NCBI GenBank assembly: GCA_023259055.1
Contig: JAHFQZ010000001.1
Location: 62,001 to 126,000, forward strand
DNA length: 64,000 nucleotides
From: Nitrosomonadales bacterium
Lineage (GTDB): Bacteria > Pseudomonadota > Gammaproteobacteria > Burkholderiales > Gallionellaceae
Direction of reading: 5' to 3'
A program made the position numbers and the translations under genes. Shown one piece after another: positions 1 through 64,000 of this stretch. Below the pieces are notes generated by a model. That model was not told the DNA's origin. It did no database searches and saw only the letters and a program-made list of their open reading frames with translations. Position 1 is the stretch's first letter; the number at the start of each line of letters is the position of its first letter.

Positions 1-2019
1 GAACGTGCATTCGTTGCCTGCCCCATTTGCCACCAGCCCTAGCGAGCCGCCGACTTCAATGGCGGCAGCCGCCTTGGGACTCGTGAATTTGGCGGCATTG
101 CCCAGCAGGTTGACCCACACCTGGCGCAGCATTGCGGTATCGCCCTGCATCTTCGGCAATGGCTTGATCTCCAGGCGCACCTCCCGCCCCGCCATTGAAG
201 GTTCGATATCCTGCCATACCTCGTGCGCCAGTGCCTCCATATCGGTTTCCGATTTCTTGATTTCCAGCCGCCCGGCGCGTGAAAACGCGAGGATGTCGTC
301 GATCAACTGCCCCATTTTTTGGGTGTTGTCACGCACCACGTTCAGCAACCGTTTGCCCTCGTCGTCAAGCTTGCCTTCATACTGTTGCAGCACGAGGCGT
401 GAAAAGCCGTCTATTGCGCGCAACGGAGTGCGCAGGTCGTGCGATACCGAATAGGCGAAGCTTTCCAGTTCGGCGGTACGCTCGGCAACGCGCTGCTCCA
501 GATCGCTATTCATCTGGCGGATTTTTTCTTCCGCCTGCTTGCGCTCTGTGATGTCATCTATCATGCAAAGATGGCGCGGTGAACTGTTTTGCTCTCCCCT
601 GAGCGGAGCAATCGTCATATTGATCCAGACAAATGAACCGTCCGGACGTCTGTATCTTTTATCCATATTGAAGCCGGTAATCTTTCCTGCATTCAACAAA
701 GCCATGTTATCCAAATCTTTCTGCACATCGTCGGGATGGGTGATACTCATCCAAACAATGGTTGTCATTTCTTCGATTGTTCTGCCAGCAATCTCGGCAA
801 ATCTGGGATTGACCTCGTATATCTGCCCTGTAAACGAGTCAATTAACGCGATGCCCAACGGGGCCTGATTAAAAATGGTGCCAAACCGGGCTTGGCTTAT
901 CCTGGTAGATTCTTCTGCCTTTTTGCGCTCGGTGATGTCGCGCGCGGCGGCAAACACGCCCAACACCTCGCCCGCCTCATTTCGATAAACGCTGGCGTTG
1001 TACAGCACGTCGATCTGATGCCCTGCCCGGTGGCGGATAGTGAGCGGATAATCGCGCACAAAGCCTTGGCTAAAAACTTGCTGGTATCCAGTGTGCGCCT
1101 TTTTCGGTTCGGTGAAATAGGCGGCGAAATCGGTGCCGATGAGTTCGCTGCGAGAGAAGCCGGTGGCCTCCTCGGTGGCCTTGTTGACGTCGGTGATCTT
1201 GCCATTCGCGCTGATTGTGACCAGCGGGTCGAGGCTCGCCTCGATCAGGCTTCTGGTATAGAGCGATGCCGCCTGCAACCGTTCTTCATTCTGCTCCAGC
1301 GCATCCAGCATCTGGTTCAGGCTATCAGCCAGCTTGGTGATTTCATCCTCACCGGACGGGATGTTCGCGCGCGTGGCAAAATTTCCGGCATGCACTTCCT
1401 CCGCCACCCGTACCAATAATCCGATGCGATATCCCAGCCGGTTTGCGATCAGAATGGCGGCAAGCAGGGACAGGGCTGTGGCCAACAGCACGAAGAGCAT
1501 GTTGCTCAATATCATTTCATGCAAATTGCCGGCGATTCCCTCCCTTCCCAACCCGACCCTCGCCCAGCCGACATGCCGTTTATCTATCTCGATAGGCACA
1601 GCGACATCTACGATGGAATCGTTATCCAGCATAACCCGCTTGCCGGGTGGCGCTTTGATGAGGGCCAGGCTTTGCTCGTCAGTTACGAATTGCCCCACTT
1701 TCGTCTCGTCGCTGTGCGCGAGCACCCGGCCATTGGGAGAGATAACCATCGCATAACGCAATTCGGGATAGCTCCGGAAGGAATGCACAACTTCCTGCAA
1801 ACCCACAACGTCATTTGCCAGCACCCAGGTAAGCGAGCTGACCGCAAGCGATTGCGCCAAGCCCGCCGTTGCATCGCTGCTGTCGCGATAACGGTAGGAA
1901 CTCTCGGTTTTCACCATGTAGGCAATAAAAGCGGAAATCAGAAAAAAGAAGCCAACCACAAAGGCCAGGATGATCTGCCGCTTGAATGACCCTCGTGCTG
2001 CGATTGCCAAAGAAAACAT
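1..2019 (-). CDS. Membrane PAS sensor histidine kinase, 3' end cut by window edge
   Basis: The frame is open from ATG at 2019 (preceded by AGAGGGAG) to the left edge: 673 residues, C-terminus missing. Order of parts: membrane segment about 15-36, periplasmic region about 38-168 (Cache-like by position), second membrane segment about 171-192, HAMP about 192-245, PAS about 252-370, PAS with PAC about 378-498, short coiled coil, HisKA with [12 protein letters not shown] (phospho-acceptor His about 527), then the start of the HATPase domain (N box LLGNAAKF near 630). It begins 11 bases after the PhnD-like lipoprotein gene and is probably co-transcribed with it, so that periplasmic protein could present a ligand to the sensor loop (inference). 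Its last 160 or so residues closely match the kinase encoded at 2964-5075. Confidence 0.9.
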
Positions 2020-2030
2020 TTGCTCCCTCT

Positions 2031-2933
2031 CTATGGTTTATCCAGTGGGCGCACGGTCTGGCTGAACTTGTGCAGGAAATCCTCGATCAGCCGGTAGCGC
2101 TGGTCATCGGCGAGCTCGAATCGGGATAGCGGCATGCGCGCCAAGATGGCCTTCCCTTCATCACTGGTATGCAAGGTATCGAGCAGTTGTGCCACCCGCC
2201 TGGCAAGCTGCTCGGGCACATCATCCCTGACCACCACGCCGTTGTTGATCAACGGCGCGGTTTCCCATTTGAGCTCCAGTTCTCGCGCCTTGTCGGGATG
2301 ATCTTTCTGGAACGCCTCCCACGGCAGCGGCCAGGTTACGCCAGCCGCCGTATCACCGAGATACACGTTCATGATGGACGATTCCTGCGAGCCGACATAC
2401 AGGTTCTCAATGTCGCGATTCACATCCAGGCCGTGGGTCTGGAAATAGTATTGCGGCATCATCGTGGCGGCCAGTGCCGTTTTAGCGGGGTACGATACTT
2501 TTTTGCCCTTGAGGTCTGATATCTGTTTGATGCCACTGTCGCGCCTGACCAGGATGATGCCGGTGAATTTGTAGTCGTCACCCATCTTGGCGATTACGTG
2601 GTAACCGCGGCTCAGCGAATTCAGCGTCTGGTAGGGATTGGGCAGGGCAAAATCGAATTGCCGCGCATACAGCTTTTTTTCGTATTCCTCATAGTTGCGC
2701 GAGGCTTCCAGCCTGAATACGGTACCGGGAATATTGCGGTTGAGGTAATCCATCAGCGGGCCATAAACCTCGAACAGGTGCGCCGGATTGTGCAGCGGGT
2801 GGATGGCGAAAACGTATTCCTTGCCGCCCTCAGGCGGCTTTGCGGCAAATTCTGGCCCGGACGCTTTGCCCCTCTCATTCTGGCCGCACGCCAGCAATAC
2901 AATCGCAGCCAGCACAAGCAGTAGCTTTTTCAT
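2031..2933 (-). CDS. PhnD-like periplasmic substrate-binding lipoprotein
   Basis: 300 residues. The N-terminus has a lipoprotein signal with lipobox LLAC (Cys about 16). The rest fits the phosphate/phosphite/phosphonate ABC-type binding-protein family (PhnD-like, periplasmic binding protein type 2): early [11 protein letters not shown], a central block around [16 protein letters not shown], and a late [12 protein letters not shown] typical of the second lobe. No permease or ATPase gene lies nearby; both flanking genes are histidine kinases, so a sensory accessory role is more likely than transport. GGAGG precedes the ATG. The gap to the upstream kinase gene is about 30 bases and to the downstream one 11 bases. 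The ligand cannot be read from the sequence. Confidence 0.85.
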
Positions 2934-2963
2934 TTCATTCCTCCATGCTCTATGAGCGTGCGC

Positions 2964-5075
2964 TCAAATGGGTAATGCGAAATAAAACGTCGCGCCTTCG
3001 TTGCTCTTGCCTTCCGCCCACACCCTCCCGCCATGCCGGTTGATGATGCGTTTGACGATGACCAGGCCGATGCCGGTGCCTTCAAACTCGGCAACACCGT
3101 GCAGGCGCTGAAACACGCCAAACAGTTTTTCCACGTACTGCTGGTCAAAGCCGACGCCGTTGTCTTTCACGTAGAACGTGCATTCGTTGCCTGCCCCATT
3201 TGCCGCCAGCCCTGGCGAACCGCCTATTTCAATGCGGGCTGTTGTCCGCGAACTCGTGAATTTAGCAGCATTACCCAGCAGGTTGGTCCATACTTGGCGC
3301 AGCATCGCGGGATCGCCCTGCACCTTCGGCAGGGGCTTAATCTCCAATTGCACATCCCGCCTCGCCTTTGACGGTTCCCGCTCTGCCATTGAAGATTTGA
3401 TTTCCTGCCATACTTCTCGCGCTACTGCCTCCATATCGACTTCCGACGTCTTGATTTCCAACTGCCCGACGCGGGTAAACGCGAGGATATCGTCAATCAG
3501 CTGCCCCATTTTTTTGGTGTTGTCCCGCACCACGTTCAGCAGCCGTTTGCCTTCTTCGTCCAGCCGTCCGGAATGGTTCTTGAGCAGCATCTGCGAAAAG
3601 CCGTCTACCGCCCGCAACGGCGTGCGCAGATCATGTGATACAGAGTAGGAAAAAGCTTCCAGTTCTTTATTGGCAGTTTCCAGCTCGGCGTTTTTTTCCT
3701 GCAGCATCTGATTCAGGTGTTTACGCTCGGTAATGTCGCGCGCTGCGGCGAACACGCCCTGCAACCTCCTCTCCCGATCATAGAAGGTGGTCGCATTGTA
3801 GGACACCACCGTTTCCTTCCCATCTCTGGCGCGCGCGGTGAGTTCGTAGTCGGTGACCTTCTTCTCGCTCAGCACCTGCTTGATGCTCGCCTCAGCCCGC
3901 TCCGGATCGGTGAAGTAATTCTTGAACGGCGCGCCGATCAGCTCATCGCGCGTGCAACCGGTGAGCACCCCCATCTGTTTATTGACATCGGTGATGATGC
4001 CGGACGGATCGGTTGTCATGATCGCGTCGATATTGGATTCGAACAGGGAGCGCGTGTAGAACTGCTGGTCGCGCAGGCGCTGATCGAGCTTCTCCCGCTC
4101 TACTTCGATCTGCTTGCGCGCGGTGTTGTCGGTGCCGATCAGCAGGTAGCCGATGATGGTGTCTTGCGCGTCGCGCAACGCCGTAACCGATACCACTGCC
4201 GGGAAGCGGCTGCCGTCCTTGCGAATATAAGTCAGCTCGTAGATGTCTTCAATGCCGCGCGAGGCCTTGAACACCAATGCCTCGAAGCCCGGCGTGATCG
4301 GAGTGCCAAGTTCGCTGCTCAACGCCTTGGCGCGCGCAATCACTTCCTGTGGATCGGAAATATCGGCCGGGGTGATCTTGTTCATCACGTCGGCGGCCAT
4401 GTAACCCAGCATGCGCTCCGCGCCGACGTTGAAAATCTGGATCACGCCCTTCGCGTCGGTGGCAATACTCGAGAAGTTGGCGCTGTTGAAGATCGCGCTC
4501 TGCAGCGCGCCCGCCTTGAGCAGCGCCTCTTCCGCCTGCTTGCGCGCGGTGACGTCGGCCAGCACGATGCGCACCACTGATTCCTTGCCGTCTTTTTTCA
4601 GACACAGGCAATCCAGCCGCGCAAAGAAGCGTGACCCGTCGTCGTGCTGGAGTGGCAGTTCACAAGTCAGTGTGTCGTCGCGTGTCAGCACGTTCATAAA
4701 ATGGCGGTGCCAGCGGTCGCGGTCCTCCGTGGCAACGAAAGAGGCGAAGCGGCGGCGCGGCAGTTTGCTGCGCTCTACCCCGAGCAGCGCAGCGCCGGTG
4801 AGGTTGATTTCGTCGATCATGCCCTCATGGTTGAGAGTGATATAACCGACAGGGGCGAAGTCATAGAGATCCACATAACGGTCTCGGGATTTCTCCAGTT
4901 CAACCTGCGCCTTCCGCAACTGCTCGTTCTGCATCTCCAGTTCGATCTGGTGCACCTGAAGTTCGTGCAGCAATTCCTCGGCAGGGCGCGGCTTCAGCTT
5001 CGGTAAGTGGGCAAGTTGCTCCTCGGCTTCCTGCCGCAATTGCGTAGAGTTTTGGTCAGTTTGTTTCATGGACAT
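2964..5075 (-). CDS. Multi-PAS sensor histidine kinase, apparently soluble
   Basis: From ATG at 5075 (MSMKQ) the protein has 703 residues. The frame stays open to 5174, but those extra 33 residues look like non-coding translation. An N-terminal coiled coil rich in Glu, Gln and Leu (about 10-60) leads into three PAS/PAC units (about 60-180, 185-315, 325-445). Then come HisKA with [19 protein letters not shown] and an HATPase domain with [18 protein letters not shown] and GTGIGLVIVKRI. No convincing membrane segment is present from this start, so it should act in the cytoplasm. It is first in the kinase-lipoprotein-kinase run. No response regulator is adjacent within the window. Confidence 0.9.
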   Translation of the reverse strand: MSMKQTDQNSTQLRQEAEEQLAHLPKLKPRPAEELLHELQVHQIELEMQNEQLRKAQVELEKSRDRYVDLYDFAPVGYITLNHEGMIDEINLTGAALLGVERSKLPRRRFASFVATEDRDRWHRHFMNVLTRDDTLTCELPLQHDDGSRFFARLDCLCLKKDGKESVVRIVLADVTARKQAEEALLKAGALQSAIFNSANFSSIATDAKGVIQIFNVGAERMLGYMAADVMNKITPADISDPQEVIARAKALSSELGTPITPGFEALVFKASRGIEDIYELTYIRKDGSRFPAVVSVTALRDAQDTIIGYLLIGTDNTARKQIEVEREKLDQRLRDQQFYTRSLFESNIDAIMTTDPSGIITDVNKQMGVLTGCTRDELIGAPFKNYFTDPERAEASIKQVLSEKKVTDYELTARARDGKETVVSYNATTFYDRERRLQGVFAAARDITERKHLNQMLQEKNAELETANKELEAFSYSVSHDLRTPLRAVDGFSQMLLKNHSGRLDEEGKRLLNVVRDNTKKMGQLIDDILAFTRVGQLEIKTSEVDMEAVAREVWQEIKSSMAEREPSKARRDVQLEIKPLPKVQGDPAMLRQVWTNLLGNAAKFTSSRTTARIEIGGSPGLAANGAGNECTFYVKDNGVGFDQQYVEKLFGVFQRLHGVAEFEGTGIGLVIVKRIINRHGGRVWAEGKSNEGATFYFALPI

Positions 5076-5366
5076 GATTTCCACTCGCGTTGATGGAACG
5101 TGACATAACCAATGGCGCTGATCGCCAGCACCAGAAAAATAAAAAGCCAGAAGGCGGCCAATAGAAAAGGCCAAGAGGTGGAGGTGTTTCTACTTCGGCA
5201 AGCTGCCCAGAATAGTTCAACTTATCACCTCACGTTGAATGCTGCGCTATAGATAATACAACCTACCGGTGCGTGTGCGCGTTCCTTCTTGCGATACGGT
5301 TTATAGCATATGACTGCATGCCGCCACGTAATACGAAGTGACTCCGCCAGAACGACGTATGGTGTG

Positions 5367-5798
5367 CTACTTAAGCTTCAGAGCCATCTTGATGCGCTGC
5401 ACACCCGCATCCATGAATGCCTCGCCTTGCTCGACAAAACCGTTGTTTCGATAGAATGGCACGTAGTGTGGCTGTGCATCGACGCTTATCTGCGGGTATT
5501 CATGCGAACGCGCATAATCGAGCAACGCTTCCACGATCGCCGTACCGACTTTCTGCTTGCGCCACTGCGGTAACACTGCAATATGTCCAATATGGCCATC
5601 GGGCAGCATCCGCCCGCAGCCGATGGCATCGCCTTGAAGGCTGAGGGCCAAAGCATGGCGGCACCCTTCATCCTTTCCGTCCCACTCCAACTCAGCTGGA
5701 GTGCCCCGTTCGCGAATGAATACTGCTTCGCGAATCGATTTAAGCAAAGGTTCGCCATCGTGCCAGCAAACCAGACTCACAGTAAAAGGATTGCTCAT
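5367..5798 (-). CDS. GNAT-family N-acetyltransferase
   Basis: 143 residues. It carries the GNAT acetyl-CoA-binding core: strand 4 with IGHIAVLPQWRKQKVGTAI (motif A, R/Q-x-x-G-x-G/A form) followed by ALLDYARSHEY and a final strand with VPFYRNNGFVEQGE, typical of the ElaA/YjcF-type subgroup. The protein probably transfers acetyl from acetyl-CoA to an amine; the substrate is unknown. It starts 21 bases after the L,D-transpeptidase stop on the same strand, so the two are likely co-transcribed. Confidence 0.85.
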   Translation of the reverse strand: MSNPFTVSLVCWHDGEPLLKSIREAVFIRERGTPAELEWDGKDEGCRHALALSLQGDAIGCGRMLPDGHIGHIAVLPQWRKQKVGTAIVEALLDYARSHEYPQISVDAQPHYVPFYRNNGFVEQGEAFMDAGVQRIKMALKLK

Positions 5799-5819
5799 GC
5801 CTGTAACCCCCTTGATGAA

Positions 5820-6299
5820 TCACTCGAAAATTTCGACTGCTGTTCCCGCCGGTACCAAATCAAACAACTCAATCAAATCTGCATTTCGCATCCTGATACA
5901 ACCATGCGAACCGGGTTTGCCAAGTTGCACTGAATCCGGTGAGCCGTGAATGTAGATGTAGCGACGCATAGTATCGCTTTTGCCCAACCGGTTAAAGCCT
6001 ACCTCGCAACCGGACAGCCACAGGATACGGGTCAATATCCAGTCGCGTCCGGGGAACTGCACGCCCAATTCCGGCGTGTAGATTTCTCCAGTCGGGCGAC
6101 GGCTTACAAACACGGTGTTTCCCGGTTGCCCCGCACCGATTCGGGCGCGGATGATGTGCTTGCCGCGTGGCGTGCAATTGCTTCCCGAGATTTCACCCGC
6201 GCCATTCTCAGCTGTTGAAACCGTGTAACGGTGGAGTAATTTGCCTGCGTCGTCGAACAGCTCCAGTGTCTGGGTGGAAATGTGGATGTTGATTTTCAT
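5820..6299 (-). CDS. L,D-transpeptidase (YkuD domain)
   Basis: 159 residues, almost entirely one YkuD domain. The signature is clear: HGSPDSVQLGKPGSHGCIRM, with conserved His, Ser, catalytic Cys and Arg. L,D-transpeptidases form 3-3 peptidoglycan cross-links or attach proteins to peptidoglycan via this Cys. The N-terminus (MKINIHISTQTLELFD) starts directly with the domain's first strand and no signal peptide is visible, which is odd for an enzyme of the cell wall. The short secreted-less form does occur in betaproteobacteria. It precedes the GNAT gene on the same strand. Confidence 0.88.
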   Translation of the reverse strand: MKINIHISTQTLELFDDAGKLLHRYTVSTAENGAGEISGSNCTPRGKHIIRARIGAGQPGNTVFVSRRPTGEIYTPELGVQFPGRDWILTRILWLSGCEVGFNRLGKSDTMRRYIYIHGSPDSVQLGKPGSHGCIRMRNADLIELFDLVPAGTAVEIFE

Positions 6300-6306
6300 G
6301 CTACCC

Positions 6307-6460
6307 CGTCATTCCCGCGCAGGCGGGAATCCAGACAATTAAAGAAATCCAACGCAGTTGGCCGACATTCCTCTTTATGTCCGCTTCGCGGAATTTTTGA
6401 ATGGCTGGATTCCCGCCGCAGCCTACCCTCAAATATTGTTATCGGGGGCGGGAATGACGG
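6307..6460. repeat. Inverted pair of REP-like elements
   Basis: CGTCATTCCCGC with GCGGGAATCCAG starts at 6307 and ends near 6334. The reverse complement (CTGGATTCCCGCC ... GGCGGGAATGACGG) lies at about 6405-6460. The whole unit sits between the L,D-transpeptidase start and the tadA stop. Outer ends are nearly perfect; the second copy carries an internal insertion around 6420-6445. It looks like a small palindromic mobile or REP-type unit; no coding potential. Confidence 0.6.
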
Positions 6461-6479
6461 GAATATTATCGGCATGAAT

Positions 6480-7067
<588 letters not shown>

Positions 7068-7069
7068 TC

Positions 7070-7528
7070 ATGTCAGAAAACACGGTTGCAGATTTTTCCC
7101 TGCCCGCCACAGGCGGGCAGACCTTCACTCTATCCGGCGCACGCGGCAAGCATCTGGTCATCTATTTTTATCCCAAGGATAATACCCCGGGTTGTTCGAC
7201 TGAAGCGCAGCAATTTCGCGACCTGTATGCCGGGTTCAAAAAGGCGAATTGCGGAGTAGTCGGCATCTCGCGCGATAGCCTCAAGTCTCATGAGAACTTC
7301 AAGGCCAAATTCACGCTGCCGTTCGATCTTCTTTCGGATGCGGATGAAACGGTATGCAACCTGTTCGGCGTGGTCAAGATGAAGAATATGTATGGCAAAA
7401 AGGTGCGGGGTATCGAGCGCAGCACCTTTGTCATCGATAAAAATGGCATACTTCGCCGTGAATGGCGAGGCCTCAAGGCCGACGGCCACGCGCAGGAAGT
7501 CCTGAATTTCGTCACCACCCTCAACTAA
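7070..7528 (+). CDS. bcp: Thioredoxin-dependent peroxiredoxin, Bcp/PrxQ type
   Basis: 152 residues from MSENTVADFSLPATGG, the usual start of this family; the open frame runs 18 codons further upstream without family similarity. The peroxidatic Cys lies in YPKDNTPGCSTEAQQFRD. PrxQ/Bcp enzymes reduce peroxides and are recycled by thioredoxin. The second Cys that E. coli Bcp has five residues later is Gln here. Other Cys occur in KKANCGVVG and ETVCNLFG, so either another resolving Cys or a one-Cys mechanism is used. It lies 9 bases before the phoH-like gene, a probable operon. Confidence 0.9.
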   Translation: MSENTVADFSLPATGGQTFTLSGARGKHLVIYFYPKDNTPGCSTEAQQFRDLYAGFKKANCGVVGISRDSLKSHENFKAKFTLPFDLLSDADETVCNLFGVVKMKNMYGKKVRGIERSTFVIDKNGILRREWRGLKADGHAQEVLNFVTTLN

Positions 7529-7537
7529 AGGAACGTA

Positions 7538-8965
7538 ATGTCCCCACCCCCAAGTAAGAAATCAGCCAAGACAGAGAATGATTCCGACATCAAGCTTTTC
7601 GTGCTGGACACCAATGTACTGCTGCATGACCCGACCAGCCTGTTCCGTTTCGAGGAACATGATATTTGCCTGCCGATGTTCGTGCTTGAGGAACTGGACA
7701 ACAAGAAAAAAGGCATGACCGAAGTTGCGCGTAACGCGCGCCAGGCCAGCCGCTTTCTGGATGAAATAGTCAGCGATGCGCCCCACAAGATAGAGGAAGG
7801 CATCGCGCTGGAATCCGCAGCGCACAAGGGCTGCACCGGACGGCTGTTCCTGCAGACCAGCTTCATCAAACATGAATTGCCGCAACATCTCGAGCTGGGC
7901 AAAGCTGACAATGCGATCCTCGGCGTTGTCATCGGCCTGCAAAAACTGCACCCGCAACGTTCGGTAATCCTGGTCTCCAAAGACATCAACATGCGCATCA
8001 AGGCGCGTGCGCTGGGTCTGGAGGCGCAGGATTATTTCAACGACAAGGTGCTGGAAGACACCGACCTGCTCTACACCGGCGTGCTGCCTTTGCCGGACGA
8101 TTTCTGGGACAGGCACGGTAAGGACATGAAGTCGTGGCAAAAGGAAGGCCACACTTATTACCAGATACGCGGCCCGTTGTGCGCGGCATTTTTCGTCAAT
8201 CAATTCGTCTTCCAGGAAAACGGCACACCTTTTTATGCCGTGGTGCTGGAGCAGGATGAACATACCGCATTGTTGCGCACGCTGACCGACTACACGCACA
8301 GCAAGAACAACGTATGGGGCATCACCGCGCGCAACCGCGAACAGAATTTCGTGCTCAACCTGCTGATGAACCCGGAGATCGATTTCGTCACATTGCTGGG
8401 GCAGGCGGGCACCGGAAAAACCCTGCTGACGCTGGCGGCCGGCTTGTTGCAAACGCTGGAAACCAAGCTCTATTCGGAAATCATCATTACCCGCGTGACG
8501 GTGCCGGTGGGCGAAGACATCGGTTTCCTGCCCGGCACCGAAGAAGAAAAAATGACGCCGTGGATGGGCGCGCTGGAAGACAACATGGACGTGCTAAACA
8601 AATCCGACGAGGAGGGCGGCGATTGGGGGCGTGCAGCCACACGCGACCTGATCCGTTCGCGCATCAAGGTCAAATCGCTCAACTTCATGCGCGGACGCAC
8701 TTTCCTCAACAAATATTTGATCATTGACGAAGCGCAGAATCTCACGCCCAAGCAGATGAAGACGCTCGTAACACGCGCCGGCCCCGGCACCAAGGTGGTG
8801 TGCATGGGTAACATCGCGCAGATCGACACGCCATACCTCACCGAGGGCAGCTCCGGCCTGACCTATGTGGTGGATCGTTTCAAGGGGTGGGAGCATGGCG
8901 GCCATGTCACGCTGATGCGCGGCGAACGCTCGCGGCTGGCGGATTATGCGGGCGAGGTGTTGTGA
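7538..8965 (+). CDS. PIN-PhoH fusion ATPase/ribonuclease (YlaK-like)
   Basis: 475 residues, preceded by AAGGAACGTA. The N-terminal PIN ribonuclease domain (about 18-150) shows acidic motifs KLFVLDTNVLLHD, FVLEELD and ILVSKDINMRIKA. The C-terminal PhoH P-loop domain (about 255-470) has Walker A GQAGTGKT, Walker B YLIIDEAQN and a sensor GNIAQIDTPYL. PhoH2-type proteins couple RNA unwinding by the ATPase to cleavage by PIN. It may be transcribed with bcp. The family is well conserved in beta- and gammaproteobacteria; its physiological RNA targets are not known from sequence. Confidence 0.93.
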   Translation: MSPPPSKKSAKTENDSDIKLFVLDTNVLLHDPTSLFRFEEHDICLPMFVLEELDNKKKGMTEVARNARQASRFLDEIVSDAPHKIEEGIALESAAHKGCTGRLFLQTSFIKHELPQHLELGKADNAILGVVIGLQKLHPQRSVILVSKDINMRIKARALGLEAQDYFNDKVLEDTDLLYTGVLPLPDDFWDRHGKDMKSWQKEGHTYYQIRGPLCAAFFVNQFVFQENGTPFYAVVLEQDEHTALLRTLTDYTHSKNNVWGITARNREQNFVLNLLMNPEIDFVTLLGQAGTGKTLLTLAAGLLQTLETKLYSEIIITRVTVPVGEDIGFLPGTEEEKMTPWMGALEDNMDVLNKSDEEGGDWGRAATRDLIRSRIKVKSLNFMRGRTFLNKYLIIDEAQNLTPKQMKTLVTRAGPGTKVVCMGNIAQIDTPYLTEGSSGLTYVVDRFKGWEHGGHVTLMRGERSRLADYAGEVL

Positions 8966-9019
8966 AAATTTCATGACCCATGTCGCCGTGGCCGTAGGAG
9001 CAGGCCTCGCACCTGCCCA

Positions 9020-9040
9020 GGGCGACCGTAAAGGTCGCCC
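9020..9040. repeat. Palindrome, GGGCGACC-loop-GGTCGCCC
   Basis: Perfect 8-base inverted repeat with a 5-base loop, embedded in GTAGGAGCAGG ... CCCCTACG (about 8995-9045) just after the PhoH-like gene. There is no T-run right after the stem on the plus strand, so a dispersed palindromic repeat is more likely than a terminator. Confidence 0.5.
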
Positions 9041-9103
9041 CTACGCCCGACTAAATTTCAAAAACCATTACCAAATTTCATCAACTATTCGTAATCTCCT
9101 GAC

Positions 9104-9646
9104 ATGAAACTGCTCTTCGACCTGTTCCCCGTCATCCTGTTTTTCGTTGCTTTCAAGTTCCAGGGTATTTACGTCGCCACAGCCGTTGCGATTGCCGCCA
9201 CCGTCGCTCAAATCATCTGGACAAAATTCCGGCACGGCAAGGTGGACACCATGCTTTGGGTGAGTTTCGCCATCATCAGTGTGTTCGGCGGAGCCACGCT
9301 GCTGCTGCATGACGAGACGTTCATCAAGTGGAAACCGACCGTGCTGTACTGGATGTTCTCGGTTATTCTGCTGATCTCGAATGTGGTGTTCAACAAGAAC
9401 CTGATGCGTTCGTTGTTGCAGGAAAAAATCGCGCTGCCGCTGCATGTATGGCACCGCCTAAATTTAAGCTGGAGCCTGTTTTTTGCGGTGCTTGGATTAA
9501 TCAATTTGTATATAGCATTCAATTACTCCACCGATTCATGGGTGAATTTCAAGCTGTTCGGCTTCACCGCTTTGATGCTGGTATTTGTTTTAGCCCAGGG
9601 CGCGTGGCTGGCGAAATATGTGGACGAGAAAAAAGAGGGCAACTGA
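9104..9646 (+). CDS. yciB: YciB/IspZ inner-membrane septation protein
   Basis: 180 residues with five hydrophobic segments (about 5-22, 23-40, 50-68, 78-95, 120-140 and 148-168, the first two nearly continuous). The family start [18 protein letters not shown] and the motif [14 protein letters not shown] are typical of YciB (formerly IspZ, intracellular septation protein A), an inner-membrane protein linked to cell-envelope synthesis. The stop TGA overlaps the ATG of the next gene by one base, so translation is coupled to yciI. Confidence 0.92.
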
Positions 9647-9948
9647 TGTTATACGCAATCATCGGGCATGATACTGCGGACAACCTGGACAAACGCATTG
9701 CTGCACGCCCAGGCCATCTGGCGCGCTTGCAAATATTGCAGAATGAAGGCCGTCTGTTGCTGGCAGGCCCTTTTCCCGCGGTGGATGCGGTTGATCCGGG
9801 TGCGGCGGGCTTTACCGGCAGTTTGATCGTTGCAGAATTCCCGTCGTTGCAGGCTGCACAGGAATGGGCTGCGGCCGACCCCTATGCTGCAGCTGGCGTA
9901 TTCGGGCAAATTACCGTACAGCCGTTCAAGAAAGTATTTCCTGCATGA
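9646..9948 (+). CDS. yciI: YciI-family protein
   Basis: 100 residues from ATG at 9646, which overlaps the yciB stop. The family pattern is clear: [20 protein letters not shown] at the start with the conserved His-Asp pair, then [21 protein letters not shown] and a C-terminal [21 protein letters not shown]. YciI proteins have a ferredoxin-like fold and a putative His/Asp active site of unknown substrate. The yciB-yciI-bolA order is usual in betaproteobacteria. Confidence 0.9.
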
Positions 9949-10211
9949 ATGCACGAGAGGATGAGATGCGCCAGCGCCTTGCAGCGCTCGCCCCCGTTTC
10001 GCTTGAAATTGTCGACGAAAGCCACATACACGCCGGTCATGCCGGTGCGCGCAATGGCGGGGGGCACTTTGTGCTGCGCATTGTCTCGGCGCAGTTCTCC
10101 GGAAAAAATACGATGGCGCGCCACCGTATGATATATTCCGCGCTCGGGGAGATGATGAAGCGCGAAATACACGCGCTTAACATACAGGCGAAAACGCCGG
10201 ATGAAATTTAA
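9945..10211 (+). CDS. BolA-family protein
   Basis: 88 residues from ATG at 9945, which overlaps the yciI stop in an ATGA arrangement. Features of the BolA/IbaG fold: [16 protein letters not shown] with conserved His, [29 protein letters not shown] and [13 protein letters not shown]. BolA proteins partner with monothiol glutaredoxins to bind [2Fe-2S] clusters. The start is set by translational coupling; frames further upstream overlap yciI. Confidence 0.9.
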
Positions 10212-10237
10212 ATATCAATTTTTGAAGAGGACTTAGC

Positions 10238-11026
10238 ATGTATATATCTGGAAAATTTGCAGCACTGGCAATATTAAGCACATTGGCGATTAATTCCGCA
10301 TTTGCCCAGGAGAAATCTGCTGCCTTGGTGAACGGCGTTTCAATTCCGCAAGCGCGCCTCGATTTGCGCGTCAAAGCCGCCACCGCTCAAGGGCAGCCAG
10401 ACAGCCCCGAATTGCGCAAGGCGATCCGGGAAGACATGATCAATCTCGAAGTGCTGTCACAAGAAGCCGTGAAGCTTGGGATGGACAAGAACCCCGATGT
10501 CATTCAGCAAGCCGAGATATCAAAGCAACAAATACTGGCTGGCGCATACGTCCAAGACCACACCAAGAATCATCCTATCAGCGAAGACCAGCTCAAGCAG
10601 GAATATGACAAGCTGAAAGCCAATCTCGGCAAAAGTGAATACAACGCACGGCATATCCTGGTAGAAACTGAAGCCGAGGCTAAGGCCATCATCGCGCAAC
10701 TCGGCAAGAAGGGCAATTTCGAAAAGATCGCCAAGGAAAAGTCCAAAGATGCAGGTTCCAAGGAAAACGGCGGTTCATTGGGCTGGGCGGTACCAAGCAG
10801 TTTCGTTCCAGAATTTGCCAACGCGCTTACAAGCCTGAAAAAGGGCGCATACTCTAAAGATCCAGTTAAAACACAATTCGGCTGGCACGTCATCAAACTG
10901 GAAGACGTGCGCGACCTGAACGTGCCGGCATTTGAGGATGTCAAGCCTCAAATACAACAACGCCTTCATCAGCAATCCGTCCAAGGAATCATTAACGACC
11001 TGCGCAGCAAGGCCAAGATCGAGTAA
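10238..11026 (+). CDS. Periplasmic parvulin-type peptidyl-prolyl isomerase
   Basis: 262 residues. A signal peptide (about 1-23, ending NSAFAQ) is followed by a SurA-like N-terminal helical region (about 30-125) and one parvulin domain (about 130-225). The domain shows YNARHILVETEAEAKAII, SKDAGSKENGGSLGWAV, FVPEFANALTSLKKG and TQFGWHVIKLEDVR. It catalyses prolyl cis-trans isomerisation and probably acts as a chaperone for exported proteins. Preceded by AAGAGGA. It is last in the yciB-yciI-bolA run and is followed by a strong terminator. Confidence 0.92.
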   Translation: MYISGKFAALAILSTLAINSAFAQEKSAALVNGVSIPQARLDLRVKAATAQGQPDSPELRKAIREDMINLEVLSQEAVKLGMDKNPDVIQQAEISKQQILAGAYVQDHTKNHPISEDQLKQEYDKLKANLGKSEYNARHILVETEAEAKAIIAQLGKKGNFEKIAKEKSKDAGSKENGGSLGWAVPSSFVPEFANALTSLKKGAYSKDPVKTQFGWHVIKLEDVRDLNVPAFEDVKPQIQQRLHQQSVQGIINDLRSKAKIE

Positions 11027-11053
11027 CTTCTGATCGCATTACGCAGCAAATTG

Positions 11054-11083
11054 AAAGGGCGCTTCTTCGAGAGCGCCCTTTTT
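11054..11083 (+). terminator. Rho-independent terminator after the parvulin gene
   Basis: AAAGGGCGCT, loop TCTTCGAG, then AGCGCCCTTTTT: a GC-rich stem ending in a T-run, 27 bases after the stop codon. Confidence 0.85.
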
Positions 11084-11091
11084 CAATTCTC

Positions 11092-11606
11092 ATCGTTCCC
11101 ATGCCCTGATAAAAAATTGCCATGTAAGGGCGATTCATGAACCGCCGTACCGGCAAAAAACGCCTGCCAAGTAGCTGGTTATGCTGTGCGATGAACATTC
11201 TCCCGACAAGCCTGTCCTCGATCTGTTGAAGCGGTCGGACTCATGGAGCGTAATGATTTGTTATATAAATCTAATGCAATCAGGGTTGAATCCGCCGGCG
11301 GCTTTATCAGGAATTGTCAGCCAACAAGAAACGGATGATGTTATTTTCGCGCGCTTAAAAAGCGAAACCATAATTCCTGTGCCATTGTTCATCAGCCAGC
11401 TTCCAGTCACTTACACGTCAGACATAGACGATTTCTCGTCAACGAACCATCGCTCATCAAATTTCGCATTCAAAATCACCTCAAAAAAAAAGATATCTAT
11501 TTGTTTTATTGTATTTATTACACCAGCAAGCTTGCAGGTATAGTTCTTGCTTTCTGTAAGACATATTGAACTTTTTGTGTAAGAGCCTTCCTTATAGCCT
11601 GTAGGA
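11092..11606. other. 515-base intergenic region, likely leader of the DUF11 operon
   Basis: No supportable gene. Near 11126-11145 is a degenerate palindrome, GGCGATTCATGAACCGCC, of a type seen as a dispersed repeat. From about 11450 the DNA becomes AT-rich, as expected for a promoter region of the long downstream operon, but no well-matched -35/-10 pair could be fixed. At 11600-11618 a perfect 7-base stem places the downstream start codon in its loop. Confidence 0.5.
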
Positions 11607-12683
11607 ATGTCTCCTACAAAATATACAAGTAAATCATTCATGCAATTTTCAAGTCTCCCAAAATCCAATTCCTCTGCCGGCTTGCTCGGTGTGTGTGCTT
11701 GGCTGTTGCTGATCGCACCGCAAATCGGCTGGGCGGCAGGCACAACGGCAGGCACCACCATCTCCAGCTCGGCCACGCTGGCATATCGCCTTGGTGTTGT
11801 GGCGCAACCCAACATTACTTCAACCGCGACGTTTCTGGTGGACGAGAAGGTCAACCTGACGGTGGCCGGCGGCGTCACCACCAGTGTGGCGTCCGGTTCA
11901 ACAGCCCAGGCTACAGCCTTTACGGTAACCAACAACACCAACAGCGCGCTGGACTTCAGTTTGGCGGTTACCTCGGCGATAGCAGGTGACAACTTCGATC
12001 CCGCCGCTTGCAGCGCATTCGTTGAAAGCGGCGCCACGGCGGGTTATCAGGCAGCGCAGGATATCGCCACCTACATCGACGAGCTGCCAGCCGATGCGAC
12101 CAGAACGGTGTACGTGGTGTGCGACATCCCCGCCGCATTGGTTAATGGCAACAACGGGCTAGTGGGTTTGACCGCAACAGCCCATGGTAACTTCAATGCG
12201 GCGGGTTATGTCGCAGCAGCCGGTGCGTTGGGTGGTGTCATTACACAGACAGCTGGCGCCGATACAGCAAATGTGGACATCTTGTTTGCTGACGTTGCCG
12301 GCACCGAAGACATAGCACGTGATGCCAAACACTCCGCCCGCAACACTTACTCGGTCGCCCTCCCCTCATTGACAATCACCAAAACCATCGCCAGCGTGCT
12401 TGATCCTAAAGGCACGGCCGTGCTGATGCCGGGTGCAGTAATGACTTACCAGATCGCTGCCGTGCTCTCCGGCGGGGGAACTATCACCAATCTGGTAATT
12501 ACCGACCCGCTGCCAGCCAATACCACCTATGTGCCGGGCAGCATCAGCGTGAACGGCGCGGCCAAGACCGATGCAGCCGATGCCGACAACGCGCAGTTTG
12601 CCGCCAATACAGTTTCTGTTTCGCTGGGGAATGTTGCCGCCCCGGCGAATGTAGTCATTACTTTTCGCGCAACGATTAATTGA
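11607..12683 (+). CDS. Secreted DUF11-type protein, first gene of surface operon
   Basis: 358 residues. A signal peptide ends near QIGWAAG (about 45). Next is an N-terminal module, TTISSSATLAYRLGVVAQ ... STATFLVDEKVNLTV, then a second beta-rich module with ACSAFVESGATAGYQ and DELPADATRTVYVVC. The C-terminal DUF11-like domain has LTITKTIASVLDP, TDPLPANTTYVPGSISVNG and final strand VVITFRATIN. It is probably exported to the cell surface or periplasm. ATG at 11607 has GTAGGA directly against it and lies in a hairpin loop; ATG at 11640 would give a tidier signal peptide but has no visible ribosome site. It is a paralogue of the gene at 13422. No function is recognised. Confidence 0.8.
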   Translation: MSPTKYTSKSFMQFSSLPKSNSSAGLLGVCAWLLLIAPQIGWAAGTTAGTTISSSATLAYRLGVVAQPNITSTATFLVDEKVNLTVAGGVTTSVASGSTAQATAFTVTNNTNSALDFSLAVTSAIAGDNFDPAACSAFVESGATAGYQAAQDIATYIDELPADATRTVYVVCDIPAALVNGNNGLVGLTATAHGNFNAAGYVAAAGALGGVITQTAGADTANVDILFADVAGTEDIARDAKHSARNTYSVALPSLTITKTIASVLDPKGTAVLMPGAVMTYQIAAVLSGGGTITNLVITDPLPANTTYVPGSISVNGAAKTDAADADNAQFAANTVSVSLGNVAAPANVVITFRATIN

Positions 12684-12694
12684 AGGAGAACACC

Positions 12695-13192
12695 ATGCGT
12701 ATTTTGAATTTATTGCTCACGTCTGCCCTGCTTGCTTTACTGGGCTGCATCCCGCTAAGCGCGCATGCAGCTGAAGGCGCGATCAAGGTGACCAGCATCG
12801 CACAAGTCGAAGTCGAAGTTGTCGGCAAGGACGGCAAAAAGACGCTCAAGCGCACTCCTCCCGAAAAAGCCGTTCCGGGCACCGAGGTGATCTACACAAC
12901 CACCTTCGAGAACACGATCAACAAGGCGGCCGAAAACATCAGTATCAACAACCCGATACCGAATGACTCTGAATACAAGGCAGGCAGTGCATTCGGTAAG
13001 AATTGCGAAATCCTGTTTTCAGCGGATGGCGGCAAGACATTCGGCCACGCCGAAGAGTTGAAAATAAAGAATGCGGACGGCAAAGAACGCGTTGCCCTGC
13101 CCAAGGAATACACGCACATCCAGTGGAATTACAAAACCAAACTGGCGCCAGGGAAATCCGGCGAAGTCGGTTTCCGCGCGGCCATCAAATAA
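12695..13192 (+). CDS. Small exported DUF11-like protein
   Basis: 165 residues from ATG at 12695, preceded by AAGGAGAA. The signal peptide (about 1-25) ends at SAHAAEG; LLGC inside it could alternatively serve as a lipobox. The mature part is one DUF11-like beta domain: AVPGTEVIYTTTFENT, AAENISINNPIPNDSEYKAG, and last strand SGEVGFRAAIK, the same ending style as its neighbours. It lies 11 bases after the preceding stop. The role is unknown; the context suggests an envelope component. Confidence 0.78.
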   Translation: MRILNLLLTSALLALLGCIPLSAHAAEGAIKVTSIAQVEVEVVGKDGKKTLKRTPPEKAVPGTEVIYTTTFENTINKAAENISINNPIPNDSEYKAGSAFGKNCEILFSADGGKTFGHAEELKIKNADGKERVALPKEYTHIQWNYKTKLAPGKSGEVGFRAAIK

Positions 13193-13216
13193 CAGGACAA
13201 AATTAAGGGGCAGATC

Positions 13217-13372
13217 ATGAATTTCCATTACTCCAGTTATCCCGGTCATTACGTAATGCCCGAGCCCATGACGGATCCTCCCTGGATCCGTTCGCCGTTT
13301 TCTGAACGCGGTTTAATCACAGGTTCAGGTCCGCCCTACGCGGCAGGTTTTAAAAGAAATTTTTTTGCATAA
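13217..13372 (+). CDS. Possible 51-residue protein between surface genes
   Basis: ATG at 13217 has AAGGGG seven bases upstream and opens a 51-codon frame to TAA at 13370-13372. The product is rich in Pro, Tyr, Gly and aromatic residues (starts MNFHYSSYPGHYVMPEPM, ends FKRNFFA) with no signal peptide or membrane segment. It fills most of the gap between the two neighbouring exported-protein genes. The good ribosome site favours translation; the odd composition and lack of known relatives argue for caution. It contains a GGATCC-centred palindrome (GACGGATCCTCCCTGGATCCG). Confidence 0.35.
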   Translation: MNFHYSSYPGHYVMPEPMTDPPWIRSPFSERGLITGSGPPYAAGFKRNFFA

Positions 13373-13421
13373 ATTAGTAAACAAGTGGTTTTTAGCAGCA
13401 TTATTTTTTAGGAGAAGCAAA

Positions 13422-14645
13422 ATGAAATACATTAATAAAACAAGCGGTTCTATCAGATTAGCCGCACTGTTGGCCGGTACGGCGTTGCTTGGTCTGGTCT
13501 CTCAAAGCGCGCTGGCGGCGGGCACTGCGTCCGGCACCTCCATCACCAACTCGGCCACGCTGACATATTCCGTGTTAGCAGTGGTTCAGCCTACCATTAC
13601 TGGGTCTTCCACGGCATTTCTGGTGGACGAAAAAATCAACCTTACGGTAGCCGCCGCAGCCACAACCAACGTAGTGCCAAACGATACGGCAAAGGTTCTC
13701 ACCTATACCGTAACCAACAACGCCAACAGCCCGTTGGACTTTACCTTGTCTATCCTCCAGCCAGCGGCAGGTGATCAATTCGATGCCACCGCCTGCAACG
13801 CATACGTTGAAAGCGGCGTTACGCCCGGTTACCAGGCGTTACAGGATACCGCGCTCTTCATAGACGAGCTGGCAGCCGATGCGACCAAAACGGTGTACGT
13901 GGTGTGCAACATCCCCAATACGGTGGTTAATGGGAACGTCGCAAATATTGATCTGCTCGCAACGGCCGCAGGTACCTTCACCGGTCCAAATGGCATCTAC
14001 GTTGCAACACCAGGAGTCCAAGGTGCTGTCATCACGGAAACGGTTGGCGCCGATACCCCGGGCATCGTGGACATCGTGTTTATTGATCCCGCCGGCACCG
14101 CAGCAGGAGATGTGATACATGACAAGACTCACTCCAACCGGGGCAGCTACTCAGTCGTGTCCTCCGTGCTGACCATAACCAAGACCGCCACTTTGCTGTG
14201 CGATCCGGTCCATTTCTTGGTCAACCCGAAGAACATCCCGGGTGCCATTACCCAGTGGACCATCACGATAAGCAATGCTGCTGCTGGCGCTAATGCCACA
14301 CTGACGAGCATCACCGATACGCTGGGCGCCACGCTGGCGCATGACGCCAACCTGGTAGTTCCCGCCGCGGCTGCATGTGACTCCGCTACCGGAACACCGG
14401 AAAGCGGCGTCGGCAAAGGCTTTAAGGTGACATCTTCTGTTTCACGGGCTATCAGCCCGACGTGTACCGGCACGGTCTGCTATTTCACGTCCGCGAATGA
14501 TGGAGACGGCTTAGATAACAATTTAGGCGCGATCACGGCCACCTTTGGTGCCAATCTCCTGCTAATTGACGCCGGCCACGGTGCGACGGGAATGTTGAAA
14601 GGTGGTGAATCAATATCGATCATTTTCAACACCACGTTACAGTAA
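13422..14645 (+). CDS. Secreted DUF11-type protein, paralogue of the gene at 11607
   Basis: 407 residues from ATG at 13422 with GGAG nine bases upstream; the frame extends upstream from a TTG but without a ribosome site. The signal peptide ends SQSALAAG. Modules run in the same order as in the protein at 11607: GTSITNSATLTYSVLAVVQ, FLVDEKINLTV, ACNAYVESGVTPGYQ, DELAADATKTVYVVC. The C-terminal DUF11-like domain is LTITKTATLLCDPVHFLVNP ... KNIPGAITQWTITISN, with an inserted Cys-rich loop (VSRAISPTCTGTVCYF) and last strand SISIIFNTTLQ. The DPV-LVNPK-IPGAI block recurs at the end of the 1684-residue protein. Likely an exported envelope or surface protein. Confidence 0.8.
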   Translation: MKYINKTSGSIRLAALLAGTALLGLVSQSALAAGTASGTSITNSATLTYSVLAVVQPTITGSSTAFLVDEKINLTVAAAATTNVVPNDTAKVLTYTVTNNANSPLDFTLSILQPAAGDQFDATACNAYVESGVTPGYQALQDTALFIDELAADATKTVYVVCNIPNTVVNGNVANIDLLATAAGTFTGPNGIYVATPGVQGAVITETVGADTPGIVDIVFIDPAGTAAGDVIHDKTHSNRGSYSVVSSVLTITKTATLLCDPVHFLVNPKNIPGAITQWTITISNAAAGANATLTSITDTLGATLAHDANLVVPAAAACDSATGTPESGVGKGFKVTSSVSRAISPTCTGTVCYFTSANDGDGLDNNLGAITATFGANLLLIDAGHGATGMLKGGESISIIFNTTLQ

Positions 14646-14653
14646 CAAGGCAA

Positions 14654-17600
14654 ATGGCTCTTCTGGCCAAAAACCTTCCCCACACCCGCACGGCACGCCT
14701 GACGGGTGTGGGGATTTCGCGTGTGCTGTCCCGGCTTGCCGGGACAGCCCGCTTTTTTGTGGGCACGCCTGATTTTTTTCAGGGCGCCCACAAAAAAGCG
14801 CTGCTTGTTTCTGTCCTCTATCTTCTGTCCTCTGCCGCCTGGTCGGCAACCCCGCCGAACACTCCGATCAGCAATACCGCGACCGCAAGCTACAGTATCG
14901 GCGCAGTCAACTTTACTCCCAGCAGCACGATTAGCGTAAACACCGCTGCCTGTATCAATGTCGGGGTGAAGATCGATCTGCTGCAATACATTCCCCCTGC
15001 CGCTGTCGCTGCCGGGCTGGCTCCCGCCAGCGCCATCGATATATTGGTGCCACCGGGCGGGTATTCGCCCACCGGCTCTGCTACGGGGCCATATTTGCCA
15101 CTGACCAACCCGACTCCGCCGGGCAGTGCCACACCAATAGCGTTGCCAGCCACACTTAAGCTCGCCCCGCTCAATGATGCTCTGGGCAAATCGGTTTCGG
15201 TTTATTCGCGTAACGATCCGATTTTTGTGCGCGTGGTCAGCTACGATGCGAATATTAATCCAGCCATAGCCGATACAGTATCGGTGACCTTGTCCACCAG
15301 CGACGGCGACACTGAAGTGGTTCAATTGACTGAAACCGGGCCTTCCACGGGCGTATTTATTGCCGCAGTACCGGCAGTTTTCGTCGCGATTGGCTCCAGC
15401 CCGGTCGCCCATGACGGCAAAATCACCCTGTCTGCATACAAGGAAAGTATCACCGTTATTTACAACCACGCCGACTGCGTCAGTGGCTCAATTGTCGCCA
15501 GCTCTACCAGCGGGCTGATTGATCCTTACGGCATCATATTCGATTCCGCAACCGGCGCACCGGTTCCAGGCGCTACGGTTAACCTTGTTCATGCGTCGGA
15601 CGGTTCGCCGGCCACAGCCTATTGCGACGATGCGGTAACGGTATTGCCGCAACCCGTTATTTCCGGCTCGCCAACCATATGCGATGCCACGATGGTCGCG
15701 GGTGGCTTTCGCTTCCCGCAAGTGGCAATAGGCAGCTATAAGCTCATCGTCACGCCTCCTGCGGGATACGCCTTTCCCTCCGCAACATCGGCCAGCAACT
15801 TGCCAGCGGCTATTGGTGCGCCACCAGACACGCCAATCATATTGGGCAATCCCGGTCCGACACCCGGCGGCTCTTATGGCGGTGTGTTCCCGCTAATCGG
15901 CCCGGCGCTGCATATAGACATTCCGGTTGATCTCGGCGCCACAACCGTGACAATCCAGAAATCTGCCGGCAAAACGGTGGTCAGCACTGGCGATTTTGTG
16001 CCCTACACGCTAACCATCAACAACAATGAGGCCTTCCCGGTGACAGGCACAAAGGTTGCCGACCATACGCCGCCAGGTTTCCGCTACCAAAAAGGCTCGG
16101 CGCGCCTAGGTGGCCTTCTCATGCCCGACCCGCTGGTTTCCGCCGATGCACGCACTCTCACCTTCACCCTGAACATCGCCGCTGCCGCTTCGGCAACGAT
16201 CCAATATGTGCTTGAAGTAACGCCGGGAGCGCGTACCGGCACCGCTGAGAACACCGCAATGGCAATCGGCAGTACCACCTCCAACACCGCACGCGCCAGC
16301 GTGCTGGTGCGTGAAGATTTGTACCGCAACAAAACCATACTGATCGGTCGCGTGATCGAAGGCTCTTGTGACAACAAGGTAGCAAACGACGATAAAGGCC
16401 TGGAGAATGCGCGCATCGTATTGCAGGACGGCACTTATGTGCTGACTGACAAGGAAGGCCGCTGGCACATCGACAACCTGCGCGCCGGAACACATGTGGT
16501 GCAGCTGGATATGGACTCCTTGCCAAGAGACTATGAAGTGGTGGCATGTGAGAAGAACAGCCGCTTCGCCGGACGCAAGTATTCGCAATTCGTTAATCTG
16601 CGCGGCGGCAGTTTGTGGCGCGCTGATTTCCACGTGCAGAAGAAAGCGCCCGAAACCGTGCGCATCACGCAAACCCTTGGCTCGCAACAGGCAAATGACA
16701 AGAGCATCGTATCGCTTACTCTGGTCAGCAACACCGAAGTGACCGGCTATTCGGCTACCGTGATGTTGCCTGAGTTCGCCAAATTTGTGCCCGGTACTGC
16801 AAAGCTGAATGGCGAGGCTATCGCCGATCCCGATAACGCCGAGCCAGGAAAAACTAATAGCGCGCTGATCTTCCGCGGCAATGTTCGACCGGCCCGCTGG
16901 CAGGATCAATATTCGTTCGAAGTCGCGGACGTTGCGCCGAACGCGACGATCAAATCGATGATGCGTTTCACCCCGATTGGTCGGGCCGCACAAAACCTCC
17001 CTGTTGCGGAAATTACCCTGGTCAACCATGCGCCGGTCAGCGCCACAACCACTGCAGATGTGCTGGTTGAAGCAGCCGACCTGCGCCCTGCAAAAACACC
17101 CAATGACGGCGATATGACGCACCTGGTGGAAACCTTGCCTTATGACGCCGCGTGGTTGTCCGCCGCGCAACCCGGTGTCGAATGGCTGCACCCGCAGGAA
17201 TCTTTCCTGCCCGCACTGCCTGCTATCAAGATTGCGGTAAAACATGCTCCTGGCCAAGTCGTCAAGCTGAAACTGAACGGCGAGGATGTCAGTCCGCTGT
17301 ATTACGAAGGTGCAGAAACCAATGCGGCGAAAACGGTATCGCTTTCCAATTGGCGCGGTGTTCACATCAATGAGCGGGACAACCGGTTGGAGTTGATTGT
17401 GACGGACGCCTCCGGCAAGGAAGTGCTGCACCAAACCCGCACTGTCCATTACTCGGGGAGTCCGGACCGGATCGAGTTCGTGCCCGAACTTTCGCGCCTG
17501 GTCGCTGACGGCAAGACTCGACCGGTCATTGCGGTGCGTTTTCTGGACAGGGATGGCTACAAGATGCGGCGCGGCGTCAACGGCGATTTCATGCTGAACG

Positions 17601-20281
17601 AGCCATACCGCTCCTATGACCGCCGCGAAGGCATAGACCGTGAGCCGCTGGCTGGACGCCTCGGCGGCAAGGCGCGCTATGAAGTGAAAACCGACGGCTT
17701 GGCGATAATCGAACTGGAGCCGACAACCCAGACCGGAGAAGCCGTCCTGAACTTCGAGTTCAACGACAAGCGCAAACAGGAAGTACGCGCCTGGCTTGAG
17801 CCCGGCAAGCGCGACTGGATACTGGTCGGTTTTGGCGAAGGCACGCTGGGACACAAGACCCTGTCGGGTAACATCCAGGAGCTCAAGGATGCGGGCGCCG
17901 ACCAGCAATTATTCGATAACGACAAACTGGCGTTCTACGCCAAGGGCAGCATCCGCGGCGACTACCTGTTGACCATCGCATACGATACCAACAAGGAAAC
18001 CGGCAACAAATTGCTCAAGCAGGCAATCGATCCGACGCAGTACTACACGCTGTATGCCGACGCGACCCAGGCGAATTCCGACGCGGCCAGCGCTAGTCGT
18101 CTGTATGTAAAACTGGAGCGCAAACAGTTCTACGCGATGTTCGGTGACTACGACACTGGACTGACCATCACCGAACTGTCGCGCTATAGCCGCACGCTGA
18201 ACGGCGTGAAGAGCGAATACAAAGGCGAGAAGCTTGGCTACAACGCCTTTGCCTCGGTAACCGCGCAAGCCTATATCAAGGACGAGATTCCGGGTAACGG
18301 CACCTCCGGCGTATACAAACTGTCGCGCGGTAATCTGATGATCAACTCCGACAAGGTGCGCATCGAGACCCGCGACCGCTTCCAGTCGCAAATCATCGTC
18401 AGCACCCAAAGCCTGACACGCTACCTGGATTACGACATCGATTACAACAATGGCTCGTTGACTTTCCGCGAACCGGTTGCCTCGCGCGACGGCAAATTCA
18501 ACCCGACCTACATCGTCGCCGAATATGAATCGGCCGATCCTGCCGACAAGAAGGCCACCCTGGGCGGCCGTGCCAGCATCAAACCCGTCAAGGGAATCGA
18601 AATCGGTACGACACTGGTTCACGAAGGCACAGTGGGCGCAACCGGAAACCTGAAAGGATTGGATGCCACTTACCAACCGGACGAAAAGAACAAGCTGCGT
18701 GCCGAAGTAGCGGGAACCGACCGCAGTCTTGCCAATGTCCCATACAGCGGCAACGCATGGCTGGGTGAGGTGACGCACCACGAAGAACAGTGGGACGCAA
18801 AAGCCTATATGCGCAACGAGGCCGGATCCTTTGGCATGGGCCAGCAAGCCCCCTCCGAGATCGCAACCCGCAAGATAGGGATGGATGCCCGGTACAAATT
18901 AACCGATGCCACGCAGTTGCTCGGCCAGGCCTACCAGCAAAACAATCTCACCACCGGCGCGCGTAACAGCGTGGTGGAAGGACGCGTCGATAACCGCATC
19001 AGCGATGTACTGAGCGCCTATTACGGCGCACGCGAGACGCAGGATCAAGCTACAGTCACCACAACGAACAGCAGTCAAGTGATCGGTGGCGCGAATTACA
19101 TGATGCTGGACAAAAAACTCTCGCTGCGCGGTACAGCCGAAATCAGTGGCGGCAACTCGGCCAGCAGCACCATGCCGGATCGTTATATTCTGGGCACCGA
19201 CTACAAACTGACCGAGCAAAGCAAAATATTCGCCGAACAGGAATTCGCGCGCGGCGAAAAGATTTCCTCCAACACCACCCGTGCCGGCTTGCGCACCCAG
19301 CCCTGGACAGGCAATGAAATGTCGGCCTCGGTGGGCAACAGCACCAATAACGACGCTGAGCGTCTGTATACAAACCTCGGCATGGTGCAACGCTGGCAGA
19401 TCACCGAACACTGGCAGACCAACTTCAGCGTCGACCGCAGCCACACCCTGCATAACACCGGCACACCGCTTAACCTCAACACACCGCTGCCATCCGGCTC
19501 GGGAGGCGCCTCGCAGCTGCCATCAGCATCCGGTGATTACACCGCCTCCGCAGTCAGCCTGGCTTATCACGACATAGTCTGGAGTAGCGACGGGCGCATC
19601 GAAATCCGCAATTCCACCATCGACCGCCAGCGGAACCTGCAATTCGGCTTGCAGCGCCATCTCGATCAGGGCCGCACGATAGCTACCGGTTACACGCAAC
19701 GCCAGACAGACAGCGCAACCGGCAATAAGCGCGACGCCGACCTGCGCCTTTCTTACGCGCATCGCCCGAACGACAGTCAATGGGTATGGCTCGACCGTGC
19801 CGACTACATCACGCAATTCACCAAAACCGCGACTTCCACGCTCAATGGCGCGAAGCTGGTGAACAATCTGAACGCCAACTACATGCCCGTCACGGACATG
19901 CAAATCGCACTGCAATACGGCGCGAAGTATGTGCGGGATACCATCGATAGCACCGACTACAAGGGCTACACCGATTTGTTCGGTTTGGAAGCACGCCACG
20001 ACCTGACGCAAGACTGGGACATCGGCACGTTCGGTTCGGTGATGCGCTCGGTAAATTCCGGTGTGCGCAGCTACGGCCTGGGCGCGTCGGTCGGCTACAA
20101 GCTGGTGGACAACATGTGGCTGTCGGTGGGCTACAACGTGCGCGGCATGAATGATCGCGACTTTGCCGCCGGCTCCTACCGCGCGCGCGGCCCATTTGTC
20201 ACCTTGCGCATGAAGGTAGATCAGGACACCTTCGGTTTGAACAAAGGCGACAGAATCACCCGCCCGGTAACTGCTGAATGA
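14654..20281 (+). CDS. Giant outer-membrane/surface protein with DUF11 and CNA-B-like domains
   Basis: 1875 residues if ATG 14654 is the start. A signal-like segment KKALLVSVLYLLSSAAWSA sits at about 49-67, after roughly 45 residues encoded by three hairpins; the true start may be a later GTG. Order: shared N-terminal module (ISNTATASYS), beta modules with TLSTSDGDTEVVQLTETG, a carboxypeptidase-regulatory/CNA-B-like fold (IDPYGIIFDSATGAPVPGAT), DUF11 (TIQKSAGKTVVSTGDFVPYT), a second CNA-B-like fold (DNLRAGTHVVQLDMDSLP), further beta domains, and from about 1050 to the end long alternating strands (RLYVKLERKQFYAMFGDY, YLDYDIDYNNGSLTFREP) suggesting a beta-barrel. The stop overlaps the next ATG by four bases. 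Function unknown. Confidence 0.82.
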   Translation: MALLAKNLPHTRTARLTGVGISRVLSRLAGTARFFVGTPDFFQGAHKKALLVSVLYLLSSAAWSATPPNTPISNTATASYSIGAVNFTPSSTISVNTAACINVGVKIDLLQYIPPAAVAAGLAPASAIDILVPPGGYSPTGSATGPYLPLTNPTPPGSATPIALPATLKLAPLNDALGKSVSVYSRNDPIFVRVVSYDANINPAIADTVSVTLSTSDGDTEVVQLTETGPSTGVFIAAVPAVFVAIGSSPVAHDGKITLSAYKESITVIYNHADCVSGSIVASSTSGLIDPYGIIFDSATGAPVPGATVNLVHASDGSPATAYCDDAVTVLPQPVISGSPTICDATMVAGGFRFPQVAIGSYKLIVTPPAGYAFPSATSASNLPAAIGAPPDTPIILGNPGPTPGGSYGGVFPLIGPALHIDIPVDLGATTVTIQKSAGKTVVSTGDFVPYTLTINNNEAFPVTGTKVADHTPPGFRYQKGSARLGGLLMPDPLVSADARTLTFTLNIAAAASATIQYVLEVTPGARTGTAENTAMAIGSTTSNTARASVLVREDLYRNKTILIGRVIEGSCDNKVANDDKGLENARIVLQDGTYVLTDKEGRWHIDNLRAGTHVVQLDMDSLPRDYEVVACEKNSRFAGRKYSQFVNLRGGSLWRADFHVQKKAPETVRITQTLGSQQANDKSIVSLTLVSNTEVTGYSATVMLPEFAKFVPGTAKLNGEAIADPDNAEPGKTNSALIFRGNVRPARWQDQYSFEVADVAPNATIKSMMRFTPIGRAAQNLPVAEITLVNHAPVSATTTADVLVEAADLRPAKTPNDGDMTHLVETLPYDAAWLSAAQPGVEWLHPQESFLPALPAIKIAVKHAPGQVVKLKLNGEDVSPLYYEGAETNAAKTVSLSNWRGVHINERDNRLELIVTDASGKEVLHQTRTVHYSGSPDRIEFVPELSRLVADGKTRPVIAVRFLDRDGYKMRRGVNGDFMLNEPYRSYDRREGIDREPLAGRLGGKARYEVKTDGLAIIELEPTTQTGEAVLNFEFNDKRKQEVRAWLEPGKRDWILVGFGEGTLGHKTLSGNIQELKDAGADQQLFDNDKLAFYAKGSIRGDYLLTIAYDTNKETGNKLLKQAIDPTQYYTLYADATQANSDAASASRLYVKLERKQFYAMFGDYDTGLTITELSRYSRTLNGVKSEYKGEKLGYNAFASVTAQAYIKDEIPGNGTSGVYKLSRGNLMINSDKVRIETRDRFQSQIIVSTQSLTRYLDYDIDYNNGSLTFREPVASRDGKFNPTYIVAEYESADPADKKATLGGRASIKPVKGIEIGTTLVHEGTVGATGNLKGLDATYQPDEKNKLRAEVAGTDRSLANVPYSGNAWLGEVTHHEEQWDAKAYMRNEAGSFGMGQQAPSEIATRKIGMDARYKLTDATQLLGQAYQQNNLTTGARNSVVEGRVDNRISDVLSAYYGARETQDQATVTTTNSSQVIGGANYMMLDKKLSLRGTAEISGGNSASSTMPDRYILGTDYKLTEQSKIFAEQEFARGEKISSNTTRAGLRTQPWTGNEMSASVGNSTNNDAERLYTNLGMVQRWQITEHWQTNFSVDRSHTLHNTGTPLNLNTPLPSGSGGASQLPSASGDYTASAVSLAYHDIVWSSDGRIEIRNSTIDRQRNLQFGLQRHLDQGRTIATGYTQRQTDSATGNKRDADLRLSYAHRPNDSQWVWLDRADYITQFTKTATSTLNGAKLVNNLNANYMPVTDMQIALQYGAKYVRDTIDSTDYKGYTDLFGLEARHDLTQDWDIGTFGSVMRSVNSGVRSYGLGASVGYKLVDNMWLSVGYNVRGMNDRDFAAGSYRARGPFVTLRMKVDQDTFGLNKGDRITRPVTAE
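14678..14799 (+). promoter_or_regulatory. Three consecutive perfect hairpins at the 5' end of the giant gene
   Basis: Hairpin A: CCCCACACCCG (14678-14688) pairs with 14703-14713. Hairpin B: GCTGTCCCGGC (14725-14735) pairs with 14738-14748, two-base loop. Hairpin C: GCTTTTTTGTGGGC (14751-14764) pairs with 14786-14799 and encloses CCTGA/TCAGG. GGCACGCCTGA occurs twice (14692-14702 and 14762-14772). The reading frame is uninterrupted through all three. Possible attenuator, RNA structure controlling translation, or inserted palindromic repeat; not decidable here. Confidence 0.6.
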
Positions 20282-23200
20282 TTATGACAAAGACGATGAA
20301 AATACACGCCATGAGTTATTTATCTCTTTCCCGCCGGCTGCATCAGACGGTGCTGCCCGCAGGCCTGCTGTTCATTGCCCTGTTTGCGCCGGTGGCGCAG
20401 GCTGCGATCACCGTCGCGCGCACCTCTTCACCGGTGTTCTTTACCGATTCGAACGCCGGCACAGCAACCACTTCTCCGCAATGCACCTATCTTTCATTCA
20501 ACGTCACCAGTACTTTAGCGATAGCCGATGCCTGGGTGACGATCAACACTTTCGCCGGTGCACCTTCCTACCTGGCCATGGGCGGCGGCGATGACGGCAT
20601 ATTCCATTTCGGGCCTTTCTCCGCCAATGAGACCAAACCGGTGTTCTACTACGTATGCTCGACTTATGCAGCAGGCGGCGTCACGGCAGCGCAGACCTAC
20701 AATATCAGCACCTACAGCGGCAACCCTTCAGCCGGCGGCGTCCTGCAAAACACAACGGCATTTTCCACGACCATAGACGACAGCGTCATTGAGGCAGCCG
20801 CCAACACGGTCAACACGATATGGGCGGACATCAACCCCAGCGTACTGGGCGCCACCACCACGCTGACGGTGGACGGCGACACCGGAACCGTAGGCTGCGC
20901 AAATCCGCCGTCCATTTGCGCAGGCCCAACCAATGGCCCGCTGGCTTTCAATCCGGCCACTTTCACCAACTGGCGCGCGGATTCCTATGAGCTGGTCGCC
21001 ACCAGCATCGTGCTTTCAGCGGGTAACAGCGGAACATATAACAACGTCCTGTATATCGACCCTGTGGCAGCCAGCGGAACCACGCACTATGTCGCGACCT
21101 ATTATTTCCGCCCGGTCTCCACGACGGCCTCGACCACCACGCTGTCTCCGGTTTCCTACTTGGCCAGCGGCACGCAGATCAAGCACACCAAGCTAACCAG
21201 CGGCGCGTATGCTGGAGCGGGCGGATTGCTGCCGATCCTGCCGGCGCAGAACGTCGTGCTGCTGGCGGAATCCGTCAGCCATGCCACGTTGCCGACGCAG
21301 GGCGGCGTGGTGACCTACACGCTGACCGCCACCAACTCCGGCAGTTATGACTTGAGCCTGGACAGTTTCATTGATGTGTTGCCCGCTGGCGCGACCTATG
21401 TCACGGGCTCGACGACATTCAACAATGCCAGCTTTGCCGATCCAAACATTGCCGGATCGACCCTGACCTGGTCGTCGCTATTTATCGTTCCGGCCGGAGC
21501 ATCACGCACGCTGCTTTTTCAGGCAACGCTTCCCGCCACACCGGGTAGTTACACCAATTCCGCCACCGCCAGGATCGGCAACGCAATCATCGATACCACG
21601 CTGGCCACCAGCGACAATGCGCCGCCCACCGCCAGCACCGTGGTGCTGAAAGCGCCCACGATCGCCAAGGCATTTTCGCCCACCGCAATTGCATCCAACA
21701 GCACTTCGACCCTCACGCTGACGATCACCAATCCGAATGCCGCCCATACCCTGAACGGTATTGCGGTGAGCGACACGCTGCCCGTCGCGCCTGCCGGACT
21801 GGTATTCGCCTCCCCGACTGGCGCGGCCACAACCTGCACCAGCGCTGTATTGAGCGTGACCGGCACCACGGTCGCGATCACCGGCGGCACGCTGGCTGCC
21901 TCGCAGAGCTGCACGGTTTCAGTCAATGTGACTTCGGCGGTCAACACCACCTACACCAACACCACCGGTACGGTTTCGTCGAGCAACGGCGGCACCGGAC
22001 TCACCGCTTCGGCGACGCTGACCGTCACGCCCAAACCGACCATCAGCAAATCGTTTTCTGTCGCATCCATTGCGCGCAACGGGACCGCTACGCTGTCGTT
22101 CACGATCACCAACAACACGGCGGCAGCGATCACCGGAGTGAACTTCGACGACCTGTTCCCCGCCGGACTGGTCACGGCCAATCCTCCAGTGCTCAGCCCG
22201 ATCGCACCGTGCGGTGGCACGCTCAGCTCCTGGAACGGCGTCACGGCAGGTGCGCTGAGCGGAACCGGTAACGACCCCGGTGTCCGCCTGACTGGCGGCA
22301 CTATCGCGGCGGCAGGCGGAACCTGCACCTTTACCATCAATGTCACGTCCGCGACGGCGGGTGTTTATGCGAACACCACCGGCGGCGTCAATTCCGTCGA
22401 GGCCAGCCCGGCTGGACCGGTCAGCAACACCGCCACACTGTCCGTGCTGGGTGCGCCGACGGTGGCCAAGGCGTTCACGCCATCGACCATCGGCAATGGG
22501 CAGACCTCCACGCTGACCATCACGCTGACCAATGCGAATGCCACCGCGATTACCGGCGCGGCATTCACCGACACCTATCCGGCCAACGTGACCACCGCCG
22601 TTGCACCGAACGCCTCGACGACCTGCTCATCCGGCACGGTCGGTTCGACTGCGGGCACGGTCTCGCTGTCCGGTGCAACGATACCCGCCAGCGGCAGTTG
22701 CACGGTCAGCATTGATGTCACGTCCAACGTCGTAAATCTGGTTGGCTACGTCAACACCATTGCCGCAGGCGCAGTGACGACGACCAATGCCGGCAGCAAT
22801 GCCGCCGCCGCGTCGGCCACGCTGATCGTCAACGCCACGCCGACCATCGCCAAGAGCTTTGTATTCAATCCGGCGACCGGCGTGGCCGCGATGAGCATCA
22901 CCATCACCAACAACGATACCGTCGCGATCACCGCGCTGTCCTTCACCGACCTGTTTCCGTCCGGCATGCTCACCGCCAACCCACCGGCCGTGACGCCTGC
23001 CGCGCCATGCGGCGTGGGCAGCAGCATCCAGTCATGGAACGGGGCCGTTGCCGGAGTGCTGACCGCCACCGGCGGCGATGTGGGGATCAAGCTCACTGCC
23101 GGGCAAATTGCGATAGCGGGTAGCTGCACCTTCACGATCAACCTGACCGTCAATGCGCTCGGCGTCTACACCAACCAGACCTCAGGTGTGACCGGCTCGT

Positions 23201-25332
23201 TTGTCGGCACCGGAAGCGTCAGCAACACCGCCTCCTGGATCGCACCCTCCGTCAGCAAATCATTCACGCCGAATATGGTGGGGCCTGGCGACATATCCAG
23301 GATGGTCATCACCTTTACCAACCCCAGCCTGACCACAGCCCTGACCGGATTGGCGATCACCGACACCTATCCGATTACCGCGACAAAACTGGTCGGCGGC
23401 GTGCTGGCGGCAGCCCTCACCTCGCCAACCCCCGCTATGACCAACACCTGCGGCGGCGTGGTCACTGCCACTGCAACCGGCGTTACACTCTCCGGGGGTG
23501 CGCTGGCGGCGGGGGGAAGTTGCAGCATCGGCGTGGACGTAATCGGCACAAACACCATCCCGGCCATTTACGCCAACACCACAGGCAAGGCCGGTTCGAC
23601 CCAGGGTATCGGCATCTCGGGCAGCGACTCTCTGGTCGTCACCGACAAACCCACCATCGTCAAGTCATTCCTGACCAGCCCGGTCACGCTCGTCGCAGGT
23701 TCGGCGACCAGCGTGATGCGCTTCATCGTTGAAAACAACGCAGGCGTGAACCTCACCGCCGTTTCGTTCAGCGACACTTTCCCGGCTAGCCCATCGCAGA
23801 TGAAATGGGTTAACACCGTGGCCAATACTTGCGGCGGCACGCTGACAGATGCTGCGGGCGCGGCGCTGGTGAGCGGCGTCTCGACCGGCATCAAATTGAC
23901 CGGCGGCGCGATCACCTATCTCATCCCTCCATTAGCGTCCACTTGCACCATCGATATCACCGTCTCGGTCACTGCTTCCGGCAGCTACAGCAATATCACC
24001 ACCGGCGCCACATCTAGCGCGAACGCGGTGGTCGGGCCAACCAGCAATACGGCGACGCTGGTCGCCTATCTGCCTGCGCCCACGGTCACCAAGACATTCG
24101 CAAATGCAGGGTTCCAGGTCAACGGCACAAACACGCTTACCATCACGCTGACCAATCCGAATACGGCCGCGATCTCCGGCGCGGCCTTCACCGATACCTA
24201 CCCGGCCAACATGCTCAATGCAACGACGCCCAACCTGACCAATACCTGCGGCGGAACAGCCACGGCGGCAGCCAGCTCCAGCACGGTGAGCCTCTCGGGC
24301 GGCACGATCCCCGCCTTGGGATCATGCACGCTGACTGTGGATGTGACGGCAACGGCGGTGGGCCTGTACACCAATACATTGGCGATCAATGCCGTCACCT
24401 CGGCGAACGCGACCCCCGGCCCGGCGGCAGCCGCGTCGGCGGGCGCCACCGCCCATCTGCCCCCCACGCTGACCAAGTCCTTCGGCGCAGCAACCCTTGC
24501 GAGCGGCGGCAGCACCGCGCTGATCCTGACGTTGACCAACCCGGCCAGCAACCCGGCGGCGATCACCGGCGTGCGGGTTGATGACACCTTCCCGACCGGG
24601 CTGACGCTGCTGAACACCACGTTCACCTTCACTCCGGCAGCCTGCGGAACAGTCACCAAAATTAGCGGCGCGGCATCTGCTGCCGCAGACAATAACATGC
24701 GCTTCGCCGTAGCCTCGCTGGCAGCGGGCGTTTCCTGCCAGGTCTCGGTCAATGTCACCTCGACCACGCCGGGCGCCATCACCAACACCACCGTTGCGCC
24801 AATCGCCACCGGTCCGGCGGTGCTCACCGGCATTGCGGCATGGGCGGATCTGACCGTTTCGAACGCGCCGAGCATCACGCTGCTGAAAACCGTTGCGGTA
24901 TATTGGGACCCGGTGAATCTGCTGGTCAATCCGAAATTCATCCCCGGCGCGATTGCGCAATTCACCATCATCGCCAGCAACTCTGGCGGCCCGGCGGATA
25001 ATAACTCGACCTTTATCACCGATCCGGTTCCAGCCAACACCGCGCTGTACGTCAACAACATCGGCGGCGCAGGTTCGGGGCCGGTGGCGTTCAGCCAGGG
25101 CGCGACTTCCAGCACATTGACCTACACCTTCACCGCGCTCAACAACATGGCCGACGATGTAGACTTCTTCGGTGGCGCGATACCCGCATGGGGCTACGTT
25201 CCGGTGCCCGGTGCGGACGGTTGCGACCCGCTGGTGACCAATCTTCGCATCAGCCCCAAAGGCACGTTTGTCGGCAATCCAGCCGCCCCCAGCCCGAGCT
25301 TCCAGCTCACTTTCCGCGTGTGCGTAAAATGA
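20278..25332 (+). CDS. Giant secreted protein with about eight tandem DUF11 repeats
   Basis: 1684 residues. The ATG overlaps the previous stop (ATGA). A signal peptide ends near APVAQAA (about 41). After an N-terminal region (about 45-330), repeats of roughly 120-140 residues start with related words: PTIAKAFSPTAI, PTISKSFSVASI, PTVAKAFTPSTI, PTIAKSFVFNPA, PSVSKSFTPNMV, PTIVKSFLTSPV, PTVTKTFANAGF, PTLTKSFGAATL. Each contains a TDT[FY]P or similar turn and a SCT(V/F)-type strand. A terminal unit (SITLLKTVAVYWDPVNLLVN) ends in FQLTFRVCVK, like the other proteins of the operon. DUF11 repeats are typical of surface proteins. No enzymatic motif seen. Confidence 0.85.
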   Translation: MIMTKTMKIHAMSYLSLSRRLHQTVLPAGLLFIALFAPVAQAAITVARTSSPVFFTDSNAGTATTSPQCTYLSFNVTSTLAIADAWVTINTFAGAPSYLAMGGGDDGIFHFGPFSANETKPVFYYVCSTYAAGGVTAAQTYNISTYSGNPSAGGVLQNTTAFSTTIDDSVIEAAANTVNTIWADINPSVLGATTTLTVDGDTGTVGCANPPSICAGPTNGPLAFNPATFTNWRADSYELVATSIVLSAGNSGTYNNVLYIDPVAASGTTHYVATYYFRPVSTTASTTTLSPVSYLASGTQIKHTKLTSGAYAGAGGLLPILPAQNVVLLAESVSHATLPTQGGVVTYTLTATNSGSYDLSLDSFIDVLPAGATYVTGSTTFNNASFADPNIAGSTLTWSSLFIVPAGASRTLLFQATLPATPGSYTNSATARIGNAIIDTTLATSDNAPPTASTVVLKAPTIAKAFSPTAIASNSTSTLTLTITNPNAAHTLNGIAVSDTLPVAPAGLVFASPTGAATTCTSAVLSVTGTTVAITGGTLAASQSCTVSVNVTSAVNTTYTNTTGTVSSSNGGTGLTASATLTVTPKPTISKSFSVASIARNGTATLSFTITNNTAAAITGVNFDDLFPAGLVTANPPVLSPIAPCGGTLSSWNGVTAGALSGTGNDPGVRLTGGTIAAAGGTCTFTINVTSATAGVYANTTGGVNSVEASPAGPVSNTATLSVLGAPTVAKAFTPSTIGNGQTSTLTITLTNANATAITGAAFTDTYPANVTTAVAPNASTTCSSGTVGSTAGTVSLSGATIPASGSCTVSIDVTSNVVNLVGYVNTIAAGAVTTTNAGSNAAAASATLIVNATPTIAKSFVFNPATGVAAMSITITNNDTVAITALSFTDLFPSGMLTANPPAVTPAAPCGVGSSIQSWNGAVAGVLTATGGDVGIKLTAGQIAIAGSCTFTINLTVNALGVYTNQTSGVTGSFVGTGSVSNTASWIAPSVSKSFTPNMVGPGDISRMVITFTNPSLTTALTGLAITDTYPITATKLVGGVLAAALTSPTPAMTNTCGGVVTATATGVTLSGGALAAGGSCSIGVDVIGTNTIPAIYANTTGKAGSTQGIGISGSDSLVVTDKPTIVKSFLTSPVTLVAGSATSVMRFIVENNAGVNLTAVSFSDTFPASPSQMKWVNTVANTCGGTLTDAAGAALVSGVSTGIKLTGGAITYLIPPLASTCTIDITVSVTASGSYSNITTGATSSANAVVGPTSNTATLVAYLPAPTVTKTFANAGFQVNGTNTLTITLTNPNTAAISGAAFTDTYPANMLNATTPNLTNTCGGTATAAASSSTVSLSGGTIPALGSCTLTVDVTATAVGLYTNTLAINAVTSANATPGPAAAASAGATAHLPPTLTKSFGAATLASGGSTALILTLTNPASNPAAITGVRVDDTFPTGLTLLNTTFTFTPAACGTVTKISGAASAAADNNMRFAVASLAAGVSCQVSVNVTSTTPGAITNTTVAPIATGPAVLTGIAAWADLTVSNAPSITLLKTVAVYWDPVNLLVNPKFIPGAIAQFTIIASNSGGPADNNSTFITDPVPANTALYVNNIGGAGSGPVAFSQGATSSTLTYTFTALNNMADDVDFFGGAIPAWGYVPVPGADGCDPLVTNLRISPKGTFVGNPAAPSPSFQLTFRVCVK

Positions 25333-25353
25333 TAATCCACAAGGGTAATCGCC

Positions 25354-26319
25354 ATGAATAAACCTGTTCTTTCATTGTTGCTCATCCTGCTGTTGAGTAG
25401 AATTTCCCTCGCGCGGGCTACAGAAGAAATGCCGCCCGAGAACCTGCAACAAATCGAATCGCTGCAACGCCGGGCCGATAAGCTGGGCTTCAGCGAGCTT
25501 GTCGGCACGGACAGCTACCATCTCGCCAAGGCGCGCGCCTGGCTGAACATGGCAATAAGCGAATACCACGAAAAAGACACCAGCGGAACACTTATCGCCG
25601 CCATTGGGCAGGCGGAACTCCTGCTGGATGCACTGGAGAAAAAGCAAACCGATATCAGCATGGATACGCCAGTGAAGGTGCAAGGCAGCGAAGCAGTGCG
25701 CCCCGACCTGTTAATGAAGATCGCCGCGCTGAAAAAACACGACCAGTTCTCCTGCGGACAAAAACCGCTCGCTGAAGCAGAAGTTTATCTGGTGTGGACT
25801 GGACACGAATATAAAGAATCCGGCTTGAGCCATGCGCAATCTTACGTGCGCAGCGTCGAAAACCTGATTTACGAGGCACAAGTGGCTATCGATAACTGCG
25901 ATGGAAAACCCGCTGTTGCACTGCCGCCGCCTGCCTTGGAAAAAATCACGCTGTCGGGCGATGCGATGTTCGAAATCGGAAAAGCAACACTGAACCCATC
26001 CGCGTTGTGGCAACTGGATCGATTGGCAGACAGCCTCAAGAAGGAAGCCATGCTGGAAGAGGTCGAACTGGTCGGACACACTGACCGCCTCCGCAGCGAC
26101 GGCCGTCAGGAACGCAACCAGTTACTTTCCGAACAGCGCGCCGAGAGCATCAAGCAATATCTGGTCGGCAAGGGCATTCCGGCAGAAAAGATACACGCCA
26201 GCGGCGCCGGATCATCGCAACCGCTCGTGCAATGCCCGACCAATCAAAGCAGGGCCAAACAAATCGTTTGTTTGCAGCCCAACCGGCGCGTGGAAATTAT
26301 CTTGCGAGGAAGCAGGTAA
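25354..26319 (+). CDS. OmpA-family peptidoglycan-binding envelope protein
   Basis: 321 residues, preceded by AAGGGTAATCGCC. The signal peptide ends near LARATEE (about 24). A helical region follows (about 28-185; SLQRRADKLGFSELVGTD and HLAKARAWLNMAISEYHE resemble DUF4398-type helical repeats). The C-terminal OmpA domain (about 205-320) has FEIGKATLNPSALWQLD, ELVGHTDRLRSDG, NQLLSEQRAESIKQYL and PNRRVEIIL. This domain binds peptidoglycan non-covalently. As last gene of the DUF11 operon it could anchor the surface assembly to the wall (inference). Confidence 0.88.
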   Translation: MNKPVLSLLLILLLSRISLARATEEMPPENLQQIESLQRRADKLGFSELVGTDSYHLAKARAWLNMAISEYHEKDTSGTLIAAIGQAELLLDALEKKQTDISMDTPVKVQGSEAVRPDLLMKIAALKKHDQFSCGQKPLAEAEVYLVWTGHEYKESGLSHAQSYVRSVENLIYEAQVAIDNCDGKPAVALPPPALEKITLSGDAMFEIGKATLNPSALWQLDRLADSLKKEAMLEEVELVGHTDRLRSDGRQERNQLLSEQRAESIKQYLVGKGIPAEKIHASGAGSSQPLVQCPTNQSRAKQIVCLQPNRRVEIILRGSR

Positions 26320-26331
26320 GGGCATTCATTC

Positions 26332-26871
26332 CTAACCCACGGGCCATACCAGTTCTACCCATGCGCAATTGGCGATGCTGCCCCGTACTGTCTGTTCAGG
26401 ATTGTCAGAGGTCAAGGCCAGCGCCGCGAGTATCGGGTTCTCGTGGGACACGGCCAACACCTTTCCATCCGGGTGACGCGCAGCAAGATCATCCATGAAG
26501 CTGCGCAGACGTCCCATCTGTTCCAGAAACGACTCCCCGCGTTCCGGCTTGATGCGTAATGGGTCGGTGAATATCAGGTCGTTAAATTTATCCACCGGCA
26601 GTCCATCCATCCCGGTTCGGCGTTCGTTTATGCGGGCATCTATGTAAAGGGGACAGGCGTGGTGGCGCAGCAGAATCTTTGCGGTTTGCTGAGCGCGCGG
26701 AAATTCGGAAGCATAAGCGTGGGTAAAACGCGCCGCTCGCAATTCATTTGACGCAACCTCTGCCTGCGCCCTGCCCCGCTCGGTCAGGTTTACAGGCCGT
26801 GTTGGATCGTCGTTGATGCAGTGGGCGATATTCGCTTCGCTCTCGCCGTGGCGGATCAGAAGTATCTTCAT
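26332..26871 (-). CDS. Histidine phosphatase family protein (SixA/PGM-like)
   Basis: 179 residues. The RHG motif LLIRHGESEANIA supplies the catalytic His. A second conserved region is ASEFPRAQQTAKILLR, followed by INERRTGMDG, where Glu is the likely proton donor, and SHENPILAALA with the second catalytic His. Members dephosphorylate proteins or small molecules; the substrate is not predictable. It converges on the OmpA-type gene, with only 12 bases between the stops. Confidence 0.87.
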   Translation of the reverse strand: MKILLIRHGESEANIAHCINDDPTRPVNLTERGRAQAEVASNELRAARFTHAYASEFPRAQQTAKILLRHHACPLYIDARINERRTGMDGLPVDKFNDLIFTDPLRIKPERGESFLEQMGRLRSFMDDLAARHPDGKVLAVSHENPILAALALTSDNPEQTVRGSIANCAWVELVWPVG

Positions 26872-26912
26872 TTTATGGCAGGCATGGTCTCGTTCTAAAT
26901 AACAGAGTCAAA

Positions 26913-27044
26913 GGAACCTCTAAAAATTCAGAGTTCGCCCAAGTGCAAGGCGCGGAAAAAATTTTGCCGCGCCGCATATGTATTATATGCAAGCAAGAAA
27001 TTTTTTCCGCAACGCAGCAATTGGGATGAAATGTGAATTTTTTA
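26913..27044. repeat. MITE-like repeat of about 130 bases
   Basis: The unit begins GGAACCTCTAAAAATTCAGA and ends ATGTGAATTTTTTAA, so its ends form a loose terminal inverted repeat around AAAAATTCA. Inside are complementary blocks: GCGCGGAAAAAATTT near 26952 against AAATTTTTTCCGC near 26998, and GCATATGTATTATATGC. It is non-coding. It abuts the 3' end of the neighbouring membrane-protein gene and contributes that gene's stop codon. Confidence 0.5.
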
Positions 27045-27248
27045 ATCGCGCCAGACAAACATCAGGGCACACAACGCAACGCCGATCAAATACACCAGCC
27101 AGGTTGCTTCAATGAAATAGGGATAGACCATCAAGATCACACCAATGGCCATGGGTTGCCAACTGGCCGATTTCTTGCCATACCTGAAGGCCGCGATGCC
27201 TATCGTTCCGAACAGTAATCCGGCAAACAAATTTGCGTAGCTGGGCAT
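27042..27248 (-). CDS. Small two/three-helix membrane protein, possibly truncated
   Basis: 68 residues from ATG at 27248 (MPSYANLFAGLLFG), six bases after the YceH stop; a longer GTG-started form would overlap yceH. Three hydrophobic stretches: about 5-22, 31-44 and 47-62. Short proteins of this sort (FGTIGIAAFRYGKK, PMAIGVILMVYPYF) are widespread in proteobacteria with no assigned role. The protein ends VWRD with a stop codon formed at the edge of the MITE-like repeat, so the original C-terminus may have been altered. Confidence 0.6.
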   Translation of the reverse strand: MPSYANLFAGLLFGTIGIAAFRYGKKSASWQPMAIGVILMVYPYFIEATWLVYLIGVALCALMFVWRD

Positions 27249-27253
27249 GGCGG

Positions 27254-27934
27254 CTACGTGGCTGAAACGCCAAGTTCCTTGCACAGCTTGCCCATCATCG
27301 CCCGCAGCTCGCTCACCTCCGCTTCGAGCCTGGCGACGTTAGCCTTGAGCGCTGCAATCTCGCCCACCGTCACATCGCCCGAAGGTGTGGCGGAAGCCGC
27401 TCTCGATGGCACGCTCTCCTCGATTACCGGCGCGCCGGAGAGCAGGTGCATCCAGCGGTTTTCGCGCGAGCCAGGCTGGCGCGGCAGTTCCACCACCAGC
27501 CCGCCCGCCGCGCGCTCGGCCAGCTCGACCAGAAAACTTTCGACCGAAGAGATATCCGCGAACTTGTGCAGCCTCTCGCAATTAAGGCGCAACTCTCCCG
27601 CCGTCTGCGGGCCGCGCAACATCAGCATCGCCAGCAAGGCGGTGGATTGCGTGGGAATGTGCAACACCCGTTCGATGTTGTGCCCATAACGCGACGCCCT
27701 GCCCCCGCTGGTTTCCACGATCAGCGACAACCCCCGCAGGCTATCCAGCGCCACCAGTACTTCCGATTCCGAAGCCTCGATAACCGGATCGCGGCTGCTC
27801 TTCTGGTTGCAGCCTGACACCAGTGAGTTCAGCGTCAACGGATAAGAGTCCGGCACCGTGCGCTGCTTCTCGGCAAGCACACCGAGGACGCGGGTTTCGA
27901 GGAGGGAGAGAACGGGAAGTGTGGTGGTCATCAT
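27254..27934 (-). CDS. yceH: YceH/DUF480 family protein
   Basis: 226 residues. It carries two winged-helix-like DUF480 halves: LSLLETRVLGVLAEKQRTVP with SYPLTLNSLVSGCNQKSSRDP near the N-terminus and LRGPQTAGELRLNCERLHKF with VESFLVELAERAAGG in the middle. The C-terminal stretch EIAALKANVARLEAEVSELRA is a coiled coil. The two adjacent Met codons at 27934 and 27931 cannot be separated by ribosome-site evidence. The family's biochemical role is not established. It is followed closely by the small membrane-protein gene. Confidence 0.88.
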   Translation of the reverse strand: MMTTTLPVLSLLETRVLGVLAEKQRTVPDSYPLTLNSLVSGCNQKSSRDPVIEASESEVLVALDSLRGLSLIVETSGGRASRYGHNIERVLHIPTQSTALLAMLMLRGPQTAGELRLNCERLHKFADISSVESFLVELAERAAGGLVVELPRQPGSRENRWMHLLSGAPVIEESVPSRAASATPSGDVTVGEIAALKANVARLEAEVSELRAMMGKLCKELGVSAT

Positions 27935-27959
27935 CTATCTATTGTGCATTAAAAAATCC

Positions 27960-28026
27960 GTTCGCCCTGAGCTTGTCGAAGGGCATTGGGTGAGTCCTGA
28001 GTCGGGCTGAAGCCCGACCTACGCCC
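27960..28026. repeat. Dispersed-repeat remnants between yceH and djlA
   Basis: TTCGCCCTGAGCTTGTCGAA at 27961-27980 belongs to a repeat type seen widely in bacterial genomes. It is followed by the perfect palindrome GTCGGGCTGAAGCCCGAC at 28001-28018. Neither is coding. The palindrome has no T-run. Confidence 0.5.
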
Positions 28027-28054
28027 CAATGGATTATCAGGGTTAAAGGAAGAC

Positions 28055-28861
28055 TCAAATATTCCTGCTCTTCTTGATCAAGTCATACGCAAGCTGAATT
28101 TCCTTCGCCTGCTCGGTTGCCATCGCGATCATGTCATCCGGCACGCCCTGCCCCATCAACTTGTCCGGGTGGTATTGGTTCATCAGCTTGCGGTAGGCGC
28201 GCTTGACCTCCGCGTCGGTACTGTCCTTGGTCACACCCAAAGCCTTGTAGGCATCATCCAGTGCTGCGGCTGTGCTGACCTTCCCACCGCCGAAGTGAGA
28301 CTGATTCAGCACCATCTCGATCATCTGCTTGAACGCGTCCGGGCCGTAGCCAAGATGCCCGGCAATCTCGGTGAGCAACGCTTCTTCAGCCGGATGGAAA
28401 TGCCCGTCCGCCAGCGCCATCACGATCAGATAGGCCAGCAACACTTCTTTAAGATTCCTGGTGTGTCCGCAAGCCGACATGAACCGCTGATAGACCGGAT
28501 AAATATCAAACGCCGGATCGGCTCCCTGCTTGAACAACTTGACCGCCTGTTCGCGATGCTGCGCAGTCATGTTCAGCTTCTGCATGAACTGCTCGACGTG
28601 TGCTATTTCTTCTTCGGAAACACGCCCATCGGCCTTCGCCAGCTTGCCCATCGAGATGAACACCGTCTCGAGGAACACCGCCTGGCGCAGTGCATTCTGC
28701 AGCGGGTTCACCCCGCCGGAACCGTACACCCTGACGCGGTCGATATACGACCCGATGAACAGGCCAAGCAGCGCCCCGAATAACCCGAAAAAGTAATAAC
28801 CCGCAATGAAACCGATGAGCTTGAACAAGACAACTCCAACGCCAAAAACAAAGGCGCGCAT
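28055..28861 (-). CDS. djlA: Membrane-anchored co-chaperone DjlA
   Basis: 268 residues from MRAFVFGVG; upstream codons in frame (to 28891) lack family similarity. Architecture matches DjlA: one glycine-rich N-terminal membrane segment (about 5-35), a central TerB-like helical domain (about 60-180; KLAKADGRVSEEEIAHVEQF, MALADGHFHPAEEALL), and a C-terminal J domain (about 205-265) with the HPD motif in YRKLMNQYHPDKL. DjlA recruits DnaK at the cytoplasmic face of the inner membrane. Confidence 0.93.
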   Translation of the reverse strand: MRAFVFGVGVVLFKLIGFIAGYYFFGLFGALLGLFIGSYIDRVRVYGSGGVNPLQNALRQAVFLETVFISMGKLAKADGRVSEEEIAHVEQFMQKLNMTAQHREQAVKLFKQGADPAFDIYPVYQRFMSACGHTRNLKEVLLAYLIVMALADGHFHPAEEALLTEIAGHLGYGPDAFKQMIEMVLNQSHFGGGKVSTAAALDDAYKALGVTKDSTDAEVKRAYRKLMNQYHPDKLMGQGVPDDMIAMATEQAKEIQLAYDLIKKSRNI

Positions 28862-28919
28862 TATACCTGCACCGCCGTGTCCACTCTCCACGTCCGGCCA
28901 ATTGACGAAACAGCATCAA

Positions 28920-28941
28920 GGTGTTACTTTGGTGACACTTT
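28920..28941 (+). promoter_or_regulatory. Candidate operator of the toxin-antitoxin pair
   Basis: Tandem 11-base repeats GGTGTTACTTT and GGTGACACTTT (9 of 11 identical) lie 15 bases before the antitoxin ATG. They also read as an inverted repeat GTGTTAC/GTGACAC. Ribbon-helix-helix antitoxins commonly repress their own promoter at such sites; that role here is inferred. Confidence 0.4.
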
Positions 28942-28956
28942 TGCAAGGAGACCATC

Positions 28957-29283
28957 ATGGCAGCCACCACCACGCTGAAACTACCCGAAGAACTGAAAGC
29001 GCGCATCGCAGCAGCCGCGCAGGCGACCGGCAAAACCCCGCACGCCTTCATGATCGAAGCGCTTGAAGTGCAAGCCCGCCTGGCCGAAATGCGGCAATCA
29101 TTCATCAACGACGCAATCTCCTCTGCAGCCGAGGTAGATGCAGGCGGCCCACTCTACGCGATGGAAGATGTGCAGGCATACATTCTGGCCCGCACCTCAG
29201 GAAAGACGGCGAAACGCCCCAAGCCCGTCATTCGCACTGACGCGAAGAACCAACCCCGCAAGGCCAAACGCACCGCACGCTGA
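28957..29283 (+). CDS. Ribbon-helix-helix antitoxin (ParD/CopG type)
   Basis: 108 residues, AAGGAG eight bases before the ATG. The N-terminus MAATTTLKLPEELKARIAAA with TGKTPHAFMIEAL forms the strand-helix-helix DNA-binding fold of CopG/ParD antitoxins. The C-terminal part (about 45-108) is less ordered and ends in a basic tail (PRKAKRTAR); it should wrap the toxin. It lies four bases before the toxin ATG. Expected role: neutralise the partner and repress the operon. Confidence 0.82.
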   Translation: MAATTTLKLPEELKARIAAAAQATGKTPHAFMIEALEVQARLAEMRQSFINDAISSAAEVDAGGPLYAMEDVQAYILARTSGKTAKRPKPVIRTDAKNQPRKAKRTAR

Positions 29284-29287
29284 TCCC

Positions 29288-29581
29288 ATGCCCAAGGTGC
29301 ATTTCACGGAGCAGGCACTGTCCGACCTCGAACGGATATTCCAATTCCTCGAACTCGAAGCACCGGACTTCGCCATCACGGTTGGTAAAGAGATCGCCGA
29401 TGCCGCCTCAATATTGCAGCGCCACCCACTGATCGGACGCCCCGCCCCGCACAACCTGCGCGAACTCGTTATCTCGAAAGGACGTTCCGGATACGTCGCG
29501 ATGTATCGCTTCCTGCCCGCAAAAGACCGCATCGACATCCTCGCCATCCGTCACCAGCGCGAATGCGGCTTCATCGATTGA
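29288..29581 (+). CDS. RelE/ParE-superfamily toxin
   Basis: 97 residues from ATG at 29288. The ParE-like pattern is clear: VHFTEQALSDLERIFQFL, a helical pair with AASILQRHPLIGRP, LRELVISKGRSGYVAMYRF and the C-terminal DRIDILAIRHQRECGF. ParE toxins poison DNA gyrase, while RelE relatives cleave mRNA at the ribosome; the GRSGYV/IRHQRE pattern fits ParE better. Second gene of the two-gene operon, four bases after the antitoxin stop. Confidence 0.83.
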   Translation: MPKVHFTEQALSDLERIFQFLELEAPDFAITVGKEIADAASILQRHPLIGRPAPHNLRELVISKGRSGYVAMYRFLPAKDRIDILAIRHQRECGFID

Positions 29582-29781
29582 ATGCGTGCAGCCACACCCC
29601 TCACACCGGCATATACTATCCCCCGAATACAGAACAACGCTTCAAGCTCGATTCCCGCATTTAGTCTAAATGGACTATATACAAACAATGAAACCACCTG
29701 TATTTATCAAAATACAAATAGTTCGTTTTAATCGCCGCATGAATTGCACCACCTCAAATTTATCAACTAACAGGAGGAGCC

Positions 29782-30645
29782 ATGACAGCCAACAAAAGCA
29801 CAGTCACAGTCATATCACCAGATGAACTGGAAGGGAATGGCGAGATCACGAAGCCCGGAGTTTTTTATTCATGGAATGACTATGAGTGCCACTACCTTGC
29901 CGAAGGCGACTCATGGTTTTCGCTCAGCGATATATTGTCGCCAAGCTTCCTCTACAGTTTCGGCGATAACGTCCCGCTCAAGCAGAGCACGCTGATCGTC
30001 AATTGTTCCTATCCCGGCGACACGCTTGCCAGAATGGTGGACTGGAGCAAAAACCGGAATTTCCCCAACATGCTTGCCAGGAAAAAGTTCGGGTGGGAAT
30101 GGGACGGCATCCTGCTGAGCGCCGGAGGCAATGACATTATCGAAGCTGCATTATCGCCAGCGGGAATCCTGCAACGTTGCGCCAACCCGGCAGGCATTCA
30201 GGATTTCATTGTCAGCAATGCCATGACCGTTCTCGAAGAGCATCTTAAGTATAACTTCCGGTATCTGGTGAACCTGCGAGACAATTCAGAAATAGAAAAA
30301 AACCGCACCATCCCGATTTTCTACCACACCTACGGATACCCGACACCCCGGAACGCCCCGGCTTCGGTTTCAGGTCCCTGGCTGCACAAGGCTTTTACTC
30401 AAATGAACATCCCCCCTCACTACTGGAACGCCCTGTCAGACGCCCTGATGGATAAACTGGCCGACATGCTCCGGGGTTTTGCAGGCATCAGCACCAACCT
30501 TCGGCTAATCGACACGCTGAAAAATGTTGCCCTCAATCGCGCCAATGCCAGCGACACCGGCAATAGCGGCGATTGGCTGAACGAAATACATCTCAATAAC
30601 GATGGTAAGGATAAGGTTGCAAGGTACTGGGCGACTTTCCTGTAG
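29782..30645 (+). CDS. SGNH/GDSL-type hydrolase, cytoplasmic
   Basis: 287 residues, AGGAGG just upstream of the ATG. SGNH blocks can be assigned: AEGDSWFSL (block I, nucleophile Ser), YPGDTLARMVDW (block II Gly), LLSAGGNDIIEAA (block III Asn), and DWLNEIHLNNDGKD (block V Asp and His). Such enzymes hydrolyse esters or remove acyl groups. There is no signal peptide. It stands alone between the toxin-antitoxin pair and the AT-rich cassette; the substrate is unknown. Confidence 0.75.
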   Translation: MTANKSTVTVISPDELEGNGEITKPGVFYSWNDYECHYLAEGDSWFSLSDILSPSFLYSFGDNVPLKQSTLIVNCSYPGDTLARMVDWSKNRNFPNMLARKKFGWEWDGILLSAGGNDIIEAALSPAGILQRCANPAGIQDFIVSNAMTVLEEHLKYNFRYLVNLRDNSEIEKNRTIPIFYHTYGYPTPRNAPASVSGPWLHKAFTQMNIPPHYWNALSDALMDKLADMLRGFAGISTNLRLIDTLKNVALNRANASDTGNSGDWLNEIHLNNDGKDKVARYWATFL

Positions 30646-30951
30646 AGCGACAAAGGTTGACGGCGCAGATGATTATCTTAGGAGTATTTCTGACTGCCGC
30701 TGAAATCAGCGTCAAAATGTATGCAAAGCTAAATCATGCTGGCCCCAATACACGATGTCGGCTTCGATGACGATGGTGCAACCATGGCAAGCGTGATTGC
30801 ACTTATCCAGGGGAGAACACCTTGAACATAAAGGCAATTGCACATAAACGATCTACAATGCAGCTCGAGTCAGCGTCACGATGATTTTTCACGCAAAGTT
30901 AGGTGATGCTGACCCCAATATTTCTTTGTTAAAGCAAACAAAGGGGCGCAA
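30646..30951. other. 306-base gap with a degenerate direct repeat
   Basis: Two related segments, 30707-30750 and 30871-30920, share CAGCGTCA, then GCAAAG and ATGCTG(G/A)CCCCAATA. They may be remnants of a mobile element end or recombination footprints bordering the AT-rich cassette. No gene of credible length is seen. AAGGGG at 30941-30946 is the ribosome site of the next gene. Confidence 0.45.
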
Positions 30952-31983
30952 TTGACTTACGAATTCAAATATACCGAACGTAATTTGGAACGAGCATCTG
31001 ACTTCGAAACGAAAACGCTTTTATTTTTACTCGGTTTTGATCAGATCAGATCACAGGTTTGCTTCCTATTCATCGACTGTTTCAACGACATTTCTGGATC
31101 GGACAAGAACTGTTCGGTTCTGTGGGATTATCAATCAAAAGGTGTGTCAGATATGACGCCCCACAAAATTGGGAAATCGCTTTTTACCCTCTTTGACAAT
31201 TACTCATCAAAATTAAATTTTGGAAAATTTGCCTTATTCATGCCTAAACCAAAGTCGTCTTATATTGATGATGAGTCCCAATTGGAATTTGGGATTAACA
31301 ACTTTGGAAAACATGCCAAGAAATTAAGGCAAGGCCTTGAGGCTGAACTTCTCAGGCGAAATAATACTGTCACGCTTTCCATCGAAGAGCTAAAAAGAAT
31401 CAGTAACTTTTTAGAGACCGTCATTTTCGTCGTGGACAGAGGCGAAAAACAGGATTACATAAAGAACCTTGTCTCATTTAAAGACAAGGACCTAAAGCCA
31501 AAAGAGTTTTACTCAGAGATATTTAATGAAATTCGCGGGGTGCAATTTAATAAAAAACTGCATTCCATCCATGGGCACCATATTCACTCTATTTCTGACG
31601 CCCTGGCATTTAACAAGCATTTGCAGTCTAAGGATATTAGCATCTTGGTTGTGAATCGCCTTATCGGAGTTGATCTATTTAAGCGCACAGCTATCCCATT
31701 TGAGTTTCTTCCAGAGGTTGCCACGCTAAATAGCAATGATGCTAAAGACTTAATTGTCGAATGCAGCGCGAAGATTAGTCGAGCGCTATTTGACAAGAAT
31801 AATAAGGTTGCTTTTTGGGAGTTTCTTGAAAAGGCAATGATTGAAATAAATAACAACTCATCGCTAACCCCACAAGCGATCTACAGCACCATCACTGATG
31901 AGGGAAAGATTAAATATGGTCACCTGTCAGGACAAGCAGGCGTTTACTTAATTTCGCTGCTAAAAGAAGGACTCGAACAATGA
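30952..31983 (+). CDS. Candidate DUF4297/Cap4-like nuclease of a defence cassette
   Basis: 343 residues from TTG at 30952, chosen because AAGGGG lies five bases upstream and no ATG occurs in frame for about 67 codons. The N-terminal 100 residues look like a PD-(D/E)XK-type dsDNA nuclease domain: SDFETKTLLFLLGF (Glu about 19), CFLFIDCFNDISG (Asp about 42 and 46), VLWDYQSKGVSDMTPHKIG (Gln 61, Lys 63). This is the D...QxK pattern of DUF4297/Cap4 effectors. The remaining helical part (about 110-343) is unrecognised and could hold a sensor or fused middle-component function. Its stop overlaps the next ATG by four bases. The DNA is visibly AT-rich against neighbours, suggesting transfer. Alternative: another restriction-like nuclease. 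Confidence 0.6.
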   Translation: MTYEFKYTERNLERASDFETKTLLFLLGFDQIRSQVCFLFIDCFNDISGSDKNCSVLWDYQSKGVSDMTPHKIGKSLFTLFDNYSSKLNFGKFALFMPKPKSSYIDDESQLEFGINNFGKHAKKLRQGLEAELLRRNNTVTLSIEELKRISNFLETVIFVVDRGEKQDYIKNLVSFKDKDLKPKEFYSEIFNEIRGVQFNKKLHSIHGHHIHSISDALAFNKHLQSKDISILVVNRLIGVDLFKRTAIPFEFLPEVATLNSNDAKDLIVECSAKISRALFDKNNKVAFWEFLEKAMIEINNNSSLTPQAIYSTITDEGKIKYGHLSGQAGVYLISLLKEGLEQ

Positions 31984-33596
31984 TAGTACTGGAAACCGGC
32001 TTCGGGGATAAGGACCAAGCTTTTATAGAGTCAAGGTTTACATCAGGCGTAAACATATTGTTTAGCGATGATAATAACAAAGGAAAAACCCTTGTTATGC
32101 AAGGTCTCATGTATTCGCTTGGCAATGAGCCAATATTTCCCAGTGGATTTAATTACCGAGAATGCACTTTTTACATAAAGTGCGATTTTGATGGGGCCGT
32201 TTGGTCCTTCCTTCGAAAATACCATTCGATTATCGCGTCAAAAGAGGGCCGCATTCATGTGTTTGACAGCATTTCAGAATTCAAGCACTTCTTTAATTCA
32301 AACATTAAAAAATTGCCGTTGATCATAAAAGATGGCAGAAAAAAAATTGCCGATCTCGGACTGGTATATCAACTGTTTTTCCTACCTCAAGACAAAAGAG
32401 ATCCTTCAAGTGTTATCTCATCTGGATATTATAAAAAATCTGATTTTTATGAGCTTATATATTCCATAACCGATGGCGGCCCTGCGCCTCTTGATGAAAA
32501 TCTGATTGACGAAATTAAACGGGAATTAACTATTCTTGGCGAAGATAGAAAAGTTTTTGAGAAAAGATTCAGCTTTGCAAAGAAACATCCCTCACTTTCA
32601 CAGCTAGCAAGCAAATCAAGCGATCGCGAAGCTGCTCAGGCAAAGAGATCCATAATTGATAGCATTAATACTCGGATTTCAGAGTCGGCACGAGATCGAA
32701 CCCGCGAGACCAGCAGAGTATCAAAGCTCGAGAGATTGATCACCGAGCTAAATTCACTAAATCGAGAGCTGACAGTTGGGAAAGTTCAGTGTGCTGATTG
32801 CGGTAGCAGCAGAGTAATTTACAAAAATGAGGAATTCTCATTCGAAGTGAGCAACCAATTCGTCCGAAATGAAATCATCGAATCCATTAGGGAACAGATC
32901 AAGATAAAACAAGAAATAATTGAAGAGAAGACTCGACTGATAAATCACGAGCAAGACTCGTTGCAGAGAGAACTGCAATCAATTCCTAAACCAGTGCAAA
33001 CAATATTGCTCCACGCTGAAGAAATATCAACGTCAGCTGAGATAGATAACGAAATTACGAAAATTGATGCAAGAGTATCCGAGCTAAAGCAACAACTCGA
33101 GGATTCCAGAAAAGCATCAATTGAGGCAAAAGCAGGCAAAAAAAATATCGTCAATGAAATTGTGGAAGTAATGAACTCCACCTACAAAGAACTTGACCCA
33201 GATGGGCGGCAAATATTTGACGACCTATTTTCCAAAAAAGGTCAGACGTATTCCGGCAGTGAAGAACAAGAGTTTTATTTTTCAAAAATAATAGCTTTGA
33301 ATTCTACCTTACAGCATGACTATCCGATAATAATCGACTCCTTTCGAAGCGGTGAGCTGTCGTCTGGCAAGGAAGAATTTATGATTAGATTATTTGCAAA
33401 ACTAAACAAACAAGTCATAGTTACTTCAACCCTGAAAAGCGAAGAGTACTCAGCAAACAGATATTCGGCTTTTCAGGAAATTAATGCCATCGACTATAGC
33501 TCGCATCAAAATAGCCAAATTCTTAGCAACAGATTTAAAGATGAATTCAATCGAATTGTAAGTGGGTTCAAGATAGCTGCTGACCTACCTGAATAA
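31980..33596 (+). CDS. Short SMC/Rad50-like ATPase of a defence cassette
   Basis: 538 residues. The P-loop is near the N-terminus: FSDDNNKGKTLVMQGL (about 28-43), where the first Gly of the Walker A motif is Asp. Coiled-coil-rich arms (about 175-270 and 290-400) flank QCADCGSS with a CxxC pair (Cys 271, 274), as in Rad50 zinc hooks. Near the C-terminus lie a signature-like YSGSEEQEFYF (about 424-434), a Walker B strand YPIIIDSFRSGELSS (Asp about 453) and VIVTSTLK. This is the head-arm-hook-arm-head plan of SMC/Rad50 proteins at small size, as in Lamassu LmuB and ABC-3C ATPases. Translationally coupled to the upstream nuclease candidate. It should sense foreign DNA and control the partner (inference). 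Confidence 0.65.
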   Translation: MIVLETGFGDKDQAFIESRFTSGVNILFSDDNNKGKTLVMQGLMYSLGNEPIFPSGFNYRECTFYIKCDFDGAVWSFLRKYHSIIASKEGRIHVFDSISEFKHFFNSNIKKLPLIIKDGRKKIADLGLVYQLFFLPQDKRDPSSVISSGYYKKSDFYELIYSITDGGPAPLDENLIDEIKRELTILGEDRKVFEKRFSFAKKHPSLSQLASKSSDREAAQAKRSIIDSINTRISESARDRTRETSRVSKLERLITELNSLNRELTVGKVQCADCGSSRVIYKNEEFSFEVSNQFVRNEIIESIREQIKIKQEIIEEKTRLINHEQDSLQRELQSIPKPVQTILLHAEEISTSAEIDNEITKIDARVSELKQQLEDSRKASIEAKAGKKNIVNEIVEVMNSTYKELDPDGRQIFDDLFSKKGQTYSGSEEQEFYFSKIIALNSTLQHDYPIIIDSFRSGELSSGKEEFMIRLFAKLNKQVIVTSTLKSEEYSANRYSAFQEINAIDYSSHQNSQILSNRFKDEFNRIVSGFKIAADLPE

Positions 33597-33748
33597 TGCT
33601 CCGCTGAACATCGTGCAGCGCAGGCACAACCAACGATTAAACGGGTCAGCTTCGCATTTGTGTTTGGCAAAAAACGAGGTGGCGGCTTCGACTGGCAGTG
33701 CGGAACGTAGCCTTTCCCTGATGTACTGATCGCAGGAGAATGTTGCCC

Positions 33749-35191
33749 ATGACGCCACACATCCCCGAAAACGCATCTCCCCAGACCAACGATCCGGCGC
33801 GGATGGAATCCCTCTTCGCGCGGCAACGGGAAGCCTATGCCCAATCCCCGATGCCAACTCTGGAGGAGCGCAGGCGGCATCTCTTATTGCTCAGGGCATT
33901 GCTGCTCGAACACAAGGGCGCGATTACCGAAGCCATCAGCGCCGATTTCACGGCGCATTCCGTGGATGAAGCGCTGTTCGCCGAGGTCATGCCCAGCGTG
34001 CATCACATCGACTATACGTTGAAGCGCCTGCGCCGCTGGATGAGGCCGGATTGCCGCAGCGTCGGGCTGCATTTCCTGCCGGCCAGCGCCCGCGTGGTTT
34101 ACCAGCCGTTGGGCGTGGTCGGCATCATCGTGCCGTTCAATTACCCGGTGAACCTGTCGATGGTGCCGCTGGTGGCGGCGCTGGCGGCGGGCAACCGGGT
34201 GATGATCAAGATGTCGGAGCACACGCCCCGCACTGCTGCGCTGGTCGAAGCAATGCTGCGCAAAGGTTTTGCGGAGAATCACGTTGCCGTGGTAACCGGC
34301 GAGGCCGATATTGCCGCCGCGTTTGCGCGGCTTCCATTCGACCATCTGCTGTTCACCGGCTCCACGCCGATCGGCAAACTGGTGATGCGCGCGGCGGCAG
34401 AGAACCTGACGCCGGTGACGCTGGAGCTGGGCGGCAAATCGCCGGCGATCATTGCCGACGACATTCCACTGGAAGACATCATCGACCGGTTGTGTTTTGC
34501 GAAGTCGCTGAATGGCGGGCAGACCTGCGTGGCGCCGGACTACGTGCTGATCCCGCGCCGCAAGCTCGACGCTTTCATCCGGCTTTACAAAGCCGCGTTC
34601 AGGAAGATGTACCCCACGATCAACGGCAATGCGGATTACACCAGCGTGATCAATGCGCGTGCTTATCAGTTGCTGAAGGATTGGCTGGAGGATGCCGCAG
34701 CGAAGGGGGCGAGGATAGAAAAGGTGAGCGATGAAACGATCAGCGACGGGAGCTTTCGCATGCCGCTACATCTGGTGACCCAGGTGACGGACGAGATGAC
34801 GATCATGCAGAAGGAATTGTTCGGGCCGATCTTGCCGGTGGTGCCCTATGACAGCATCGATGAAGCGCTGGACTATGTGAACCGGCGTCCGCGTCCGTTA
34901 TCGCTGTACCTGTTTACCTATGACCGGGCATTGCAGGAGCGCGTCACGACCCATACTCATTCCGGCTCGATATGCATCAACGATGCGCTGATCCAGGTTG
35001 CCGTGGATGACCTGCCGCTCGGCGGCATCGGCCATTCCGGCATGGGCCAATACCACGGCCGCGAGGGTTTCCTGACGATGTCCAAGGCGAAGCCGGTGAT
35101 GCGCAAGGGGAGGCTGAATTCGATGAGATTGATGTACCCGCCCTACGGCGGGATGATCCAGAAATGGCTGGTGAAATGGCTGATGCGCTGA
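33749..35191 (+). CDS. Aldehyde dehydrogenase, coniferyl-aldehyde dehydrogenase type
   Basis: 480 residues from ATG at 33749; an in-frame ATG nine bases earlier sits directly against the GGAG and is less likely. ALDH motifs: VVGIIVPFNYPVNLSMVPL (cofactor fold), FTGSTPIGKLVM, LELGGKSPAI with catalytic Glu, and LNGGQTCVAPDYVL with catalytic Cys. The C-terminus has DDLPLGGIGHSGMGQYHG. The GQTCVAPDYVL form and overall length match the CALDH group, which oxidises aromatic or fatty aldehydes with NAD(P)+. No pathway partner is adjacent. Confidence 0.9.
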   Translation: MTPHIPENASPQTNDPARMESLFARQREAYAQSPMPTLEERRRHLLLLRALLLEHKGAITEAISADFTAHSVDEALFAEVMPSVHHIDYTLKRLRRWMRPDCRSVGLHFLPASARVVYQPLGVVGIIVPFNYPVNLSMVPLVAALAAGNRVMIKMSEHTPRTAALVEAMLRKGFAENHVAVVTGEADIAAAFARLPFDHLLFTGSTPIGKLVMRAAAENLTPVTLELGGKSPAIIADDIPLEDIIDRLCFAKSLNGGQTCVAPDYVLIPRRKLDAFIRLYKAAFRKMYPTINGNADYTSVINARAYQLLKDWLEDAAAKGARIEKVSDETISDGSFRMPLHLVTQVTDEMTIMQKELFGPILPVVPYDSIDEALDYVNRRPRPLSLYLFTYDRALQERVTTHTHSGSICINDALIQVAVDDLPLGGIGHSGMGQYHGREGFLTMSKAKPVMRKGRLNSMRLMYPPYGGMIQKWLVKWLMR

Positions 35192-35287
35192 GCCGGCGCT
35201 TGTGGCCGGTTTCGATTCAAAATGATATAGGGACGAAGCCTAATTAGTTTTGTGAAAGAATCGGGCCAAACACCCAATTAATTGCGA

Positions 35288-35773
35288 CTAAAGCGCTTTG
35301 TTCCACATCATCGAGGTCGCACCGCCGGATCGCAGCCCCACCGTGAGAGGCCCGGCTTCAATCATGGCTGAGTCCTGACGAAGCGTGACTTTAAACTGTT
35401 CGCCATTAAACTCGACGCGCTTATGACGTGCCAGCGTCAAAATGCGATTCCCGCCAGCATAATTTCTCAAGCGTGCGGCCTCCGTTGCCGGGGCTGACTC
35501 ATTTTCAGGTTGTGATTTGGAAAGTGGTTTGGATGTATTGCCTGTTCCCGATCCGCCCAGCGCTACATCCGCCGTCGCAACAACGGCTGTGCGGTTAAGC
35601 ACAACGCTGTATTCACCTGACTTGTATGGGGATAGAAAATCAGTGTCGGAGCGCGCTAACTGGGTCGTTGTCTGATCGGGTCTGGGAGTTAGCACCTTCC
35701 CACCATTTTCTTCAGAGGCATGCGCCGCAGCAGTCAGTCCAACAATCAGCAATCCAAAATATATACGAAGCAT
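35288..35773 (-). CDS. Exported protein of unknown function
   Basis: 161 residues from ATG at 35773, with GGAGA six bases upstream. The signal peptide ends at TAAAHA (about 19). The mature protein has a low-complexity Ser/Gly/Pro segment (about 70-95) and a C-terminal beta-rich part (RILTLARHKRVEFNGEQFKV, MIEAGPLTVGLRSGG). No family recognised. It points toward the aldehyde dehydrogenase gene and appears monocistronic. Confidence 0.65.
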   Translation of the reverse strand: MLRIYFGLLIVGLTAAAHASEENGGKVLTPRPDQTTTQLARSDTDFLSPYKSGEYSVVLNRTAVVATADVALGGSGTGNTSKPLSKSQPENESAPATEAARLRNYAGGNRILTLARHKRVEFNGEQFKVTLRQDSAMIEAGPLTVGLRSGGATSMMWNKAL

Positions 35774-35984
35774 CAAGATCTCCAATTAATCCATCAAAAT
35801 TCAATGATGGGCAACTTGTTAATTCCCATTAAAGATTTTTCAATTAAATTAGAGTATCAAAGTGATGAGAGGTTCCATATATACGCCACACGTTTTGACA
35901 ACTATTTTTTTAACGACTCGGTAATGCCTGAATGTGAGAATACTGTCATATGGCATCACATTAGTTTTCATGCAAAGTTAAGGC

Positions 35985-36010
35985 ACAAAAAAGGCGACCA
36001 TCTGGTCGCA
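35985..36010 (-). terminator. Rho-independent terminator of the minus-strand gene at 36045
   Basis: Read on the minus strand: GCGACCA, two-base loop, TGGTCGC, then CTTTTTTG. It lies about 35-60 bases beyond the stop at 36045. The remaining 35774-35984 sequence is AT-rich with no supported gene. Confidence 0.75.
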
Positions 36011-36044
36011 TTTTCCTTTTTATGGCTAGAACACGCTCCCGAAC

Positions 36045-37361
36045 TTACCTGTGAATCCGATTCAGCTGTTTTGCAATGATGTCGTGATTGAGCCACAGCA
36101 CTGGTGCAGAGGGATTGGATGCTTCCCCAAACATCAGCGGCCCGGTTCCTTCCAGCACCAGCGCGCTGAGGATGTCCGTCACCAACGCCTTGCGGTCCTT
36201 GTGCATCTGGGTGATTTCATCCGATGTGCCTATCATCAGGTTGGCCAGTTCGGCGGAGTTGTCCATCGGCCAGGCGGCAAAGTTGCGGAATGACTTCATC
36301 ACTCCGGTTGCATTGTAGTCATCGATCTTCTGAAGCAACGCCTCCAGTGATGTACCTTCCTGCAGCAGGTCGCGGCAGGCCTGCCACTGCGCATTGGCCC
36401 AGGTTCCATCGCCTTCCTTCATAAGCGCCTTCAGCAACGGGAAGAGCGAAAGCTCGACACCGGCGAAGATGTCCGAGGAGTTGGTGCGTATCTCGGGGCA
36501 ATTGAAAACCGTGGCCTTGATGCCCTGTGCCCAACCCGCCTGCGCAACGTGTTCAAGGCGCATTTTGGCTTGGCCCTGGGTGTAGTTGGTGTAGGTCTGC
36601 CACTGGTATTTGCCGTCGATGAGGATCTCGGTGCCGTGGTAGCCGTAGGCGGTGTAGCGCGCCTGGCCGCCGGATTTTTCCAGCCGCGCACGAATCGCGG
36701 CGCTACCTTCGATCAGGTACTGGAAGGTGTTTGCGGTGACTTCATCGAAATTCATCAGGCACAGCTTGCCGAGATCGCTGTCGAGCAGCGCGCGCGATGA
36801 CAGGAAGCGCTCGCCGCGTCCCTTGTAGATGCGGTTGGCGATCGCCAGGAACACCTTCACCTTGGGGATGCCGCCCGCCATGGTATGCGCAAAGAAGGCG
36901 TTGCTGCCGTCGGGGATCATGCCATTCAGCTCGGCCATTACTTTGGCGACGGAATCCTTGAAGCGCTTGACGCCTACTTCGCGGCATTTCTCGATATGTT
37001 TCCAGTCGAGCTTGTCATCCTGCCAGCTCTTGAGCGTCATGCCGGCCAGCAGATCGGTTGGGGTAGGCTCGCCTGCGGGAGCGTCCAGGTCGAAACCGGC
37101 CATCAGCGGCACGTTGATGATGCGCCCGCCCAGATTGGCCTCGGCAGTGGCCAGTTCCTCGTCCGTCAACGCACGCAACGCGTTGTTCTCGTCGCGGCGC
37201 CCGACGGTGATGCCGATGATCGTCATCCCCGCCTTGCGCGCCTCATTCACCAGGCCGTTGGCATAACCCCGGCCAAAGAGCTCGCCAAAAAGCACGAAGG
37301 CGTCGCCTTTACGGAAAATGCTGTTTTGCGGAATATCCCTCAACGAGACAGGTGCGGTCAT
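36045..37361 (-). CDS. Conserved protein, possibly FabMG-type enoyl-ACP reductase family
   Basis: 438 residues. The N-terminus has a Rossmann-like beginning, FVLFGELFGRGYANGLVNEA, followed by TIIGITVGRRDENNALRAL. A middle TMAGGIPKVKVFLAIANRIYKG, a tyrosine-rich GQARYTAYGYHGTEILIDGKY and RTNSSDIFAGVELSLFPLLKAL are highly patterned and suggest a well-conserved enzyme. From memory this resembles proteins named 'enoyl ACP reductase FabMG family'; the name is tentative and substrate unproven. Single gene with its own terminator. Confidence 0.5.
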   Translation of the reverse strand: MTAPVSLRDIPQNSIFRKGDAFVLFGELFGRGYANGLVNEARKAGMTIIGITVGRRDENNALRALTDEELATAEANLGGRIINVPLMAGFDLDAPAGEPTPTDLLAGMTLKSWQDDKLDWKHIEKCREVGVKRFKDSVAKVMAELNGMIPDGSNAFFAHTMAGGIPKVKVFLAIANRIYKGRGERFLSSRALLDSDLGKLCLMNFDEVTANTFQYLIEGSAAIRARLEKSGGQARYTAYGYHGTEILIDGKYQWQTYTNYTQGQAKMRLEHVAQAGWAQGIKATVFNCPEIRTNSSDIFAGVELSLFPLLKALMKEGDGTWANAQWQACRDLLQEGTSLEALLQKIDDYNATGVMKSFRNFAAWPMDNSAELANLMIGTSDEITQMHKDRKALVTDILSALVLEGTGPLMFGEASNPSAPVLWLNHDIIAKQLNRIHR

Positions 37362-37755
37362 TTATATTTTCTCCGATTATTGATATTGATCTAAAATCCA
37401 CATTTCGCCCAACTGATGGAACTACTGATAAAACTAAAGCCATCTGACCAAGCTGCACAAACCGCAGCAAGTCATTGGTTATAGCCATTCCACCAGGTCG
37501 CCAAACAAACGAAAACTTCAGAAGTAAACACCCGTTGCGACGATTATTTATCAGGCAACTCTTGGTTTTGCTCCGTAAACCATTACACTCTCGTCCTCGC
37601 GTGACACCGATAGTTGTCTGGCTGGCTTTAACCAGCGGTTTATACGCCGTATTATGGTGACTTGGCCGATTTGCTATGCAAAGCTATTTGCCTCCACGGC
37701 GCGTTTGGCGCCCCGGCCTGTTGGCTGTTCTTTCCTCTAATTCAAAGGTTATGCA
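37362..37755. other. 394-base intergenic region
   Basis: It lies between divergent genes, so it should hold promoters in both directions. Scattered short frames have no ribosome site or family likeness. No repeat or hairpin stands out. Confidence 0.4.
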
Positions 37756-38253
37756 ATGTACCCAGTCCACGATGTTGATGCAATACTTTTGCTGGCCATG
37801 TCGCTTGCGGCCAAGCGTCGTCCGGCCGAACTGGTCGAGATTATCGCTGCGGCCGATCTGACCCAGGACGCAATTCCTCCCGAGACCAAATTATCCGATT
37901 CGTTTTACCGGCTCTCCGAATACGGCTTGATCCGCGAGCAGGATGGCGGCTATGTCCTCACACCGGATGGGCAGCAGGTCGTGTCCGGTCATGCGAAAAA
38001 AGCCAAAAGCCAGGAGCGTATCTACGACATCAAGGAGAAGCTCGCCGATTTTTACCTCAACGGCGAACACGCGATCATCCTGTTGACGGTGGAACAAATC
38101 GCTGCGGCTATTTCTGCACATCAGGCCACCAAAAAAAGCGCAGGCAAAAACCTGCTGATGCCCAAACCCAAACCGGTTGTGGAACCCTATAAACATCCGG
38201 GACAGCGCAAGCCTTTCAAGTCTTTCGCAACAAAACGGCGCAAGGAAGGTTGA
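37756..38253 (+). CDS. Unrecognised protein, winged-helix-like N-terminus
   Basis: 165 residues. The first 80 residues look like a helix-turn-helix/winged-helix unit: ILLLAMSLAAKRRPAELVEIIAAAD, then SDSFYRLSEYGLIREQDGGYVLTPDGQQV with the typical 'turn-to-wing' pattern. A middle helical part (about 88-125) and a long basic Pro/Lys tail (KPKPVVEPYKHPGQRKPFKS) follow, suggestive of nucleic-acid binding. It precedes dbpA by about 155 bases on the same strand, separated by an inverted repeat. Function unknown. Confidence 0.65.
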   Translation: MYPVHDVDAILLLAMSLAAKRRPAELVEIIAAADLTQDAIPPETKLSDSFYRLSEYGLIREQDGGYVLTPDGQQVVSGHAKKAKSQERIYDIKEKLADFYLNGEHAIILLTVEQIAAAISAHQATKKSAGKNLLMPKPKPVVEPYKHPGQRKPFKSFATKRRKEG

Positions 38254-38267
38254 CTTTAAAACCTTCT

Positions 38268-38384
38268 GTCCACGAAATACACGAAAAGCACGAAAAATAA
38301 TCAAAGAAATATCCAGCAGTAGATCGTTGCTCAAAGAGAAAATGGTTTTAGATTTATTTCGTGCTTTTCGTGTATTTCGTGGAC
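38268..38384. repeat. Perfect 28-base inverted repeat between 37756 gene and dbpA
   Basis: The left arm is 38268-38295 (begins GTCCACGAAATACACG) and the right arm 38357-38384 (ends GTATTTCGTGGAC); the arms are exact reverse complements around a 61-base AT-rich spacer. The CACGAAAAGCACGAAA wording is a dispersed repeat family seen in many proteobacteria. No T-run terminator follows. Confidence 0.7.
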
Positions 38385-38409
38385 TGCTGTTATTTTTAGA
38401 ATAATCACC

Positions 38410-39828
38410 ATGACCAATACAACTCCACCCTCCTCCCCCGCCACAAGCGCCACCGGACGCTCGTTCAACGAGTTGCCGCTGTCGCCCGGCATGCTGGCGA
38501 CGTTGCAACAGCTCAACTACCTGACGATGACGCCGATCCAGGCGGCCAGCTTGCCGATTGCTTTGGCAGGCCACGACCTGATCGCGCAGGCTAAGACCGG
38601 CAGCGGCAAGACGGCGGCGTTTGCGCTGGCGCTATTGACCCGTCTGAACCCGCGCCGCTTTGCGGTGCAGGCGATGGTGCTGTGCCCGACGCGCGAGCTG
38701 GCCGATCAGGTGGCGCAGGAAATCCGCCGTCTGGCGCGCTCTGCCGACAACATCAAAATTCTGACGCTGTGCGGCGGCAGCATCATGCGCACGCAGACCA
38801 CCAGCCTGGAGCACGGCGCGCACATCGTCGTCGGCACACCGGGGCGCATCATGGATCACATGGAGCGCGGCACGCTGAATCTGGAGGCGCTCAACACGCT
38901 GGTGCTCGACGAGGCGGACCGGATGCTGGACATGGGCTTTGTCGACGACATCGCCTATGTCGCGAAGCGTTGCCCGGCGGAGCGCCAGACTTTGCTGTTC
39001 TCGGCAACCTATCCCGAAGGCATCGCGCGGCTGGCGCGCCAGTTCATGCGCGCGCCGCAGGAAGTGAAGCTGCTGGAACAGCATGAGGAGAGCAAGATAC
39101 GCCAGCGCTTCTACAAGGTGGAGGACGAAAACCGGTTGCAGGCCGTTGCCACGCTGCTCAAACATTACCGCCCGGTCAGCACGCTGGCCTTCTGCAACAC
39201 CAAGCAGCAATGCCGCTCGCTGCTGGAAGTGCTGCATGCGCAGGGCATCAAGGCGCTGACGCTGAACGGCGACATGGAACAGCGCGAGCGCGATCAGGTG
39301 CTGATCCAATTCGCCAATCGCAGTTGCTCGGTGCTGGTCGCGACCGATGTCGCGGCGCGCGGTCTGGATATCGCGCAGCTCGAAGCGGTGATCAATGTCG
39401 ATGTCACGCCCGACCCGGAGGTGCATATCCATCGCATCGGCCGCACCGGCCGCGCCGACGAGAACGGCTGGGCGCTGAGCCTGTGCAGCCCGAGCGAGCG
39501 CAATCGCATTATCGGCATCGCAAAAATGATGCGCATCGAACCGGAGTGGCATGAACTGGGCGAACTGCCCAGCGCCGACGAAGCGCCGCTGGTGCCGCCG
39601 ATGGTCACGCTGCTGATACTCGGCGGACGCAAGGAGAAGATCCGCCCCGGCGACGTGCTGGGCGCGCTCACCGGCGAAGCGGGATACACGCGCGAACAGG
39701 TCGGCAAGATCAACGTGACCGACCAGACCACCTACGTCGCCGTCGCGCGCAACATCGCCCATGAAGCGGTGCGCAAATTATCGGCAGGCAAGCTGAAGGG
39801 CAAGACGGTGAAGGTGCGCGTGCTGTAG
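38410..39828 (+). CDS. dbpA: ATP-dependent RNA helicase DbpA
   Basis: 472 residues. The DEAD-box motifs run in order: F/Q region ELPLSPGM...MTPIQAASLP, motif I AQAKTGSGKTAAF, Ia PTRELADQV, Ib TPGRI, II VLDEADRMLDMGF, III FSATYP, IV LAFCNT, V ATDVAARGLD, VI HIHRIGRTGR. The C-terminal 75 residues (VTLLILGGRKEKIRPGDVLG ... GKTVKVRVL) form the DbpA RNA-binding domain, which targets hairpin 92 of 23S rRNA in 50S assembly. The start follows a long inverted repeat; no strong ribosome site is visible. Confidence 0.94.
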   Translation: MTNTTPPSSPATSATGRSFNELPLSPGMLATLQQLNYLTMTPIQAASLPIALAGHDLIAQAKTGSGKTAAFALALLTRLNPRRFAVQAMVLCPTRELADQVAQEIRRLARSADNIKILTLCGGSIMRTQTTSLEHGAHIVVGTPGRIMDHMERGTLNLEALNTLVLDEADRMLDMGFVDDIAYVAKRCPAERQTLLFSATYPEGIARLARQFMRAPQEVKLLEQHEESKIRQRFYKVEDENRLQAVATLLKHYRPVSTLAFCNTKQQCRSLLEVLHAQGIKALTLNGDMEQRERDQVLIQFANRSCSVLVATDVAARGLDIAQLEAVINVDVTPDPEVHIHRIGRTGRADENGWALSLCSPSERNRIIGIAKMMRIEPEWHELGELPSADEAPLVPPMVTLLILGGRKEKIRPGDVLGALTGEAGYTREQVGKINVTDQTTYVAVARNIAHEAVRKLSAGKLKGKTVKVRVL

Positions 39829-40271
39829 GTTTCATTGGCCTTCAAGCGATGCATATTTTTCGGGTTGAATTTTCCGGAAATTGGGCGTATAAAATAACCA
39901 TGGCTGTCGAATACAGGTTAGGAAAAACTAACCACCAACGGAGGCGCCTATCGACCCCTCAGCAATGAATCTTCTATAGCTGCAACCAAGTCAGGACTCG
40001 ATGACTGACCCAGTTGGCTTCTCGATAGCCGACATATAACGCCGCATAAATGCGGCGTTAATATTTCCCAGGCCATCATTGTTGCCTACCGTCTGTAATG
40101 CAGCCGCTACAGCAGAAAAACCCCATCTACTCAAAATTTGGGACTCACTCATTACTGAGCGAATGTGTTCGAACCCAGCACCTCTCATCAGTCTAATCAA
40201 GCAATTACAGCAATTATTCACACCCCCGTTCCGGCTAATGTGTAAAATCCGCGCCTCACAGGAGACACCCG
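39829..40271. other. 443-base intergenic region with a perfect hairpin
   Basis: At 40038-40059 there is a perfect 10-base stem, AACGCCGCAT/ATGCGGCGTT, with a two-base loop, but no T-run. A minus-strand open frame of 76 codons (39991-40221) spans it, without ribosome site or recognised family, and is not called. GGAG at 40261-40264 is the ribosome site of the next gene. Confidence 0.4.
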
Positions 40272-40580
40272 TTGGAAAATCTATACAACATTCTTGGCGT
40301 TTCGCCGACCGCGACGACCGAAGAGATCAAGAAGGCGTACCGTTCTCTCGCGATGCGCCATCACCCGGATCGGAATGCGCATTCCAGCTCGGAGACCAGA
40401 TTCAATGCGATCAAGACGGCGTACGAGTTGCTTTCAGATCCAAAAAAAAGAGCCGAATATAACCAGAGCCTGAACAATCGCATCATCATCGATCCGGATA
40501 ATGAAGCGCGCGCTTTGTGGCATTCACTGTTCGATCGCTGCGGAGTTATAGTTCCGCACGATAGCCACCTCTCACCCTAA
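40272..40580 (+). CDS. Small J-domain protein
   Basis: 102 residues from TTG at 40272, supported by GGAG seven bases upstream and by the standard J-domain opening ENLYNILGVSPTATTEEIKKAY. The HPD motif is in MRHHPDRNAH, and the domain closes with ELLSDPKKRAEYNQSL (about residue 66). A 35-residue tail (IIIDPDNEARALWHSLFDRC) has no glycine/phenylalanine or zinc-finger region, so this is a minimal class C type. It should stimulate a DnaK-type ATPase. First of four tightly packed genes. Confidence 0.85.
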   Translation: MENLYNILGVSPTATTEEIKKAYRSLAMRHHPDRNAHSSSETRFNAIKTAYELLSDPKKRAEYNQSLNNRIIIDPDNEARALWHSLFDRCGVIVPHDSHLSP

Positions 40581-40592
40581 ATACGAAACCAG

Positions 40593-41114
40593 ATGAAAAA
40601 TAATATACATGATGAATTTGCATACCAGTCGCGCGAACTTGGCGCCCAGATCGAAGATACCCTGGGCGATCCGCCCGACCGGAAAAATTATTCGATGGTC
40701 ATTCAATCGTTGCTCGGCGAATTCGCGAAGGGCGCAGCGATCGATGATGTGAATCTGTTGAGCTTTGCGCTTGCCGATTACTTGCGCTTTGACGACCCCG
40801 CCGGGCTGCTGGCGCAATGCAAGCAATATGATAAAGGCGATGCCGCGAAAGTAATGGCGATGGTGTCGTGTGCGGACGCCGGGGCCGGCAAGGCTTTGTC
40901 CACCGTTTTCGGCAACAATCCGGAGTTGGCGCGCAAGGCCGTCATTACGGCGTTTTTATTCAAGAACGCCAAGCGCTGGTCTGCTGAAGACCAGTCGCTC
41001 GAAGCCTTGCAGAAGGAAGAAGGCGGGGATGATTTTGAAGATGAAGATCAACTCACGCCGGGGCACGATTTTGAGCAATTGTTCGACGCGCGCGAGGATG
41101 AGAATGAACGCTAA
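40593..41114 (+). CDS. Unrecognised acidic protein of the J-domain cluster
   Basis: 173 residues. Mostly helical, with a strongly acidic C-terminus (EEGGDDFEDEDQLTPG ... DAREDENER). Inner words such as LLSFALADYLRFDDPAGLLA and MAMVSCADAGAGKALSTVFG suggest a compact helical domain. No known family, signal peptide or membrane segment. It starts 13 bases after the J-domain gene and overlaps the next gene by 11 bases, so it is clearly part of one operon. Confidence 0.65.
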   Translation: MKNNIHDEFAYQSRELGAQIEDTLGDPPDRKNYSMVIQSLLGEFAKGAAIDDVNLLSFALADYLRFDDPAGLLAQCKQYDKGDAAKVMAMVSCADAGAGKALSTVFGNNPELARKAVITAFLFKNAKRWSAEDQSLEALQKEEGGDDFEDEDQLTPGHDFEQLFDAREDENER

Positions 41115-41892
41115 AACAAATTTTCCCGCAATCAGTCGTCAGGTCACCGAACTGGTTCTGTCCGGCTCGACCAAACATGCGGAAGAGGCGATCAATGATA
41201 CGGCGGAGCAATTCGGCGATCTGGCTGTGGTGGCGGTACTGGATACGCTGGAGCCGCAGGTGGCTGCGATGCACTTGTCTGCTTTTGATGGCGGCAAGCT
41301 GTCGCTGGCTACGCTGCTGATCTCGCCCAAGGCCTGGGCAGAAAGCCTGGCGTTTTTTGCCGCCACCTGGGGCGAGGAGATGATCGAGGATGAGCCGGAG
41401 GTATTGACCGAATCCCTGTTCGCGCATATCCATGGGGTCATTTTCTCCAGCGACGATGCGGAGCGGCGCACCAGGCTGGTCCATGAGGCGTTGTCGACCG
41501 ATTGGGGAACGACGGCTTTTGCCGTGCTGTTCTCGACCGCCACACAGGAGATCATCGAACTCGCCAATGACATCCACTCGCGCGGCGCAAACAACAGCGG
41601 CCATACGACGTCCGATCACGACGTTATTCCGCTGGCGCTGGAAATTGCCCGCAGCGATACGGATGCCTGGGATCGGGTGTTGTTTGAAATTTTCCCCGAC
41701 TGGCAGCCCGGCGAAAACCAATTGCGGGCAAGGTCTGAAGAAGGTGATGATGACGAACATCACCATGAATATGCTTTAGCCCGAACCACCCATGATTTGC
41801 TGTTGCGCCTGCGCAAGCAAGTGCCGAGCAAAGCGGTTCGCGCACCCAAAAAAGGTGCTCGCCCGAGTCTGGGTGAGAATATCTTTGAATGA
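41104..41892 (+). CDS. Unrecognised protein of the J-domain cluster
   Basis: 262 residues from ATG at 41104, inside the end of the upstream gene with GAGGATGAG just before it; the frame runs further upstream but overlaps that gene extensively. Helical throughout, with MHLSAFDGGKLSLATLLISP and WAESLAFFAATWGEEMIEDE, then an acidic/His stretch EEGDDDEHHHEY and a basic C-terminal tail (APKKGARPSL). It overlaps the following gene by four bases (ATGA). No family recognised. Confidence 0.65.
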   Translation: MNAKTNFPAISRQVTELVLSGSTKHAEEAINDTAEQFGDLAVVAVLDTLEPQVAAMHLSAFDGGKLSLATLLISPKAWAESLAFFAATWGEEMIEDEPEVLTESLFAHIHGVIFSSDDAERRTRLVHEALSTDWGTTAFAVLFSTATQEIIELANDIHSRGANNSGHTTSDHDVIPLALEIARSDTDAWDRVLFEIFPDWQPGENQLRARSEEGDDDEHHHEYALARTTHDLLLRLRKQVPSKAVRAPKKGARPSLGENIFE

Positions 41893-42806
41893 CAGACAAT
41901 AGTCTGCCGAAGCGCGTTCCCGAAAAGCCAGCCATGAAACTCGCCCATATCACCACGCGCCCTCCTCATTTAGTGCAAGCGCTCGAAGCACTGGGACAAC
42001 GCGCGGATCACCAAGAGGCGGCGCAGGATCTGATCGATGAGCTAAGCGGTATCACTGTGCTCGTCGCCCGAAAATTTACCAATGACCGGACGGCGGACGG
42101 CCTGCTCGATGCGTTTTACCTGACGGTGGGTTGCATCTCGCTGGGTATCAGTCAGGCGAACATTCCGGAAGACGGTGATGCACAATTATCCTTTCTGCTG
42201 CACCACGGTGCGGAACATGTATTCCAGATGGGATTTCGGCATATCAAGGAATTATCCGGCCTGCCCTATACAGTGTTCCTTTCGGATTTCGATAACGACC
42301 CGTTCGTGCAGCAACGCGATATCAAGGTGCTTTTTGCGGAGATATGCCGCGCCGATCCGATCTCGGCATGGACAGGGGATGATGTCTATAAAAGGGAATG
42401 GCTGGATCGGCAGAATAACCAGAGGATCGTTGCGTGCGCGCAATGGTTGCGCAAAAAACATTACGCCGGCCCGGTTAAAGATCCCGATCTCGATGCCCAA
42501 GCGGTGATCGCGATCGCGGTAATTTTCGCGATTGCCGGTGACGGGCCCATCGTCGCGCGGGTCAGGCAAAAAGATCTCGAAACCCTGATCCAGGGTGTTC
42601 GGAAAACACCGCTGGATATCGAAGCGGGCTGGAACGCATTGCTAAAAAAAGTCCCGGCTGAATATCACCCCATCCTGCGTGAACGCATGGACGAATACAG
42701 AAACACGATCGTCAAAAAGATTCTGTCGAAAACCAGAATCAAAACCGTCATCACCGAGATACAGAATTCTTATGCCGGCAGCGAGCTGGAGGTCGACTAT
42801 GACTGA
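41889..42806 (+). CDS. Unrecognised protein, last of the J-domain cluster
   Basis: 305 residues. The N-terminal half has LVQALEALGQRADHQEAAQDL and FLLHHGAEHVFQMGFRHIKEL; the C-terminal half has PDLDAQAVIAIAVIFAIAGDG, possibly one buried or membrane-like helix, and ends ELEVDYD. Probably soluble and helical. Translation is coupled to the upstream gene by ATGA. Related spacing and composition of the three unknown proteins suggest that they form one complex with the J-domain protein (inference). Confidence 0.65.
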   Translation: MTDNSLPKRVPEKPAMKLAHITTRPPHLVQALEALGQRADHQEAAQDLIDELSGITVLVARKFTNDRTADGLLDAFYLTVGCISLGISQANIPEDGDAQLSFLLHHGAEHVFQMGFRHIKELSGLPYTVFLSDFDNDPFVQQRDIKVLFAEICRADPISAWTGDDVYKREWLDRQNNQRIVACAQWLRKKHYAGPVKDPDLDAQAVIAIAVIFAIAGDGPIVARVRQKDLETLIQGVRKTPLDIEAGWNALLKKVPAEYHPILRERMDEYRNTIVKKILSKTRIKTVITEIQNSYAGSELEVDYD

Positions 42807-42997
42807 TCCGCTGTTTAATGCACAAAGGCAACGGGGCTAGTGTAGTGCATCGCTTTAGGTAACTTCCACTTGCCATCCAGCATTTTCAAATGCACCTATG
42901 AATTTGCGCCCAGCAGCTTGACGTTCCCGCTGATAATCTGCCAAAGTTCCGGGTTCAAATTAACTGTGGCAGATATTACAAACAGTCTTCTGAAAAA

Positions 42998-45676
42998 ATG
43001 AGCAGCAACAACACTAATTCGACTCCTCCACCCCGGATACAGGAGTTAAGCTCACTGCACAGTGAATCGCTCTACAGGGCGCTAATCCAGCAGGCTGCCG
43101 ATGCGCTGTTCGTCCACGATCTGGATACCCGCTTTGTCGAGGTCAACAAGCAAGCCTGTGAACTTTTGGGTTATTCCCGTGATGAGCTGCTCCGGATGAG
43201 CATTGCGGATATTGCGCCCGGCTTCGATCTGGCCGTCGCTCGTTCGCGATGGAGCGAGCTAGATTCCGGCAAGCCATATCGCATCATCTCGACCCATCGC
43301 CGCAAAGATGGCAGTTATTTCCCTGTAGAAGCACGGTTCGCATCGCTGGTGATCGATAACAACAGGCTGGTAATGGTACTGGTGAGCGATATCACCGAGC
43401 GCAAGCAGGTGGAAGACAGGCTGCGAATAAGCGAAGAAATCCTCAGAGAATCGCAGGTCATTGCAGGCTTGGGCAGCTATGTGCTGGATATTCCCACCGG
43501 ACGCTGGATAAGCTCGGAGATGCTTGACCAGATTTTTGGAATTGACGGGGCATATGAACGTTCTATAGAGGGATGGGAAGCTTTGCTCCACCCGAATGAC
43601 CGCGCAATGATGGTCAACTACTTCAGAAACGACGTAATTGGCCAAGGCAAGAGTTTCGACATGGAATACCGCATCATCCGCCCCGCCGACCATGCCGAAC
43701 GATGGGTGCATGGAATAGGAAAACTCAAATTCGATACCCAGGGAAAGCTCCTGAGAATGCGTGGCACTATTCAGGATATCACCCGACGGAAACGCACCGA
43801 GCTGGCGTTGCAGGATTCGGAGGCACGCTATCGCCGCTTCGCCGAGGAACTACCCCTGGGCATCATCATTACGCAGGATGGCCGGATCAAGTACGTCAAC
43901 AAGGCCGCAATTGAAATGTTCGGCTATCCCGAAGAAGAGCTTGTGGAGAAACCATTTCTCCCTTTTGTTTACGAAGGGGATCGCGCCTGGCTTATAGACT
44001 TGCATCAACGGCGCATGAAGGGACTGAAGGTCGAGACGCCTTATGTGATTGGTGTACTGCGCGGCGATGGAACGATCCATCAGTGGCAGCTCCACTCCAG
44101 CACCATCGAGTGGGAAGGTAAACTAGCGGCCCTGGCCAGTATTGACGACATCACGGAGCGCAGGCAATACGAACAGCAGCTGCGCATTGCCGCCACTACT
44201 TTCGAATCCCAGGAAGGCATACTGGTTACCGATGCCAATAACGTGATTCTTCGGGTGAACCGCTCCTTCATCAATATCACCGGTTACTCCGCTGAAGAAG
44301 TCATTGGCAAGAGTACCGGCATGTTCAGCTCGGGCCGGCATAATGCTGATTTCTACGCCGCCATGTGGGAGAAAATCATCAGCAAGGGTAGCTGGGAAGG
44401 CGATATCTGGAATCGGCGCAAGAATGGCGAAATCCACCCCGCGCATGTCACCATCACAGCAGTAAAGGGTGAGGATGGAATCCTCACGAATTACGTCGCC
44501 ACTTATAACGACATTACCGCACGCGTCAGCGCAGAGGAAAAGCTGCTCGATTCGTTGCGCAAACTGGAGGAAAAAGAGCGGGCCAAGACCCGCTTCCTGG
44601 CCGCTGCGGGCCACGACCTGCGGCAACCGGTTGCCGCAGCGACCATGTTTCTGGAAGCGCTGAAATTTACCTCACTGACCCAGCAACAGAGTGAACTGAC
44701 CGAGCGCATAGATCATTCGATGAGCATTTTTTCCAACCTGCTGGATCGGCTGCTGGATATTTCCAAATTTGATGCGGGGTTAATCAAGCCCCAAGTCAAC
44801 GCATTCAGCCTCGCAGAGCTCTTCAACTGGCTGGAACAGAATTTCGACCAGGTCGCAAGAAACAAGCAATTGCGCTTGCGCCTTTTCTTCCCGGCAAACA
44901 AGGTTCTGGTTGTCTGCTCGGATATCATTCTGGTGCAGTCCGTGCTGATGAACCTGGTCACCAACGCGATCAAGTTCACTGCACACGGTAGCATTCTGAT
45001 CAGCGCCCGCCAGCGGGGGAACCGCGTATTACTGCAAGTATGGGATACCGGCATCGGAATTGCCGAAACAGACATCCCTCATGTTTTCGATGAGTTCTAT
45101 CAGGTCGCCAATCCGCAGCGCAGCCGTGAAGCAGGATTGGGATTGGGATTATCCATCTGTCAGCGCGCCATGCACCTGCTGGGAGGCGAAATCACCTGCC
45201 GTTCGCGACTGGGGCGCGGCTCGGTATTCGAATTGAGCCTGCCGCTCAATGACGAACAACTCGAGGTTGGGCCGCTGCCGATCAGAAACACTCCGAGCGA
45301 AATCGCCAACGAAATGCTGGTGCGCGGCAAGCGAGTGGTGGTGGTCGAGGATGATGCGCTGGTCGCTGCTGGTCTGGTCAAGCTGCTGTACGGTCTGGGG
45401 GCCGAGGTTCGGCATTTCCACAATGCAGAGGATGCGCTGCAACACACTGACATCGCCAATGCAGATTTTTACCTGGTCGATTACGCGCTGGGTAGCGGAC
45501 TCAACGGAATCCAGTTCCTGGAAACTGTGCAACAGAAACAACACACACCGGTTCGCGCTGTCATTATCACCGGCGAAACCTCCTCGCAGTTCATCAGCAG
45601 CGTTTCAGATTGCCCTTGGCCTGTACTGCATAAGCCGGTCAATTACGCCAAGCTCGCATCCAGCCTGAATCAGTGA
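42998..45676 (+). CDS. Hybrid histidine kinase with four PAS domains and receiver
   Basis: 892 residues, no membrane segment. Four PAS units (about 22-140, 148-270, 276-395, 398-520; the last with VTDANNVILRVNRSFINITG, a ligand-type PAS). HisKA follows with FLAAAGHDLRQPVAAATMF (His about 545), an HATPase domain with LVTNAIKFTAHG, VWDTGIGIAETD and GLGLGLSICQRA, and a C-terminal receiver (about 775-890) with VVVVEDDALVAAG and phospho-acceptor Asp in FYLVDYALGSGLNG. The GHDLRQP form of the H box is common in hybrid kinases of this kind. No output regulator is adjacent. Confidence 0.92.
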   Translation: MSSNNTNSTPPPRIQELSSLHSESLYRALIQQAADALFVHDLDTRFVEVNKQACELLGYSRDELLRMSIADIAPGFDLAVARSRWSELDSGKPYRIISTHRRKDGSYFPVEARFASLVIDNNRLVMVLVSDITERKQVEDRLRISEEILRESQVIAGLGSYVLDIPTGRWISSEMLDQIFGIDGAYERSIEGWEALLHPNDRAMMVNYFRNDVIGQGKSFDMEYRIIRPADHAERWVHGIGKLKFDTQGKLLRMRGTIQDITRRKRTELALQDSEARYRRFAEELPLGIIITQDGRIKYVNKAAIEMFGYPEEELVEKPFLPFVYEGDRAWLIDLHQRRMKGLKVETPYVIGVLRGDGTIHQWQLHSSTIEWEGKLAALASIDDITERRQYEQQLRIAATTFESQEGILVTDANNVILRVNRSFINITGYSAEEVIGKSTGMFSSGRHNADFYAAMWEKIISKGSWEGDIWNRRKNGEIHPAHVTITAVKGEDGILTNYVATYNDITARVSAEEKLLDSLRKLEEKERAKTRFLAAAGHDLRQPVAAATMFLEALKFTSLTQQQSELTERIDHSMSIFSNLLDRLLDISKFDAGLIKPQVNAFSLAELFNWLEQNFDQVARNKQLRLRLFFPANKVLVVCSDIILVQSVLMNLVTNAIKFTAHGSILISARQRGNRVLLQVWDTGIGIAETDIPHVFDEFYQVANPQRSREAGLGLGLSICQRAMHLLGGEITCRSRLGRGSVFELSLPLNDEQLEVGPLPIRNTPSEIANEMLVRGKRVVVVEDDALVAAGLVKLLYGLGAEVRHFHNAEDALQHTDIANADFYLVDYALGSGLNGIQFLETVQQKQHTPVRAVIITGETSSQFISSVSDCPWPVLHKPVNYAKLASSLNQ

Positions 45677-45707
45677 TGCAGGCCAACTCCTCCGGATTCC
45701 GGTAAGC

Positions 45708-48700
45708 CTACCCCACCCACTTCCTCGCATTCTGGAACATGCGCAGCCATGCGCCGTTCTCTTGCCATTCGCGCGGATACCATGAGTTCTGCACGGCGCG
45801 GAAGATGCGCTCGGGGTGCGGCATCATGATGCTGAAGCGACCGTCCGGTGTGGTCAGGCCGGTGGCGCCTTGCGGGGAGCCGTTCGGGTTGAGCGGATAA
45901 GTCTCGGTGGGTTTGCCGTTGTTGTCCACGTAACGTAGCGTGACCAGCTTCTTTGCGGCTTTCAGTTTTTTCTCGTCGCTGAAATCGGCATAGCCTTCGC
46001 CGTGCGATACCACGATAGGCATGCGGCTGCCTGCCATACCCTTTAAGAAAATTGACGGCGATTTCTGCACCTCGACCATCACGAAACGCGCCTCGAACTG
46101 CTCAGACTGGTTGCGCGCGAAATGTGCCCAGTTGTCTGCGCCGGGGATGATCTCGTGCAGGTTGCTCATCATCTGGCAGCCGTTGCACACACCTAGAGCG
46201 AAAGTATCCTTGCGTTGGAAGAACGCAGCAAACTCGTCGCGCGCACGGGAATTAAACAGGATGGATTTCGCCCAGCCTTCGCCCGCGCCCAGCACGTCGC
46301 CGTAGGAGAATCCGCCGCACGCGGCGAACCCCTTGAAGTCTGCCAGCTGGATGCGACCGCTGATGATGTCGCTCATGTGCACGTCCACGGCGGCGAATCC
46401 GGCGCGGTCGAATGCAGCTGCCATTTCCACATGGCCGTTAACGCCTTGTTCGCGGAGGATGGCGATTTTGGGGCGGCTGCGCAACAGCGCAGGTGAGACG
46501 TTTTCGTTCGGATCATAAGTCAGCTTCACGTGCAGCCCAGGATCGGCGGCATCGAGTATGCGGTCGAACTCCTGTTGCGCACAGGCCGGATTGTCGCGCA
46601 GCTTCTGCATCTGGAATGTAGTTTCCGACCAGATGCGTTGCAGGTTAACGCCGCTTTCCGCAAACAACCTTGCACCGTTGAGTGAAATTTCAATCATGCC
46701 GGTTTGATTCGGCGTGGCGATCTTCTGCACGTTCTTCAGCCCGGCATCGCGTGCCAGTTGCAGCACATGATCCACGTCGCGGTTGCGCACCTGCACCACT
46801 GCGCCGAGCTCTTCGTTGAACAAGGCGCGCAACGTATCATCCGGCTGGATGTCCAGACCGATGTGCGAGGCGAACGCCATCTCGCAGAGTGTCACGAACA
46901 CGCCGCCGTCGGAACGGTCATGGTAGGCGAGCAGCTTGCCTTCCGTGTTCAGGCGCTGCACCAGTTCGAAGAATGACTTGAGCACCTGCGCATCGTCCAC
47001 GTCCGGTGCGACATCGCCGACCTGTTTGAACACCTGCGCCAGTGCCGAGCCGCCCATGCGGTTTTTGCCTTGCCCGAGATCGATCAACAGCAGCGTGGTA
47101 TCAAGGTCGGCAGCCAGTTGCGGCGTAAGCGTGTCGCGCGCATCGGGACACGGTGCGAAAGCGGACACGATCAGCGACAGAGGGGCGGTGACCGCCTTGT
47201 CCTCTTTGCCTTCCTTCCAGGTGGTCTTCATGCTCATCGAGTCTTTGCCGACCGGGATGCTGATGCCGAGCTGCGGGCACAGTTCCATGCCGACCGCACG
47301 CACGGTGTCGAACAATGCGGCGTCCTCGCCGTGATGTCCCGCCGCCGTCATCCAGTTCGCCGACAGCTTGATGTCGCCGATTTTTTCGATGCGTGCCGCA
47401 GCAATGTTGGTGAGCGCTTCCCCTACCGCCATACGGCCCGATGCGGGCGCCTTGACCAATGCCAGCGGGGTGCGCTCGCCGATGGCGAAGGCCTCGCCGC
47501 GATTGGTGTTGAAGCCCATCAGCGTCACGGCGACATCCGCTACCGGCACTTGCCACGGGCCGACCATCTGGTCGCGCGCAGTCATGCCGCCCACGGTGCG
47601 GTCACCGATGCTGATCAGGAAAGTCTTGTTCGCCACCGACGGCAGGCGCAACACGCGCTCGACTGCTTCGCGCAGGTCGATGGCGCCGGTATCGAATGAC
47701 GACAGGCGCGGCGTCTCGCGTACCACGTTGCGCGTCATCTTCGGCGGTTTGCCGAGCAGCACCGACAGCGGCATGTTTACCGGGTCGTTGTTGAATTCAG
47801 TGTCATGCACGTTAAGCTGATCGTCCGCCATCGCGACGCCGACCACCGCAAACGGACAGCGCTCGCGCTCGCAGAAAGTACGAAATTCATCGAGACGCTC
47901 CGGCGCAATCGCCAGCACGTAGCGCTCCTGAGATTCGTTGCACCATATCTGTTTCGGCGACATGCCGGTCTCATCCAGCGGTATCTTGCGCATCTCGAAG
48001 CGCGCACCGCGCCCGCCGCCGTGTACCAGTTCCGGCAGCGCATTGGACATGCCGCCCGCGCCGACATCGTGTATCGACAGGATCGGATTGTTCGCGCCCA
48101 TCTGCCAGCAGCGGTCGATCACTTCCTGCGCGCGGCGCTGCATCTCCGGATTGCCGCGCTGCACCGAATCGAAGTCGAGGTTTTCGGCGTTCGCTCCAGT
48201 GTCCATGCTCGATGCCGCGCCGCCACCCAGGCCGATCAACATGCCGGGGCCGCCGAGATGCAAGACCAGCGCGCCGACCGGCAGTTCGTGTTTATGCGTG
48301 TGAATCGCAGCAATGTTGCCCACTCCGCCCGCCAGCATGATCGGCTTGTGGTAGCCGCGCATCTCGCCGCTGACATTCTCTTCGAAAGTGCGGAAATAAC
48401 CGGCCAGGTTCGGGCGGCCAAATTCGTTGTTGAACGCCGCTGCGCCGATGGGGCCGTCCAGCATGATCTGTAAGGCAGAGACGATGCGGGAGGGTTTTCC
48501 GTATGGCGTTTCCCACGGCTGCACAAACCCCGGAATATTCAAATTTGAAACCGAAAAGCCCGACAACCCGGCCTTGGGTTTGGAGCCGCTGCCCGTCGCT
48601 CCTTCATCGCGGATCTCGCCGCCGCTGCCGGTGGCCGCGCCGGCGAACGGCGCGATGGCGGTGGGATGGTTGTGCGTCTCGACCTTCATCAGGATATGTG

Positions 48701-49577
48701 TCAGTTCATCGCTGAACGTATAGCCGCCGTCGGCGCGCGGGTAGAAGCGCTCGATGCGCGCGCCCTCGATGACCGAAGAGTTGTCGGAATAGGCCACCAC
48801 CGTGCCCTGCGGGCTGACCTTGTGGGTGTTGCGGATCATGCCGAACAGCGATATGTCCTGCGGCTCGCCATCGATCACCCAGTCAGCATTGAAAATCTTG
48901 TGGCGACAATGTTCGGAATTGGCCTGCGCGAACATCATCAGCTCGACGTCGGTCGGGTTGCGTTTGAGCTTCTTGAAATTCTCGACGAGGTAGTCGATCT
49001 CGTCCGGTGACAGCGCCAGCCCCATCTCGCGGTTGGCTTTTTCCAGAGCCTTGCGGCCACCCTTTAAAACATTCACCGTGGCGAGTGGTTGCGGCTGGCC
49101 ATGCTGAAACATTTTTTCCGCCGCATCATTGATATTGTCCAGCACGGTCTCAGTCATGCGGTCGTGCAGCAGCGGCAACACCGTGGCCTGCTCGGCCTCG
49201 CTCAATGGCTTGCCGCCTTGGGTGGAGAGGTAATAAACCACGCCGCGCTCGATGCGCTGCACACCGGATAATCCGCAATGCTGCGCGATGTCGGTGGCCT
49301 TGGTGGACCACGGCGAGATCGTGCCGAGGCGCGGCACCACCAATATCCGTAAAAATTCACTCGCATGTTTTGGCTCACCGGCAACCTTGTCCAGCCCCAA
49401 CACTCTGTCCAACAGGCTGCCTTGCGCCTTGCTCAGCGTGTTTTCCTTGAGCGCGCTGAAATACCAGTGGCGCGTATCCGCAACGACGACGCCGGGAACA
49501 GCAACGTTCAGTGCGGCGCGCAGTTTTTCCAGGCGAAAGGCAGATAAAGCGGAGGTGCCGATGGAGACTTGATACAT
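45708..49577 (-). CDS. purL: Phosphoribosylformylglycinamidine synthase
   Basis: 1289 residues, the length of the large single-chain form. It catalyses FGAR + ATP + glutamine to FGAM, the fourth step of purine synthesis. Seen in order: N-terminal PurS-like and linker regions, the synthetase domain with [20 protein letters not shown] and GGGAASSMD, a second AIRS-type half with [12 protein letters not shown], and a C-terminal class I glutamine amidotransferase (about 1035-1289) with nucleophile Cys in [11 protein letters not shown] and His/Glu in [10 protein letters not shown]. Divergent from nnrD with 70 bases between starts. Confidence 0.96.
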
Positions 49578-49647
49578 GGCGAAGACCGTGAAGTTTTAAT
49601 CGGGTCGGGATTATACTATGCGCCCCACAATCAGCACTTGACCGGAA

Positions 49648-50517
49648 ATGAGCAAACGCATCCCCGCCCTTACTCCAATACAAATTGACAAAGCGCAAGT
49701 CATGGCGAATCTCCCTGAGCGCCCGCGCGACAGCCACAAGGGCATGTTCGGCACGGTCGCGGTGATCGGCGGCGCGTCCGGCATGGTCGGCGCACCGCTG
49801 CTGGCGGCACGTGCCGCGCTCAAGATGGGAGCTGGCTGCGTGCATGTCGGACTAGTGGCGGAGAACGCGCTGAAGGTGGATTTGCTGCAACCTGAGCTGA
49901 TGCTGCATTCAGCATCCGACGCGCTGCTTCATTCTAATGTAGATGTAATCGCAATCGGCTGCGGCATGGGCCACGACATGGCCGCGCAGAAACTGTTACA
50001 TGACGCTTTGAACAGCGATGCCGCGCTGGTGCTGGATGCCGATGCGCTCAACATCCTCGCGCTGCGCCCAGACCTGCGCACGTTGTTGCTTTCACGCAAA
50101 AACATGACCGTGCTCACGCCGCATCCAGGCGAAGCCGCGCGGCTGCTGGCTTGCGAGATCAAAGAGGTGCTGGCTGACCGCGTCGCAGCGGTGCAGCAAC
50201 TGGCGCAGAAATTCGGCTGCAGCATGGTTCTGAAAGGAGCTGACAGCCTGTGTATTACGCGCGAGGGCAGGCTGTTCGTGAACCAGACCGGCAATCCCGG
50301 CATGAGTGCGGCGGGTATGGGCGATGTGCTGACCGGCATGATCGCCGCCTTCATCGCTCAGGGAATGAGCGCAGACGATGCGTTGCTGCTGGCGGTTCAC
50401 CTGCATGGCGCGGCGGGCGACGCGTTGGCGCAACAAAAAGCCACCATCGGCATGACTGCGACTGAGGTGACCGATTGGGCACGCTGGCTGTTAAACCAAT
50501 GGGCATCCAAATCGTAG
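49648..50517 (+). CDS. nnrD: ADP-dependent NAD(P)H-hydrate dehydratase
   Basis: 289 residues. Ribokinase-like YjeF C-terminal domain without the fused epimerase. Motifs: HKGMFGTVAVIGGASGMVGAP (phosphate-binding loop), IGCGMGHD, LDADALNILA, MTVLTPHPGEAARLL, and the catalytic NQTGNPGMSAAGMGDVLTGM with the general-base Asp. It repairs hydrated NAD(P)H. The stop codon TAG is formed by the first bases of the GTAGGG palindrome at 50514, so the repeat may have replaced or fixed the original end. Confidence 0.92.
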   Translation: MSKRIPALTPIQIDKAQVMANLPERPRDSHKGMFGTVAVIGGASGMVGAPLLAARAALKMGAGCVHVGLVAENALKVDLLQPELMLHSASDALLHSNVDVIAIGCGMGHDMAAQKLLHDALNSDAALVLDADALNILALRPDLRTLLLSRKNMTVLTPHPGEAARLLACEIKEVLADRVAAVQQLAQKFGCSMVLKGADSLCITREGRLFVNQTGNPGMSAAGMGDVLTGMIAAFIAQGMSADDALLLAVHLHGAAGDALAQQKATIGMTATEVTDWARWLLNQWASKS

Positions 50518-50591
50518 GGTGGGCACGTTTTTGTGCCCACGCGGAAATAACCTCTGCCGACTGCGTGGGCACAAAAACGTGCCCACCCTAC
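50514..50591. repeat. Long GTAGGG palindrome, copy 1
   Basis: Perfect 29-base inverted repeat: left arm 50514-50542 (begins GTAGGGTGGGCACG), right arm 50563-50591 (ends CGTGCCCACCCTAC), 20-base spacer. Each arm contains its own palindrome GTGGGCAC/GTGCCCAC. A near-identical copy is at 55076-55148. Confidence 0.75.
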
Positions 50592-50620
50592 CAAGCTCAC
50601 CAGAAATAATTACCAAAACA

Positions 50621-51367
50621 ATGACCATACCCATAGAAATCCGCGAAGCAGCTGGCGTGCGCACGCTGCACTTCGGTTCCGAATGGATACAGGGCGCGAT
50701 GCGCATCGCGCGGCCATGGAACCTGGAGCTGGAGTACACGCGCGAAATGATGGCCTCGCTTTTGCTGCGCGATGCGCCGAGAAGGGTGCTGCTGATCGGC
50801 CTCGGCGCGGCTTCGCTGACGAAGTTCCTGTATCGCCACTATTCCCTTGCGCATCTCACCGTGGTGGAGATTGAACCCGCTGTGGTCGCCGTAGCGCGGC
50901 AGTATTTCAAGCTGCCGGAAGACCCGAAGCGCCTCCATCTGGTGATCGGCGACGGGGCGGAATATATGCTTGGCTGCGACAAGCTGTTCGACCTGATCCT
51001 GGTGGACGGATTCGATGAGAACGCGCGCACCGGCGCGCTGGAGTCGCTGCCGTTTTATCAGGCCTGCCGCGCGCGCCTCAGCGATGACGGGATCGTGGCA
51101 ATCAATCTGCTGACCCGCAACCGCGGCTTCAAGAACAGTTTGATGCGCCTTTGCTCGGCATTCGAAGATCGCGTGCTGGTGTTTCCTTCGTGCGAGAGCG
51201 GCAATGCCATTGCCCTGGCTGCATCAGGCGATCAAATCGAAATATCTTTCGATGAGCTGAAAGAAAGCGCGCTGGCATTGAAAGAAGCAACCGGGTTGAA
51301 TCTGCTACCGACACTGACACGCCTCGCACAAGCCGGAATCTGTTTGAACAACCGGCTGCTGCTGTAG
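50621..51367 (+). CDS. Spermidine synthase-like methyltransferase-fold protein
   Basis: 248 residues from ATG at 50621; an open frame continues upstream only through the palindrome. The Rossmann core shows VLLIGLGAASLTKFLYRHY (motif I), LTVVEIEPAVVAVARQYF (acidic residue binding the cofactor), VIGDGAEYML and LILVDGFDENARTGAL. This is the SpeE-like fold that binds decarboxylated SAM, lacking an N-terminal beta domain of normal size. It may transfer aminopropyl groups or be a diverged relative. Stop TAG is within the palindrome at 51364. It converges on speD. Confidence 0.8.
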   Translation: MTIPIEIREAAGVRTLHFGSEWIQGAMRIARPWNLELEYTREMMASLLLRDAPRRVLLIGLGAASLTKFLYRHYSLAHLTVVEIEPAVVAVARQYFKLPEDPKRLHLVIGDGAEYMLGCDKLFDLILVDGFDENARTGALESLPFYQACRARLSDDGIVAINLLTRNRGFKNSLMRLCSAFEDRVLVFPSCESGNAIALAASGDQIEISFDELKESALALKEATGLNLLPTLTRLAQAGICLNNRLLL

Positions 51368-51414
51368 GGTGCATTTCATGCACCAACATTAATGGTGCAT
51401 GAAATGCACCCTAC
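51364..51414. repeat. GTAGGG palindrome, related short form
   Basis: Perfect 21-base inverted repeat: left arm 51364-51384 (GTAGGGTGCATTTCATGCAC...), right arm 51394-51414, nine-base loop. Same GTAGGG/CCCTAC ends as the copies at 50514 and 55076 but different interior. It lies between the convergent synthase-like and speD stops and could act as a bidirectional terminator, though T-runs are absent. Confidence 0.7.
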
Positions 51415-51417
51415 AGA

Positions 51418-51798
51418 CTACGGTTGATTCAAATCCCCGCGCCGCAGTGTCTGCGTTTTGACCTGCCCCGGTTGGAATGCCGTGTACAGCATATCGTAGA
51501 GTGCTTTCGCTCGCTCGCCGTTATCCTGATTCACATTGCAGACGTAAATATCCAGAGTGACGGCGCGCAATTCCGGCCAGGAGTGCACGGCCAGGTGCGA
51601 TTCCGCCAACACCACCGCCCCTGTCGCACCGCCCGGATGTTCGCTGTCGCCGAACTGATGAAAGGCCTGTGTCACCACAGTCAAGCCTGCATGCTTGCAA
51701 GCCCCTAAACATACAGACTCCAGCCGCGCGACTTGCTGCAGCAATGCTTCGTCGCAAGCGCAGTTGTGGAAATCGGCGATGATCTGGAATCCTTTCAT
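51418..51798 (-). CDS. speD: S-adenosylmethionine decarboxylase proenzyme
   Basis: 126 residues, the size of the short prokaryotic SpeD class. The self-cleavage site lies in VLAESHLAVHSWPEL: cleavage before Ser creates the pyruvoyl group, and His and Glu of the following stretch are conserved. LDIYVCN supplies the catalytic Cys. It makes decarboxylated SAM, the aminopropyl donor for the spermidine-synthase-like proteins on either side. The stop is 4 bases from the palindrome; the next gene upstream on this strand ends 12 bases before it. Confidence 0.93.
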   Translation of the reverse strand: MKGFQIIADFHNCACDEALLQQVARLESVCLGACKHAGLTVVTQAFHQFGDSEHPGGATGAVVLAESHLAVHSWPELRAVTLDIYVCNVNQDNGERAKALYDMLYTAFQPGQVKTQTLRRGDLNQP

Positions 51799-51810
51799 AG
51801 TGTTTGCATT

Positions 51811-53457
51811 CTACGCCAGCAAGCTGGAATATCTGACCGATAGCGCGCGCATCACCCGCTCGGCGGCGAGCACGCCGCGATACTGCGCTTCCTCGAACAC
51901 CGAAAATCCGCTCAGGTCGGCATGAGCCAGATGCAAACGTTGTCCCGGTTGCAGCATACGTTCACGTGCCTTGCCCCAGATGAATCCTACTGTCGGCCTC
52001 ACCATCGCATGGCCGTTGCGCCAGATGTCGATACGTTGCACCAGCTTCGGCAAATCAGGGTGCGGCACGCTCAGTTCGCGCATGATGTCTTCGGCCCAGA
52101 TGCGCCACGTCGTTTGCAGCAAGCGTTGCCGCCCTTTTGCTGGCTGGTCTTCGGACAACGCGCGGTAGTAGGTCAGCACTGTGGGCGCGGGTGTCACGCG
52201 CAAGTGCTGGTGGGTGGCGACCACGTAGCCCAGCGACGATGTGCCGTAGAGCACGTTGTCCCATGACAGCGGCGCGCCGCCAGGTATCACTTTGACCGGC
52301 GATGTTCTGGCGGGAAGCGAGCGCAGCGTGAGGTTGGCGGTCAGCCAGGGCGCGTGGCTCAATTGTCCGATGGCTGCAGAAAGATCAGCCGGGCAATCCG
52401 GCTGGATGCGCGGCAGCGCGAACAACGGCGATGCCCAGATGACGTGATCGGCGCTGATGCGCTCGCTGCGATTTTCGCCTGCATGGTAGACATCCATTTC
52501 CACGCCATTGCTTTTTTCCTCGACATGAAACACCACCGCCCCGGTTTGCAGGCGGCTCCCTGCCCTCTCCGCCAAACGGCGCGTGAGCCAGGCATTGCCC
52601 TCCGGCCAGGTGAGCACGCTGCCGGGTGATGCATTGGCCGCATCGCCGTCGCGGCAGCAGAAATAATGCAGCCCTGCCCATGCGGAGGTCTGCGCCGCAG
52701 TGCTGCCATAATCGTCGCGGCAACTGTAATCGGCATACCAGTGCAAAGGCTGCGAATCCAGTCCTTTTGCGAGCAGAAAATCGCGGAAGGTAATTTGATC
52801 CAGCGCCAACAGGTCGGGATCGCGCGAGCTGAGGGCCATCGGGATCGCGAACGCCTTGCGCCCCTGTGCATCGCGGCGATGTTTGTAGCTTTGCATCAGC
52901 TCATCGAAGCGGTGAAACTGGTCGAGATCGCTACGGCTCGCCCCGGTGTGCGGCATCAATCCTTCCTGCCACAGCCCGTTGATATACAGCCGTTCCTGCG
53001 GCGCATGGCAGAGATGCAACTCGTCATAGCGCGGACGCGGGTCGGACGGATCACCCTGCAGCACACCAAACTCCGCCAGCATCGCGCGCACCGCAACCGA
53101 CTCCTGTGTGGGGATGGGCAGATAGTGCGCGCCCCATGGATAAGCGGTGAACGCATTGCGCCCGGCGCGCGAATTGCCGCCCGGTTCCCGCTCCAGCTCC
53201 AGCACGGTGAAATCATCCACACCGGCGCGCGCCAATGCCCATGCGGCAGACAGCCCGGACACTCCGGCGCCGACGATGGCGATGTGAACGCGGCGCTTGC
53301 TGTCCGGTGCGGGAAATTTCCCATCGCGCAGTTGATGGCCGATACTGCTGGATACGCCCAGCAACTTACCCTCGGGGAATGCCGCAGCCTGCTGCGGCGA
53401 GCAGCCTGACAGACAAGCTGCCGCGCCAATGGTTTTGAGAAAATCGCGGCGGTTCAT
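51811..53457 (-). CDS. Tat-exported FAD-dependent amine oxidase-like protein
   Basis: 548 residues from ATG at 53457. A twin-arginine signal NRRDFLKTIGAAACLSGCSP also contains a possible lipobox (LSGC). The FAD-binding dinucleotide fold is IAIVGAGVSGLSAAWALARAG with ELEREPGGNS. C-terminal HLAHADLSGFSVFEEAQYRG fits the flavin-containing amine oxidase C-terminal motif. Family members oxidise amines or polyamines; a periplasmic polyamine substrate is plausible from neighbours speD and the two synthase-like genes but not proven. It lies 12 bases before speD on the same strand. Confidence 0.85.
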   Translation of the reverse strand: MNRRDFLKTIGAAACLSGCSPQQAAAFPEGKLLGVSSSIGHQLRDGKFPAPDSKRRVHIAIVGAGVSGLSAAWALARAGVDDFTVLELEREPGGNSRAGRNAFTAYPWGAHYLPIPTQESVAVRAMLAEFGVLQGDPSDPRPRYDELHLCHAPQERLYINGLWQEGLMPHTGASRSDLDQFHRFDELMQSYKHRRDAQGRKAFAIPMALSSRDPDLLALDQITFRDFLLAKGLDSQPLHWYADYSCRDDYGSTAAQTSAWAGLHYFCCRDGDAANASPGSVLTWPEGNAWLTRRLAERAGSRLQTGAVVFHVEEKSNGVEMDVYHAGENRSERISADHVIWASPLFALPRIQPDCPADLSAAIGQLSHAPWLTANLTLRSLPARTSPVKVIPGGAPLSWDNVLYGTSSLGYVVATHQHLRVTPAPTVLTYYRALSEDQPAKGRQRLLQTTWRIWAEDIMRELSVPHPDLPKLVQRIDIWRNGHAMVRPTVGFIWGKARERMLQPGQRLHLAHADLSGFSVFEEAQYRGVLAAERVMRALSVRYSSLLA

Positions 53458-53479
53458 CATTACATCCTTAAAAACTTTT

Positions 53480-53551
53480 GTCCGCAGATTGCGCCGGTTT
53501 ACGCAGATTCAACTGGTTTAAATCTGCGTAAAACTGCGCAATTTGCGGATA
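53480..53551. repeat. Imperfect inverted repeat between the oxidase and synthase genes
   Basis: TCCGCAGATTGCGC...TTTACGCAGATT at 53481-53509 pairs with AATCTGCGTAAAACTGCG... at 53522-53550 with a few mismatches. The (A/C)TCTGCGTAA(A) wording is a known dispersed type. It lies in the 108-base gap between the two minus-strand genes. Confidence 0.6.
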
Positions 53552-53568
53552 AGAATGTCGTTTGTTTC

Positions 53569-55065
53569 TCACCGGATCACCTCATGCCACTCTTCCTCGA
53601 ACGTCCGTACCAGCCCTTGATTGTTGAGGCGGTTGACGTCTACCGGAAGCCGCGACATGTCGGGCGGAAAAGAAAACAATGCCGGGGTGGTGGCGACAGA
53701 AAGAAAACGCAGCGGCATCCGATAACTTACCGGAGGCTTATATGGCCGGTGCGAGGCAATAATGTAGCCCCATTCGCCGAACGATGGCACCATCGCATGG
53801 TAGGGCGTTGCTTGCAGCCCGGCTGCTTCTACCGTGGCGACGATGGTCCAGAACGAGCGACGCGCATACATAGGCGAAGTGGATTGGATTACCGCCATGC
53901 CGTCGCTCTTCAAATGACGATCGAGCAGACGGTAAAACGCCTCGGTGTAAAGCTTGCCGACCGAATAATTCGACGGGTCGGGAAAGTCGGCGACGATGAA
54001 ATCATAGCGGCCCGCATCCTGTTCCAGCCACACCAGCGCGTCGGCATTGACGACATGGGCGCGCGGCGAATTGAACGCATTGTCATTGAGTTGCGTGAGC
54101 AGCGGATGGCGCGAGAACAGCTGCGTCATGGCCGGATCGAGATCGACCAGCGTGACTTCCTGCACCGACGGATACTTGAGAATTTCGCGTAACGCCAGCC
54201 CGTCGCCGCCGCCCAACACCAGCACCCGCGCCGGGTGCGGCAGCGTTGCCAGTGCCGGGTGGATCAACGCCTCATGGTAACGGTATTCGTCGCGCGCGCT
54301 GAATTGCAGATTGCCGTTGAGGAACAGACGCAGGTCGTCGCGCCAGCGCGTCACCACAATGCGCTGGTATGGCGTGGACTCGGTATACACGATGCGGTCG
54401 ACATACATGCTCTCTTCCGCCAGCGTGGTGAGCTGTTCCGCTCCGATGAAGCCCGCGCCCAGCAGCAGCGCAGCCAGTCCGCATTGCAAGTACAGCGCTC
54501 GCACCGGCAATTCTGTGCGGAACAAATGTATGGTCCACACCGACACCGCCACATTGAGCAGCCCGAACATGAAGGCGCTGCGCATCAGGCCCAGATGAGG
54601 CGCCAACAGCAACGGGAACATCAGCGAAACGGCCAATGCCCCCAGGTAATCGAAAGTCAGCACCTGCGACACCAGATCGCGGAAACCCACATGCTGGCGC
54701 AGGATGCGCATCACCAGTGGAATCTCCAGTCCCACCAGCACGCCGATCAGCAACACCATCAGATACAAAGCCAGACGGAACGGCCCTTCCACCCAGGCGT
54801 AAAGCAGGAACAGCACCGCCGCCGATACCCCGCCCAGCACCCCCACCAGCAACTCCACCTGCACGAAGCGCAACACCAGCCTGCCCACGACATATTTCGA
54901 CAGCCACGAGCCAATGCCCATCGCGAACAGATACGTGCCAATGACGGTGGAAAACTGCGTGACCGAATCCCCCAGCAGATAACTCGCCAGCGTACCAGCT
55001 ATCAATTCATAGGCGAGCCCGCAGGAGGCGATCAGAAAGACGGTGGCTAGGAGGGCGGGGCGCAT
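53569..55065 (-). CDS. Membrane-fused spermidine synthase-like protein
   Basis: 498 residues. The N-terminal half carries about six to seven membrane helices (about 5-25, 38-58, 70-92, 97-115, 135-160, 165-185, 195-215; e.g. YLMVLLIGVLVGLEIPLVM). The C-terminal half (about 230-450) is a spermidine-synthase domain: YQRIVVTRWRDDLRLFLNGNLQFSARDEYRYHE, VLVLGGGDGLALREILK, TLVDLDPAMTQL, FIVADFPDPSNYSVGKLY. The DEYRYHE and GGGDG words are diagnostic for SpeE. It probably makes polyamine at the inner membrane from SpeD product. Same strand as the oxidase and speD. Confidence 0.9.
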   Translation of the reverse strand: MRPALLATVFLIASCGLAYELIAGTLASYLLGDSVTQFSTVIGTYLFAMGIGSWLSKYVVGRLVLRFVQVELLVGVLGGVSAAVLFLLYAWVEGPFRLALYLMVLLIGVLVGLEIPLVMRILRQHVGFRDLVSQVLTFDYLGALAVSLMFPLLLAPHLGLMRSAFMFGLLNVAVSVWTIHLFRTELPVRALYLQCGLAALLLGAGFIGAEQLTTLAEESMYVDRIVYTESTPYQRIVVTRWRDDLRLFLNGNLQFSARDEYRYHEALIHPALATLPHPARVLVLGGGDGLALREILKYPSVQEVTLVDLDPAMTQLFSRHPLLTQLNDNAFNSPRAHVVNADALVWLEQDAGRYDFIVADFPDPSNYSVGKLYTEAFYRLLDRHLKSDGMAVIQSTSPMYARRSFWTIVATVEAAGLQATPYHAMVPSFGEWGYIIASHRPYKPPVSYRMPLRFLSVATTPALFSFPPDMSRLPVDVNRLNNQGLVRTFEEEWHEVIR

Positions 55066-55075
55066 TAATTTTCAG

Positions 55076-55148
55076 GTAGGGTGGGCAGGTTTTTGTGCCC
55101 ACGCTGTGATGGAATATCCGCGTGGGCACAAAAACGTGCCCACCCTAC
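55076..55148. repeat. Long GTAGGG palindrome, copy 2
   Basis: Left arm 55076-55104 and right arm 55120-55148, 29 bases each with one mismatch (GGGCAGG against CGTGCCC). Nearly identical to copy 1 at 50514-50591. It lies between the membrane synthase start and the DUF350 stop. Confidence 0.75.
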
Positions 55149-55153
55149 GCAAT

Positions 55154-55369
55154 TCAACCATGCACCGCAGCGGCCACGATGATGGCAATGCCCAGGCACA
55201 TGGCGGCGACTACGGTGGCGAGCGCCTGGTTACGCTCTTTGACGATTTCCTGCCAGAGGTTGTAGGGGGTGAGCTTGTCGATCAGGACAAAGGAAATCCA
55301 GAATATCGTTACGCCCATCAGCGAAAATATTAACGCGTTGACGATCCATTCGATTTTAATCATATCCAT
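55154..55369 (-). CDS. DUF350 (YjfL-type) membrane protein
   Basis: 71 residues. A perfect AAGGAGG sits six bases upstream of the ATG. Two membrane helices (about 9-31 and 48-69): IVNALIFSLMGVTIFWISFV, and ALATVVAAMCLGIAIIVAAA. The Asp/Lys/Thr-Pro loop DKLTPYNLWQEIVKERN is the usual DUF350 core. Members are short integral membrane proteins of unknown function, often next to polyamine genes. In E. coli yjfL sits with yjfC, a glutathionylspermidine-synthase-like gene. Confidence 0.88.
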   Translation of the reverse strand: MDMIKIEWIVNALIFSLMGVTIFWISFVLIDKLTPYNLWQEIVKERNQALATVVAAMCLGIAIIVAAAVHG

Positions 55370-55402
55370 GTGAACCTCCTTTTGGTTTTTGCGGCTTATT
55401 AA

Positions 55403-55543
55403 TCATTTGTGATAGGTGCTGTGCTGCCCGCCGGATTGCGGCTTATCCTCGTCGGAGCCGAACATGCTCGCGCCGTTGGCCTGCAGATAGATGAAAAACG
55501 CAAGCAGGGCGGCGTGGCTACCGATGGATATAAATTTAAACAT
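55403..55543 (-). CDS. 46-residue membrane-associated small protein
   Basis: ATG at 55543 opens a 46-codon frame ending at TGA 55403-55405. The N-terminal half (MFKFISIGSHAALLAFFIYL) is one hydrophobic helix; the tail is polar (GSDEDKPQSGGQHSTYHK). It lies 11 bases after the DUF4178 stop and 33 bases before the DUF350 start on the same strand, so it fills a gap in the run. The ribosome site (AGTGAG) is weak. No family recognised, but the operon position and single-helix form support a real gene. Confidence 0.5.
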   Translation of the reverse strand: MFKFISIGSHAALLAFFIYLQANGASMFGSDEDKPQSGGQHSTYHK

Positions 55544-55554
55544 GTGCACTCACT

Positions 55555-57495
55555 TCAGTCATCGCTGTCATCCTTCAACATGGATAGCACCTTCTCTCCA
55601 GTGCTTCCTTGAGGGTATTCACTTCCTGACCAGCGCCTTGCCTCGAAACTGTACCGCCGCAGCCAGTAACTCACGGGGAACAGCAGTAGCAGAATTTCGA
55701 TGGTAATGAAGTTGTGCCAATTGCTCACGTTGCGGCGGATTTGCAGTTGCGTGCTGACGCCCCGCGCCGGTGCCGGAGCAGATTCCGCATCCACGCTCAG
55801 CAGGTAATGTCCTGGCGGCACATTGGCAATTGCGGCGTCGTCGCTGGTGCTGCCTTCCGACCAGTTGCCATCGTCATAGCCGCTATAGTAGCTCACCTCC
55901 CGGCGCACCGCATAAACCTGCCCGGTGTCGCGCGCCACCAGCTCCATGTCGAGGTAGAGCCAGTTGTTATCCAGATTGGTTTTGTTGATGATGTGCAAAT
56001 TGCCGGTGCGGCCGGTAACTTCGAACACCGGCGTGGTGACCGCTTCGCTATTGCCCGCAGGAAAGTTGAGTGCGGTGCTATATACGGTGCGGTTATCCGC
56101 CATCGCGACGCTGATGAGTTGCACCACGAATGCGATCAGCGTGACATACCGGAATGATCGCCACACCAGCTGATAGGCGGCTTCATGCGGCCAAGGCTGA
56201 TTTGGCGCCAAGCCATTCCGTTCAGGCATCGGCCGGGTGATGGCGAAGGCATTCTTCACCACCTCCGGCTCGGTATATTCGCCCACTGTCCAGGTGATTT
56301 CGTTGCCGCTTTTTTCTTCGGACAGCACATAAGGCGGAGCGATGTAATCGTTTACCGTGACCGTCTCGTCGGTGCTGACGCGCCAGTAAAATTCGCCCGC
56401 CACGTAGCTCACTTTGGCCTCATCTTCCTCGTAGTGGCGATACATCTGCCCGCCGTACAGCAAGGCGCGCTGGCCATTCATCGTGGTGCTTTTTGCAGGA
56501 GCGGAATTGGTCGGCCTGGCAAAATTCCAGTGGCCGTCGTATTCGGTGAGCCAGCGGAATCCCTCTGCCGGGTTATGCAGCAGGTATTCGTCCCAGCTGA
56601 ACAGCACACCCTCGCTTTTGCCAGTCCGCCGCAGGAAGCCGATCACGCGGTATGGCACGCCTTTAAACTTGCCTTCTGTTCCGAGCGGGATGAACGGGTC
56701 AATTAGTTGCTGAGCGGCGAACTTCCTCAGTATTTTTACGTTCTCGTTGTCGTTGTCTATCAGGGAATGGCAGCTGCCGCAGGTGACCCGGAGAATGCCG
56801 GGAGCGTGTAGTTCGATGGTGGCAGCGCAGGACGGACACTGGATTGCATTGAGTTTTATTTTTCCAACTCCGGCCTGTGATGCATCGCGCAAATTGGCGA
56901 AATGCAGGTCGGCGAAGTCGACCGATGCGCCGAGAAAGAGCAGCGGGATTTCCTCGCTGTAATCGATGGAAGCAAAATTCCTGGCGGAGCGCAGGTCGGC
57001 AGAAGGCGCGTCGTAACCAGCTCCAACCTTGAAAAGCAATTCGCCTGCTCCGGCGATGCACTTGCCGTTCTCGATATCGGTGACGGTGAATGGCTCGCCG
57101 TTCAGGGTCACCTCCATGCCGGCTTTCAAGTCGGCCAACGCGGGCACCGGCTCCGGCACTTTGGAAAGGAATGTGACGGTATAGTCGCCGTTGGCATCGC
57201 TGAGCCAGCCGCTGCGCTGGTTGTCGAACAGCAGATGCCACTCGTTCCATATGCCATCTGGGTATTGCAACTGAATGCGCCCGATGACGGCGAAATGCAT
57301 GCCCCGGTATTTGCCTTCGGTGCCGATCTGGACGAGGGAAGCATCCTCCAGCAGCTCCGCCATTTTCCCGATATTTTCGACATCGGCGCCGCGGCGTATC
57401 AACGTGCTGCGGCAATACTCGCACACTGCCATGATTGAGGCCGTAGTGCGGAACGTAACTTGCGCGCCGCAGGTTGGACAGTTGGCCGTCTTCAT
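55555..57495 (-). CDS. DUF4178 protein with two zinc ribbons and membrane segments
   Basis: 646 residues. Two zinc-ribbon-like units: CPTC with CEYC (Cys near 7, 10, 25, 28) and CPSC with CGSC (about 221-240). Each is followed by a DUF4178-type beta domain: IGTEGKYRGMHFAVIGRIQL, and LGTEGKFKGVPYRVIGFLRR. Two membrane segments lie at about 465-480 (VTLIAFVVQLISVAMA) and 610-625 (FITIEILLLLFPVSYWL), with a beta-rich extracytoplasmic region between. The repeat halves point to internal duplication. The gene lies between the SPFH and the small-protein genes. Confidence 0.87.
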   Translation of the reverse strand: MKTANCPTCGAQVTFRTTASIMAVCEYCRSTLIRRGADVENIGKMAELLEDASLVQIGTEGKYRGMHFAVIGRIQLQYPDGIWNEWHLLFDNQRSGWLSDANGDYTVTFLSKVPEPVPALADLKAGMEVTLNGEPFTVTDIENGKCIAGAGELLFKVGAGYDAPSADLRSARNFASIDYSEEIPLLFLGASVDFADLHFANLRDASQAGVGKIKLNAIQCPSCAATIELHAPGILRVTCGSCHSLIDNDNENVKILRKFAAQQLIDPFIPLGTEGKFKGVPYRVIGFLRRTGKSEGVLFSWDEYLLHNPAEGFRWLTEYDGHWNFARPTNSAPAKSTTMNGQRALLYGGQMYRHYEEDEAKVSYVAGEFYWRVSTDETVTVNDYIAPPYVLSEEKSGNEITWTVGEYTEPEVVKNAFAITRPMPERNGLAPNQPWPHEAAYQLVWRSFRYVTLIAFVVQLISVAMADNRTVYSTALNFPAGNSEAVTTPVFEVTGRTGNLHIINKTNLDNNWLYLDMELVARDTGQVYAVRREVSYYSGYDDGNWSEGSTSDDAAIANVPPGHYLLSVDAESAPAPARGVSTQLQIRRNVSNWHNFITIEILLLLFPVSYWLRRYSFEARRWSGSEYPQGSTGEKVLSMLKDDSDD

Positions 57496-57520
57496 GAAAA
57501 GCGCTGGCTGCCTGGTTGGA

Positions 57521-58537
57521 TCAGGTGAGCTTCTTCAGCAGTTCGGCTTTTTTGGACTCGAACTCCTCGCTGCTGATGATTCCCTTGGTCATCAGTCCAT
57601 GCAATTTCTCCAGCGTTGCCATGACTTCATCGCTGGAAACCGCAGCGGGTTGTGGCGACGAACCTTGTGCAGGATTCAGCGATTGCGCCATCGCCTGCGC
57701 CACCTGCTGCCCTACGCCGAAACCAACGCCGACACCCGCACCCAACCCGGCAAGCCCGCCCTCGTTCTGCGCGGCCAGCGGGATGGATTTGGCAACCTGG
57801 TACTGCGTGAAGCCCTGCATGCCGCCCATCATGTTTACGCCGATGCGGTCATCCAGAGCCTTTTGCAATTCTTCAGGCAGCGAGACGTTCTGCACCATCA
57901 GCGTTTCCAGACCCAGGCCGAAATTGGTGAACACCGGCTCCAGCTTCCCCTTGAGGGCGCGGCCAAATTCTTCCTGGTTGCCCGCCATGTCGATGAAGGG
58001 CACGCCGGACTCGCCGAAAATATCGCTGATTGCAGAGACGATGGTGTTGCGCAACTGTCCTTCCAGTTCTTCGGTGGTGTAGCTTTCGCGCGTGCCGGAA
58101 ACCTGCTGATAGAACAACTTGGGGTCGGTGATGCGGTAGGAATAAATACCGAAGGCACGCAGGCGCACAATACCGAAATCCTTGTCGCGTATCGTAATGG
58201 GATTGGGTGTGCCCCACTTGCGATCGAGCTGGATGCGCGTGCTGAAGAAGTAAACATCCGACTTGAACGGTGACTCGAACAGCTTGTCCCAGTTTTTCAG
58301 GTAGGTGAGCACCGGCAGGGTTTGCGTCGTCAGCTTGAATCTGCCCGGACCGAACACATCGGCAATCTTGCCTTCGTCCACGAACATCGCCTTCTGGGTG
58401 TCGCGCACGGTAAGCTGCGCGCCGTTCTGGATTTCAAAATCCCGCATCGGAAAACGGTATGCCAGCACGCCATCCGTTTCTTCAGTCCAGTGAATGATGT
58501 CTATGAACTGTTTCTTTACGAAATCCATCAATGCCAT
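57521..58537 (-). CDS. SPFH-domain protein with C-terminal SHOCT (YdjI/virion-core-like)
   Basis: 338 residues. The N-terminal SPFH-like region (about 20-240): FEIQNGAQLTVRDTQKAMFV, VFFSTRIQLDRKWGTPNPI, and FNELGLGLE-type region FTNFGLGLETLMVQNVSLPEE. A glycine-rich linker (about 265-285, GGLAGLGAGVGVGFG) precedes a SHOCT motif (about 305-338: LEKLHGLMTKGIISSEEFES). SPFH proteins form membrane-bound oligomeric rafts; this group is also called virion core protein-like YdjI. It heads the same-strand run SPFH-DUF4178-small protein-DUF350. Confidence 0.88.
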   Translation of the reverse strand: MALMDFVKKQFIDIIHWTEETDGVLAYRFPMRDFEIQNGAQLTVRDTQKAMFVDEGKIADVFGPGRFKLTTQTLPVLTYLKNWDKLFESPFKSDVYFFSTRIQLDRKWGTPNPITIRDKDFGIVRLRAFGIYSYRITDPKLFYQQVSGTRESYTTEELEGQLRNTIVSAISDIFGESGVPFIDMAGNQEEFGRALKGKLEPVFTNFGLGLETLMVQNVSLPEELQKALDDRIGVNMMGGMQGFTQYQVAKSIPLAAQNEGGLAGLGAGVGVGFGVGQQVAQAMAQSLNPAQGSSPQPAAVSSDEVMATLEKLHGLMTKGIISSEEFESKKAELLKKLT

Positions 58538-58634
58538 GATTCCTCCTGTGTGTTCAATTAACCATGCAAAAGCATATCACTGCCGTCGGTGCCAAGTCCA
58601 AATATTTGCTTCGAATTGTCCTGCCGAAAAACAA

Positions 58635-58662
58635 AAAGGGCGGGATACATATCCCGCCCTTT
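58635..58662 (-). terminator. Terminator of the cytochrome b561 gene
   Basis: AAAGGGCGGGAT, loop ACAT, ATCCCGCCCTTT: 12-base perfect stem. On the minus strand it is followed by TTGTTTTT, so it ends the b561 transcript, about 35 bases past its stop. Confidence 0.8.
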
Positions 58663-58696
58663 GAAAACCCTCATGGCAAAGCCGATTCCGTCAGAA

Positions 58697-59218
58697 TCAG
58701 TCTTTTTTGCTGAACCACATACGATTGAGCAAACCGTCTTTTACAATGAACTGATGCCAAATGGCGCCAAGCAAATGCACGACGGCCAACACGATCAGCA
58801 CCGTCACCAATACCTCATGCACATCGTGGGCAGGCACTCCTGTAAATTTTTTTGGCAACAAGGTCGCATCGCCTGTCCGCAGCGCCTTGCCCACGTCGCT
58901 GTTGATAATAATCATCACTCCGCTTACCGGCAGCAGCAACAGCAGCCCATACAGTCCGTGATGAACACCCTTGGCGACTTTATCAATCAGCGTATCGCCC
59001 ATGGCCGGAGGTATGCCATCCTTGCTGCGAAAATAAAGACGCAATACCGTCAATAACAACACCGTGCCTCCCACCAGCGAATGCGCAATGTACCCGGCCA
59101 GCGTCGCGCCCGCTTCATGACGGGCCTCGTCCAGCTCATGACCGAAATACCATGCGACGATTAACAATAACAATGTCAGCCAATGAATGATCACCATGCG
59201 ATTGCTGTACTGCTTCAT
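58697..59218 (-). CDS. Cytochrome b561-type membrane protein
   Basis: 173 residues from ATG at 59218, with AGGAG nine bases upstream. Four membrane helices (about 7-25, 40-62, 80-102, 135-158). Conserved heme-ligand His: MVIIHWLTLLLL, AGYIAHSLVGG, GVHHGLYGLLLLLP, and VVHLLGAIWHQF. This pattern fits the CybB family of di-heme b561 cytochromes that pass electrons from quinol. It is flanked by the bcs locus and the SPFH gene and appears monocistronic. Confidence 0.9.
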   Translation of the reverse strand: MKQYSNRMVIIHWLTLLLLIVAWYFGHELDEARHEAGATLAGYIAHSLVGGTVLLLTVLRLYFRSKDGIPPAMGDTLIDKVAKGVHHGLYGLLLLLPVSGVMIIINSDVGKALRTGDATLLPKKFTGVPAHDVHEVLVTVLIVLAVVHLLGAIWHQFIVKDGLLNRMWFSKKD

Positions 59219-59331
59219 AATATTAACTCCTGTAAATTTCGGAACTCCTAGGATAGCCCTCTTCAAGTAAAGTTTCACATATATTGAAAATATATACGAT
59301 ATCTTTAAGCCGCATGCTGCATGCCGGATGA

Positions 59332-62139
59332 TCAGAATTGTGAACTCGGTACCATTGGTTCAGGGGGCATGAACACCGGTAGCGCACCGGGATGGTCAAG
59401 AGAGTAGCGCAAATATATCAACGCCTTGTTAGGCGTGTAGTAATAGGAACGATCTATAGAGAACAATCCTCCGGCAAATAATTTGGGTTCGAATTGATAT
59501 TCCCACGCGGCCATTACTGAGAAGCCCTTGCCTTGGCTTGGCCCGCCCGTGTAAATGGGCGTGGTGAAATTGACAGGCACAAGAGCAGTTGCCTGAGCCT
59601 GCATTGCGCTGTCCGTGGGGAAGAACTGCGCATCCTTCATTTGCGTATTGGATCCTGAAGCGGAGCCGCGCAGCATGTATGAGAAACGTGGATAGCGTTC
59701 CGTGTAAGTGATGGGCAAAGACAGCGAGCGGTAATTGCGCGGGCTGTAATACCCGCCGTGTCCGAAAGTATATTCACCGGCATTCTCTGCAAAATGCCAA
59801 TACATTCCCGTCAAACCAACGACAAATTTGCGGTTCTCTTCGTTGATCACGCGCCACTGTTCCCCGGCCATGATTTGAATCCGCTGGTTGGATTGCACAT
59901 TGCGTCCGGTCAGGCTGTGCCAGCCAAACGATGACCAGAAACCAAAAGTTTCGCCTTTGTCGAGACTGAGTCCCAGATTCCCCCCCGTCGCTACCACCCC
60001 GCCCCAGACTCTGCCCGTATTGGGATCTTTCGTGCCGGCAAAGGAAAGCAGGCTGGCAGTGATTGGCCGGCGCGACGCCTCAAGCGAATAGCCGAATTCT
60101 CCAAGATCGCCTTTTTGGCGTATCGCGCCGACGGTATTGGATACCGGGAAATTGAGCGGTGTGAATCCAATATCTGCGCTGAGATCACCACGCTGGTAGC
60201 CTGTCGTGAATGACATGCCTTGATCTGCCTGCTGCAACATGGTTGATGCGCAAGTTGGCTGGCAGAGCAGCAAGCTGCCAAAACGATCATTGGTTGCAGC
60301 AACTGTTCCTGAACTCAATTTGACCAGGTCGGTTCTGAAAAACACTTCATCGTTCTTGTGCCAGGGCGCTTTGTATTCCAGCGGGATTTCCAGGGAATTA
60401 AACTGTGACATTCCCGGCGTGCCTTTGCGGCTGAGTGATTCTATGGCGGAAGACAGCCAATCCGAGCGGCGATCTATCAGCGCTGCCAATTTCTTTTCTT
60501 TCCAGTCACGCTGAATTTTATCGGGGCTGCCGAATTCATCAATGCCGACATTCTCATAGGCAAGCGCGGGCTTTTGTTGACTGCCGTTCTGCGTTGAAAC
60601 GGCATCGCGAGTAGCGCCTGGGCGAACATAAGGCTCGGCTACAACCAGTTTCTTCAGGTAATCGATTTCCTGATCCAATTGCCCTTCTCGTTCCGCCATT
60701 TTCCATGCGTCGTAAAGCGCATACGAAGCTTCCGGATGCGCAGCGATCAGGGAATCAATCAGTTTTTTTGCCCGTTCGTATTCCCCGAGATTGAAGTACA
60801 TGTTGCTGATTGGCAAACCGACATAAACCTCATTCGCAGAACTGTCGGCTGCCCATTCATCCAGTTGTTGCAGCGCTTTGGCTCGCTCACCGGATGCGGT
60901 CAACATCTCAATCAGGCCTCTTCTGGCCTCCATGTTCAGCTTGTTTGATTTTAAAATGCGGGTATAGATATCTATTGCAGCTTGCCACTGGCGTTCGGCA
61001 CGATATGCATGCGCATCAGCGAGCAACAGATTTACCTGATTCGGTTTTTGTTTCAAGAATGGCGCGAGGGCCTGGTGAGCCTGGGCAGTATTGCCTGCCG
61101 ATGTTTGCTTCTCCGCCATGCGAATGGCTGCAGCTTCCTGCAGCTCTGCCAATGACGCTTTTTCAGCAGGCGACAGGTTTTGAATCCCTGAAATGGTTTC
61201 AAGCTCTTCGCGCAGCTCCTGTTCGGAATCTATCATCGCAAGAAAGGCAGCGTAGCGCAGGTGCCAGTTTGCGGAAGGCGGCGTATGGCCGGCCTTGACT
61301 CTGTCAAACAGCGCGCGGCTATGCTTGATTTCGCCAATTTCCGCCCATACAAGCGCAACCGCAAGGGTAAAATCCTCATTGCCTGAGCTGGTGGCCTCCG
61401 CATCAGACAGCATTTTAATGGCGTCATCTTTTCGGCCGGATTGTATCAGCGACTTTGCGTCCGGCCCCAGATTGCTTATCGTCAAACGCTGTTGCAGCAT
61501 CAACATGTCATTACTGCGTTTCAAAACCTCAATCCGGTTCAGGGTCTTCCGCGCATTACTGCTGTCCCCCAGGTCAGACTGAAATTGTGCCAAGGCATAA
61601 AGAGAGTCTGGATCATTCGGATGCCTGGCTACCAATCCGTTTAACAGCAGCAGTCCATTTGCGGAATCATCCCGAAGTGCATATTGCTTTGCCAATTTGA
61701 AATGCAGCCACGGATCATCGGGATCCAGTTGCACGGCTTGTTCAAGAAATTTAATCGCATTGTCATTCTGTCCCTTCGCCAGCCTCAAATCCGCCTGATC
61801 CTGCAGCATTGATGCCTCGATGCGCTTGAGCGAAGCGCCCATCGCACTGCGCTGCGCCGGGGTTAATTGCGCAATCGTTAACTGGACTTTTGACGTCATG
61901 CCCTGCTGGCGATAAAAGGCGATGAGTCCATTCAGGGCGCTGACATCAAGCGGGTCGATAGAAAGCGCTTTACGATAGCTGTTTTCCGCCTCTTTGAATT
62001 GTCCGCGATCCGCCTGTTCACGCGCCAGAGCGGTCAGTGCACCGGGTGTTTTATTTTGACCAGCTTCCTCTGAAAGGGAATGGGTTGAAATTGAGCCAAG
62101 CGAAAGGATCGCCGCAATAATGACTAACTTTTTGTACAT
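59332..62139 (-). CDS. bcsC: Cellulose synthase outer-membrane subunit BcsC
   Basis: 935 residues from ATG at 62139, with GAGG nine bases upstream; a GTG six bases earlier overlaps the ribosome site. A signal peptide (about 1-25) is followed by many TPR helices (about 35-520; LTALAREQADRGQFKEAENSYRK is a typical first unit) and a C-terminal barrel domain (about 580-935) with alternating strands ending ALIYLRYSLDHPGALPVFMP. It exports cellulose through the outer membrane; TPRs bridge the periplasm. Shorter than E. coli BcsC (about 1157), with fewer TPR repeats. It overlaps bcsZ by 16 bases. Confidence 0.92.
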   Translation of the reverse strand: MYKKLVIIAAILSLGSISTHSLSEEAGQNKTPGALTALAREQADRGQFKEAENSYRKALSIDPLDVSALNGLIAFYRQQGMTSKVQLTIAQLTPAQRSAMGASLKRIEASMLQDQADLRLAKGQNDNAIKFLEQAVQLDPDDPWLHFKLAKQYALRDDSANGLLLLNGLVARHPNDPDSLYALAQFQSDLGDSSNARKTLNRIEVLKRSNDMLMLQQRLTISNLGPDAKSLIQSGRKDDAIKMLSDAEATSSGNEDFTLAVALVWAEIGEIKHSRALFDRVKAGHTPPSANWHLRYAAFLAMIDSEQELREELETISGIQNLSPAEKASLAELQEAAAIRMAEKQTSAGNTAQAHQALAPFLKQKPNQVNLLLADAHAYRAERQWQAAIDIYTRILKSNKLNMEARRGLIEMLTASGERAKALQQLDEWAADSSANEVYVGLPISNMYFNLGEYERAKKLIDSLIAAHPEASYALYDAWKMAEREGQLDQEIDYLKKLVVAEPYVRPGATRDAVSTQNGSQQKPALAYENVGIDEFGSPDKIQRDWKEKKLAALIDRRSDWLSSAIESLSRKGTPGMSQFNSLEIPLEYKAPWHKNDEVFFRTDLVKLSSGTVAATNDRFGSLLLCQPTCASTMLQQADQGMSFTTGYQRGDLSADIGFTPLNFPVSNTVGAIRQKGDLGEFGYSLEASRRPITASLLSFAGTKDPNTGRVWGGVVATGGNLGLSLDKGETFGFWSSFGWHSLTGRNVQSNQRIQIMAGEQWRVINEENRKFVVGLTGMYWHFAENAGEYTFGHGGYYSPRNYRSLSLPITYTERYPRFSYMLRGSASGSNTQMKDAQFFPTDSAMQAQATALVPVNFTTPIYTGGPSQGKGFSVMAAWEYQFEPKLFAGGLFSIDRSYYYTPNKALIYLRYSLDHPGALPVFMPPEPMVPSSQF

Positions 62140-63272
62140 TTCCACCTCGGTTTGAAAGCGCCATCACGTTCAAATTTGTAAAGCCCTTCGAGCCAGCCCA
62201 GGCCAAATAGAGTCAGCACTTGATCGTAGTAGTTATCGGTTCGATCAAGCGGAGAAAGCGCAACGATCCGTTGACTCTGTTGATGCAGCGCTACACTCTG
62301 TTTTGATGCTTTCAGAAAAGGAAGCAGTGCGGATGAAAATCCGGCTGAGGCACTCTCCTTGACAACTCCGCTGGGAGTATTAATTTCACGCAACAGTGTG
62401 CCGTTACTGGCCACGTGTTGTCCCATCGGGGCTAATTTTTTCAGCAGTATATGAGATGCAGGATCCCGGCTGTCCAGCATCCCTGCCCACAAATAGACAC
62501 GGATTGCATTAAAGCCGCTCCCTGACGCTGCTGAATTGTCTGACAGAAATCCTTTCCCTGCCTGATAATCCACCCACTCTGGAACAAAGCCGAGCGGTAC
62601 GGAGCGAACGATAATTTCGAGCGAAGTCTCAGCAATTTTTTTCCACTCAGAGTCAGGATAAATTACCGCGAAGCGGCGCATGATCTGTATCGGCAGGTAG
62701 CTGGGATTAAACCGCCAAGTGGTTTCATCGGCGTGAAAACCTTTCGGTCCGGGTAGAAGTACCAGCCCCAATCCCGGTACTTCCGCCGTTTCCTCCCTCA
62801 GTATTCGCGCAGCCAGAAGCTCGGCAAGAGCGGAATATTTTGGGGTTTTCCACAACCGCCCGGCTTCATTCAGCGCATATGCGGTCCAAAGGTCGGCATC
62901 GGTTGCCGCGTTGCTATCTATCACGCCCCAGCTGCCATCGGCGCGTTTTCCCCAATTCCACGCTGGAAGCTGGCTGGTCAGGTCGCCGCCAGCCAGATTG
63001 GCTTCAACCCACTGCAGGATCAGGTCAAATGAGGCGCGATCATTCGCGATTAACGAAAACATCAGCCCGTAGGCTTGCCCTTCAGAGGTGGTTACATGTT
63101 GCGGAAGTGAGCGGTCGACTACTCGCCCTTCATCGCTGACAAACTTGCTGCGAAAGCTGTTCCATGCCGGCCAGATTTCGCATTTGCTTTCGCTCGCATC
63201 AACGGGGAGCGAACAGGAAAGCAATCCCACGAAAACAAGAAAGATTATTTTGATGGTGGTGCGATGTGACAA
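62124..63272 (-). CDS. bcsZ: Periplasmic endoglucanase BcsZ (GH8)
   Basis: 382 residues. The signal peptide ends near LPVDASES (about 27; LLSC makes a lipobox possible). GH8 catalytic pattern: HVTTSEGQAYGLMFSLIAND with the acid Glu, and NAATDADLWTAYALNEAGRLW with Asp. DNYYDQVLTLFGLGWLEGLY closes the (alpha/alpha)6 barrel. It trims nascent cellulose in the periplasm. The 3' end overlaps the bcsC start, so the two are translationally linked. Confidence 0.93.
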   Translation of the reverse strand: MSHRTTIKIIFLVFVGLLSCSLPVDASESKCEIWPAWNSFRSKFVSDEGRVVDRSLPQHVTTSEGQAYGLMFSLIANDRASFDLILQWVEANLAGGDLTSQLPAWNWGKRADGSWGVIDSNAATDADLWTAYALNEAGRLWKTPKYSALAELLAARILREETAEVPGLGLVLLPGPKGFHADETTWRFNPSYLPIQIMRRFAVIYPDSEWKKIAETSLEIIVRSVPLGFVPEWVDYQAGKGFLSDNSAASGSGFNAIRVYLWAGMLDSRDPASHILLKKLAPMGQHVASNGTLLREINTPSGVVKESASAGFSSALLPFLKASKQSVALHQQSQRIVALSPLDRTDNYYDQVLTLFGLGWLEGLYKFERDGAFKPRWKCTKS

Positions 63273-63817
63273 TTTTCTCCCCTGAGCCGATTTTTCCGCT
63301 GTCAGGACTAGTGCACCCCGATCAAGGTAAAACAGGCATTCTCAAGCAAACGTCCATGCTGGATTATTCAATCCCGGACTAGTGGCCGCGCAACCATTTG
63401 ACCCCCTTGCTTTCCAGCCAGGCGGATTCAGTCAAAACAAATAGACTCGTCCAGCTTTATTGCGTTGGCACAGCCAGTCAGGCCAAATTATAGCCCGACA
63501 AGCCAATTACGCTATACGGTATTTGTCGGCTTCTTTATATTGTCAGTCCGAGGAAGGGCGATGCCGCTTTTTACATCGCTGATCTGAACTACCCTGCCTG
63601 ACGCACACCAGCCAGCCGTTACACCCTTGCATTCTGGTTCGGTAAAAAAATCGCTTGTTATATAATAATCTGCATTAAAATTTTAATAAAAATTCAGGTA
63701 AAAATTTGTAACGGGCGAATTTAGTATGGCGGAATGGAATTGAGAGGTACGGTTTCACTCTAGCTCATTCATTCACGCTCTGCACTAGCTGTCATTAAGC
63801 CCCGAGGGATCGAATTC
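63273..63817. other. 545-base divergent promoter region of the bcs locus
   Basis: It separates bcsZ (minus) from bcsG (plus). An AT-rich patch at about 63655-63710 contains a consensus-like TATAAT at 63661-63666 with an extended TG; a matched -35 is weak (TTCGGT 63638). GGACTAGTG occurs twice (63305 and 63375). No gene seen. Confidence 0.45.
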
Positions 63818-64000
63818 ATGAGCAATACAGCCGCACCAGTACCCGAATCAAACACCACTTCGGCGCCGGCCAGAAACCTCAAGTCTCGCCTTGCCAATAT
63901 TTCGATGGGCATATGGGGCTTCTACTTCATTGCTAAATTGGCCCTGTACTGGAAACAGCTGATTGGCTTCCACACATTGGCAAACCTTGCATTTGCTGCT
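63818..64000 (+). CDS. bcsG: BcsG-like cellulose phosphoethanolamine transferase, cut at window end
   Basis: 61 residues visible, from ATG at 63818 with GAGGG upstream. After a 25-residue Ser/Thr/Ala/Pro-rich leader, NISMGIWGFYFIAKLALYW and FHTLANLAFAA match the N-terminal membrane helix pattern of E. coli BcsG (FYFLVKFGLLW, FHPLLNLVFAA, recalled from memory). BcsG decorates cellulose with phosphoethanolamine. The catalytic domain lies outside the window. Divergent from bcsZ-bcsC. Confidence 0.65.
   Translation, partial: MSNTAAPVPESNTTSAPARNLKSRLANISMGIWGFYFIAKLALYWKQLIGFHTLANLAFAA

Follow-up and report, generated by a model that had tools for sequence, protein, structure and literature searches.

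C-terminal lysines beside a membrane-fused aminopropyltransferase point to a candidate acceptor in a conserved DUF350-DUF4178 operon

Introduction

What does a spermidine-synthase-like enzyme act on when it is fused to membrane helices and encoded among membrane proteins? The question is raised by a run of genes in the window (the whole 64,000-nucleotide stretch of a Nitrosomonadales genome that was analysed), where SpeD, a transmembrane spermidine-synthase fusion (TM-SpdSyn), an amine oxidase, and DUF350, DUF4178 and SPFH proteins are encoded side by side (Table 1). An earlier sequence-only reading took these genes for one functional neighbourhood and remarked on a recurring association of polyamine enzymes with membrane-remodelling proteins. 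That theme is real but was already in print: polyamine genes with DUF350, DUF4178, and band-7 or PspA proteins are described in the section of Ravi et al. on such operons (Ravi et al., 2024; PMC11237479), and the addition made here is a Lys-ended partner as candidate acceptor.

Results

Profile scans against Pfam and NCBIfam, by which the operon proteins were assigned to families, upheld the grouping as first named, namely SpeD, TM-SpdSyn, amine oxidase, DUF350, DUF4178 with ribbons, and SPFH-SHOCT, with SHOCT falling marginally below its Pfam cut-off (26.9 bits against 27). The DUF4178 protein comprises two units, each with a Cys-pair ribbon and a DUF4178 domain, two hydrophobic segments as judged by eye, and an acidic C-terminus, while the short DUF350 protein covers model positions 6-66 of 133, about half of the Pfam model. 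Neither a CesT-PspA dyad nor an ATP-grasp ligase was detected among the eight proteins scanned with Pfam. SpeD is the sole PF02675 match in the genome. The genes for TM-SpdSyn, DUF350 and DUF4178 keep their order at a Novosphingobium locus (L112), as annotated in its record.

Table 1. Genes of the locus, with positions in the window.
Feature	Positions	Strand	Length (aa)	Evidence or remark
PRK04457-like spermidine-synthase homologue	50621-51367	+		230 bits, below cut-off 304; convergent to the others
SpeD, S-adenosylmethionine decarboxylase	51418-51798	-	126	TIGR03330 82.4 bits, cut-off 75.65
FAD amine oxidase	51811-53460	-	549	Pfam Amino_oxidase 57.8 bits
TM-SpdSyn, TM helices fused to aminopropyltransferase domain	53569-55065	-	498	NF002956 673 bits, cut-off 472
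Short DUF350 protein	55154-55369	-	71	Pfam DUF350 52.9 bits
Small membrane protein, ending ...STYHK	55403-55543	-	46	between DUF4178 and DUF350
DUF4178 protein	55555-57495	-	646	Pfam DUF4178 112.8 bits, 2 stretches
SPFH/Band-7 protein, SHOCT-like C-terminal end	57521-58537	-	338	Pfam Band_7_1 264 bits; opens the gene run

The PRK04457-like gene had also been counted as a member. It is a bystander, and we rejected it as part of the system: it is convergent, and tblastn found no separate homologue of it near TM-SpdSyn in 80 related loci, where the matches fall solely inside TM-SpdSyn itself.

Linkage of the remaining genes is strongly conserved beyond the strain and far exceeds chance, as the comparative genomics called for by the first reading bears out. 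Among 398 genomes sampled from the phylum of the window, TM-SpdSyn is present in 44, and all 25 genomes with DUF4178 carry TM-SpdSyn too (Fisher p 4.8e-28, a statistic that ignores shared ancestry). Relatives of TM-SpdSyn also turn up in records whose titles read Acidobacteria, Gemmatimonas, Fibrobacteres and Vampirovibrio.

The gene for the 46-aa protein was overlooked in the sequence-only reading, and it points to the probable acceptor. Its product has one predicted TM helix and matches nothing in Pfam or NCBIfam at E 0.1. The gene is under purifying selection: synonymous codon fractions are 0.57 against 0.17 neutral and 0.39 against 0.13, values that 0 and 1 of 2000 simulated cases attained. 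A Lys-ended protein is encoded at 67 of 67 DUF4178-bearing loci among the 80 related ones: at 47 the adjoining small membrane protein ends in Lys, and at 20 the DUF4178 protein itself ends ...HK, in a tally that, like the census listing, demanded a final Lys and defined its fused class by the HK end. Three rules were blind to the last residue. A slot rule recovered the Lys-ended small protein in 43 of the 47 loci (38 as top candidate and five behind an N-extended DUF350 frame), the four misses being one spurious pick and three frames under the hydropathy limit. In a second locus set six loci are fused (DUF4178-HK), and separate tails were found by the blind rule in 20 of 23 and by inspection in the remaining three; five of the loci (L020, L112-L115) had been examined before the rule was made, and 40 came from the 398-genome census and had appeared in the tail listing requiring final Lys. 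Finally, as an out-of-sample check, 13 loci have no DUF4178 nearby, and all seven genomes searched (for the loci other than L035, L036, L038, L041, L042 and L044) carry DUF4178 elsewhere, either followed by or itself ending in ...HK: the first hydrophobic frame after DUF4178 ends in HK in 6/6, and the seventh is fused.

Lys occurs solely at the C-terminal end in 13 of 35 small tails, a set to which L112 was added and from which L048, with a called start far upstream, was omitted. Massilia-type loci had at first seemed to be without a tail, a view that was rejected when the tail was found directly after DUF4178 on the opposite strand, only the region upstream of TM-SpdSyn having been inspected initially. 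The idea that the tail partners short DUF350 only was likewise set aside, as tails also accompany long DUF350 (L114, L115 and the Massilia type). Searching for GGHK ends gave six matches, three of them true tails, and greedy ORF clustering was too coarse in GC-rich loci.

In other lineages the tail role is taken by a lipoprotein of a different family, ending ...RGK/GGK. This family is present in 16 of the 398 genomes, all 16 with TM-SpdSyn, and its Lys ends include ten among 17 that were seeds picked for Lys and seven non-seeds that end in Lys too. No tail was found in the vicinity of TM-SpdSyn at L023 and L028, and none on contig L163, which is 7.2 kb long. Two other genomes with no tail near TM-SpdSyn both (2/2) carry the lipoprotein elsewhere, ending GGK. 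Overall, a Lys-ended partner is present in 43 of the 44 TM-SpdSyn genomes of the census, and background C-terminal Lys amounts to 21 of 399 ORFs (5.3%), these being unverified frames of at least 250 aa. The lipoprotein tails contain many further Lys; the final Lys is the sole feature common to tails of different protein families, and its conservation on the partner makes it the likely attachment place for the chemical group that TM-SpdSyn would transfer.

TM-SpdSyn itself belongs to the PRK03612/NF002956 membrane aminopropyltransferase-like family and, at 139.8 bits, does not reach the cut-off (249.55) of the SpeE equivalog TIGR00417. Its AF2 model (pLDDT 89) shows seven long N-terminal helices and then a SpdSyn fold, with 1uir/3anx as the nearest solved folds (TMt 0.73-0.75). 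D360, D363, Q234, DE..YHE and most of GGGDG do not vary in any of three alignments (5, 31 and 24 rows), and an alignment to solved enzymes shows them kept; we take these to be the dcAdoMet-binding and catalytic residues of spermidine synthase. Such retained motifs would suit an ordinary membrane-bound spermidine synthase, or an exporter, in a neighbourhood of general envelope-stress housekeeping, as would the NCBI family name (polyamine aminopropyltransferase) and the fact that none of the four spermidine-synthase-domain proteins found in the genome attains the SpeE cut-off. We consider this improbable, because it leaves unexplained both the Lys ends and the presence of TM-SpdSyn in all 25 DUF4178 genomes, and because bacterial membrane-APT fusions are reported to take no part in the synthesis of spermidine or spermine (PMC12803844, citing Li 2019).

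Mean K+R counts in the loops of TM-SpdSyn are 2.7, 3.5 and 1.9 in loops 2, 4 and 6, versus 0.0 and 0.9 in loops 1 and 3, with TM limits placed by hand and loop 5 empty as drawn. By this charge distribution, the enzyme domain and the tails would face outwards from the inner membrane.

The amine oxidase begins with a Tat-type RR and a lipobox-like LSGC, at a TAT_signal score of 18.1 bits, below the Pfam cut-off of 22.7; the invariance of RR in its aligned homologues is partly selection, these having been drawn from 60 genes with a start chosen for RR. Its fold is close to putrescine oxidase and MAO, in tied fold-search rows that indicate no single substrate, and sequence search against solved structures gave weak FAD-domain matches only. 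We propose that this exported enzyme is accessory. Both its fold and its Tat-type start would also be in keeping with a lysyl-oxidase-like action on the C-terminal Lys, yielding an aldehyde for cross-linking to a free polyamine made by TM-SpdSyn. Lys tails, however, remain at many TM-SpdSyn loci where the fetched stretch holds no amine-oxidase match, and the published report on bacterial fusions, as far as its passage on them goes, speaks against free polyamine as their product (PMC12803844), so that such cross-linking seems very improbable.

The chief rival to aminopropylation is that the C-terminal Lys is an unmodified recognition or docking signal, chiefly for DUF350 or else for SPFH or the acidic DUF4178 end, with TM-SpdSyn acting on an aminophospholipid, an exported small amine or another acceptor. 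We had supposed that lipoprotein loci hold enzyme and tail only, which was rejected: the custom profile had missed DUF350, and Pfam places a long DUF350 between lipoprotein and TM-SpdSyn in 8/8 lipoprotein loci scanned, as constant with the tail as the enzyme is. This lowered our confidence in the aminopropylation reading and raised it in docking, which is further favoured by the mostly Asp/Glu C-termini of DUF4178 proteins paired with separate tails. Against docking, DUF350 also adjoins Gly-Gly-ended DUF1190 proteins where a ligase is present (E. coli yjfLMC; L194), so the end residue tracks the enzyme and not DUF350. We regard docking as rather unlikely. The original suggestion of membrane-localised polyamine chemistry, with protein as its possible target, fits the Lys-ended partners; lipid may still be the acceptor, but would not account for the conserved Lys ends.

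DUF350 accompanies enzyme and tail alike, so the tail could serve DUF350 instead of the enzyme. A sorting signal is another possible role for the C-terminal Lys.

Discussion

We postulate that the operon encodes a membrane protein-modification system in which TM-SpdSyn aminopropylates the C-terminal Lys of a dedicated membrane-anchored partner, a proposal that we view with belief and doubt in about equal measure. SpeD, judging by its family, would make decarboxylated AdoMet, from which TM-SpdSyn would move the aminopropyl group onto the side-chain amine of the terminal lysine. The acceptor would be the 46-aa ...HK protein here, the DUF4178 protein itself (ending ...GGHK) in Comamonadaceae and their relatives, and the lipoprotein ending ...RGK/GGK in other lineages. 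As product, N6-(3-aminopropyl)lysine would give the protein terminus a group that resembles spermidine. The reaction might take place on the inner membrane's outer face, alongside the exported amine oxidase; where a lineage has this oxidase, it may shorten or oxidise the modified terminus. Perhaps DUF350, found with TM-SpdSyn and with peptide-spermidine ligases, reads the polyamine-like end, with DUF4178 and SPFH as scaffold.

An enzyme domain on the outer face would require decarboxylated AdoMet outside the cytoplasm, which counts against that placement. The sister systems rely on ATP-using ligases, which presumably work inside the cell, and this too fits poorly with an outer-face reaction.

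Neither a modified peptide, nor lysine aminopropylation, nor a C-terminal lysine feature is reported for these systems in the literature searched. The aminopropyl shift of +57.058 Da (calculated) differs by 36 mDa from that of carbamidomethylation, a closeness that could have masked the modification in proteomics. Because the dedicated partner ends in a conserved lysine, a simple assay becomes available for what TM-SpdSyn acts on. If aminopropylation is true, it would represent an additional protein modification in bacteria, and the tail proteins would share one biochemical purpose with DUF350 and DUF4178.

Lysine side chains extended by a polyamine-derived group are not without precedent, as they occur in hypusine on eIF5A and in the lysine-polyamine groups of diatom silaffins; deoxyhypusine carries an aminobutyl group from spermidine. 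Unlike hypusine, the proposed modification would take an aminopropyl group from decarboxylated AdoMet, lie on a C-terminal lysine, and be found in bacteria. The 2019 work of Li et al. in Biochem J 476:2579 is said to have described SpeD, a membrane-SpdSyn fusion and DUF350 as clustered, and the fusion as not a spermidine synthase, its acceptor being left unidentified; the candidate acceptor and the predicted membrane side are what we add to it.

YgiC and YjfC of E. coli were reportedly characterised by Pederick et al. in 2023 as peptide-spermidine ligases. Their systems resemble this one in that DUF350 is a neighbour (yjf) and that the partner, a membrane protein or lipoprotein, has a tail rich in Gly and Ser, but they use an ATP-grasp ligase where this operon has an aminopropyltransferase. 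DUF1190 proteins of the ligase systems end in Gly-Gly in 4/4, and we infer that these tails are the ligase's substrates; the genome studied here (G000) gave no DUF1190 match at E 0.001. Both systems would yield a protein with a C-terminal polyamine. It is tempting to speculate, tentatively and with the greater weight on doubt, that outer-face N6-(3-aminopropyl)lysine formation and the Gly-Gly ligases are two unrelated chemistries converging on membrane proteins with a C-terminal polyamine, which DUF350 would read and which, in some lineages, a PAO-like oxidase would erase.

The closest description is that of Ravi et al. (2024; PMC11237479), whose section on these operons names the lipoprotein Ctha_1186 and mentions neither a C-terminal lysine nor a small tail protein. 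A band-7 variant of one group set out there combines band-7 with a C-terminal 2TM and SHOCT, AdoMet decarboxylase and polyamine oxidase; Band-7, AdoMet decarboxylase and amine oxidase are all present here, with SHOCT just short of its threshold, but that variant belongs to a group with an ATP-grasp ligase, which this operon does not have. Another group in the same section unites a 7TM-spermidine-synthase fusion with DUF350 and DUF4178, and all three are present in this operon.

Results

The new element of this already known and conserved gene neighbourhood is a lysine-ended partner that accompanies the membrane-anchored spermidine-synthase-like protein (TM-SpdSyn). In the window, a seven-gene run on the minus strand comprises SPFH-SHOCT, DUF4178, a 46-aa gene, DUF350, TM-SpdSyn, an FAD amine oxidase with a Tat-type start, and SpeD. 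A profile search for TM-SpdSyn matched at least 587 stretches, and the best 80, all from named genomes, were kept as loci; among the matches listed, the closest named relatives are Gallionella and Gallionellaceae records. Proteobacteria predominate among these 80, together with records titled Acidobacteria, Bryobacterales, Gemmatimonas, Roseisolibacter, Vampirovibrio and Fibrobacteres.

Coordinates of features in the window, the host genome (G000) and related loci (L-numbers)
Feature	Location	Strand	Remark
PRK04457-like gene	window 50621-51367	+	spermidine-synthase-like
TM-SpdSyn	window 53569-55065	-	proposed modifying enzyme
46-aa gene	window 55403-55543	-	small tail protein
REP/BIME-like pair	window 50519-50540, 50565-50586		just upstream of 50621
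REP/BIME-like pair	window 55081-55102, 55122-55143		between DUF350 and TM-SpdSyn
Two genes (TPR-protein- and glycosidase-like)	window 59332-63272	-	upstream of operon; cellulose-synthesis-like by eye
Second PRK04457-like protein	G000:C6:550144		below NCBIfam cut-off
805-aa membrane protein, spermidine-synthase-like domain	G000:C6:561482		below NCBIfam cut-off
TelA (toxic anion resistance)	L020:6833-8017		one run with TM-SpdSyn and DUF4178
TelA (toxic anion resistance)	L115:9527-10633		one run with TM-SpdSyn and DUF4178
PspA	L023:11733-12440		downstream of TM-SpdSyn (Pfam)

The sequence-only reading had proposed that the polyamine, SPFH and DUF350/DUF4178 genes form one functional neighbourhood, and the linkage is indeed conserved outside this strain: across the best 80 of at least 587 matching stretches, TM-SpdSyn is repeatedly accompanied by SPFH, DUF4178, DUF350, the amine oxidase and SpeD, often in the window's order. 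According to its record annotation, a Novosphingobium plasmid has an identical gene order, including a 48-aa tail gene annotated as a hypothetical protein, and in a Massilia-type arrangement TM-SpdSyn and the amine oxidase are divergent from SPFH, DUF4178 and SpeD. In a sample of 398 genomes from the window's phylum, 44 carry TM-SpdSyn (E 1e-60) and 25 carry DUF4178; every one of the 25 DUF4178 genomes also has TM-SpdSyn (p 4.8e-28, kinship ignored). The convergent PRK04457-like gene at 50621, which had been counted as a member, drops out: in the best 80 of at least 587 matching stretches, the surroundings of TM-SpdSyn contain no separate homologue. TelA was called from record annotation and Pfam in two gammaproteobacterial-type loci (L020 and L115). 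PspA near TM-SpdSyn in L023 is like the published PspA-CesT group, and L182 has a similar set by eye.

The host assembly (9 contigs, 2.6 Mb) has, by family search, one SpeD, the operon's own. Its spermidine-synthase-domain proteins number four (TM-SpdSyn, two PRK04457-like proteins that score under their family cut-off, and the 805-aa membrane type), none of which reaches the canonical SpeE cut-off, and a genome search for nspC gave only a below-cut-off score. Two pairs of inverted palindromes in the window (GTGGGCAC...GTGCCCAC, a single base being altered in one copy) resemble REP/BIME elements, and the pair inside the operon might split or tune its transcript.

The 46-aa frame, which lies between DUF4178 and DUF350 and had been passed over in the sequence-only reading, encodes a single hydrophobic helix followed by a polar tail with STYHK at its end, and against two relatives the synonymous share of its changes is three times the neutral expectation. 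DUF4178 is present in 67 of the 80 best-matching loci (of at least 587 matching stretches). In 20 of these the DUF4178 protein itself ends in a transmembrane segment followed by ...GGSYGGYSSGGGHK or similar, and in 47 a separate small membrane protein with a Lys end lies alongside, 35 of them upstream of TM-SpdSyn and 12 of 12 so marked in the Massilia type. A blind slot rule, which takes a hydrophobic small ORF starting near the DUF4178 stop and ignores the last residue, picked a Lys-ended frame in 43 of these 47 loci, in five cases only after an N-extended DUF350 frame was set aside; the four misses (one spurious frame, three without a frame above the hydropathy limit) all proved on inspection to have a Lys-ended protein. 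By comparison, a C-terminal Lys occurs on 21 of 399 unrelated long frames of these loci. The residue before the final Lys is His in 19 and Gly in 16 of 35 small tails; positions further upstream vary, and 13 of these tails contain no other Lys. Since RVK or RIK ends occur on some tails of other loci, the Lys alone is constant. Most separate-tail DUF4178 proteins end in Asp/Glu-rich runs, and the fused, HK-ended ones have by eye one hydrophobic segment fewer; the ends of the two types seem to be on opposite membrane faces.

The Lys-end rule predicts such a partner elsewhere as well, and wider searches bore this out. Seven genomes from the 13 loci without DUF4178 nearby were searched whole, and all seven have DUF4178 elsewhere, together with an HK-ended tail (six separate, one fused). 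A second set, comprising 40 loci from the 398-genome TM-SpdSyn search, L020 and five plasmid loci, includes 29 loci with a DUF4178 match, of which six are fused with an HK end; for the other 23, the blind rule picked a Lys end in 20, and in the remaining three the Lys-ended protein was, on inspection, a second candidate (L167), the DUF4178-like match itself (L170) and a lipoprotein (L115). Elsewhere, in many loci, a lipoprotein of more than 300 aa takes the partner's place, and its Ser/Arg/Lys-rich end reads ...RGK or ...GGK. The profile of this family matches 16 of the 398 genomes; each of the 16 carries TM-SpdSyn, and DUF4178 gave no match in any of them. Loci L181 and L182 have no tail near TM-SpdSyn, and both genomes carry the lipoprotein elsewhere, ending GGK. 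Altogether, 43 of the 44 TM-SpdSyn genomes have a Lys-ended partner, the exception being a 7.2 kb contig (G343, locus L163). Across the loci, the partner that goes with the enzyme is of at least four protein types (small transmembrane protein, DUF4178 fusion, two lipoprotein families). Counting against the rule, L023 and L028 from an earlier 185-genome sample have no tail in the stretch near TM-SpdSyn.

A long DUF350 occupies the place between lipoprotein and TM-SpdSyn in 8 of 8 loci scanned, where the short-DUF350 profile misses it. Three components thus make up the constant core (TM-SpdSyn, DUF350 and a Lys-ended protein), to which DUF4178, SPFH and the amine oxidase are lineage-dependent additions.

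The predicted TM-SpdSyn model (pLDDT 89) combines seven long helices at the N-terminus with a spermidine-synthase fold, nearest among solved folds to the Thermus thermophilus triamine/agmatine aminopropyltransferase. It retains the Asp pair D360 and D363, Q234, DE..YHE and GGGDG, with the segment PSFGEWG near the acceptor pocket; the roles of these elements we take to be those general to the family. Positive charge follows helices 2, 4 and 6, with little after 1 and 3, a pattern that predicts an inner N-terminus and an outer enzyme domain. Of 35 small tails, 24 carry more positive charge ahead of the helix than behind it, 5 carry less and 6 the same, and lipoprotein partners have export signals by eye. 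The window's amine oxidase starts MMNRRDFLKT, with a lipobox-like LSGC, and has the fold of MAO, putrescine oxidase and spermidine dehydrogenase (2yg7, Z 28.6, rmsd 3.3, 424 residues; rows tied). From the predicted sidedness of enzyme domain, tails and oxidase, the parts of the proposed reaction would thus share one side.

Discussion

Judged from co-occurrence and chemistry, the likeliest meaning of the partner's C-terminal lysine is that of an aminopropyl acceptor, a reading to which we give an even chance. TM-SpdSyn would place an aminopropyl group onto this lysine of its membrane partner at the outer side of the membrane, although such a placement carries the cost of requiring the donor there. 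A 2025 paper (PMC12803844), citing Li et al. (2019), states that bacterial membrane-aminopropyltransferase fusions were found by experiment to play no part in the biosynthesis of spermidine or spermine. Ravi et al. (2024; PMC11237479) describe the parts of the system and propose for such systems a role in monitoring polyamines or the aminopropylation of other substrates. In the open-licence literature we found no report of Lys ends or aminopropyl-lysine for these systems.

In systems whose enzyme is a ligase, DUF350 likewise lies beside DUF1190 proteins with a Gly-Gly end, as in E. coli yjfL-yjfM-yjfC and in locus L194, where the next gene encodes a GSP_synth protein. The E. coli genes yjfC and ygiC carry the annotation peptide-spermidine ligase, reportedly the subject of a 2023 study by Pederick. 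Gly-Gly ends are found on their DUF1190 neighbours YjfM and YgiB and on two relatives from a family search; for one of these relatives (L193), the locus is not long enough to reveal a ligase. The C-terminal lysine could instead be a docking signal, which we consider less probable than modification, mainly because the end residue varies with the enzyme (Gly-Gly with ligase, Lys with TM-SpdSyn) and not with DUF350. A ligase requires a carboxylate and an aminopropyltransferase an amine, so the partner ends fit their enzymes: in the E. coli yjfC and ygiC systems a ligase has a partner ending Gly-Gly, whereas in TM-SpdSyn systems an aminopropyltransferase has a partner ending in Lys.
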